DNA of 46,488 nt from an uncultured Bacillota bacterium (lineage in GTDB: Bacteria > Bacillota_I > Bacilli_A > RF39 > UBA660), in assembly GCA_946407495.1 (NCBI GenBank), contig CAMJOB010000001.1:73549-120036 (forward strand), read 5' to 3'. Positions 1-46,488 of this stretch are shown piece after piece. Below the pieces are notes generated by a model. It made no database searches. It was not told where the DNA came from and saw nothing but the letters and a program-made list of their open reading frames with translations. The stretch's first letter is position 1, and the number at the start of each line of letters is the position of its first letter. Position numbers and translations under genes: made by a program.

Positions 1-2
1 AT

Positions 3-3000
3 GATAATTTAACATTTAGTAAGAAATGGTCTGACAGTAGTGCTGCTTCTGATAAATATAAGGATTATCCGTTCCTTTCTTTAATAGCTCCTAAATATTC
101 AAGCATTGTATTTACAGAAGGAATCCCTGGTTCTGGAAAAAGTACAGGTGTTTATTTATCAACTATTAAAATGATACAGAATAATGCTTCTTTAAAAAAT
201 GCTGGCATACTTGATAATGTTGCATTTGTATATGCAGCAGGTAATAGCACAAAAGAAGAGGATAGAAAAGCAGCTGTTAAAAACGCACAACGTTCTATTG
301 AATATTTAAATCTAGATCCTAATAAAACTAAAGCAATGTCTTTAGAAGACATGATGAACTCTATCACATTAGGTGGTCAATCAGCAAGAGATAAGAATCG
401 TTCTACAAAAGATAAAAATAATTATTGGGATATTCCTGAAAATACATATGATTTAAATTCTGATAAAGAAGTTAGATCAACAACAGAGGTAATTCAAACC
501 GATAAACCTTATAGTTTAATCATTATTGATGAAATTAGTAATATTGGAATGTTTGACCTTGATACTTTAAATGTATATGCTGAGAAATATGGATTAACTA
601 TTCTTGGTGCTGGTGATTGTGACCAGTCTGGAATATCAGGAAATTATAGTTTTAAAAAGCACGATCTTGAATTTGATCTTCCTATAAACTTATATAATAT
701 AAACTTCATTAGATCTCCTAAGTTAGGAATCTCAATGAGAACTAATAATTATCAGAAAACTAAGAATCTTGGTCCTGCTCAATATTGGGTAAATAATGAT
801 TGTAACTTAGACCTTCATTATTATGAGGATGAAACAGGATTATATGGTGATAAAGTATATTCTGTATCTGGAGATAATGGAGAATTAGATTTATCTGATG
901 ATTTAGATGAAATATTAAAAGATGTTGATAGAATAGTTCAAACTTTAAATGAAGGTGAAAAGATAGGATATGTATTTGAAGATGGTACAGAATCTGACCT
1001 TTATAAAAAATTAACAGAAAAATATTCTGATTATATAGAGTTACTTCCAGGAACTACCTCACAAGGTAAAGAAGGACAATACTATATTATAGAACTTTCT
1101 GAAGAAAATGGTAACTTTAAAAATGATCTTTATACAGCTATTACTCGTTCTTCACAAGGTAGTTTAGTTATTACTGATGGAGCTGGAATAAACAGTATAC
1201 AAGATACAGAAACTCACTCAGAATCATTCTCAGAAAATTCTATTGCTAAATTTGCAAAGAATAGAAAGGATGTATTAACAAGAGTTACAACTTCAGGAAA
1301 TCCTGTTAAATATGTAGCACCTACTAAAGTTGAAAGTATTACAAATAACCCTACTTCAACTCCACCAAGTGCTCCAACAACACCAACAAATAATCCTTCT
1401 ATTAATATAAATGCACCTGCTCCAAGTACTCCAACTAATAATCCACCTGCTACACCAAGTAATAATGGATTAAATACAGGAAATACAGGAACAGTTCAAC
1501 CTGTTGGAGGAGGTTCACAAGCTAAATCATCATTAGCTAATTTAAGTGATGATGATTTTAGAGCATATGTTGATAATATAATTGACCAAGATGGATCTAT
1601 TACTCTTTCTGATGAAGAAGAAAAGAATAGAATGTCAAAACTATATTCAGATTATCTGGAAACAGTTAATGTAGACGATGGAACTAGTACTTATACAAAG
1701 CCAGAACCACTTGAATTACAAGATACAACATTACCAAATGGTGATAAATTATCAGTTGGAGATTGGGTTGTATTTTCTCGTGACTATATAGAAAGTGGTT
1801 TAGAAAATGGACATCATGCATTTAGAGTTAATAAAATTTTCGATGATGGAAAAATTGAATTAACTCCTAATTCTCCTACAGAATATCTTATTATGTCAGT
1901 TGATGACTTATATAAGAAATTAATAAAAGTATTTGATAATGAAAATGAAGCCGTCACATATGCAAGATCAGATGAATCTAAAGCATATTATACTAATCTT
2001 AACTCTGCAAATACTGAAGAGGAGGAAATTCCTGAAAATGGACTTGGAGTACAAACAGAAGAAGATGCAGAAGGACTTGTAATAGGATTAACAGATACCT
2101 TTGACGGAAACCCAGACCTTCAAATTTCAGATGCTAATAAACTATATAATTTATATATGTATACGTTTAATACATTTGAAACAGGTGTTTAGGACGTAAA
2201 TGGTTATCCTGTTCAATGGGGTTCTGATACAGCAAGACATGAACTTCGTTTAGACAGTATAAACGGTCTTATGAATCTTGATAAAAAATTAGGAAAGAGT
2301 GTTCGTAAAATAGTTGAGTATAATGCAATAATTAATGAAATTCGTTCTGCTGTATTCAATACTGCTGATAAAGCAAAACTTGAAGCAAAACTTAATAAAA
2401 TATTTGATAAATATTTTGGAGTTAATGGAATTTCAACGATATTTGGATTAGTTAGTCATTCTGAACCAAAGGATAGTGATTCAGAATGGAGTAGTTCAAC
2501 AGGAGATTTTCGTCGTTTACAAAGACACAAAGACGAAACTATTCAATTTACTAATTCTGTTAATGGAAAATCTTATAAATATTTAAGAAAAACAATTTCT
2601 ATTGAAATTGCAAGTAATGGAGAAGACATTTTAGAATTACCTCTATTATGTTTCCCAAATCCTATAACAATATTTAATTCATTAGAAGATATTAGAAAAG
2701 ATTTAGCTCCTATAGTTGGTTTCACAGATATAGCAGATGCTAAACAATTAGATGATATTCTAAATAAAGCTGATGATATATTTAAAATATTTAAAAATAA
2801 GTACGATCCTTTTATAAAATTAATTAAATTATATAGAGGTATAACAGATGATTCTTTTAGAAAAATTAAAGATAAAAACTGGACTCCTGCTAAAGCATTT
2901 AGTAATAAAGGTATAGTTCCTATTGGTACTGAAAGAGGATTTGATTATTTAGAGGAAGGATATGAATACGAACCAGAATTCGTTAATATTTCTGCACTAA

Positions 3001-4598
3001 ATGAAAAACAAGATTTAGTAATATCTAAATTAATGTATTCTCAAAACGGAACTATTGAAAATGCAAAAGGTCAATTAATAGAAATAGATGGAAATGAGTA
3101 TTTAATAGCTCCTGGTTATCCATTTGTTTTAATGAGTACAGATAAGTCTTTAACTAATACTAAAGAATTAGTTAATGCTTTTATTGAAGATTTAAATAAT
3201 AAAGCTGAATCACCTCGTGTAAGTTTAATATATGTTCTTCCACCTAAAATTAGTACAGAAGATTATTTATTAAATCTTGCTAAGATATATACTAAAGTAT
3301 CAGATGCTATTCCAAATGTAGGTAATTCAGAAACAGGATATCGCATAATTGAAGCCTTATTTGCAGATGAAAACTTTGTAAATTCAATTCTTCAAAATAG
3401 TTGGCTTAATAATTCTGTTGAGAAAGTTAAACTTGTAAAGAAACTTCTTGAAGAAATAAAAACTATAGGCGAAGATTCAAATGATAATAGATCTATTGAT
3501 GACATCTTATTAGAAACTATAAAATTTGAAGGAAATACAGTACAAAAACGACATTTCTTTAAAAATATATTAATGGAGTTAGCATACCCAGAAGTTAAGT
3601 CTAGTATTCCAAGTAAGAGATTAAGTGGAAAACTAAGAAGTAATCAAGATGTGGTTAATGCTATAAAAGATATACTTGAAAAGAACAATTTAAATATTTA
3701 TTTAAGAGCTAATAAGAAAATCCAAGGTTAGAGTTACGGACCATTCAATGAATTAGACCAAGATAATAATTATAATGTAATGGTAAACGGAAAACCACTA
3801 CCTTATCAAATTCATGGAAATGTTATAACTAATACTTTCTATGGTAATGTACAACCTCTACTTGATGATTTCCTTAGCAATGATGGAAAGTCTGATAGAA
3901 TGGATTATATTCATCGTCACTCTGTTTCTGGTTATCAACCTAATTCTAAATATCAAAAGATTAGTAAAATACTTAATGAAGTTAAACAGAAAACAGGTTT
4001 AGATATTAACATGGCTTCATTAGGAACAGATGAAATCGGAAACATTGCTCAACAAATAAATGATAAAACAGATTATATAGCATTTAAAATAAATGGCAAA
4101 TTAAAAATATTTAATAAAGTAGACTTTAAGAAATCTCTATTATTAGATGAAAATTCAGTAAATAGTATATCTTCATTACAATTAAATCATAATGGTGATG
4201 CATCTTTTGTTATTAAAAACGAAGATACAGGAGAAGTTTATAAAGCTAACTATTATGAAAGTGAAGAAGCTATTGAAATATTTACATCTAAAGGAAAAGA
4301 AGCTACTTATGTATTGACAGATGACGATTTCAATAATATTTCTAAAACTTTATTAGATAATATAGGAAATATTCATATTATGTAGAGAGGTTTAATTAAT
4401 AAAATATTAAACGCTGCAAATAGTGTAGAACTTACTACAGAATTATAGAACTTCCCATTAGATTTAGATAAAGCTAAAGTATTATTTGGTAAAGCAATTT
4501 CAGATGAACAATTATTACAAAAAGTTTTAGATACAATTTAGAAAAAAGAGCCAGAAACTAATTGTGGTTCTCAATCGAAAAAAATAAAATTAGTATGA
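3..4598 (+). CDS. Giant phage protein, 5' partial, SF1-helicase-like N-terminal region; read through TAG codons (code 15-like)
   Basis: Frame open from base 3; Walker A GIPGSGKST (120-146), Walker B-like YSLIIIDEIS, motif VI-like DLYTAITRSSQGSLVITDG. Track ORFs 171-2192, 2271-3731 and 3780-4385 are all in one frame and separated only by TAG (2190, 3729, 4383); further TAGs at 4446 and 4539; ends at TGA 4596-4598 overlapping the next ATG (ATGA). Confidence 0.85.
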
Positions 4599-7500
4599 GT
4601 CAATTATGTTCAATAACTGATGAAGTAAGAAAAAAGATTGAAACAGATATAGCTAATCTATGTTTTGAGGCAGGTGAATTAGACCTGTCCTCAACATAGA
4701 TTAAATTAAATTTTAAATCTTTATTTCAAACTTATAAGGATTATGTTCCTTTAAATGATGTAGTTAGCGAAATCGTTAAAGTTGCTAACAATTATGGAAT
4801 GATGGGAGAAGCATTTTTCTTTGATGATGAAAGAGAAATAGAAAACATCATTCAAGAAGCAAATACTTTAATTCCAAGTGAAGTTGATACTGCATCTACT
4901 GAAAAACTATTAGATGCAAATAGAAACGTTTTAGGTAAAGACGTTAAAAAAGATTTTTTAATTAGAGCTTATGGAACTGCTGTTGATGTTAGATTAAAAG
5001 TAGAAAAAGAAGCTTCTATTGCATTGTTTAATTCTATGATAATAGATAGAATTAACGGAAGAACTATGTCTTCAGTACACGAACTAAATAACAACATAAG
5101 AAATTATCAACAAGAATTATTTGATAATGTTATTTCTTATTTAAAAGATTATTATCTTAATGCTCCTGGTTTAGGATTTGATATTAGTATATTTGATGAT
5201 ACTACTATGTATAAGCCTGATGAACAAGGTAATATACAATATACAGGTATTGTTAATAAACTTGATTCAGTAATTCAAAAACAACTCGCTCGTGATAATT
5301 TTCCAGATGGAATGTTAGAAAAATTATCAACAAGTGAAAAATCAGAAGATCAAAATAAATTAAAAGCGTATAACTCTTGGCAAATTCTCACTCACTTTGA
5401 TTCTTTTATGAAAATAAGATATGGTGAAGCTATCGAAATTACAGATTTCGGTGATATGAGATTTACAGGAGAAAATAAATATAACCGTTCTGCAAAAGGA
5501 ACAAAGAATAACACTACTTGGAGAAATAGTGATGAAATAAAACTTAATGAAGAAGTTGATAATATTATTCAAGAACTTGTAAATACTACTCCATTATTAA
5601 CATATGAAACTGATACTCAAATAGGTTACTTAGATTTTGCAACCTTTTCTGATATATTAGGACGTATTAAAGAATGTGTATATGATGGAGATGATATTTT
5701 ATTTGATGATAATTTCATTGAAAAATATGAGGACTCATTATCTTTATATACTCAAAGAGTAATTAAAGATAAATCATTTAAGCAAATTATTAATTCTATT
5801 AGATTAAATCCTCAAAAGTATTTAAGTGCTTTATTTGAAATATTATCTAATCAAAGAACTTTCGATGCTATCACTTCTGATACAGGTGTATTTAATAAAT
5901 TTAGAATTGAAGATAAAAACGTTATTTATTCTATACATAAAGGTATTACAAGTAGCTATGATCTTACAGCAGTAAATGCTATTGTTGGATCAGATAAAAC
6001 TAATACTATTTATGAAGAAATGGCACAAGCTTGTGATTCTATTTTTAAAATTAATTTCTTACAATATTATAAAGGACAAGACGGACTTGTAAAAGTAAGA
6101 AATATGAATAATACAAGACTTGATACATTACTTCGTAGTATTAGACAAGCTGCTAAAGCTAAAAATAATAAATTAGTTCCTGGTCAATGTATTGATAACG
6201 GAAATGATACTTATATTATAAAAGGAACTACAATTACTTATAAAAAGAACAAAGATGGAAACTTTAATGGTATTGAATTTAATATTCCAAATACTTCTAT
6301 TAAAGTTGAAGTTAATATAGACGGTAAAGTTTCTTATAATGTAAATGGTAAAAATGCAACAAGTTTAACACTTTATAGTAAAAGTTATAATAAATCAGAT
6401 TTATTTGATTTTATTAATAACGTTTTAGGACAAAATATTTCTGAAACAACATTAGAAAATATGCAAAGTTCACAATTAAGTACAAATCTTACAAATTTAA
6501 CTAACTTTGCATCAAGAATATTATTTAATTCTATTGTTTCTAATGTTACTCTTAAAGGATTTAACTTTGTTACAACAATAAAATCTCGTCTTTCAAATGT
6601 TTTTGGAGAGAACCATAATTACAGAATTGATAAAAATATGAAAGAGATTGATTTAATACACAGTAGTGATATTAATACAATCGAATCACTTGCTAATGCT
6701 ATTGCAATAGAGCAAGGTCTTTTATCATCTTCACAAATTAAAAGTGGATCTGGAAGTGCTCAATCTCAACAATCTTTAAGTCGTCTTTTAGGTGGTATAC
6801 AATCTCAATTTAGTCTACAAAATAAAAGCATTAACTCAGCTACTAAAAACGCAATGATTCTTGACACTAAATTATTAAAAGGTGTTTATACAGCACGTGA
6901 ATATTATGATTTACTAACTGTAAGAGATCATACAAAATTCAATGTAAATGAATTTGAGACTTCAATGTTCTTATATGATTTTATAGGAGGTTTAATACCT
7001 AATAATGATTATAATCGTTTAATAGGAAATGGAACTATTGCTTTAATTCCTTCTGTAAACTCTGATAAAAATACTATTGGTCGTATACTTATTGATTTAA
7101 ATTATAGAGTTAAAATAGGTAATGAAGAAAAAGCACTTCGCGATTTAACTCCAAGTGAATTAGAAGGATTAATTTGTAGAGAATTAGGTGACATTTATAG
7201 GAACGTTGAATCTAAAATTAATTCTGATTTTGATACAGTATTAGCTGGAACACAAAATTCATTACGTTATACACAAAATTCATTTGATGCATTTAATGAA
7301 AAACATAAAATTGTTGATCCTGAGACAGGAAAAGTTAAATATGATTCAGCTCGTGCATTAAATAGATTAATTAAAGACTATAATTTAAGAAATAGACATA
7401 AACCTGTTTCAATAACAGACCAAATCCATTTTATAACTAATAAAGATGGAAGTATTTCTCCAAATAAAAATATATTACAATATATTGATCAATTTGTAGA

Positions 7501-10500
7501 TGAACCACAATATATTGGAGAAATTACACAATTCCATCAATTTATGAACCATAAAAGAGCAGACGTTCTTGGAACATTATTACGTTCTAATTTTAAAGTT
7601 GATTTAACAGAAAATACTCCTATTACAACATATCTAAAAGAACAAAATAAAAATTGGATTGACGATAAACATGGAGAATTAATATTAGGACGTGTTAAAA
7701 TAAATGGTATTGAACATGACATTAGAACTAAAACTGATTTAATAAGAATTAAACAGAAATTACTTGAACATCTTAATTCTGAGTTAGTTAATTTAGGAAA
7801 AGAGGTTGATGTTAATAATTATATAGGTTTAAAGAAAAAAGTAGGACAAACTCCTGAAGATTTAGCAAAAATTAAACAATTTGAAGAAACTGATTTAATT
7901 AGAAATTATAATGATGTTATATACGCATTAGATAAACTTGCAAATTCTGATCTTCTTTATGAACCTCAAGTATTAACAGGTTTAGAAAACTTCAATGTTG
8001 AATTTAAATTAAATCCACTTGTAGACCAATATAACACTCTTGATTATTTATTTACTCAAGAATTTATGATTTCTACAGTAGGAACTCTTGCTGCACATCC
8101 TCTTAAAAAATCAGATGGAAATATAGAACATGACGAAGCTGGACGTTTCCAAGCTCAGCACAAACGTAATGTATCTATGACTGCTACTATGCAAGAGTTT
8201 GCTTTAGGATTAATAAATGGAATACCTACTGACTATAATATTGCTGTTATTGATGATGTTAAAGATGTTCAATATAACGTAACAGGAGATATTGATGATG
8301 GTATTAAACCATTTGACGGTGCTACTTTTGTAAATCCATTTATAGTTCATCTTGAAAATAATTCTCTTGGTGCTGCTAAAGCTGGTATTACTAAGAAACA
8401 ATTCGTTCATTTCTATGATGAAGGAACTGCAAACGGCGGTATTATTAAAACTGCAGGTTTCGGACTTACTAATGACTGGATTAGAACATCACCTTTCATG
8501 GAAAAAATGATGTATAAAATGACACAAGGTAAATGGTTTGGTCCAAATGGTGAACCTGTTGTTGTTGATATATTAGGTGGAATACAAAAGAGAATACAAG
8601 TTCCTTACTATTTTAGAAAAGGAAATAAATATTATAAAGTAACTCAAATAGTAAATAAAGGTAATAATAGATATGATGTTCTTGGTGGAATGGTTAGAGT
8701 TTATAACCCAGAAGGAACATTAAAATGTGAATTAACTAGAGATGTTGATGAAACAGAAGTAGTTAATTTAAATAATTTATTTACTGAAGACGTTGAAGGT
8801 GGAGTTCTTGTTGATTCTAACTATAGTTTATGGAATTTATTTGGAGGTAAAAATTCTGTTGAAGTTATAAACGGAAAATTAGTTCCTTCTGAATTTTCTA
8901 TTAAAAATGTAGTAACTGCAATGAATACAATAGGTTTAAATCCTAATACAGGAGCAGAACTTACTGAAGAAGAAATTGCTAACATTAGAACACAAGACGA
9001 TGTATATCAACCTTTAAAACATTCTGATATTCATTATATGCCTACAGTTGGTGCTGTTAAACAAGGTGCTGCAAACATAAATACAAAGGATTTATTCTTT
9101 AATGATGAACCTTTAAACTTTATGAAAATCCATATGTATCAAGCAGGTATTCAGCTTGATAAAGAGCATCACGCAGACGGATCTGAACTATCACTTATGA
9201 CACAGGTTATGAATGCTTGTGCACATAAAGGATTCTCTCTTGATGATTCTATGGAAATGTATAGAGCATTAAGAACACTTACTGATATAGGAACAAGTGA
9301 ATTACTTGAACCAATTAAAGAGTATATTAATGATGAAAATGTTGACACTCAAAAAGCAATTGTTGAAGCTACTGTTAATACAGTTGTTAAAGCATTAGCA
9401 AGACAATCAATGAGTGAAAATGATTTACTTTCTGTTTTCGCATCTGAATTAATTGATAAAGTTAAAACAGGACAAAAATTAAAAACTGAGGATTTCTTAG
9501 AGAAACTTCCAAAAGATAATCCTGCTGTATATGCTAAATTCTTATCAACAGTTTCTGTATTCTTAACAAATTCTGGTATTAAAATGAAAATTCCAGGAAT
9601 CTTATCAGTTCTTACTCCATCGTATAATATTATGCAAATGTATACTATACCAAAGGGAACAAACCCAGATGGTTCAATTAGATACATTGATGTAAAGTAT
9701 GAACAATTAGAATATAACGAAGACGGAATATCTGCTGAAGAATATCTTCAAGCAATACAACAAAATGCACCTGTTGTACTTGAAACAACACTTGACGAAA
9801 ACGGACAACCTGTACAAAATATAAACTTCAATTATTTAGAAATAGGTAAAACTTATATAATTGATGGAAAATCTGTACAGATTAAAACTCCAAGACAACG
9901 TAGTGATATAAAAAGACGTATATTACAAGGAGGTTATACTTCTATAGTTCAAGACCTTACAGTAGGTCACGAATTAGGAAACTATGATGTATTATTTAAA
10001 GGTAATATTGGAGAAAATAGTTATGATTATTCATTATGGGATTTAGACTCTGTTAGAGCATTGTTTGATTTAAAAGAAATACTTGATGAAAAGGATTTCC
10101 TTAAACAACAAGAACTTTATTCTGTATTTAAACATAACTATGAACATCTTTTACCTAATGGAGAATTTGATTATAAACAATTAGAGAAATATCTACGTAA
10201 ACTTGTTAGACAAGATAACTTAGTTTTATCAGAAAACGGAAACGATTTTACTGATAAACAAACAGTCTTAATTGATGGACAAGAAGTCTTAGTTAATAAA
10301 ACAAGTATTAAGTCAAAACCTTACGAATTAATTCTTCCTAAAATATTTATTAATGAGTTTGGACTTGATCAATATGATCAATTAACTGATATAGCTAATG
10401 ATCCAGATTTCTTTACTTATAAGTTGATTAATAACATTAAACCTACTGCTGATGAAAGTAATTATAGTATTGCTTTATTAAATGGTAGTAAAAATAAGTT

Positions 10501-11161
10501 TACAGGAAAACTAAATCATTATTATATTGCAACATATCCAGAACAAATAAATGGTTTAACTGAATTAAAAATTGATAAATTTTCAGAAAATGGAAACTTA
10601 TACAGAATTGATTCAGATGGAAATCAAATACATTCGTTATCAAGTCAAGAAGATAAAATCTATATTGATAGCTTAGGTAATGAAATAATTTACACTAAGA
10701 ACCCTGGTTTTTATGTTAATCACTTAAATTATACAACAGCTAAAATTTCAGAAACATCTGATCCTGAATTTACATCTGCTGAATTATTTAAAGTAAGTAA
10801 AAATAAATCAGCAAACAGATTTTATCAATTCTTAACTCAAGGTACTGTAGAAGATTCTGATATTTGGGATGAAGAGGCTTTAACTAAATTAAATACTCAA
10901 ATCATTAAAGAACAAAATAGTAAAATTGATGATATTATAGACATTGATAGTGATAATGATCATCCTCTTGCTAACTATTTAAAAACTTTAGGTAGAGAAA
11001 TGCATTCTTCTTTCTTAAAATCATTAGAAACAGTTGCTTCTCGTACACCTTCTCAATCAATGCAATCATTCATGCCTATGAAGATTGTAGCATTTGATAA
11101 CCCAAATATTAATACTGCTTTCGTATCTACAGCACAGATTTGGTTACAAGGTTCTGACTAT
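4595..11161 (+). CDS. crAss-like phage RNA polymerase, exon 1
   Basis: ATG at 4595, TAG at 4697 read through, open to ...RTPSQSMQSFMPMKIVAF...STAQIWLQGSDY; this resembles the beta-prime RAPTLHRLGIQAFEP...NADFDGD region and continues across the intron as DYDIDAVSI. Confidence 0.87.
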
Positions 11162-12254
11162 TGAATTTCAGTCCGAAATTGACATACGAACCTTTGAATT
11201 AATTCATAAATCGTTGTAGTCATTAAATCTCGTGAACTGACGGGAAACTCCTTAGAGTCTTTTCTACTAATTTATGATAGAAATATACATAAAGGCTTTA
11301 TTTAACTAATAAAGGTATAGTAAAAAAGAAAAGAATTGGACAATCCGCAGCTAAGCATCCTAGATGCAAAAATTAAATATAAGACTTGTAAATTGATGCA
11401 AAATTTTATATTTTTATTTTGTATAAGGATGAAAGTTCATCGACTATCCCAAAAGGGAGTAGAGAGCTTTCATTTAAGTTTAATATTAAAATTTAAATGA
11501 AATGGCAAGAAAAATTAAAAGAAAACTTACTAAAGAACAAAAATCTCTATTAATTTCAATGTTAATTGGAGATGGAACAATCACAAATCATCCAGATTAT
11601 AAATTATCACATTCAGAATCTCAACGAGAATTTTTAGAATGGAAAATTAAATTATTAGAAAAATATGGTTTTGAACATGGTGGTTTAAAAGAATATATAT
11701 CTAAATGTGGATATAATTTAGGAAACAAAGTTTTATATGTTAGAATAAAAACAAATCCTACAATTAAAGCATTAAGAAGAAGTGTTTATAAACCAAAGAA
11801 AACTTTTACTAGAAATTTATTAAATTGGTTAAATCCGTTAGGATTAGCTATATGGTATATGGATGATGGATGTATTAATGTTAATACTTCTATTCAACGT
11901 AGTTCTATACAACATACTTGTAAAATTGCTACTTGTGTAGATGAAGAAACAATTAATATGATGATTACATATTTTAAAGAAATTTGGAATATTAACTTTA
12001 GACCTTTTAAAGAAGGAAAAAATACATATTCTTTAGCAACATCATCTGAACAAGATTGCATAAATTTCGTAAATATAATTAAACCATATGTAGAACAAGT
12101 TCCATCTTTATTATATAAAATTAGAGATAACTTTACAAAAGAAGAATTTATTGCTTATCAGAAAACTGATAACTTTCGAAGCGCGAGACATATAATTGGA
12201 AATTAATTATATGAAGATATAGTCAGTCATATATTGAAAAATATATGGTAAACG
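11162..12254 (+). other. Group I intron inside the RNA polymerase gene
   Basis: Canonical core elements in order: P-like AACTGACGGGAAACTCC (11235-11252), Q AATCCGCAGCTAAG (11342-11355), R GTTCATCGACTATCCC (11435-11450), S AAGATATAGTC (12214-12224). GACTAT (11442-11447) pairs with ATAGTC (12219-12224) as P7. Last base G (omega-G). Removing 11162-12254 restores the frame. Splice sites are inferred. Confidence 0.92.
11502..12206 (+). CDS. Intron-encoded LAGLIDADG-type homing endonuclease
   Basis: 234 aa; two LAGLIDADG-like motifs (SLLISMLIGDGTI and LGLAIWYMDDGCI); lies between intron elements R and S (P8 loop). Confidence 0.92.
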   Translation: MARKIKRKLTKEQKSLLISMLIGDGTITNHPDYKLSHSESQREFLEWKIKLLEKYGFEHGGLKEYISKCGYNLGNKVLYVRIKTNPTIKALRRSVYKPKKTFTRNLLNWLNPLGLAIWYMDDGCINVNTSIQRSSIQHTCKIATCVDEETINMMITYFKEIWNINFRPFKEGKNTYSLATSSEQDCINFVNIIKPYVEQVPSLLYKIRDNFTKEEFIAYQKTDNFRSARHIIGN

Positions 12255-15200
12255 GATATTGATGCTGTATCTATTGCAGCATATGATATTGATAAGAGCG
12301 GTAGACTTCCACTTTGGTCTCCTTATGCAGATTTAAGTTCTTTATAGAATATTAACGATTCTATGAAACTACCTTTCCCAACTGGAAAGAATGTAGAACT
12401 TAAAGATATATCAGAAGACGCAACAGATGATGAAAAAGCAGAATTTAATTCTGATGCTCTAAACTACTTTGGCAATTTAATTAATAAATATTCTGATTTA
12501 TTTAATTTTAGAACAAGAAAAAACACTTCACATATTTACTTAAAACAAAATCCTAATTTAACTTTATTATCTGAATTTATTAAAGAAGTTAATGAAAATG
12601 GACTTTATCAATTAAATGATAAATTAAATGAAAGATTATCTAAGGCTTTAAGAATGAAGAAGTGTAATTTTACAGAAGAATTTACATCAATAATTAATGA
12701 ACATAATAATTATCTTAGTAATGTAAGTAATAATAAATTAATTTCTATTGCTAAAAATTATTCTATGTATAAGATGTATAAGATTATTGATACAGCTGCA
12801 AATCTTACTCAAGCACAATCTTCTGTAGATGCTATGACGGGTCCTGTTAAAAATATTACTAAGAACTTTAAAGTTGGTAAACTTATTAATGAACGTACAC
12901 CTGGTAATGTATTTAATAAAGCAGAATCTATCGAAGATAACCAAGTTGGTAAAGATGGTATTAGTATCTGTGCCGTTGGTATGAAAACTTTCTTCGGATT
13001 AACAGAATATTTCAATTATGTTGTTAATAGACCTGTAATAGGAACCGATGAAGAACGTGAAGCAATTAGAAAACAAAAGGATAGAATTGCATTAGGAAGA
13101 AATAAAGAAATAAAAATCTATGTTCCTGGTGAAAAAGGAGCTAGAATTTATAAATATTTCGCTAATATAAATCCTAAGATAGGATCTGAATTATATGATA
13201 CATTATCTGAAACTTATGATGATTCTGATGCGGCTCTAGATTTGTCTGCTTTACTTTCACTTGCTACTGATAATGCTAAAGAGTTACAGTTAAGTAAATT
13301 AAACGCAGGCATTAAGACATTAGGAATGTATGTTTTTGGTGTTTCTATTGGAATGGATATAGAATCAGTATCTAAAATCATGACTTCTGATGTTGGTTTA
13401 TTATTAACAGATCTTACAAAGAGTAACGTATTCACAGGAGAAAAAGGTATATTCTCTATATCAAAAGTTTTCGATTATCTTGAAACAGGTCCTCGTGATA
13501 CGCTAAGTAAATATGATGAAACTAAAATTGTAAACAACAAAGTAGTTCCAAATTATATTGAATACTTATCTAAATCTTTAGGATTGAAATATGGAGTACA
13601 AAATTTGTCTCCTTATTATTTATTTGCTAAATTTGCTTGGGATAAATCAATAAATCTATATGATAAAATTGAAATACTCGAATCATTAAAAGGATTATAT
13701 AAATACGGAAATACTACAAAAGAAGTAGCCGTTGAAGATAAACAAAAATATAATCAACTTATTGATGAATTAGAAGAGTATATAAGACAAGTAAATATAG
13801 TTAAAGAAAATGAATGGACTTATAATTCATTAAAAACACTTTCTGAAGGTGCTGAGGAATTAAAAATATTAGGACAAATATTTGGTCTTAATAAAGGTTT
13901 ACCTACAAAACCAGAAGAAATAATTTCAAAAGTAATTGATTTAGAAAATGTAATTAGAAATAGAAATCAAGCTATAATAGATGCAAATCATAGAATAGCT
14001 GTTAGATTAAGTCTATTAGAAAATAAAGATGTTCCAAAAAAGGCAGAAAATGGATATGAGGCTTTCGATCTTGTTCGATTCTATACTGATGAAGAATACA
14101 GAAATCAATGTATTGAAAACTATGATAACGTAAAAGCATCTGTTAATGTTTTAGATGCAGTATTCACAGTTCCTCATTTTTCTGGTTATTTACAATCTTT
14201 AGTTGTAGCATATAAATCAAGTTTAGAAACAAGTAATAAGTTTAAAACCACTGTTGAAATAGGAACATATTTATTAGAAGAAGGTTTAGTTGGAAATACA
14301 AGTAAAGATAAACAAGATTTATTCAAAGGAATTGCTAATTATTATTCTGATTATGTAAGACGTAAATGGATGTTAAGAAATCTTCCATCTATTAAAATAC
14401 CAAAAGGTATAAAAAGTATAGCTAATGGAAAATTAATAGATGAAGAATGTGAAATTAAATTAGGAACTGCTTCTGGTGATGCTTCATTTAAGTATATTAT
14501 GGAAAATATAATTATACCTAATTTACAAAAAGGTTCACTTGGAGAAAATGGAACTACTAAAAATATTTCTGATAACAGATTTATTAAAGCGTTAACAGTT
14601 TCAATATTAACAAACACAGTTACTCACAATCCTATTATTAACTACACACTTCCTATTAATATGTTACCTTCTTCTGATGAAGAAAGAGGTGTATTTAATA
14701 GTTATAAATCAGAATTTAATAAACTTCAAGGATATTCATATAATCTTAATGGACAAAATATTCCATTAGTTGATTTATTCTATTATTATGGATTAATTGC
14801 TCATTACGGTAAGCAAGGACAACAATCATTAATGCCAATTTTTGAAAATCTACATGATAATCCTCAATATAAATTATCAGATTTTCATAAATTTGAGTCA
14901 TCTTTTGATGAAAAAGTTCCACTTGATCAACTTGAACTTTTCCCATATATACTTAAAGTTCAAAATCCTTATGCAGCAACAGGTAGATACATTTATACAC
15001 AAGATCCTGAAACACTTCACACTGAACTTTGGGAAAAATTAAATAGTAGATTTTATAGAGAAGATATTGAAGCTTTAGCAGCAAGTGAAAACATACCACC
15101 TGCAACAGCTTGGTATAGAATACAAAAATCTATGGGTGCTATAAATGGATATGCTAAAAAAGTAAATTTAATCATTAGAAATATAGATGTAAGTAATTAT

Positions 15201-15482
15201 TACATGGTTCCTAGTGATAGGCTTTTATCTGTTGAAAACGAAACTAGAAAGGAAACAATACGTATTGAAGATCATGTTGTTGGAGAAGTTAGATTTAATC
15301 CTATTGATTGGGATGTTAAGTCTCTTGAAGAAATTGGAATAAAACATGATTTATTAACAAAATATCCATAGTATTTGAGTAAAATGCCTACTAAGGAAAT
15401 AGATGGTAAAACAGTAGCAGATTTAGATTATTACGCTTCATTATATGAACAAGCATTAATGGAGGAATTAAGAACGTGTTAA
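12255..15482 (+). CDS. crAss-like phage RNA polymerase, exon 2
   Basis: Starts DIDAVSIAAYDIDKSGRLPLWSPYADLSSL(TAG)NINDSMKL...; TAG at 12345 and 15369 read through, TAA at 15480-15482. Confidence 0.87.
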
Positions 15483-15496
15483 GACCTTTTTAAGAA

Positions 15497-16555
15497 ATGG
15501 CATCATGTATAAATATTAATTCAGTAGAGTTCCAGACTTTAAAGTCGAAGTCTGGACTCTCTGATTTTGAATTACAAGCACAATGTAGAATGTTTTTAGA
15601 TAAATATGATAGATTTCCATATCTTGATGAATTACGAAATAGTAATTCTGAACCTTATCTAAAAGACGCACTTAAAATGACAGGAACTTCTGCTAAAATA
15701 AATAATATTTTAGAAGTGACAGGTACTGATAATATAGAAGAAGCAAATGTAGCACTTAATGATGAATTTAGAGATTTGGAAATAACTCTTGTTCCATTAA
15801 AAACATCTGCTCATGTAGAAATAGAACATAGACCATCCATCTATAATATTAAAGAAAAAGAAGTTATAGAAATGGATGATAATATAAATAGTACTGCTTT
15901 ATTAAATCAAACTATAGATAAATTAGCAAGACTATATGGAATTAATATTATTCCAACTAGTATTGCTGAATTAATGACAGAAGAATGGAACGGATTAGTT
16001 CCTGATGCTAAAAATACATCAGCTTTTGTATATAATGGAAATATTTATATTAATACAGATGTTGCTAATGTAGATGCTCCTTTACATGAAATGATGCATT
16101 TATTTTTAGGATCAATTCGTTTTACTAATCCTCAATTATATCAATCGTTATTGGATAAAACACAAAATTTTGAAGATTATCCTCTTTTAATAGAGCAATT
16201 TAAAGATAGAACTAGAAATGATATAAATGAAGAAATACTTGTTGAAGAGTTTTCTAAATATTTAACTGGATTTCCTTCTAAACTTAATGATTTAAATGAA
16301 TCAGATAGATATAATTTATTTTATGATTTAAATCGTGTATTTGATTCTGTCTTAATGGGAAACAGTAGTGTTAATTCTGTTAATACATCAGAATTAGGAT
16401 TTATGTCACTTAAAGATTTAGCAAAGAAAGTAAATTCTTCATTATTAGTTAATAAATTTAAAGGATCTCTTGATGATAACAGTTTACATCGTATTGAAAT
16501 GAATACTAAAGCTGCTTTAATGAGAGAGGGTAAATTGGAGGAATTTTGTTCATGA
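15497..16555 (+). CDS. Zincin-like metalloprotease-motif protein (putative)
   Basis: 352 aa ORF with DAPLHEMMHLFLGS (HExxH at 16085-16099); stop overlaps the next start. Confidence 0.65.
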   Translation: MASCININSVEFQTLKSKSGLSDFELQAQCRMFLDKYDRFPYLDELRNSNSEPYLKDALKMTGTSAKINNILEVTGTDNIEEANVALNDEFRDLEITLVPLKTSAHVEIEHRPSIYNIKEKEVIEMDDNINSTALLNQTIDKLARLYGINIIPTSIAELMTEEWNGLVPDAKNTSAFVYNGNIYINTDVANVDAPLHEMMHLFLGSIRFTNPQLYQSLLDKTQNFEDYPLLIEQFKDRTRNDINEEILVEEFSKYLTGFPSKLNDLNESDRYNLFYDLNRVFDSVLMGNSSVNSVNTSELGFMSLKDLAKKVNSSLLVNKFKGSLDDNSLHRIEMNTKAALMREGKLEEFCS

Positions 16556-19500
16556 ATTGTGTATATTTATTAGACGGACATCAATTTAATTCTGAAATTG
16601 AATTAGATGATTTTTTATTAGCAAAGAATTATTTAAGAAAATCTCTTGGTGATATAGTATTCCAGATTAATACACATCAAGCAGTTGTTTTAGATATATT
16701 ACAAAAAGAATCTGAAAAATCTGAGAAATTAGAAGCTGAATGGGATTATGCTCGTAATAATAGATTCATTGGAGACGAAAGAGACTCTTATAATTTCCGA
16801 GCACCTTATATTGGTGTAAATAGATTCTTATCTGGATTTAAAACTGAAGATGATGAACTTCTTTTCCCTGAATTTATACCTGATAATTATTGGGGAACAA
16901 ACGATAGAACTAAAGGAAGATTTGGTGATTGGGCAAAAGGTGAATTTAATGATGCTGAAAAAGAATTATTCTCACAAGTTGAAGGTTGGGATGTTAATAA
17001 TATGCCTAAAGTTTCAGATACCCATCAACAAGATCGTTTAAGAGGTTTAATAGAAAACAAATGGGAACATCAAGCATTAATTGGTGATGCTACTCACTCT
17101 GTTCTTGAATTATATTTTAGTAAACATGAATCATCTACTGATGATAATATTGTTTACATGAAAGACGCTCTTAAAAATGATCCTAATGTTTTAAATGAAT
17201 TTAGAAATAAATTATCTTCATTAACATATAAAAGAAAAGACGGAAGTTCAATTAAATTTAATGATTTAATGACAGATGCTCAGTTTATACAAGCACTTAA
17301 TAAGTGTAAAGAAATTGAACAAGCTGTTATTAATAAATTTGGAGATGATTGTCTTTTTTACCCTGAGTTTAAAATAACAGGTAAAATAGATACTAATGTT
17401 GCAAATGGTGTTGATACAGTAATGGGTATCATTGACTTACTTGTTATTGACAAAGAAGGAAATCCTCAAATTGTAGATTATAAAACATCTATTCACGATT
17501 ACGATCACTTCAATTCTGCTAAGAAATTAGCATATACTTATCAAACAGCTGTATATGGACGTCTTCTTGCAAAAGCTGGAATAAATATTAATAAAACAAA
17601 ATATTTAATTGTTCCTATACAAATTGCTGACTTTCAATATGAAGATGATGATAAATATACATTTACAGGATTTAATTTAAGAAACAATGTATTTGAAGAT
17701 ATTACTAATAGAATTTTGGACGATAATATTGAAACAAAACTTAATGAAGTAATTGATTATCAATATCAACCTGAATTATCAACAGATGATTTCTTACAAA
17801 ACGTTCAAGATACTATGGGTAAATGGTTCAAGAATTATTCACAATTTAAAACGTATAGTTATGAGGATGCTAAAAAATTATGTGAGGAAGCTAACGCATT
17901 TGAACCAGATGAAGCAGGTAATTTAGTATTCGTTCCGAAAGGAGCAAGAAAGAAAAATGCAGAAGAAATAAAAGTCGATGCTTCACTTCCTAATGCTGAA
18001 GATGAACTTGTTAAAAAAGTAGAAAAGTGGTTAAAAGATAGACCTAAATTTCGTGATAAATTAACACAAAATATTAAAAGACATCTTAAAACTGCTATTG
18101 AACATGAAACAGTAGAAGGTATTGAATTTACTGATAATATTGGTCAAGACTGGTTTGCTCGTATAATGGATAGATACGCTAATAAAAATTGGCAAGTTTG
18201 TGAAGGCGAAGCATTTAAGCCACTTGAAGCATTAGGTATTATAACATTATTTAATGCAAGAAATAGACAATATAATTTTGTAAAAATATCTACACAAAAC
18301 TTAAAACGACAATTTAATTTTGGCAACGGAAGAACTACATTAGGTGGTTGTTTTAAATCAGATTTGTATTTTAAATCAAATCCAGACTCTATGATGATGC
18401 AAGCAACATATGGTAATATAGAACTTATTGAAGCAATGCTTGCAATTAATCAGTTAAATAAATTAATTGATAAAGAAAATGCTTGTGTAGGTGACGTATT
18501 TGTTGCCGATCCTCAATTAGGTGTAGGTATTCAAGCTGGTTCTAATAAAGAACTATTTGATACATTTAATGAATTAGAAACAGTAAGTGGTACAGAAGGC
18601 AAAATTTCTATAGGAAATAATTTCAAATCTGGAGAAATTAAAATGGCAGCTAAAGTTCAATTAGCTAAAACAATGCTTTCTGATATAATGGTTAAAACTG
18701 AGTTAGAAGAATATTCTAAATTTAAAGATTTTAAGAGTTGTCAAAGTGCTTTAGATACTGCTATAGAAAGTAATGCTTCTATAGATGAAAAAATATCAGC
18801 ACTTCAAGATATTATTAAAAAACTTGAAACAACCGATAAAGGTAAAATCTTAAAGAATTATACTACTAATCAAGACCAATTATCTAAAGATCATGTAGCA
18901 TTATACAATCAATGTTTACTTGCTATTGCTGAACTTAAAGGTATTAACTTTAAACAACAATTACATGACCATGAAAACTGGTGTCAATCATTAATGGTTC
19001 ATAAAGAAGGACTTAGTGGTAATATGATTGATAACCCTGGTAACTTATCATCTGAAACACTTAATTCTGTAACAAAATTAGTAACAGAAGCTTATCAAAA
19101 CGTACGCGCTGATATACAAGAACCTGCTGCTAAAATGCGCGAATTAGTAGAAAAATTAAAAAAACGTAAAAACTTTGGATGGCTTAAAGAAAATACAACA
19201 GGTAATCAAGCATCTTTATACATTAATATGTATGAATTTGATAAAGATGGAGAAGTGTATTTTAAAGATCCTGATACAGATGATAGTTTATTACCAGAAG
19301 AAAAAGAATTTTTACAATATGTTCTTCCTATAATAAATGAAAATAGAGGATACGAAAAGAATAATCCTAAATATTATAGAATACCTCTTTGTGAAGGAGA
19401 CACTTCTGTAATTTCTGCAAAAGATGGACTTCTTGCAGCATTTAAAGATAGACTTAAAGGTTGGTTACCAAAAGAGGCTTGGAGAAGAGCAAAAGCATCT

Positions 19501-21345
19501 GTTGAAGGAATTTTTGATGATAAATTACAACAAGAATATAAAAGTTCTGAGTCTTTATTTGAAATGACTAATTATTTTGATTACGGAGAAGGAAAACTTC
19601 GTGATAAGATATTAGCTCGTAAAAGATATGAACTTAATCTTGAAACACTTTTCTTAAAACATACTTTTGCATATGATATGAAAAATCGTGTAAATGAAGT
19701 GTTCCCTATGATTAAAGCATCTATGATTAATCTTACAGTTCAAGGTTTTAATCAAAATGTAGAGGAAGGTTTCAAAAACGACCTTGAATATCTTGAAAAT
19801 TATGTTAAAAATAAGATTAAAAATGAATCAATTATTCCAGAAAAGTATAGACCTGCTGTTGCATTTTTAAATAAAATCAAACAAGCAGCATCTAAATTAG
19901 TTCTTGGCTTATCTCCTGTTCAAGCAATTTATCAGACAATACAAGGTATATGGCAAGACATATCATTAATAATCCGTAAGCCAGATGGAACTGATGCTTT
20001 TACATTATCTAATATGTTAGAGGCAGCTAAAATAGTTTATGGAGAATTAACTAATCCACAAGCCTATACAGATAAACCAACAATAATTGAAGAGTTTAAT
20101 AGACTTTATGGTGTCAATGATATGGATATGAATACATATATTGATAAAATAAAGACTGACCAAAACGGTATATTTAATTTCAATAACTTCTTATTTAAAT
20201 TTGCATCACGTCCAGACTATTATAACAGAATGACAATCTTTGTTGCTAAGATGATTAATGAAGGTTCTTATGAAGCACATAAAATTAATAGTAAAGGAGT
20301 ACTTGAATATGATTGTGCTTTAGATAAGAGATATAAAGCATTTTTTGATGATGATAGATCTAACCCAGCTGAATATGAAAAAGCTAAAATGCTTTACATT
20401 GCAGCTGCAAGACAATTTGAAAAAGAAAATGCTTTAAATCCAGATGGTAGTAAGTTTAAATTTGATTTATCAGAGAAAACAAAACTACCTCGTGCTTATA
20501 CAAACTTAGAGTCAGAATCAATGAAATCTTTAGGTGATACACTTTATGGTTATTATTCACATGAAAAGAAATCTATGATTCAATCAACACTTTGGGGTTC
20601 ATTATTCATGCAGTTTAAAACATTCTGGTCTGGTAAAAAGAATCAATATCTTGCACATGGTGGTGTAAAACTTGAAGGACGTTGGGTTCCTTATACTGAA
20701 AAAGATGAAAGTGGTAATACTATAAAATATTATTATCAAAAAGATGCAGAAGGCAACATATTATTTAATGAACCTCCTGTAAAAGAAGGAGATGAAAATG
20801 CTTCAACTGAACAAGTTGTTCGTTGGGAAGGTAATTGGAAAGAAGGAATTGTTTCTACTATATATACTTTATTAGGTAGTATGAAAAACGATGGAATCTC
20901 AGATGGATGGAGAAATATGTGGTATAATGAAGATTTAAATTTACGTACTGCATATCGTTCTAATATGAAACAATTAGGTTATGATTTAATAATGTTTATG
21001 CTTGTTGGAAACATCATAGCTGCAGCATTAGCAGGAGCTTATGATGATGAAAAGAAAAATTCAAGTGAAACCGATATGGGTGATGCACTTAAATTATCAG
21101 CATATAATATAGCAATTAAATCTGTTAAAAATTCATTCTTAGATTTTAACTTTATAGATACTATTGGAGATCCAGCTGTTAGTTGGACACCGTTTGCTTT
21201 CGAATATTTAGGAAAACAATATAGTAATGTTCACGAAACAATATTCGGAGATCAAAGCATTTATACCACAATTGGTAAATCAAATGCCTTATTCAACCAA
21301 TTTAAACCTGTATTCCATACACTTAAAGTTAATTCACAAGAGTAA
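16552..21345 (+). CDS. Giant phage protein with PD-(D/E)XK nuclease domain and C-terminal hydrophobic segment
   Basis: GDATHSVLELYF ... GIIDLLVIDKEGNPQIVDYKTS ... YQTAVYGRLL (RecB/Cas4-like nuclease core); hydrophobic DLIMFMLVGNIIAAALAG near the C-terminus. ATG at 16552 with GGAGG upstream preferred over TTG at 16546. Confidence 0.85.
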   Translation: MNCVYLLDGHQFNSEIELDDFLLAKNYLRKSLGDIVFQINTHQAVVLDILQKESEKSEKLEAEWDYARNNRFIGDERDSYNFRAPYIGVNRFLSGFKTEDDELLFPEFIPDNYWGTNDRTKGRFGDWAKGEFNDAEKELFSQVEGWDVNNMPKVSDTHQQDRLRGLIENKWEHQALIGDATHSVLELYFSKHESSTDDNIVYMKDALKNDPNVLNEFRNKLSSLTYKRKDGSSIKFNDLMTDAQFIQALNKCKEIEQAVINKFGDDCLFYPEFKITGKIDTNVANGVDTVMGIIDLLVIDKEGNPQIVDYKTSIHDYDHFNSAKKLAYTYQTAVYGRLLAKAGININKTKYLIVPIQIADFQYEDDDKYTFTGFNLRNNVFEDITNRILDDNIETKLNEVIDYQYQPELSTDDFLQNVQDTMGKWFKNYSQFKTYSYEDAKKLCEEANAFEPDEAGNLVFVPKGARKKNAEEIKVDASLPNAEDELVKKVEKWLKDRPKFRDKLTQNIKRHLKTAIEHETVEGIEFTDNIGQDWFARIMDRYANKNWQVCEGEAFKPLEALGIITLFNARNRQYNFVKISTQNLKRQFNFGNGRTTLGGCFKSDLYFKSNPDSMMMQATYGNIELIEAMLAINQLNKLIDKENACVGDVFVADPQLGVGIQAGSNKELFDTFNELETVSGTEGKISIGNNFKSGEIKMAAKVQLAKTMLSDIMVKTELEEYSKFKDFKSCQSALDTAIESNASIDEKISALQDIIKKLETTDKGKILKNYTTNQDQLSKDHVALYNQCLLAIAELKGINFKQQLHDHENWCQSLMVHKEGLSGNMIDNPGNLSSETLNSVTKLVTEAYQNVRADIQEPAAKMRELVEKLKKRKNFGWLKENTTGNQASLYINMYEFDKDGEVYFKDPDTDDSLLPEEKEFLQYVLPIINENRGYEKNNPKYYRIPLCEGDTSVISAKDGLLAAFKDRLKGWLPKEAWRRAKASVEGIFDDKLQQEYKSSESLFEMTNYFDYGEGKLRDKILARKRYELNLETLFLKHTFAYDMKNRVNEVFPMIKASMINLTVQGFNQNVEEGFKNDLEYLENYVKNKIKNESIIPEKYRPAVAFLNKIKQAASKLVLGLSPVQAIYQTIQGIWQDISLIIRKPDGTDAFTLSNMLEAAKIVYGELTNPQAYTDKPTIIEEFNRLYGVNDMDMNTYIDKIKTDQNGIFNFNNFLFKFASRPDYYNRMTIFVAKMINEGSYEAHKINSKGVLEYDCALDKRYKAFFDDDRSNPAEYEKAKMLYIAAARQFEKENALNPDGSKFKFDLSEKTKLPRAYTNLESESMKSLGDTLYGYYSHEKKSMIQSTLWGSLFMQFKTFWSGKKNQYLAHGGVKLEGRWVPYTEKDESGNTIKYYYQKDAEGNILFNEPPVKEGDENASTEQVVRWEGNWKEGIVSTIYTLLGSMKNDGISDGWRNMWYNEDLNLRTAYRSNMKQLGYDLIMFMLVGNIIAAALAGAYDDEKKNSSETDMGDALKLSAYNIAIKSVKNSFLDFNFIDTIGDPAVSWTPFAFEYLGKQYSNVHETIFGDQSIYTTIGKSNALFNQFKPVFHTLKVNSQE

Positions 21346-21351
21346 AAAAAT

Positions 21352-21393
21352 AAGGGCGACCTGACTGGAGTTTATCCAATCAAGTCGCCCTTT
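21352..21393 (-). terminator. Rho-independent terminator at convergent strand switch
   Basis: AAGGGCGACCTGACTGG / CCAATCAAGTCGCCCTT, ~17-bp stem, loop AGTTTAT. As minus-strand RNA the two imperfect positions are G-U wobbles and the stem is followed by UUAUUUUUUUAC; as plus-strand RNA they are A-C mismatches. Confidence 0.88.
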
Positions 21394-21398
21394 GTGTA

Positions 21399-21830
21399 TT
21401 ATTTCTTTCCGTAATCGTCAATTCTTAATTCATCTCTTTCTTTATCGTATTCTAAGATTAAATCTAAATATCTAGCAAATAGATCTTCAGGTAAATCAAA
21501 TAATGTACAAGGTAAAAGAATATCAGAAAATCCTTCATATTCTCTTTCTACATATTCTTCTATTTTTTCAAGTAAATCAAGTTCTAATTTCCAAGTAGGC
21601 ATATACTTTTTAATTACTCTAACATATTCTTTACCAATTTCCTGGAATCTAAAATCGTCTACAGATATATCTGTATCTTGATTAGTTCCACAACAAATAT
21701 GAATTGCTACAAAATCTGGAAATTTTTCTTTAAATTTAAGATAATTTTTATATTGAACATCAGTGAGTATAATTACATAAGGAATATCCATTTCGTCAGC
21801 CCAATTATAGGTTCCACTAGCTATATACAT
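21399..21830 (-). CDS. Hypothetical protein
   Basis: 143 aa ORF, first gene upstream of the terminator on the minus arm. Confidence 0.75.
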   Translation of the reverse strand: MYIASGTYNWADEMDIPYVIILTDVQYKNYLKFKEKFPDFVAIHICCGTNQDTDISVDDFRFQEIGKEYVRVIKKYMPTWKLELDLLEKIEEYVEREYEGFSDILLPCTLFDLPEDLFARYLDLILEYDKERDELRIDDYGKK

Positions 21831-21831
21831 A

Positions 21832-21948
21832 TTAATACCAAGAATTTAAAAATTTAACAGTAATTGTTCCTACTAAAGGAGGAATATCTAAATCTTTTAG
21901 AATTTGTTTATAAGATTCTGGAACAGAAGATTGAATTAAAAATTCCAT
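21832..21948 (-). CDS. Small hypothetical protein (MEFLIQSSVPESYKQILKDLDIPPLVGTITVKFLNSWY)
   Basis: 38 aa ORF below track cutoff; fills the gap, AATTATG start context. Confidence 0.5.
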   Translation of the reverse strand: MEFLIQSSVPESYKQILKDLDIPPLVGTITVKFLNSWY

Positions 21949-21950
21949 AA

Positions 21951-22985
21951 TTAAAATCCTAACTTCTTACGATTATCTTCAGCACCTGTTTCTTCGAAAT
22001 AGTTATAAATATCACAAAGAGCCATAGGTTTAGGAGTATCGTTTATATTAAACTTTTCAAATAAAGTTTTAACTCTATCTATTGTAAGTTTCTTAAATTC
22101 ATATCTTAATCTAAGTCTACCTTTACGAGTTAATGCTGTATCAATATTACTGTAATCAGTATTAAAAGTTAAAATAAATTTGATGTTTAAATCGTCTCCA
22201 TCTAATCCATCAGAGATATTAAGAAGCGTGTGAATAAAGTAATTATTAGATAAATTTCTTGACTTAATTAATTGTTCACAATCTTCTAATATTAAAATAG
22301 AATTTTTATTATAGTCCAAAAACCTATTAAACTTTACTGATGTAGAATCACCAAGTAAGGTCTTATCGAAATAAATAAAGTTTTTATCTCTATGTTTATT
22401 TATAAGATACCTAAGAAAATAAGATTTACCAGAACCAGGAATACCATGCATCAAAGCAATTCCAGATTTATCAGATTCTATGAAATTATCAAATTTTTCT
22501 ACAGGAAGATCTTCATTATAATTAATAAGAGCTTCATCAGTAATTCTTTCAATATTTATAGTTCGTGTTTCAATCTCTCCATTCTCAATTACAATTGCTT
22601 TTGAGATATTTTCAATTTTGTGTTCCTTTAAGACTAAACATTTCTTTATTCTTTCTGGAATTACTTTACTTGTAAGTTTTATTTGAGAATACGGAGATAA
22701 AACTCCATATTCTGTATATAAATCAGAATTGAAAAGATAACCGTCTTCTTTAAATTCTTCTACAAGTTTAAAGAATGATTGTTTTGGATCATAATCTTCT
22801 TTATGCGGAAATGGATTACAATAATCAAAATTATCATTCGTCGGATGGTAATTAAAATAAAATGGAATTGTATTATAAAACTTTCCAAAGATATAGTCGT
22901 CTTGTTGATCGCCATCCATGCGTACTAAATCTTTGTCAGTATAAATACTTAATATAAGTTTTTTAAGTCCTTCAATATCAATCAT
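21951..22985 (-). CDS. AAA+ ATPase
   Basis: Walker A GIPGSGKS, Walker B SILILEDCEQL, sensor-1-like FILTFNTD, arginine-rich TRKGRLRLRYEF. Confidence 0.9.
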   Translation of the reverse strand: MIDIEGLKKLILSIYTDKDLVRMDGDQQDDYIFGKFYNTIPFYFNYHPTNDNFDYCNPFPHKEDYDPKQSFFKLVEEFKEDGYLFNSDLYTEYGVLSPYSQIKLTSKVIPERIKKCLVLKEHKIENISKAIVIENGEIETRTINIERITDEALINYNEDLPVEKFDNFIESDKSGIALMHGIPGSGKSYFLRYLINKHRDKNFIYFDKTLLGDSTSVKFNRFLDYNKNSILILEDCEQLIKSRNLSNNYFIHTLLNISDGLDGDDLNIKFILTFNTDYSNIDTALTRKGRLRLRYEFKKLTIDRVKTLFEKFNINDTPKPMALCDIYNYFEETGAEDNRKKLGF

Positions 22986-23418
22986 TTATAAACTTCTTAA
23001 CAATTTCTGATACTAATTTTCCATCTACAAAATCAAATTTTGATTTAATTTCTTTAATTACTAAACCCATTGATTTTTTATTTATTTTTCCATCTACAAA
23101 ATGTTCGGACTCCCTAACTGCTAATTCGATTTCTTCGGCACTAGCAGCCACTGGGAGGAAATTTTCTAGTATTCTCCTTTCAACTATACACTCGTCAAAT
23201 AAGTCCTGTCTATTCGCCTTTTTATAGTTATTTTCGGACTCTTTAAGAGAATCGCACATTTTCTTAATGATTTGAATTTCAGCTTGATTATTATAAGGTT
23301 TAGCATTTTTAGCTGTCTTATACTCCATAATCTTAGCCTTTAAATTTCTGTAAGCCTTAAGCTTATCAGCGTCTTTACTCTTCAGTGCGTCTTTTATAAG
23401 TTCATCAATGTTTATCAT
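22978..23418 (-). CDS. GatB/YqeY domain protein
   Basis: KSKDADKLKAYRNLKAKI...YKKANRQDLFDECIVERRILENFLP...EEIELAV...MGLVIKEIK pattern typical of YqeY. Confidence 0.87.
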   Translation of the reverse strand: MINIDELIKDALKSKDADKLKAYRNLKAKIMEYKTAKNAKPYNNQAEIQIIKKMCDSLKESENNYKKANRQDLFDECIVERRILENFLPVAASAEEIELAVRESEHFVDGKINKKSMGLVIKEIKSKFDFVDGKLVSEIVKKFIND

Positions 23419-23430
23419 AATTTTTAAATA

Positions 23431-23616
23431 TTAAATGGTTATAATTTCATCATCTGTAGTAATCATATAATAACAATCATTTGAATGAATGTCTTGTTTT
23501 TCACATATTTCTTCAAAAATTTCATCTCCTTGAAGTAAAGATTCTTTTTTAGTTAAGTAATGTTTAAAAACAGTACCTGTTGAATAGTCAAATATAAATA
23601 TTATTTCTTGTAGCAT
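23431..23616 (-). CDS. Hypothetical protein
   Basis: 61 aa ORF in a packed minus-strand gene run. Confidence 0.6.
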   Translation of the reverse strand: MLQEIIFIFDYSTGTVFKHYLTKKESLLQGDEIFEEICEKQDIHSNDCYYMITTDDEIITI

Positions 23617-23617
23617 A

Positions 23618-23887
23618 TTATTCTACTTTTACTTTTTCTATATTATATTCTATATATCTATATCCATTAGGCTCATCAATATAATGATTTAAATAATCTT
23701 CATTTTTCTGGAGACTTTCATCATAATCAAATTTAACAGCTTCAGATAAATCTTCTTGAAGTATTTCTTGATATTTATTAACAGCTTTGTCAAAAGAATC
23801 GAATATTCCTGTTATTTCATGGCAGGGACCATCGTTAAGTTCCCAATTTGTTGTGAATACATATACAAATTTATCCATAAATTCCAT
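23618..23887 (-). CDS. Hypothetical protein
   Basis: 89 aa ORF. Confidence 0.7.
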   Translation of the reverse strand: MEFMDKFVYVFTTNWELNDGPCHEITGIFDSFDKAVNKYQEILQEDLSEAVKFDYDESLQKNEDYLNHYIDEPNGYRYIEYNIEKVKVE

Positions 23888-24035
23888 TGTTTATTAAATG
23901 ATACATTTCGATCTCGTAATACCATAACTGAGATTTAGGAATGTTTTCAATCCAATCATTACAATATTTGTAATACTTTGGAATGTTATTATTCCTAAAT
24001 CTCCATTCTAAATAATTTCTAAGCGTCTTTGTCAT
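23871..24035 (-). CDS. Small hypothetical protein (MTKTLRNYLEWRFRNNNIPKYYKYCNDW...)
   Basis: 54 aa ORF below track cutoff filling an otherwise empty gap; overlaps both neighbours. Confidence 0.55.
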   Translation of the reverse strand: MTKTLRNYLEWRFRNNNIPKYYKYCNDWIENIPKSQLWYYEIEMYHLINNGIYG

Positions 24036-24702
24036 CTATATATAAAATATGTAAATCATTAACAGGTACATATTGTTCATTTACATAAGAACAATTTGCA
24101 AATGTAATTCCATCTATTTCTTTTGAAAGATGATTTCCAGAATGAATATGTCCACAGAAACAATATTTTGGAGCTTTCTGTTTAATTATATCAGTAAGAA
24201 TATAATTACTTGCATCTTCTCCTTTATATATTCCATCGTGAATCATTCCAACTTCATTTTGATTTGGAGCATCATGCGTAATTAATATATCTATACCTTC
24301 TGGAATTTGAGAATATTTTTCTTTCAATCCTTCTTCATTAAGATTAAATGCCCAATTATAAAATTGTTTACACCAAGGAGTTCCATATATTTTAATTCCT
24401 TTATATTCATAAAGTTCATCTTGAATATATGTAACTTTAGAATCATGTGGAAATAGATTTCTTAATTTTGTTCCTTCATCCCAATAAGGAAACCAATCAT
24501 GATTTCCTGCAATAAATATTACTTTGTCTACAGGAAGTTCTTCTGCCCATTTTTTAAATACATCTCTAAACCAAACTTTTGATTTATGTCCGTTTGATTG
24601 AACAGATAACGGAACAATATCACCACAGATTAATAATAAATCTGCTGGTTGATCAATATATGGAAGAAAACCATGTAAATCACTTGTTATTAATATTTTC
24701 AT
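24019..24702 (-). CDS. Metallophosphoesterase
   Basis: ITSDLHG, CGDIV, GNHDWF, THDAPN, CGHIHSG motifs. Terminates at TAG. Confidence 0.93.
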   Translation of the reverse strand: MKILITSDLHGFLPYIDQPADLLLICGDIVPLSVQSNGHKSKVWFRDVFKKWAEELPVDKVIFIAGNHDWFPYWDEGTKLRNLFPHDSKVTYIQDELYEYKGIKIYGTPWCKQFYNWAFNLNEEGLKEKYSQIPEGIDILITHDAPNQNEVGMIHDGIYKGEDASNYILTDIIKQKAPKYCFCGHIHSGNHLSKEIDGITFANCSYVNEQYVPVNDLHILYIDDKDA

Positions 24703-25109
24703 TTACTTTCTTCAATTATTATTATATTATCAGAAACTAATTCATCACCTCTTCCTTCATAATACCAACTTCCTTTTGGTATTATACATTTCATAACTGT
24801 CCCTCCCAGAAAACGATTATTAAATTTATTAGCATCTATTAAATATTTAAACGAATGTAAACCTTTGTTTACTTGTCTAAAATATGTTAAAATTCTAATA
24901 AACTTATATTCTTTTTGTGGAGACATCTTTACTGGAGGAAGAGATACAAAACTAAAATCAGATGATATACGTTCATTTAACTTATATGGAAACTTCATAT
25001 AAGGAGAACAATATATACCTTTATTAAATTTATATAATATCTTATAACAAATTATGTCCTCAGTTGCATATCTAGGACCACAATTCATGTTTGATCTTGT
25101 TAAACACAT
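24699..25109 (-). CDS. Hypothetical protein
   Basis: 136 aa ORF; C-terminal VMKCIIPKGSWYYEG...SDNIIIIE. Confidence 0.75.
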   Translation of the reverse strand: MCLTRSNMNCGPRYATEDIICYKILYKFNKGIYCSPYMKFPYKLNERISSDFSFVSLPPVKMSPQKEYKFIRILTYFRQVNKGLHSFKYLIDANKFNNRFLGGTVMKCIIPKGSWYYEGRGDELVSDNIIIIEESK

Positions 25110-25113
25110 AACA

Positions 25114-26487
25114 TTACTTATTTTTCCAAGGTTCTAAAGGAGCCTCATCACATTTAATACTAATTTTAGGAAATAATCTACATTTAATTACACAAGTATC
25201 TTGTATAATTTCTTGTATTTCTTCAGAGTCTTTATATGCCATAGGAGATTCATCAATGGTATTTTCACTGACAGAAGTAGAATATATGTTTGACATAGTA
25301 TTCTTAAACTCTTCCATTGATAATGTTTCTTTTGCTTTAGATCGAGACATTTTACGTCCAGCTCCATGAGCACAAGAATTTAACCAATTATCGTTTCCAA
25401 CTCCAATACATATTGCAACACCATCTCTCATATTAAATGGAACAATCATAGGTTCTCTGAATTTTGCACTAATTGCAGACTTTCTAAGAATATGATCTTC
25501 CAAATCAATAAAATTATGCGATGTATGTACAATTTCCTTTACTTTAATATCATATTTATATAAAATTCCACTTATGATATTTTGTACAACTCTATGATTA
25601 TATAAAGCATAAAGTTGTCCGAAACACATATCTATTAGATAGCCTTTCATATTTTCTCCTGTTAAATAACCAGGAATAAGTTTAGCTTTTTCTTGTTCTA
25701 TAACCTCTGATAAAGCTGATTGAAAGTCCTTCATATCAGAATGTGTTTTCTTATACTCTTCTTTGAAGTTTTTAGTAATTTCTTTTAGTTTTGATTTATC
25801 AACACCTTTTCCTGCTTTTGCAGTCCAATACTTACAAATCTTAACTCCAAAGTTTCTTGAACCAAAATGAAGAGTTATAGCAGAAGAATATTCAGTATCG
25901 TCAGATTCATCATATTCAATGAAATGATTACCACCGCCTATAGTTCCGAGAGATTTATAAAACACACCTTCATCCATACCAAGACGTTTAAGTTGTGATG
26001 AAATCCACTCTTCTGTTACAGTTGTTGGCAAATCATTAAGCATTTCAGGCCAATACTGACGATATATATTGAAATTTGTTGATAAAAATTTATAGAAATC
26101 CTTTTCTTGTAAATAATTAGAAAGTATTCTATTTGCTTTAAAAATAGAAATATCTCTAATATTAGTACCCATTGGGATTTCTTTTTTAATTTTATGCTCT
26201 ATTTCAGCATATTTTTCAACAGGTATCTTTTTATTAAGAACCATCATTGATACAGTACAACCTATATCAACACCAACGTGTTCTGGACAAATCCAGTCAC
26301 CAATTTCAGCACATAGTCCACAAGGACCAGATGCTCCAACATGAACATCTGGCATAAGGACTACTTTTTTATCTTTGAAAGCTGGACAATTGATTATATC
26401 ATATATTTGAGAATATACACCATCTTCTATAGTTTTTGCGTATATTTCTGCTTTAGTATATTTTCCTTGTATTACTATTGGATCCAT
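25114..26487 (-). CDS. rtcB: RtcB family RNA-splicing ligase
   Basis: MPDVHVGASGPCG, EHVGVDIGCTV, TIGGGNHFIE, LHFGSRNFG, TSHNFIDLE, GAGRKMSRSKAKE motifs. Confidence 0.97.
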   Translation of the reverse strand: MDPIVIQGKYTKAEIYAKTIEDGVYSQIYDIINCPAFKDKKVVLMPDVHVGASGPCGLCAEIGDWICPEHVGVDIGCTVSMMVLNKKIPVEKYAEIEHKIKKEIPMGTNIRDISIFKANRILSNYLQEKDFYKFLSTNFNIYRQYWPEMLNDLPTTVTEEWISSQLKRLGMDEGVFYKSLGTIGGGNHFIEYDESDDTEYSSAITLHFGSRNFGVKICKYWTAKAGKGVDKSKLKEITKNFKEEYKKTHSDMKDFQSALSEVIEQEKAKLIPGYLTGENMKGYLIDMCFGQLYALYNHRVVQNIISGILYKYDIKVKEIVHTSHNFIDLEDHILRKSAISAKFREPMIVPFNMRDGVAICIGVGNDNWLNSCAHGAGRKMSRSKAKETLSMEEFKNTMSNIYSTSVSENTIDESPMAYKDSEEIQEIIQDTCVIKCRLFPKISIKCDEAPLEPWKNK

Positions 26488-26489
26488 AA

Positions 26490-26639
26490 TTATTTAAATA
26501 TTGTTGAATTTTTATAACCTTCTTCCCAACCTAATTTATAGCCTTCACTTATAGCATGAGCTATTGAGTCGGAAAGAGATTTACCTATCATATCAAAACA
26601 TTGCTGAATGATTTCACTTATTTTTTCTTTATTTTCCAT
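26490..26639 (-). CDS. Small hypothetical protein (MENKEKISEIIQQCFDMIGKSLSDSIAHAISEGYKLGWEEGYKNSTIFK)
   Basis: 49 aa ORF below track cutoff, AATTATG start context, fills gap. Confidence 0.6.
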   Translation of the reverse strand: MENKEKISEIIQQCFDMIGKSLSDSIAHAISEGYKLGWEEGYKNSTIFK

Positions 26640-26641
26640 AA

Positions 26642-26974
26642 TTATAGCACTTTAAGTTCATGTAATTTAACAATCATTTCTACACAAGAATCAATAAGGT
26701 TATCTGCTGATACATCAATATAAAGACCACTATACATAATAGAATTTCCTTCTAAATCTATTAGTGGTTTTAACTCATATATTTTTGGTAAAGCTTCAAT
26801 CAGTGCTGCTAAACTCCAACAAGGAAGGTCTTTAATATGTGATACTGTTCCATAATGAGGAATATCACACCAACCTTCAAGAACTGAATAATATTTAAAA
26901 TGGAAATCAGCAGTTTCTTTTGGTAGTATTTCAGCGAGTTTTTGACTCTGTTCTATGTCTGTGTACGCTTTCAT
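26642..26974 (-). CDS. Hypothetical protein, paralog of 26931-27287
   Basis: Shared TAD..F, CWSL..L, SG.Y and C-terminal D.C...I pattern. Confidence 0.75.
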   Translation of the reverse strand: MKAYTDIEQSQKLAEILPKETADFHFKYYSVLEGWCDIPHYGTVSHIKDLPCWSLAALIEALPKIYELKPLIDLEGNSIMYSGLYIDVSADNLIDSCVEMIVKLHELKVL

Positions 26975-27287
26975 TTTGAATTTTTTGACGTTTAATTATT
27001 GCATCTACACAAGCATCAACAGGATTCTTGTAGATACCTGAAATTATAGGCTTCTCATTATCACAAACTACAAATACTTTTCCATTTGTAGTGGTTTGCA
27101 AAGTGTAGTCATGCAAAATATTAAGTAATCCCATAAGACTCCAACAAGCTGTATGATATTCATCTATTGGTTCATTATATCTAACATAGGCTACATCCCA
27201 CATATTAAATCTCATATCAGCAGTATTTTCATCAATTCCTGCTTTTATAAGTCTTTTAGCTTGTTTTGGTAAAGTATAAATTCTCAT
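26931..27287 (-). CDS. Hypothetical protein, paralog of 26642-26974
   Basis: Shared pattern as above; 44-nt overlap between the two genes. Confidence 0.75.
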   Translation of the reverse strand: MRIYTLPKQAKRLIKAGIDENTADMRFNMWDVAYVRYNEPIDEYHTACWSLMGLLNILHDYTLQTTTNGKVFVVCDNEKPIISGIYKNPVDACVDAIIKRQKIQNESVHRHRTESKTR

Positions 27288-27289
27288 AA

Positions 27290-27685
27290 TTAGATATTAT
27301 TTAAATAGTTTGCTATTTCTTCTAAAGATTGACACCAAATGCCGTTATACTTCTTAACCATATTACCAACAGCATTTAGTGACTTAATTTGTTCTTTAGT
27401 AAATTCAAGGTCTCCATCTTTAAGAATAATACAAAATATAGCTTTATCATTTCTTGTAATAGCAGACTCTATTACTTCTGCAATAGAAAATACTCCTGTC
27501 ATTTTCGGAGTAATAACATAAAGATGATAATTACATTCTTCATTCTTTTGATATTCCTCTTCTGCTTGACATTCTGGTGTCCAATCTTCTACAACAGGAT
27601 TAAAATAATCAATTTTTAACAATGGAATTAGTTCATTTCTCCAAGTACTTTCATTACAAGTACCTCCTAAAAATACTTTATTCAT
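27290..27685 (-). CDS. Nucleoside 2-deoxyribosyltransferase-like protein
   Basis: VFLGGTCNESTWRNELIPLL...YFNPVVEDWTPECQAEEE...YHLYVITPKMTGVFSIAEVIESA. Confidence 0.8.
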   Translation of the reverse strand: MNKVFLGGTCNESTWRNELIPLLKIDYFNPVVEDWTPECQAEEEYQKNEECNYHLYVITPKMTGVFSIAEVIESAITRNDKAIFCIILKDGDLEFTKEQIKSLNAVGNMVKKYNGIWCQSLEEIANYLNNI

Positions 27686-27810
27686 AATTTTAAGTCTTGA
27701 TTGTATTTAATATAATAATTTTCAGATTCTTTATTAATACACAAGTTAATATAAACACATTCTTTACAATTTCTTGTGCATGGTTTATTTAATTCAGGTG
27801 TGTAACTCAT
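27682..27810 (-). CDS. Small Cys-rich protein (MSYTPELNKPCTRNCKECVYINLCINKESENYYIKYNQDLKL)
   Basis: 42 aa ORF below track cutoff, CxxxCxxCx6C, stop overlaps next start (ATGA). Confidence 0.55.
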   Translation of the reverse strand: MSYTPELNKPCTRNCKECVYINLCINKESENYYIKYNQDLKL

Positions 27811-27989
27811 ATTTCTTTCACTTCAAGTTTTTTAATGAAAGAAAGTAAACTTTCATAAATTTTATTTTCAAATCTGTATAAATAATCATGCTCTGAATTA
27901 CTTGAATAGGATACTGCCTTTTCGTTGTTTTCACTAATTCTTTGCTCTATTTCTGTAATTAAATCAGATTTGTCTATGTACTGTGCCAT
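27807..27989 (-). CDS. Hypothetical protein
   Basis: 60 aa ORF coupled to neighbours. Confidence 0.6.
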   Translation of the reverse strand: MAQYIDKSDLITEIEQRISENNEKAVSYSSNSEHDYLYRFENKIYESLLSFIKKLEVKEI

Positions 27990-27991
27990 AT

Positions 27992-28390
27992 TTAGTTTAT
28001 TATTTTATACGGATTATTTTCTTTAGTAACTTCAATTGCAAGACCTTTCGGTATTAATTCTAAGAAGTCAAAATGCTTTTCAAGTAACCATTTTATCAAC
28101 TTAAAACTACACTTTGGTGTATCTTTGTCATAATAAGATACGTCAAAACATAAAAGACCATATTCCTTATCCTCTTCCTCAGTCATGTTTGACATCGGAC
28201 GGAGATATGGCTTAATATCAACAATTTTATTATAATAAAATGTATCTCTTAAAACATCAGCATAATTGTGCTCTAAATCTAATGCACCTTCTTCTGTTGT
28301 TCCATCTTTAAGCCAAACTTTTACTCTTACATGATATGGCAATCTTGCTGAAAGGTCTTTGAACAATAGTTTTTTATCTTCTTGTGTCAT
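27992..28390 (-). CDS. Hypothetical protein
   Basis: 132 aa ORF; stop/start overlap with upstream gene. Confidence 0.75.
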   Translation of the reverse strand: MTQEDKKLLFKDLSARLPYHVRVKVWLKDGTTEEGALDLEHNYADVLRDTFYYNKIVDIKPYLRPMSNMTEEEDKEYGLLCFDVSYYDKDTPKCSFKLIKWLLEKHFDFLELIPKGLAIEVTKENNPYKIIN

Positions 28391-28818
28391 TTATGTCTAA
28401 AATCAATTTTATATTTAGGATAAAAAGTTTCTGTAATAATTACTTTATCTCCTTTATTATAATGATCATATACCCATAGACCTTCGTATGTATATGTTTT
28501 TCCGTTATAACTAACAGTTGTTTTATATGTAGTAACACAATGACCTCCTTTACCAACGACACCTACAAAATGAGACGATCTAGATTTATCAAAAACTACA
28601 CCATCATATTCAATAGGTTTGTGATATTTATAACAAGCAGAATCTAAACCGAATAAAGTATATTCTTTATAGTAAAGATAATCATTAGTTTCTCTCATTA
28701 ATACATCACGAGGTTTAAAAATAGTTCCTAAAATAAAAACAAGTAATGCAATGAGAAATACTGAAAAATATAATATATAAAATTTTTCTTTTTTATTAAT
28801 CATAATAGTTACTATCAA
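28387..28818 (-). CDS. Hypothetical membrane protein
   Basis: N-terminal hydrophobic helix FYILYFSVFLIALLVFILGTIF. Confidence 0.75.
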   Translation of the reverse strand: MIVTIMINKKEKFYILYFSVFLIALLVFILGTIFKPRDVLMRETNDYLYYKEYTLFGLDSACYKYHKPIEYDGVVFDKSRSSHFVGVVGKGGHCVTTYKTTVSYNGKTYTYEGLWVYDHYNKGDKVIITETFYPKYKIDFRHK

Positions 28819-29284
28819 TCACATAATCAAAATAATAAGGATTTGGATAATCGTAATTTGCCATTAGATATATAGTTTGTTTTATTTTACCTCTTAGATC
28901 ACTAGGATAATATACAATATGTTCATCATTTAACCATCGAATATATCTCCAATCACCTTTATTAAAAACTGCTTTAAGAGTATAACCTTTATATTTTCCA
29001 AAAGGAATTATATCATCTAAGCTTTTAGCAGTATATTTATATGACTTTGATTTTGATTCCCATTCATTATCTATGTGTGAAGGATCATATTTTATCAATT
29101 CTTTTCTTCTCGGTTGAAGTTGAATTTCAAATGCAACAGGATTTTCTTGAGGTGTGTAATCTTTTGGAAGATCTTCTTTAGACAAAACAGCCATTACACC
29201 TTCACCTTCCCAACCTTTTTTAGTAAGCATTATATCTCTGCATAAATAAAACTTACCTTTTTCATATGTTAACCATGCTTCCAT
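28796..29284 (-). CDS. Hypothetical protein with ExoX-like C-terminal motif
   Basis: IIPFGKYKGYTLKAVFNKGDWRYIRWL resembles the ExoX-like C-terminal module. Confidence 0.7.
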   Translation of the reverse strand: MEAWLTYEKGKFYLCRDIMLTKKGWEGEGVMAVLSKEDLPKDYTPQENPVAFEIQLQPRRKELIKYDPSHIDNEWESKSKSYKYTAKSLDDIIPFGKYKGYTLKAVFNKGDWRYIRWLNDEHIVYYPSDLRGKIKQTIYLMANYDYPNPYYFDYVIDSNYYD

Positions 29285-29372
29285 TTTGCTTTCTCCTATA
29301 GTTATGAATTATACATCCCTTCTATTACTTCAATTGCTTTTCTTCCTCTGTCATACTTAACATTGATCTCTA

Positions 29373-30287
29373 TCATCTACCTGCGGCTGCACAGTTTATA
29401 TCTTCCCAATTAGGACAGGGATTTAATGTGCAAGTCTCACATATACCTGTACATATAGAGCTAGCTATTGTACGTTTGTCTGTTTCATCGGAAACACATT
29501 GAATAGTATCACCAGCTTTAAATTTTGGTTTAATCTGTGATTGAGGTTGTTCTTCGAGCATTTCATCTATATAAGCCCATTTAACAACATTTTCTATTTG
29601 ATCCTCTCCATTCCAAAATGTTTTATTACTTGGATGATAAAAAGCAACATCGTGCCATATACTATCAGCATAACCTTTCCATTCACAAAAAAGTTCACGA
29701 TGTTCTTCTGGTTCTTCGTTTACATCATGCCAAGGTATATTAATATTTTGTACAATTTGTTTTTCAAGTTCAGAATATTTATCAAGAACTTCTTGCTTAC
29801 CCTCTCTGTAACCTCTCCAATATTCTTCATTAGCATTATCTTGCTTTTCAAGCATAAGGCTATCCAATTCCGAAAGTTCTATATAATCACATTCAAAGCT
29901 AAGACATGAACTTAAACTATATGTAGGACCACTTTTTATTAAAAAGATAAGTTTACCGTCTCCGTTTCCAGCAATACCATTTTTCCAATGTTTCCAAATA
30001 GAAATTTTCTTCGATTGTCCTTGCTTTTCAATCCAATTAATCCAACGGTCATATCTTAGGACATACTGACCATAACTCTCACCACTCTTACGTTCTTTCA
30101 GATAATCAATAAGTTCTTTCCTTATTTGTTCATCCTCTGGCTCTTTGAGTTCAGGGAATATGTCTTCAATAATCTTGTTACCAAAAGTAGGTATTTTATC
30201 TACATTTGGTGCATTATACCATTTCTTAGCTCTTTCAACAACTTCATCATAAAGTTTAGCTTTTTGCTCTATAGTAAGTTCACTCAT
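29373..30287 (-). CDS. Modular hypothetical protein, IFPELKE/WIEKQG family member 1
   Basis: DIFPELKEPEDEQIRKELIDYL, WINWIEKQG, PKFKAGDTIQC. Confidence 0.8.
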   Translation of the reverse strand: MSELTIEQKAKLYDEVVERAKKWYNAPNVDKIPTFGNKIIEDIFPELKEPEDEQIRKELIDYLKERKSGESYGQYVLRYDRWINWIEKQGQSKKISIWKHWKNGIAGNGDGKLIFLIKSGPTYSLSSCLSFECDYIELSELDSLMLEKQDNANEEYWRGYREGKQEVLDKYSELEKQIVQNINIPWHDVNEEPEEHRELFCEWKGYADSIWHDVAFYHPSNKTFWNGEDQIENVVKWAYIDEMLEEQPQSQIKPKFKAGDTIQCVSDETDKRTIASSICTGICETCTLNPCPNWEDINCAAAGR

Positions 30288-30290
30288 AAT

Positions 30291-31214
30291 TTATAATCTT
30301 TTTAATTCCTTTTTATTTTTATTCCATTTATACCCTGCTTTTTTTATTTCTTTAAATAAAAGATCACGTTGTTCTTTGGTTGCTGGATATGCATTTCCAT
30401 CAGTCCATCTATTAGTACAATTATTACTACTAGGAGTGAAATAACCACTATCAACTATTCCACCGTATGCAATAGGTTTATCTGAATGACTTATATCCAA
30501 ACCTTTAAAGATGAAAGGTTTTTCATTTTCTGTAACAAGTATATCACCATCTTTAGCATCTTCAATAGTCCAAAGATGATATTGTTCATCAATAGATTTA
30601 ATATCTCCTTCACAAGTGAATTTATCACAATTACTACAATATAGATCGTCTTCTATTAAATCTATTCTCCAAGTACAAGCACCGTTACTAATCCAATCAC
30701 CAATTTTAAACTTTGGTTTAATTTTATCAAATGATTTATCTAAATCAGATAATTCCATCCATGCTAAAACATCACTATCTTTTATATGATTTGTTGACCA
30801 TCTATATTGACACCAACATTCACCTCTCCATTCTCCTTCAGCGATACCATGAGTAGTTTTCATAAGAATAGAATGATATATTGATGGTTTATTTCCTGGA
30901 GTATTTTTATTCCATTTAATAGATGATTCATTTTGCTTTTCAAGCCAAGAAATAACATCAGTAACTTTTAATCCATTACCAAATTCTTCTATAATACCAA
31001 TTGATTTATACTCTTGAAAATATCTAATAAGCCATTTCTTTATTTCTTCATCACTAAATTCTTTCAATTCTGGAAAAATAGACTCTATATCTTCAGCACG
31101 ATAAATCATTGTTGTTTTATCTCTATCGCATTTACATTTAGATAATAGTGTCTTCGCTTTTTTAAGAGCAACATTATATGCATTTGCTTTTTCTTCTATA
31201 CTAAATTCGCTCAT
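30291..31214 (-). CDS. Modular hypothetical protein, IFPELKE/WLEKQ family member 2
   Basis: SIFPELKEFSDEEIKKWL, ISWLEKQ, PKFKIGDWISNG, WTIEDAKDGDILV, PATKEQRDLLFKEIKKAGYKW. Confidence 0.8.
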   Translation of the reverse strand: MSEFSIEEKANAYNVALKKAKTLLSKCKCDRDKTTMIYRAEDIESIFPELKEFSDEEIKKWLIRYFQEYKSIGIIEEFGNGLKVTDVISWLEKQNESSIKWNKNTPGNKPSIYHSILMKTTHGIAEGEWRGECWCQYRWSTNHIKDSDVLAWMELSDLDKSFDKIKPKFKIGDWISNGACTWRIDLIEDDLYCSNCDKFTCEGDIKSIDEQYHLWTIEDAKDGDILVTENEKPFIFKGLDISHSDKPIAYGGIVDSGYFTPSSNNCTNRWTDGNAYPATKEQRDLLFKEIKKAGYKWNKNKKELKRL

Positions 31215-31222
31215 AATTTTAT

Positions 31223-31444
31223 TTATTTATATTTAAAATAATCAGAAACTTTCATTGGAGAATTTTCAAAAGTAATATCAAGATAACACTTGTCATATAG
31301 ACAGAGTGGTTCATATCCATTTTCGGATTCAAGGTCTTCCCATACACCATATTCTTCATTGTAAGTTGGTTTAGCAATGAACACATATAAAAAATTATAT
31401 TCAGTGCTACGAGCAAACCACATTTCTATATTTTTATAATCCAT
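31223..31444 (-). CDS. Hypothetical protein
   Basis: 73 aa ORF. Confidence 0.65.
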   Translation of the reverse strand: MDYKNIEMWFARSTEYNFLYVFIAKPTYNEEYGVWEDLESENGYEPLCLYDKCYLDITFENSPMKVSDYFKYK

Positions 31445-31952
31445 GTTTATTTTTCAAATGCTTTAATTCATTAACAATATTACGTCCATGCTGAAAAGAA
31501 TTTTTATGAGTTGTTTTCCACAACTTTGAAGTTACTTTTTCTGCTGTAATATCGTATTCCATTTCAATTAAAAGATGCTTATCATTAGGTGTATCATCAT
31601 TATATTCTACATAATACGTTTTTGAATTATAAGTATATATGTCTATATTATCATAGTTCGATGAACCCCAATTTAACCTAATTACATGAAATACATCCTT
31701 TTTTTCTGCTTTTGTTTTAATATCATCTAACTGACTTAAGATTTTCTTTTTCTCTTTTTCATCAGTTATTTCTACTTTAATAGGTTTAAACTTAACAGGA
31801 ATATTAGCTAATGCATTATCAATAGCTTGTTGACATTCAGCACAATATTCTTTTGAACAACCTTCTTCTGTGCCATATTCAGGTCCATTACCGTATGTGC
31901 AATAAATATATTCTTTTTTGCAATGTTTACATCTTATTATAATATGTTCCAT
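31434..31952 (-). CDS. Hypothetical protein with Cys-rich (zinc-ribbon-like) N-terminus
   Basis: IRCKHCKKEYIYC...GCSKEYCAECQQ. Confidence 0.75.
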   Translation of the reverse strand: MEHIIIRCKHCKKEYIYCTYGNGPEYGTEEGCSKEYCAECQQAIDNALANIPVKFKPIKVEITDEKEKKKILSQLDDIKTKAEKKDVFHVIRLNWGSSNYDNIDIYTYNSKTYYVEYNDDTPNDKHLLIEMEYDITAEKVTSKLWKTTHKNSFQHGRNIVNELKHLKNKHGL

Positions 31953-31955
31953 GTT

Positions 31956-32381
31956 TTACAATGCTTTTTTAAAATCGCTAACAATAGTTGCTATATTAGT
32001 TTTTGAGGTTTCATATTTCTCTAATACTTTTTGAAGTATATCAGCAGCTTTATTTTTTGTTTCTTCAATTGCATCTTCACGATAATATTTGAGTGCTCCA
32101 ATGGGCATATCATGAGTAATATCTCTTTTTTTGACAAGTCCATTTTTGAACTCTAAACCATTATCATGAAGTGCTTTGATATATCCATTCATAAAAGATT
32201 GACCAATTTCAACATAGAAAGTTGTCAATTCTCCCATCCACCACTTTGACCTATTGTGCATTTTACAAACATATTTAGCGTATACGTCTGTTACTTCTGA
32301 TAAGTCCATCATTTCCTTAATATTTACCATTCTTTGGCGTAATATTATTTTTAAAAGAAGATAGTCTATAAGCTTTTTCAT
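31956..32381 (-). CDS. Hypothetical protein
   Basis: 141 aa ORF. Confidence 0.75.
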   Translation of the reverse strand: MKKLIDYLLLKIILRQRMVNIKEMMDLSEVTDVYAKYVCKMHNRSKWWMGELTTFYVEIGQSFMNGYIKALHDNGLEFKNGLVKKRDITHDMPIGALKYYREDAIEETKNKAADILQKVLEKYETSKTNIATIVSDFKKAL

Positions 32382-32382
32382 A

Positions 32383-32808
32383 TTATTTCAATTTTAAATT
32401 ATCAGCTAACTCATTAAGACCACATATTTTAAGTGCATGTTGTAATTCATGCACGTAATTTGCACAGAGATATAACATACCTTTACTTCCGTTTATAGAA
32501 GCACTAAACAGATATTTATCATTATGTTTAAAGATAATACTACTATCTTCAAAATAATATTTATCTTCATCATCCATACTTTGTTCAAATCCATTTGCTT
32601 TAAGTATCTCGGGAGTAATTGGAATAGGTTCTAACAAGTCAATTATATAATCACTCGTCATATTTACTCTTACTTTTACTTCTGGATGAATAAGATGTAT
32701 CCAACCTTTTGTAGAAATTTCTTCAATAATATAATTATATCCTTGATATTTGACGTAATCGCCTATCATTAATTCTGTTACTTTCATATATTTTCTATTT
32801 ATTACCAA
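32383..32808 (-). CDS. Hypothetical protein
   Basis: 141 aa ORF. Confidence 0.75.
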   Translation of the reverse strand: MVINRKYMKVTELMIGDYVKYQGYNYIIEEISTKGWIHLIHPEVKVRVNMTSDYIIDLLEPIPITPEILKANGFEQSMDDEDKYYFEDSSIIFKHNDKYLFSASINGSKGMLYLCANYVHELQHALKICGLNELADNLKLK

Positions 32809-33218
32809 TGACTATCTGCAAAGAAAAATACTGTATCATCAGGTAATTTCTTTATTGCTTCTATAGCTCTAGCTTTATTTCTTTTTTCTCTCTCTTCCCA
32901 TTTTATTCCTTCTTCATAAGGTTCATAATCGGGACAATTAAGACAATCAAAACTGCCATAATGATTAGGATCTCTGACGTCATAACAATCATACCAATGT
33001 CCTTCAATGACATCATTATAATTTAAATGACAGATCCCTTTAGTTTTTTTAGTAAACTTAGTAAATTCGCCACTACCCCAATATTCATCTTCCCAATCTA
33101 CATAATCAGCACCGATTGTTATTTCTGCTGCTGTCTCAGAAGAACTATCTGGAGCATTATCAAATATTCTTTGAAGATCTGATATTTTACCAACAAATAA
33201 TAAATTACAGTGTGCCAT
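32802..33218 (-). CDS. Hypothetical protein
   Basis: Track ORF 32802-33251; start moved to MAHCNLLF at 33218 because it has the arm's AATTATG context and nearly removes the overlap. Confidence 0.7.
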   Translation of the reverse strand: MAHCNLLFVGKISDLQRIFDNAPDSSSETAAEITIGADYVDWEDEYWGSGEFTKFTKKTKGICHLNYNDVIEGHWYDCYDVRDPNHYGSFDCLNCPDYEPYEEGIKWEEREKRNKARAIEAIKKLPDDTVFFFADSHW

Positions 33219-33471
33219 AATTAATTTGTCGTTTCCTTTGTATTTTAACATTTTTATGTTTTATCCAACTCGTAGAGGTAAAATAACCACAATTATCACA
33301 CTTCCATAAATAGCCGCCTTGCGAGTCCATATCAAAACATCTTAGAGGTTGTCCACAACAAGGACAAATACCATTATTAAAATGTCTACGTTCTGCTATG
33401 TTTGCCCAAATAATACCTCCAACAATAAATGTTATTATTAATATACTAAATGTAATTAATATTGTTTCCAT
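33205..33471 (-). CDS. Small membrane protein with zinc-ribbon
   Basis: N-terminal TM helix, then CPCCGQPL...WKCDNCGYF. Confidence 0.78.
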   Translation of the reverse strand: METILITFSILIITFIVGGIIWANIAERRHFNNGICPCCGQPLRCFDMDSQGGYLWKCDNCGYFTSTSWIKHKNVKIQRKRQINYGTL

Positions 33472-33473
33472 AA

Positions 33474-34259
33474 TTAATTTTTCTCGTGAACAAATTTTAT
33501 GACTCCATTTTCATCTTCTTTAAAAGCAAAATCACTTTCTTCTCTTCTAACAAATCTTTCAAATCTTATTACTTTCTTTTCATCTTCATCCCATCTGTAA
33601 CCCTCTAATTTCATTTTTTCAAAGAGAGTTTCACGCTGTTCTTTAGTGGCTGGATGAAGAATTTTAGCATCTGCCCAGCAACAAGTATGATGTTCACCTA
33701 AACAAAAATGGTCTTCAGAATCGTAATCACAATAACATATTACTTTTTCACCAAATTCATATTTTAATAATTCTTTAAATATAAAAATTCCATTGGAAGC
33801 AGAATCTGAATGAAAAAGCACATCACCATCTTTTGCATCTTTAATTGTCCAAAGTCTTGCTGCATTATCAATATTCCAATCATAACTATTAGGTGTACCA
33901 CTTTTAGATATTGTTCTATAATACCCTTTTACAACTTCATTTATATAAAGGGTGAGACCATTAAACACAACCCAATCACCCTCCTTGAACTTTGGCTCAA
34001 CCTTATTGGCAGACTTCTGCTCACCTTGCTTTTCAAGCCAAGCAAGAATATCATCAATATAGATGTCAGCAAAGTATATTTTATTGCCCTTTTTTAAAGC
34101 ATTCATTCCACAAATTATTGCTTTCCTTATCCTCTCATCATCTGACTCTTTAAGTTCAGGAAAGATTTGTTCTATAACTGGCTTTAAGTCTTGTTTTATA
34201 GCTTTATGAATTGCTTTAGCCTCATCTAAAGCCTCTTTATATCTCTGTTCGTAATCCAT
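33474..34259 (-). CDS. Modular hypothetical protein, IFPELKE/WLEKQG family member 3
   Basis: QIFPELKESDDERIRKAI, ILAWLEKQGEQ, PKFKEGDWVVFNG, WTIKDAKDGDVLF, PATKEQRETLFEKMKLEGYRW. Confidence 0.82.
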   Translation of the reverse strand: MDYEQRYKEALDEAKAIHKAIKQDLKPVIEQIFPELKESDDERIRKAIICGMNALKKGNKIYFADIYIDDILAWLEKQGEQKSANKVEPKFKEGDWVVFNGLTLYINEVVKGYYRTISKSGTPNSYDWNIDNAARLWTIKDAKDGDVLFHSDSASNGIFIFKELLKYEFGEKVICYCDYDSEDHFCLGEHHTCCWADAKILHPATKEQRETLFEKMKLEGYRWDEDEKKVIRFERFVRREESDFAFKEDENGVIKFVHEKN

Positions 34260-34569
34260 AATGTTCTAAATTATTTGCTATTTTATGTTTTATTGTATCA
34301 AGAGTTTTATTAAGATATTCAATAATATGTTTTTCTGGATTAATAATTTCAAATTTTTGCCATCCTTTAGGATAATAACAAATGCCAGAAATAAAATACA
34401 AATCATAATGATTTCCTACTTTTAATTCTATTTCTATGCATCCATCTTTTCTATAATATCTTTTATCATAAGGATAAACACTTTCAAAAAATTCACCAAG
34501 ACATTCTGAAAAACGAATTGGATTATCTTTTGTTACATTTTTATATCCAAGAGTTTCAAAATCAATCAT
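34237..34569 (-). CDS. Hypothetical protein
   Basis: 110 aa ORF. Confidence 0.7.
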   Translation of the reverse strand: MIDFETLGYKNVTKDNPIRFSECLGEFFESVYPYDKRYYRKDGCIEIELKVGNHYDLYFISGICYYPKGWQKFEIINPEKHIIEYLNKTLDTIKHKIANNLEHYGLRTEI

Positions 34570-34571
34570 AA

Positions 34572-34721
34572 CTATAAATAACTACATGATGTACTAATTT
34601 TTTCATTACCTAAGTATAAGCCTACATTAATTTTTTGTAAACCATGTTCATCATCGTATTCACTCCAAACGTCTATTTTTAGGTTTTCTTTTAAAAATTG
34701 TGTTAAATCTTCTGGTGTCAT
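34572..34721 (-). CDS. Small hypothetical protein (MTPEDLTQFLKENLKIDVWSEYDDEHGLQKINVGLYLGNEKISTSCSYL)
   Basis: 49 aa ORF, AATTATG start context, ends TAG then TTA TGA. Confidence 0.55.
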   Translation of the reverse strand: MTPEDLTQFLKENLKIDVWSEYDDEHGLQKINVGLYLGNEKISTSCSYL

Positions 34722-35044
34722 AATTTAAGTATATTATTCTATATTTAAAATTTTCAATATTTGATGGTGATAGGGGTATTTCTGGAACTAATTCTATTGG
34801 AATAGATGTAATTATATGATTAAATATCATATTATTTTGAATAAAAACAAGTAAATGCTTTAAAACTAACAATACCATAAAATGGATTTTGGATTCCATC
34901 TCTGAGATTTGAAAATGTTTCTGGAATTGCTCTCATAACAAATCCGTTAGCTGTACTACCGTCAAATCCTGACATATTTTTTTGCTTTTGTTTCGATAAA
35001 AACTGAATGATTATCTTTGATACTATATCTGTATCAAAATCAAA

Positions 35045-35227
35045 TTAAAATCTTTTCCAACCTGATGCTAAACCACTACCGCTTAACCAACCTATACAGA
35101 ATTTTCCATCTTCATCATACATACAAAAAAACCACGGGAGTAAAGGTCTACATTCAATTGGTATATTAAAGTCTGTTTTTTCTTTAATTAATTTAGCTAT
35201 TTCGAAACTAACATAATCTTTTTCCAT
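35045..35227 (-). CDS. Hypothetical protein, possibly truncated
   Basis: 60 aa ORF; same frame stays open ~65 codons past its TAA. Confidence 0.55.
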   Translation of the reverse strand: MEKDYVSFEIAKLIKEKTDFNIPIECRPLLPWFFCMYDEDGKFCIGWLSGSGLASGWKRF

Positions 35228-35277
35228 ATTTTAAAATATTTACCCTTCCTTGTTCAAACAAGGAAGGGATATTAATA

Positions 35278-36024
35278 TTAATATTTTGTATAAAATGTTT
35301 TTTGAAAAGCTTTAAGATTAGGACCACCTGGAATAGCGAAAATAATTTTTTCAAAACCGTAATCCTTGGTATCTAACAAATGTTTAAAAGTCTGTGATAC
35401 AAAAGTAGGATCATTTTCAAATACTCCACAACCAAAAGCTCCAAGAATGAAAGTCTTAACTCCTTGTGCTTTTGCTGTTGATAGAACAAAATCAATACGT
35501 TGACGCATTGCGTGTTCAATATCTTTAGTATCTACATTATAGTTTTTACGAGCAACCTTAGCGTTAGGTGCAGCACAAGTAAGAACATCACACTTAGCAA
35601 TTGGATTGTATTCTGTGTCTACAAAAACAACGTCTGGAGAATATAATGCAAAGTTTTCGTATAAATCATAATTATTACAAAAACTATTTTTAACATATTC
35701 GTTTTTAAATTCCTTTAATATGTTGTAAAGGAATGAATCTTTACAAATCCATTCTTCTTGTGCAAGATGTACTTCTTTATAACCAAAACTACCTCCAGGA
35801 TGTCGGAAAGAAGCAAAATTTAAACAACAAAGTCTTTTTGAATCTTTGTATTTAGTAATTGCATCAGATGTTGTTAAAGCTTCTACTGTAATATCTATGT
35901 TAGTCGGATTAAAATCCGACATAACACGATATACACTTGTATTATTAATACAATTTTTAATTTCTTTACTGAACAACTCTTCCATTTTGGCAGTATGTTC
36001 ATGAGATTCATAAAAGTATGCCAT
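35278..36024 (-). CDS. DUF2263 / microbial PARG-like (TIGR02452-type) protein
   Basis: NFASFRHPGGSFGYKEVHLAQEEWICKDSFLY and ILGAFGCGVFENDP match the PARG-type macrodomain pattern. Start set at MAYFYES (36024) to avoid overlap. Confidence 0.88.
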   Translation of the reverse strand: MAYFYESHEHTAKMEELFSKEIKNCINNTSVYRVMSDFNPTNIDITVEALTTSDAITKYKDSKRLCCLNFASFRHPGGSFGYKEVHLAQEEWICKDSFLYNILKEFKNEYVKNSFCNNYDLYENFALYSPDVVFVDTEYNPIAKCDVLTCAAPNAKVARKNYNVDTKDIEHAMRQRIDFVLSTAKAQGVKTFILGAFGCGVFENDPTFVSQTFKHLLDTKDYGFEKIIFAIPGGPNLKAFQKTFYTKY

Positions 36025-36026
36025 AT

Positions 36027-36359
36027 TTATTCGTAATAAGCAATAGAGTCTAAAATACAATAAGGTGTTGTAGTATAAAGATCCTTTACTGGAGCAATAC
36101 GAGGAAATTGTGAAGAACTAAAAATTTCTTCAATTTCATCATCTGTATATTGTGGTTCATATACAATATCTCCTATTTCATTATCAGGATATTCGTCTTT
36201 AGTATATTCACAAACTTCAATCTTTTCGTCTGAGAATACGTCTTTAAAATGATTTCTTATATCCTCTGCAGACTCGCCTCCAACAAATACATAATCAATT
36301 GCATATGATGTGAAACATATGTCAATTCTAAATACTTGATATAATTTCTTTTCTCCCAT
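36027..36359 (-). CDS. Hypothetical protein
   Basis: 110 aa ORF. Confidence 0.75.
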   Translation of the reverse strand: MGEKKLYQVFRIDICFTSYAIDYVFVGGESAEDIRNHFKDVFSDEKIEVCEYTKDEYPDNEIGDIVYEPQYTDDEIEEIFSSSQFPRIAPVKDLYTTTPYCILDSIAYYE

Positions 36360-36361
36360 AA

Positions 36362-36847
36362 TTAATTACTTTTTATATAATGATAAATTGTATTATCTGG
36401 TACTTCATCATCATAAGGATTAGGATCTTCATTATCATTTCCTGTCATTATATACGATGTAGGTGAAAATAGATAGTTAAAAAGATAATCTTCATCATTG
36501 AAAATATCTTTTATAAAGTCTATAAGTTCATAAACATGATCAATTCCATACCAATCACTATCATTATCATGATCAATTTCTACTTCCACTCCAAGTTTTT
36601 CAAGAAACTTAATTAGTTTATTGATATATCTTTCTTGTTCATCGTTTTTAAAACATTCAAGTATACCTGTATAAAGATATGATACTCTATCCTCAATATC
36701 ATGATATATTCTATTTTCCCATCCAAATTCCTTCCTTACTATACATAAACTTTTTGGAATATTACTTAATGGTTCTTTAGTAATTACAATACTATGTACA
36801 GAACTTGAATTAGTTTCAAAGAGATTACGTCTAATTTGTTGTTTCAT
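36362..36847 (-). CDS. FETNSSS-family protein 4 of tandem array
   Basis: MKQQIRRNLFETNSSSVHSIVI; internal YLFNYLFSPTSYI shared with paralog. Confidence 0.88.
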   Translation of the reverse strand: MKQQIRRNLFETNSSSVHSIVITKEPLSNIPKSLCIVRKEFGWENRIYHDIEDRVSYLYTGILECFKNDEQERYINKLIKFLEKLGVEVEIDHDNDSDWYGIDHVYELIDFIKDIFNDEDYLFNYLFSPTSYIMTGNDNEDPNPYDDEVPDNTIYHYIKSN

Positions 36848-37326
36848 ACGTCTTCAATATTAAACTTTATTAAATTTGTTGGCTTTACTATTTGCTCTTC
36901 CCAATAATTGTTATCGTAACAACCAATGTATGAATCTTCACTGAAAAGATAGTTCATTAGTGTTGTACTATTCTCAAGAATATCAATTAGAAAATCTGAT
37001 ATATCATATATATCGTTAATAACATCTCTAAAGAAAGGATATTCAAGAGGATTAGTAAAGATACACTTTATATTAAATTCTTGAAGATACTTTTTGATTT
37101 TATTCATGTCTTCTACTGTATCATCAGAAAAAGCTATTATTTGCCTATAAAGGAAATTAGCTTTCTTTTGTACAGTATCAGGAGAACAATAATCAATTGG
37201 TTCCAGTTCAAATTTTATTTCTTTGGGAAGATCCTCGTAAATATTTTGTCCATGATTTCCAATAACAAGAGTATGTACTGAACTTGAATTGGTCTCGAAA
37301 AGACCTCGTCTTATTTGTACTTTCAT
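36844..37326 (-). CDS. FETNSSS-family protein 3 of tandem array
   Basis: MKVQIRRGLFETNSSSVHTLVI; start at 37326 by family alignment rather than 37350; ATGA coupling to the next gene. Confidence 0.88.
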   Translation of the reverse strand: MKVQIRRGLFETNSSSVHTLVIGNHGQNIYEDLPKEIKFELEPIDYCSPDTVQKKANFLYRQIIAFSDDTVEDMNKIKKYLQEFNIKCIFTNPLEYPFFRDVINDIYDISDFLIDILENSTTLMNYLFSEDSYIGCYDNNYWEEQIVKPTNLIKFNIEDV

Positions 37327-37327
37327 A

Positions 37328-37609
37328 TTAATCGTGTCCGTAATAACCAAATGCTACTATTTTATCACCAGATGGAGAAGTATACTTTTCAAAGAAGGTT
37401 TCATATTCATCACCAAAATCTTCAAAATTTGATATCCAATCTGGATCATAATTCTCTATTTCTGAAATAGGAATTAGTCGATCTTCGTCATAACTATAGA
37501 AAAGCTTTCCTTCTCTCCATTTATCAATTTCACTTTCTGGCACAATAGTTAAACTGTGCACAGAAGATGAATTTGTTTCAAAAAGACCATGTCTAATTTG
37601 TACTTTCAT
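37328..37609 (-). CDS. FETNSSS-family protein 2 of tandem array (short)
   Basis: MKVQIRHGLFETNSSSVHSLTI. Confidence 0.88.
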   Translation of the reverse strand: MKVQIRHGLFETNSSSVHSLTIVPESEIDKWREGKLFYSYDEDRLIPISEIENYDPDWISNFEDFGDEYETFFEKYTSPSGDKIVAFGYYGHD

Positions 37610-37611
37610 AA

Positions 37612-38154
37612 TTAATAAATTAAAATTTTCATACCATCAGAAGAATAAGCTTCATCAGAATAGATTAAACTATTTTCTCCTGTGATATATGTTTTAAAAA
37701 CATCAATAAAATTCTTCATATTGATCTTGTCACATTCAAACCAAGTTCCCTTATTTTTTATAGATTCTTCATCAATAATAACATCTGTTATATTTTCATG
37801 TCCTCGACGTTTAAGTTCAGAAAGAATTATATCTTTAACATCTTCTATGAGTGCATCATTTGGATGAAGATTATTAAAAAGATAATTAAGTAAAACTTGT
37901 ACTTTAGCTTCCCAATTCATAAATATGATATACACACTAGATTCTTCATATCCAGAAGGAAGGTCAAGACCTTCAACAACTACAATGTTATTATAATCAT
38001 CAAAATTGAGTCCATAATCAAATTCAGATTCATCAATATTCTTCCAAAATATATGCTTAATTGTATCTTCAATCTTATTAGATTCACAACAAGTTAAAGA
38101 ATGTGTAGAACTTGAATTCGTTTCAAATATTCTAGGTCTAATTTGTAACTTCAT
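37612..38154 (-). CDS. FETNSSS-family protein 1 of tandem array
   Basis: MKLQIRPRIFETNSSSTHSLTC; start at 38154 by family alignment, overlapping the end of the radical SAM gene by 17 nt. Confidence 0.87.
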   Translation of the reverse strand: MKLQIRPRIFETNSSSTHSLTCCESNKIEDTIKHIFWKNIDESEFDYGLNFDDYNNIVVVEGLDLPSGYEESSVYIIFMNWEAKVQVLLNYLFNNLHPNDALIEDVKDIILSELKRRGHENITDVIIDEESIKNKGTWFECDKINMKNFIDVFKTYITGENSLIYSDEAYSSDGMKILIY

Positions 38155-39034
38155 TTTTAGATGTAATAAATTTAAACATTTCATCAATAGTCTTATCTCC
38201 AATAGGGTATCTTTCAGAAGCAATAGAATTTTTAGAAAACTCACCTTTTACCATATCTATATAAAAAGTGTATTTACCATCATCACCCATGTAGAACTCT
38301 TCCCATTCTTTATCACTAAGAAGTCTTTTAACATCAAGTTGATTTAGAGAAAGATTATCGAATGAAATAAGTTGAAAATAATTATTAGCAATAATCTTTG
38401 GAAGTTCTTCTTTAAGATACTTCCAATTCTTATCAATAATATATTGGTTATCATCACTATATGATATTCCTCTTTGAAGATATTTATATCCAAGTACAAG
38501 AACTTTAAGGTTGTTTCCTTTCAGCTTGTTTATATCATCTTCAGAAAGAATACCATTAATAGTGTGAAGTACAGCATTTGGTATTTCTTTAATCTTATCA
38601 ATAAAATCTTGATTATAATGATTATAAGAAATACCAATACCGTAAATTAATTTGTTATCAATAAGCCTTTTAATAAAATCGTAATTATTTATAAACTGCT
38701 TTTGATGAACAGTAATATTTGCAAATACTTTTTTAGTTTTAAGGAAATTAAGGAACTCTTCAAGTTGTGGATGATTTAAATCATTTCCATTAAGTGCCAT
38801 TTCGGTATAAGGATGTAGTGTTTCAATAAATTTATACTTAAATAAATCACCATGTTTACCTTCCTTAGTACATCCTTCATAACACCAAGGACATCCAATT
38901 GAACACTTATCTGTAATTTTTACATCACAATTTTCAGCAAATGAAGGAATAAATTCATCATCATTTGTCTTTCTTATTTTAGTTCCATCTTGAAGAATTA
39001 CAACTGTATAATTTCCGTTTTTATAAATATTCAT
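38138..39034 (-). CDS. Radical SAM protein
   Basis: DVKITDKCSIGCPWCYEGC (CxxxCxxC) followed by MALNGNDLNHPQLEEFL; terminates at TAG. Confidence 0.87.
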   Translation of the reverse strand: MNIYKNGNYTVVILQDGTKIRKTNDDEFIPSFAENCDVKITDKCSIGCPWCYEGCTKEGKHGDLFKYKFIETLHPYTEMALNGNDLNHPQLEEFLNFLKTKKVFANITVHQKQFINNYDFIKRLIDNKLIYGIGISYNHYNQDFIDKIKEIPNAVLHTINGILSEDDINKLKGNNLKVLVLGYKYLQRGISYSDDNQYIIDKNWKYLKEELPKIIANNYFQLISFDNLSLNQLDVKRLLSDKEWEEFYMGDDGKYTFYIDMVKGEFSKNSIASERYPIGDKTIDEMFKFITSKNEVTN

Positions 39035-39049
39035 AAATCTATTATTTAA

Positions 39050-39499
39050 TTAAAGTATATCATCGTCATAATCGGTTTCAACTACCTCAAATTTCTTATC
39101 GGTATTTGTTTCTACAATATTACTTATATGTTGAAACCATAAACAATCAACCTCATTATCAATTCGATAATATACGAAAATAAGTTTTCCTAAATCTTTT
39201 GGTGTAAAACGTAATGTAGATGCACGATTGCAAATACCATTGATTATATTTAGATTATCAATATCTTCATCTGTTTTAGGAGATACGATTTTACAAAATA
39301 CATCATCACATTCGCCAAAAGGATCATAGTCAAGAGTCTTGATAGTACAAGGCTCTAACTTATTAATGACTACAAGTTTACAAGCATTTTCGTATCTTTT
39401 ACAATCTGCTTCTGTACCAAACTCGGTATTGTCATATGCTACATATACTGTTTCTTTAACAGTTGTAGTTATTTGATTTTCTTTTACTACTTTTTCCAT
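39050..39499 (-). CDS. Hypothetical protein
   Basis: Start set at MEKVVKEN to avoid overlap with the upstream gene. Confidence 0.7.
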   Translation of the reverse strand: MEKVVKENQITTTVKETVYVAYDNTEFGTEADCKRYENACKLVVINKLEPCTIKTLDYDPFGECDDVFCKIVSPKTDEDIDNLNIINGICNRASTLRFTPKDLGKLIFVYYRIDNEVDCLWFQHISNIVETNTDKKFEVVETDYDDDIL

Positions 39500-39500
39500 A

Positions 39501-39788
39501 TTACATATTTTGATAAAGTTTTTCCTGTAAAGCGTATCCAAGAAGTAACCAAATCTTATCTTCGATTCTCTTCAAACAAATTTCTTTACCAATCTCTTCA
39601 TTATAATTATTTGGATCAACACAAGTTGTTGATTCTCTAACTGTAAATCCATTCTTCATTCGTACTTCTACGAAAGTAACAGGCTTATCAAATGGCTTTA
39701 ATGTTGTGCAATATACATCCTGCATATTTGCCTTTACGTCTTCCTCTGTTACAGTGTTTTGCTTTTTGTAATAATTTGTTTCAGTCAT
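39501..39788 (-). CDS. Phage_gp49_66 family protein
   Basis: VRMKNGFTVRESTTCVDPNNYNEEIGKEICLKRIEDKIWLLLGY. Confidence 0.88.
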   Translation of the reverse strand: MTETNYYKKQNTVTEEDVKANMQDVYCTTLKPFDKPVTFVEVRMKNGFTVRESTTCVDPNNYNEEIGKEICLKRIEDKIWLLLGYALQEKLYQNM

Positions 39789-40032
39789 AATTAGGGTAAA
39801 TAAAATTATAAAGTTTAGTAAATATTTTATTAATTATATGGTCTTCATCTTCTGTATCATGTATACAATCTATATTAAAATCACCTTTAATTATATAAAC
39901 AATAATTGGAACAAATATGATTATACAATAATATAGAATATGTGAAAGAACTAATAAAAAGAAACCTACAGGTAATATTAAACAATACAATAATCTATGT
40001 ATTATTTTTATGATATTAAATAGTATTTTCAT
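39781..40032 (-). CDS. Hypothetical membrane protein
   Basis: Hydrophobic LLYCLILPVGFFLLVLSHILYYCIIIFVPIIVYII. Confidence 0.7.
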   Translation of the reverse strand: MKILFNIIKIIHRLLYCLILPVGFFLLVLSHILYYCIIIFVPIIVYIIKGDFNIDCIHDTEDEDHIINKIFTKLYNFIYPNYD

Positions 40033-40462
40033 TATATATAGGTATATTTTCTATATGAGCACGCTCAGTAAGAACTTTCATATAAGCTCTCATAGCTGCA
40101 AGTTGCTCGTCGTAAATTTCTCTAGGACAAGTAGGAGTAAAAGGTAATGTACCATTATCCCAACTTTCAACCATTTTCTTAAGACCTTCATAACGATTCT
40201 CGAGTTGAATACACTCAGCTCTAAATCTCTCTTTATAATCAGAAGAAACCATTAACTTAGCAGTTTCTGCAAGTTCTTTGTTTTTGATTTCATGATAATG
40301 TTCCTCAAATATTTCTTTAGGAAACCAATACTTATATCCTTCTTCATAAGTTATTTCATAACCGTCACCTTTATTACCATTTATTTGATAATAACCACGT
40401 CTAATTGCTTCTTCTGCTGTCATAGGAACAGCGTCTATTATTTTAATACCAATATACTTCAT
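40016..40462 (-). CDS. Hypothetical phage protein
   Basis: DAVPMTAEEA...GYEITYEEGYKYWFPKEIFEEHY...DYKERFRAE...LPFTPTCPREIYDEQLAAMRAYMKVLTERA. Confidence 0.8.
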   Translation of the reverse strand: MKYIGIKIIDAVPMTAEEAIRRGYYQINGNKGDGYEITYEEGYKYWFPKEIFEEHYHEIKNKELAETAKLMVSSDYKERFRAECIQLENRYEGLKKMVESWDNGTLPFTPTCPREIYDEQLAAMRAYMKVLTERAHIENIPIYNENTI

Positions 40463-40468
40463 AAAATT

Positions 40469-40981
40469 TTAATTATTAAATAAAGAAATAAAATCTTCTA
40501 CATCGAGATAATCTATACCGAAATTTTTGGCAGTCTTCTTATCAGAATCTGAAAAATCCCCAGGTTTACCCGAAGCATCACCTACCATTAGCATTGTTTC
40601 TTTAGTATTTAAAATGCTATATTTTCTAAGTAATGTTTCAAGCATTGCTATATTAGGTTTTCTGTATTCATTAGCTTTATCATCATTGGTACAATACATA
40701 CCATCTACGATTATATTAGTATCACCTAAATAATCAAAAATTGCTTGCTTTACATATTCAAATTTAGCAGCAAAAGATTTTCGATTTACAAATCCTTTTT
40801 CGATTCCTCCTTGATTTGATACAATAAATATATATTCTGGTTTAAGTTTGTCTAATGTACTTAATACTCTAAGATCAATTTCCATATCCCAAACACCAGC
40901 TGGAAATGTCTTTCCAGATATAGTATTTATTATTGTTCCATCAAGGTCGAAAAATAGTACGTTTTTATTTGCAATATCCAT
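40469..40981 (-). CDS. PNKP-type polynucleotide 3'-phosphatase (HAD superfamily)
   Basis: FFDLDGTIINTISGKTFP, VSNQGGIEKG, YRKPNIAMLE, VGDASGKPGDFSDSDKKTAKNFG. Confidence 0.92.
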   Translation of the reverse strand: MDIANKNVLFFDLDGTIINTISGKTFPAGVWDMEIDLRVLSTLDKLKPEYIFIVSNQGGIEKGFVNRKSFAAKFEYVKQAIFDYLGDTNIIVDGMYCTNDDKANEYRKPNIAMLETLLRKYSILNTKETMLMVGDASGKPGDFSDSDKKTAKNFGIDYLDVEDFISLFNN

Positions 40982-40984
40982 TTA

Positions 40985-41581
40985 TTAAATTTTACTAAAT
41001 GTTAAACTTCCTAAAGCATTACCTACAATTGCTATTAAAATAAACATTCCAGCATGATAATCAAAATCTATAGCTTCTTTGAACTTATACATCATAAAAT
41101 ATCCATAATCAGCAATACAATGCTCAAAGCCACAAAGTATGAAGAACATAATAGGCATGATAACTGCAATTGGATTTCCTGTTTTCTTCCATCCATTTAC
41201 TGCAAAATACATCATTGCTCCACATCCCCATGATAAGAATAGAGTACTATACCATTCTTGATGTAGCTTATTACTAACTATCATATTTACCGCAGATAAA
41301 TCAAGATTAGTAATATTAGCAAAACCGCACACTAAAGCTATACCAATGAAATTGAAAAGAATCATTGGTGAACAATCTACAAAATCATCGTAATTTTTTA
41401 TGTACCCCACCCTTCCTGTATAAAGAGGATATTCTTTAATAAGAATTGTTAAAAGTCCGAGTGAAAATAAAAATGCACCGAGTATATGATTTTCAGATAC
41501 TACATAAATAATATCTCCTAATCCAATTAATACACCCGCTAAAAGAGATTTAATATAAAAATTTAATCTAAATTCAATCAT
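40985..41581 (-). CDS. Formate/nitrite transporter (FNT/FocA)-like membrane protein
   Basis: SLLAGVLIGLGDII, GAFLFSLGLLTILI...LYTGRVG, LSWGCGAMMYFAV, FILCGFEHCIADYGYF; several hydrophobic segments. Confidence 0.85.
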   Translation of the reverse strand: MIEFRLNFYIKSLLAGVLIGLGDIIYVVSENHILGAFLFSLGLLTILIKEYPLYTGRVGYIKNYDDFVDCSPMILFNFIGIALVCGFANITNLDLSAVNMIVSNKLHQEWYSTLFLSWGCGAMMYFAVNGWKKTGNPIAVIMPIMFFILCGFEHCIADYGYFMMYKFKEAIDFDYHAGMFILIAIVGNALGSLTFSKI

Positions 41582-41727
41582 ATTTCTTTATATTCTTCCA
41601 AAAGATTTTTAAAAACAGGTTTTTGTTTTCTTAATTCATCTAAAGATTTCTTAGTATCGTATTTAAACCAAGAAGTCCAGGCGATTTTAGCGCCTGGACC
41701 CCAATATTGATAACGTCTATATATCAT
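41578..41727 (-). CDS. Small hypothetical protein (MIYRRYQYWGPGAKIAWTSWFKYDTKKSLDELRKQKPVFKNLLEEYKEI)
   Basis: 49 aa ORF below track cutoff, ATGA coupling to FNT gene. Confidence 0.65.
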   Translation of the reverse strand: MIYRRYQYWGPGAKIAWTSWFKYDTKKSLDELRKQKPVFKNLLEEYKEI

Positions 41728-42368
41728 TCAAATTCTAAAGGTTTATAATGCCTCATGTTACAATCAGCATTAATTTGCTTTTCGAATTTATCTTTTAATT
41801 CTTTCCAACTAATTGGACAGAAATAATTATTATCTACACCAACATCATATTGTGCTGGAAATAGATAATTAAGTCTATCTACATCTAATCCTTGACTTAG
41901 TTTTTCATAATGAACATGACCAAATGCTTGTGCTACTTTTGCACCTTTACGATATGTTCCACCAAAACAAAGAAAAGGATAGTGATTAAGATATAAATGC
42001 CAATCGTCTATTAAAAGAGTCGTTTGATATTTAATATCTTCAAAATATTGTAAAACATTTCCTTTCAAACGTTTTACATCGTGATTTCCGACAATTAAAT
42101 ATTTTACTCCATTTAACTGTTTAAGAATTTCTACCCACTTTTGTGCACCATTCCAACAAAAGTCACCTAAATGAAATATAATATCATTAGGTCCTACTGT
42201 CTCATTCCACAATGCAATTATTGCTGTATCCATTTCAACAGTATTTGAAAACGGTCTATGGGTACATTCTATTATAGATTTATGACCAAAGTGTGTATCA
42301 GATGTAAAATATACATTTGATCCATCACCAAAATCATTTATTAAATTATTTAATTTCATTTTCAACAA
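41724..42368 (-). CDS. Metallophosphoesterase
   Basis: FTSDTHFGH, FHLGDFCW, IVGNHDVKR, LNHYPF, FGHVH motifs. Confidence 0.93.
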   Translation of the reverse strand: MLKMKLNNLINDFGDGSNVYFTSDTHFGHKSIIECTHRPFSNTVEMDTAIIALWNETVGPNDIIFHLGDFCWNGAQKWVEILKQLNGVKYLIVGNHDVKRLKGNVLQYFEDIKYQTTLLIDDWHLYLNHYPFLCFGGTYRKGAKVAQAFGHVHYEKLSQGLDVDRLNYLFPAQYDVGVDNNYFCPISWKELKDKFEKQINADCNMRHYKPLEFE

Positions 42369-42543
42369 AATCAGCTAATTTAAGATTAATTTTCCAAGGT
42401 TCGTCTTCTGGAATTTCCCATGATTCTGGAATAAATTGTAATAACCATTTACCTAATATAATAAATAATGATATAATACTAAAATATATTCCAAATATAA
42501 GAAATAAAACGTTAATCAAAAATATTTTCATCTTATTCATCAA
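42346..42543 (-). CDS. Hypothetical membrane protein
   Basis: IFLINVLFLIFGIYFSIISLFIIL hydrophobic N-terminus. Confidence 0.65.
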   Translation of the reverse strand: MMNKMKIFLINVLFLIFGIYFSIISLFIILGKWLLQFIPESWEIPEDEPWKINLKLADFVENEIK

Positions 42544-42751
42544 ATCTATTTATTAAAAATGTTAGAGATTTTACAAGTTCTCTAACATCAATTTCACTAC
42601 CAATTGTTATTTTAGCAGAATCAGATTCTATAGTATATGAAGATTCACAAGGATTTATGCGTTCTTCTACTATAATATCATGATTATGTGTTGTATCAAT
42701 TATTATTTTCATATTATTTATAAAAGAATCCCCAATATCCGTTACAAACAT
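42533..42751 (-). CDS. Hypothetical protein
   Basis: 72 aa ORF. Confidence 0.6.
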   Translation of the reverse strand: MFVTDIGDSFINNMKIIIDTTHNHDIIVEERINPCESSYTIESDSAKITIGSEIDVRELVKSLTFLINRFDE

Positions 42752-42992
42752 CTAAATAGATCTTATCAAACAATTCATATATTTTGTTCTTCTCTTCTTC
42801 AGATTCTATTTCTTCTAAATGACATAAAGCGTGGTATGCAAGATATGGATATAAACATAGTTCATTCCATTCAACATAAAAAAGATCATACCAAAGATCA
42901 GAATATGTCGGAACAAATTCGTGTATTTCGGATAATCGTGGGTTAATTTCTTGATGTCGTGAAATCCACTTTATTTTATCAAGTGTATCCAT
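42714..42992 (-). CDS. Hypothetical protein
   Basis: 92 aa ORF, AATTATG start context. Confidence 0.7.
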   Translation of the reverse strand: MDTLDKIKWISRHQEINPRLSEIHEFVPTYSDLWYDLFYVEWNELCLYPYLAYHALCHLEEIESEEEKNKIYELFDKIYLDVCNGYWGFFYK

Positions 42993-42994
42993 AA

Positions 42995-43078
42995 TTAAGC
43001 GTTTTTATGACAATAGTATACCCAAACAAATAAACAAATTACACAAGCTGTGCAAATACTTAGTCCTAATATATCCAT
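42995..43078 (-). CDS. Very small membrane peptide (MDILGLSICTACVICLFVWVYYCHKNA)
   Basis: 27 aa ORF with a single TM-like helix, AATTATG start context, fills gap. Confidence 0.4.
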   Translation of the reverse strand: MDILGLSICTACVICLFVWVYYCHKNA

Positions 43079-43080
43079 AA

Positions 43081-43329
43081 TTATTCTTGTTCAATTGGTT
43101 TTTGTATATATAAAATTCCATCTTTAAACTTATACTCATGTTTGTGATTTTCATATTCTTTTAAATGTGTAAAAAAATCACTCTTTAGTTTAAGGAGTTC
43201 AGTGCTCTTGTCATTAAGTTTTAGTTCTAATAAATCTATATCATTTCTAAGATCATCTACACTTTTACTTAATGCAATTACAATTATTAAAAGACAAATT
43301 ACAATTATAGTTAATGCTATCATATCCAA
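43081..43329 (-). CDS. Membrane-anchored coiled-coil protein
   Basis: N-terminal TM then DLRNDIDLLELKLNDKSTELLKLKSDF. Confidence 0.7.
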   Translation of the reverse strand: MDMIALTIIVICLLIIVIALSKSVDDLRNDIDLLELKLNDKSTELLKLKSDFFTHLKEYENHKHEYKFKDGILYIQKPIEQE

Positions 43330-44399
43330 TTATTTGCTTTAAATTCATCACGAAGTGGAGTCATAATTTCTTCTACAAGAGGATGAGGCTTTCCTGTTAA
43401 AGCAGTATCAGATCTAAGATCAAATACAAATTTCCAATCTTCATCAAATCCTGACATAATTACATCAGCAGCTGTAGATTGTGGAAGAACTTCTGCTGCT
43501 TGTTGAGGTTGCCAACCTAATTCTATAAGAAGATTATAACTATCTTCCGCACATTTTAACCCATGACAATAAAAATCAGCAGAATTCCATTTTGTTATTA
43601 ACTTAAATTCGTCTGTATCCCAATTTCTTTCTACATCTTCCATACAAAGTTCATACCAAACTCTTCCAAAATCATTTAGAGGTTCTCCTTCTTTTCTAAG
43701 AGGTTGATGTAACTTTTGAGGATGTTCCCAATTACAAGTTGGTTTTTCTTTAATCCAAGGTGGAAGAACAAACTTCATTTCTCCAAACTTATCAGTTTTA
43801 GAATAGTTACAATAACGTGTGCTTTCGATACTGAAACTCATTTTTCTATGTCTTGTTAAATCCTTATAAGTATGGATACAAGAATGAAGAAGTACAGTAT
43901 GTCTTAACTCATGATATTTAGTTGGCTCACAAAGATATTTCAAATCATCAAGCCAATCATTTTCTACTAATACTCTAAAATTAGTAGTAATAACATATTG
44001 CATATCACCGTGTGCAGGATTTCCTAAAATATCACGATAAGGTGGTTCATCATCATCAAGTCCAACATATATAGCTTTAGAATAAGGATTTTCTACATAT
44101 TCGTTTCTAACATGATAAACTAAATCGGAATCGTAAGGATTTACTGGAATATACAAATAAATAGTTCCATGTTCAAGAACACTTAAATGCTTAGACTTAA
44201 TAAGTCCATCTACAAACTTTTTAGAACTATCTGGTGTTATTTTATTCTCAGATTTATAACAAGTTCTTCCACATCTTTCAATATGCTTATACATATTTTC
44301 AAGATATTGTTCTCTGAAATGATAACCTGAATAATCATCCAGCTTATGAACAGGAATTTCTTGTTCTAATATTTCGTAAGACTGTTTTACTAATTTCAT
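43320..44399 (-). CDS. thyX: FAD-dependent thymidylate synthase
   Basis: ThyX signature RHRKMSFSIESTRY; VLEHGTIYLYI; GWQPQQAAEVLPQST. Confidence 0.96.
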   Translation of the reverse strand: MKLVKQSYEILEQEIPVHKLDDYSGYHFREQYLENMYKHIERCGRTCYKSENKITPDSSKKFVDGLIKSKHLSVLEHGTIYLYIPVNPYDSDLVYHVRNEYVENPYSKAIYVGLDDDEPPYRDILGNPAHGDMQYVITTNFRVLVENDWLDDLKYLCEPTKYHELRHTVLLHSCIHTYKDLTRHRKMSFSIESTRYCNYSKTDKFGEMKFVLPPWIKEKPTCNWEHPQKLHQPLRKEGEPLNDFGRVWYELCMEDVERNWDTDEFKLITKWNSADFYCHGLKCAEDSYNLLIELGWQPQQAAEVLPQSTAADVIMSGFDEDWKFVFDLRSDTALTGKPHPLVEEIMTPLRDEFKANNWI

Positions 44400-45289
44400 T
44401 TTTCTTTATTTAATAATTTATTATATTCTTCAACTAAATGATTATATCGTTTAGGAATAATATCGAAGTTTATATCACGTATTTCTTTATAATGTAAACA
44501 ATCCATTAAAGAATAAACTTCTCTCCAAGTATCTATTGTTTCATGTGGATCATTATTATATATGTAACCAAATTTAAGGTCATCTTTCTTCCACACTTCT
44601 TCTAATAAGATATTATATACATCTTCTTTATTCTTGCCATAAATCTTATTAGCTAAATCAGTAAAAGTACCTGAATTAATATTAGACCAAATGATAGGTT
44701 CACCTGTTAAACAATCAATTTCAAAAACAACTTCTGCATTATTAGGATGTTTAAATTCTATGCTCATATTAGAAGAACATCTTTCTTTTTTAACATCGAA
44801 ATATGAATCGAAAGTAATATAATAGTCATGCTTTTCAAGAACAGGAATCAAATTATCTTTTGCCCAAATTAAATGTTCTTGTCTACGTGACATTATAAAT
44901 AATTCATGTTCAAGCAAATTTGTTTTCTGAAAACCAATACATAATTCAAACAAATCTAGTGTATGTTTGTTATAATCATTTGATTTTAAATCCAATTGTA
45001 TTCCTTCAACCTCTCCAGTTAGAAAGTCAGGTATATTACAAATTGGAGATTCAATAAATGCTGATTTTACAATATAATTTTCATATTTAAGTTCATATTC
45101 CGTTCCTAATGGAAGAGAAGCTAAATAATCAGAAAATTCTTCTGTTTTTATAACATATAAATTTATATGATAATTATTTTTTATAAATTCTACTATCTCT
45201 AATTCATCATCACAAAATGTATATGGTGCAAAATTCTCTTTATATCCATTTTTATAAAGAAAATCAGCATAATCTTTTAATGTTTTCAT
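44396..45289 (-). CDS. Hypothetical protein
   Basis: 297 aa ORF coupled to thyX by ATGA overlap. Confidence 0.82.
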   Translation of the reverse strand: MKTLKDYADFLYKNGYKENFAPYTFCDDELEIVEFIKNNYHINLYVIKTEEFSDYLASLPLGTEYELKYENYIVKSAFIESPICNIPDFLTGEVEGIQLDLKSNDYNKHTLDLFELCIGFQKTNLLEHELFIMSRRQEHLIWAKDNLIPVLEKHDYYITFDSYFDVKKERCSSNMSIEFKHPNNAEVVFEIDCLTGEPIIWSNINSGTFTDLANKIYGKNKEDVYNILLEEVWKKDDLKFGYIYNNDPHETIDTWREVYSLMDCLHYKEIRDINFDIIPKRYNHLVEEYNKLLNKEK

Positions 45290-45291
45290 AT

Positions 45292-45549
45292 TTAATCAAA
45301 CTTGTATACCCAAAAGTAAGAATCATTTGGATAAAACACTTTCTTTTTATCTTTAGTATCAATTAAAATTAAACTATCGTTTCTTTCTATAAGAGATTTC
45401 ACGTTTCTAATAACCGCTACTGTATCTCTAGTATTAGCGAATTTAACAACTATCGTTTTAGGTTTATGCCATGCTGGAGTTGCAGCAATCAATACTATTA
45501 ATAGTATAATTGCCACAACTGTTCCTATTATTTTATTCATCCCAATCAA
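45292..45549 (-). CDS. Hypothetical membrane-anchored protein
   Basis: N-terminal TM helix IIGTVVAIILLIVLIAATPAW. Confidence 0.68.
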   Translation of the reverse strand: MIGMNKIIGTVVAIILLIVLIAATPAWHKPKTIVVKFANTRDTVAVIRNVKSLIERNDSLILIDTKDKKKVFYPNDSYFWVYKFD

Positions 45550-45748
45550 TTAATTCTAAGTCTGCGTACTCCCAATGAGATATTTCAGATAATAAATATT
45601 TTATATCTCCATCATTTTTAGCTAACGGAGTTAATATCTTTTTACATCTTTCTAAAATTTCATCAACAGATAAATGTTTTTTAACAAATTCCTCTTCATC
45701 TATTGATTCATTTGGATACGTTCCTTCTAAAACACTAATCGCACGCAT
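45533..45748 (-). CDS. Hypothetical protein
   Basis: 71 aa ORF. Confidence 0.62.
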   Translation of the reverse strand: MRAISVLEGTYPNESIDEEEFVKKHLSVDEILERCKKILTPLAKNDGDIKYLLSEISHWEYADLELIDWDE

Positions 45749-45750
45749 TT

Positions 45751-45978
45751 TTAAATGAAATCTTCAATTTTCTCCATGAAGTTTGAAGCATCATCTATAG
45801 TATGCTGAGTCTTTTGAATCTCATTTTGAAGTACTTCAATTTCAATTTTCTTACTATTTACTTCAGCTGTCATTTCCTCTTTAAGAGCCTTAGCCTGTTC
45901 GTAAGCTGTTGTGAATACACTCTTGATGTTCTCAAATTTTTCTGCAAAAGTTTGTTTTGAATTACTAAAAATTGCCAT
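45751..45978 (-). CDS. Hypothetical coiled-coil protein
   Basis: Heptad-like AKALKEEMTAEVNSKKIEIEVLQNEIQKTQHTIDD. Confidence 0.68.
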   Translation of the reverse strand: MAIFSNSKQTFAEKFENIKSVFTTAYEQAKALKEEMTAEVNSKKIEIEVLQNEIQKTQHTIDDASNFMEKIEDFI

Positions 45979-45981
45979 AAT

Positions 45982-46488
45982 TTAAAATAAATCGAATAAA
46001 GTTAATTGTTTTGTTTCTATTGAAGTTATTAATTTTTTAGCTTCAACAATATAAAATCTATAATCAATGTCGTATTCCTCGAAAGGTTTTTCAACATATT
46101 GATTAAAAATTGTAACTGAAAATCCTACGTTTACACCAGTTTGTCTATCTCCAAAATCTTTATACAAGTTTCCACCTCTATTAGAAACATAATAACGAGT
46201 TGTTCTATCAAGTTTATCATTTACGATTTCAGAATTTTCGTTAAGATGTCTAAAATAAGGAGTACTTTTTGCATTAGTTTTTAATCTTAGACAGAAATCA
46301 AATATATTTTTATGATTTTTAATGGTTTCTTCTACAGGAATTCCATATACAAAATAGTTTTTAACAGCAAAAGGCACAATACGCATAGAAGGGTCTTTAT
46401 GGAATTCTTTATCAACTTCATAATCACCTTTTAGCTTAATGTGTTCGTGGTCTTTTTCATTATCCTCATAAACGCCGATGTAATTATT
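45982..46488 (-). CDS. Hypothetical protein, 5' partial (runs off right edge)
   Basis: Frame stays open 34 codons upstream of the track start to the window end (NNYIGVYEDNEKDHEHIKLKGDYEVDKEFHKDPSMRIVPF...). Confidence 0.75.
   Translation of the reverse strand, partial: NNYIGVYEDNEKDHEHIKLKGDYEVDKEFHKDPSMRIVPFAVKNYFVYGIPVEETIKNHKNIFDFCLRLKTNAKSTPYFRHLNENSEIVNDKLDRTTRYYVSNRGGNLYKDFGDRQTGVNVGFSVTIFNQYVEKPFEEYDIDYRFYIVEAKKLITSIETKQLTLFDLF

Follow-up and report, generated by a model that had tools for sequence, protein, structure and literature searches.

Coupling of a radical SAM enzyme to proteins with a shared N-terminal FETNSSS tag in large phages and bacterial chromosomes

Among peptide-modifying radical SAM enzymes, the folds closest to that of the enzyme analysed here (hereafter RSAM) are those of SuiB, with its partner SuiA (streptide; PDB 5v1t), and of the EpeE/YydG-type epimerases (8ai1-8ai6), and these systems share with our locus a small genetic unit composed of an enzyme and a peptide-bearing partner. 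RSAM differs from them in having no auxiliary-cluster cysteines, and its partner (hereafter F) is a folded protein with an N-terminal tag. The anaerobic sulfatase-maturating enzymes (anSMEs), which produce formylglycine, also direct radical SAM chemistry at a short fixed motif within a folded protein, as we propose here. However, F proteins carry ExNSSxxH rather than (C/S)xPxR and have no sulfatase domain, their motif is N-terminal and common to unrelated folds, and RSAM lacks the extra cluster cysteines of these enzymes as well. In borosin-type precursors such as OphMA, substrate and modifying enzyme lie in one self-modifying chain; two of the natural RSAM-F fusions described below (L028 and L055) resemble this arrangement, although enzyme class and chemistry differ. 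Both of our families already have PHROG entries, 16999 ('Fe-S oxidoreductase') for RSAM and 28997 (unknown function) for F, which record neither a function nor a mutual link. In Ma-LMM01, gp128 is annotated as an Fe-S oxidoreductase and the F gene, gp130, lies two genes away; our literature searches found no function for this oxidoreductase and no mention of 'FETNSSS'.

The window, a stretch of 46,488 nucleotides, appears to belong to a large phage contig of at least 120 kb. Its genes include Phage_gp49_66, RtcB ligase, PNK phosphatase, PARG and thymidylate synthase, the nearest relatives of its RSAM are on viral contigs (L010, at 59% identity), and an apparently identical stretch occurs in a second MAG contig filed as 'uncultured Tenericutes' (L057). 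The core of the module is the minus-strand gene for RSAM (39034-38138, 298 aa, with the cluster motif CSIGCPWC), which matched phrog_16999 at an E-value of 4e-33 and is followed on the same strand by four F genes. F1 (38154-37612, 180 aa, MKLQIRPRIFETNSSSTHSL) has a minority ('other') body in common with Lak phage homologues, and F2 (37609-37328, 93 aa, MKVQIRHGLFETNSSSVHSL) belongs to the 'short' body family (...TSPSGDKIVAFGYYGHD). F3 (37326-36844, 160 aa, MKVQIRRGLFETNSSSVHTL) and F4 (36847-36362, 161 aa, MKQQIRRNLFETNSSSVHSI) are members of the 'long' body family, the latter with its FGW, DH and NDN signatures, and they matched phrog_28997 at E-values of 1.6e-11 and 2.6e-19, respectively. 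A sequence-only reading of this DNA had described four near-invariant N-termini behind a radical SAM gene, and both the peptides it quoted and its positions for the five genes proved correct, as did a YLFS..SYI segment in at least two of the bodies, which we located in F3 and F4. It had also seen that the genes abut or overlap and that the first array member begins inside the RSAM gene; F1 indeed starts within the RSAM 3' end (17-bp overlap), followed by gaps of 2 bp (F1-F2) and 1 bp (F2-F3) and a 4-bp ATGA overlap (F3/F4). The N-terminal pattern common to F1-F4 is M(K)xQIRxxxFETNSSSxH. The codons of the motif differ synonymously among the four genes, which rules out a DNA-level repeat as the origin of the copies and indicates that selection acts on the protein and not on the DNA. 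The whole 1.14-Mb assembly holding the window contains the motif four times, always in the array (control, 0).

To describe the tag more broadly we tallied 393 distinct proteins collected with a relaxed pattern. Its E and second S were present in all 393, N and the first S in 392 and H in 389, and its R was nearly invariant too; the tolerant positions were the initial aromatic (F/W/Y), the T (T/S/I) and the third Ser (S/A/T/M). Nearly all F proteins have the start of the tag 8-10 residues from the N-terminus. Because many loci had been seeded on FETNSSS, an unbiased check was made by body: in loci found from RSAM, F proteins recognised by body profile alone had the motif in 103 of 111 cases. 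Of the remaining eight, two are truncated ends, one is an apparent frameshift, four have near-motifs and a single protein is without it. An F gene that looks frameshifted (L227:5048-5583) has the motif in one frame and the long body in the next.

The sequence-only reading had proposed counting how often a FETNSSS gene lies within 3 genes of this RSAM subfamily, and searches of IMG/VR and GTDB in both directions place the two close together well above chance. When loci were seeded on F and RSAM was sought within about 6 kb, it was nearby in 104 of 120 viral loci and in 50 of 64 loci from bacterial genomes. Loci lacking RSAM in the flank often had it elsewhere, with a strong match in 9 of 18 records searched whole (E ≤ 1.5e-65), and most of the records without any strong match were fragments. 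In the reverse direction, a search pattern for RSAM that was independent of the tag found F in 73 of 79 loci; in four of the six misses RSAM lay within 1.2 kb of the upstream contig end, in L257 a near-motif F (PETNSSSSH) sits beside a second RSAM on the other strand, and the sixth is L252. In a set of 50,697 phage records, the same 24 (15 Lak megaphages and 9 Microcystis phages and cyanophages) carry both an F4 homologue and a close RSAM homologue, with one further Salmonella phage matching part of RSAM only, and the pairing recurs in well over a hundred loci beyond these records. Nearest RSAM-F pairs were on the same strand in 157 of 157 cases, with a median gap of 4 bp and 126 pairs within 100 bp. 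The coupling of RSAM to F is thus real, two-way and strand-specific, and not a local accident.

With RSAM ahead of F, the window follows the rarer order (30 of 157 pairs). After collapsing the loci to 163 locus clusters, the commonest orders were long-short-RSAM (29), long-RSAM (19), short-RSAM (16) and long-long-short-RSAM (10), both main body types occurred together in 62 clusters, and one RSAM was accompanied by 1-6 F proteins of different bodies. We found no recurrent third partner, including a protease or exporter, in more than 11 of the 163 clusters; the commonest neighbours, named by eye, were nucleotidyltransferase-like, SPFH-like, methylase and NifS-like. In 8 of the 163 clusters (e.g., L027:6813-7988) the module has a NifS/IscS-like cysteine desulfurase gene nearby, again named by eye.

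RSAM and F are also found as natural fusions. In L055 a single 473-aa ORF has F followed by RSAM, and in L028 and L029 a 453-aa ORF has RSAM followed by F, so that the tag is internal; the motif is kept in both arrangements. Two fusions with opposite domain orders are hard to explain unless RSAM and F work together.

Some copies of the module are clearly chromosomal. Bacterial genomes seldom hold the pair (2 of 398 in the phylum of the window's own assembly, and 2 of 300 in the order to which one Planctomycetota carrier belongs). In Thermoguttaceae (L118/L119), where it is a lone two-gene unit, it is flanked by genes for a protein kinase, prismane, O-antigen ligase and UPF0047. The lone two-gene unit is also present in a set of gut Clostridia, as a single F with RSAM immediately after it, at scattered sites next to housekeeping genes (by eye: PFOR, rpoB, glyA, tRNA-synthetase), and the RSAMs of these Clostridia form one supported clade (96/93). 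Behind the same tag, eight of the Clostridia F proteins have a conserved Cys cluster, CxxxFxxGxLxxCxCGF, which may bind metal; loci with it include L082, L091, L095, L098, L102, L107 and L108. TIR-like proteins, recognised by eye, adjoin two chromosomal F-RSAM pairs (L102:8250-11285, minus strand, and L110:7522-8853, plus strand). These chromosomal copies among housekeeping genes, together with the two-way linkage and the fusions, make it very improbable that the motif serves to localise or package phage proteins (virion or phage nucleus) with RSAM as a bystander, even though large phages hold most copies and N-terminal targeting peptides are known in phages.

The F proteins vary in their bodies, which span 93-326 aa and comprise a long (about 173 aa), a short (about 125 aa) and a Clostridia-type (190-318 aa) family plus small groups, one of which includes the body of window F1. 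No homology was detectable between the long, short and Clostridia-type bodies (hhalign probability ≤ 1.7%), and selection on the tag is therefore not selection on one fold. An AF2 model of F4 built with 98 relatives in the alignment (pLDDT 90, pTM 0.85) predicts a compact alpha/beta domain from residue 16 on (90-98 pLDDT), whereas residues 1-10 are predicted to be disordered (pLDDT 56). The sequence-only reading had named, as what would overturn it, an established unrelated fold and function that accounts for the motif, and searches of Pfam, NCBIfam, PADLOC and the PDB found none: a PDB fold search with the F4 model returned nothing at E ≤ 0.001 (best TM about 0.2), on which a new fold is predicted for F4, Pfam, NCBIfam and PADLOC gave nothing meaningful for F beyond the one unnamed PHROG, and none of 64 F proteins had a Pfam domain above chance level. 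We put weak matches of F to Prim-pol 4 (E 0.005) and to CdiA (E 0.045) down to chance.

In a true RiPP system the tag would be a leader, and modifications would fall in the variable body (core) before processing and export. A conserved N-terminal leader ahead of divergent C-terminal parts, with several precursors for each maturase, matches this layout, and SuiB and EpeE are among the fold neighbours of RSAM. However, most of the bodies are folded proteins of about 100-330 aa, and genes for processing or export do not recur, so a classical RiPP fits poorly and we consider it improbable: the length of the bodies and the confident globular fold predicted for the long family are not those of a core, conservation within a body family (FGW, DH, NDN) resembles that of a folded protein, and no protease or transporter was recurrent in the 163 clusters. 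The sequence-only reading, which took the motif for a recognition or modification site (RiPP-like or protein-modifying) or a shared interaction tag, is partly supported by the genetic coupling and the fusions; its RiPP-like variant is the weaker one. The long family also has further conserved polar residues (D103-H104 and D138), as might be expected if RSAM and F were separate enzymes of one small-molecule (e.g., nucleotide) pathway with the motif as a catalytic loop, and the fold neighbours of RSAM do include GDGT-MAS, BlsE and viperin-like enzymes. That interpretation is likewise unlikely, since the short and Clostridia-type bodies lack such residues yet keep the motif, and pathway genes do not recur beside the pair.

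RSAM itself fits no curated family in Pfam, NCBIfam or PADLOC. Pfam Radical_SAM (PF04055) was matched by 18 of 24 diverse family members, the window copy itself weakly; 11 of the 24 matched NCBIfam viperin models (best E 7e-8), scores that many other radical SAM families equalled or exceeded, and the viperin and other anti-phage models of PADLOC gave no match for the module. C44, C48 and C51 were invariant in the 24 members, and two variants of the cluster motif (CxxxxxCxxC and CxxxxCxxC) occur in the family. The family alignment contains no fourth conserved Cys, no counterpart of the auxiliary [4Fe-4S] cluster cysteines of SPASM/Twitch maturases and none of the Cys hydrogen donor of EpeE-type epimerases. 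With no conserved Cys beyond the triad there would be no auxiliary cluster, which narrows the chemistry and argues against sactionine, formylglycine or Lys-Trp chemistry by known routes. The predicted RSAM domain (pLDDT about 97) has a radical SAM barrel fold, and its best match in a Foldseek search was SuiB with bound SuiA precursor peptide (5v1t, E 2e-6), followed by GDGT-MAS, BlsE, EpeE, AbmM, SpeY and PqqE; SuiB, EpeE and PqqE scored a probability of 1.00, although sequence identity in the fold matches is only about 12-17%. By its model, then, the enzyme appears to have a radical SAM fold closest to those of peptide modifiers. A conserved NGNYxVxIxxDGTKIR stretch within its first 35 residues could be a candidate RRE. 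Apparent inteins interrupt two RSAM genes (L190:8611-10701 and L191:5085-6008); one lies at the GGGN site (with LAGLIDADG_3) and the other at the third cluster Cys (with Intein_splicing), and G013 (holding L183) has an RSAM split near the cluster. Inteins tend to occupy active sites.

We propose that the tag is the site at which RSAM recognises and modifies F, with the bodies as alternative carriers, and give this a probability of about 0.5. RSAM and the F proteins would form one module, in which RSAM would recognise RxxxFExNSSxxH ahead of the first strand of the F body and bind it on every F protein of the operon. Its 5'-deoxyadenosyl radical would then alter a residue of the tag, and the folded bodies, which belong to no fewer than three unrelated families, would perform a downstream task once modified. 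Binding of the tag by RSAM is likely, and the odds that a tag residue is altered are about even. Which residue is altered, and what the modified proteins do, we infer: the invariant Ser of 'NSS' or the Asn would be the strongest candidates, given that natural variation is seen at the third Ser, the Thr and the Phe. In favour of the proposal are the two-way co-occurrence, the strand and gap pattern, the fusions, the conservation of the tag on unrelated bodies and the positions of the inteins in two RSAM copies; the predicted disorder of the tag in the F4 model and the presence of SuiB and EpeE among the fold matches point the same way. Against it, substrates are not usually fused to their own enzymes, sactisynthases, SuiB and anSMEs use an auxiliary cluster for which RSAM has no conserved Cys, and the predicted RSAM fold also matches small-molecule enzymes (GDGT-MAS, BlsE, AbmM).

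The chief rival to modification of the tag is that it serves as a docking peptide only and stays chemically unchanged, the F proteins being interchangeable adaptor or specificity subunits that bring RSAM its substrates. Domain fusions usually join subunits of one machine, and the association of one RSAM with one to six F proteins of different bodies would suit adaptors. For a physical view we modelled an in-frame F-stop-RSAM pair read through as one chain (L215, natural DNA, with the one stop as Gln; short F; pLDDT 90.9, pTM 0.77). In this model residues 1-10 are ordered as a strand (pLDDT 89), which is at most suggestive of docking, and residues 11-20, including NSS, are not (50). This mixed outcome counts against modification; the ordering of the first part would speak for docking and the disorder of the NSS part against it. 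The near-absolute E, N, S, S and H in phage and chromosomal copies is moreover stricter than in most docking peptides, and we regard docking alone as possible though rather unlikely.

In its widest form, which we hold only tentatively, the preferred reading of a modified tag would mean that proteins are modified post-translationally by a previously undescribed system. A minimal RSAM with a single cluster would modify one fixed N-terminal tag (RxxxFExNSSxxH) on at least three unrelated folds, and the system would be used by large phages and also, without phage involvement, by gut Clostridia and Planctomycetota. The orphan phage families PHROG 16999 and PHROG 28997 are joined here into one two-part module, found in bacterial chromosomes as well as in Lak megaphages and Microcystis phages. 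Should the tag prove to be modified, unrelated folds would share a portable modification site served by a compact RSAM without auxiliary clusters, which would be useful for chemistry and for the question of why large phages need radical enzymology in infection.

Several other genes of the window deserve mention. A microbial-type PARG (ADP-ribose) gene lies just downstream of the array (35278-36060), and genes for RtcB (25117-26487) and PNK phosphatase (40469-40981) are near it; together the three suggest an RNA-repair/NAD-related region. Two giant ORFs (4799-11164, 2121 aa, and 12363-15371, 1002 aa) have no Pfam or PHROG match, and a LAGLIDADG_2 endonuclease ORF (11502-12206) lies between them. 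The window, although probably from a phage contig, also encodes a formate/nitrite transporter (PF01226, E 2.6e-16) at 40985-41581.
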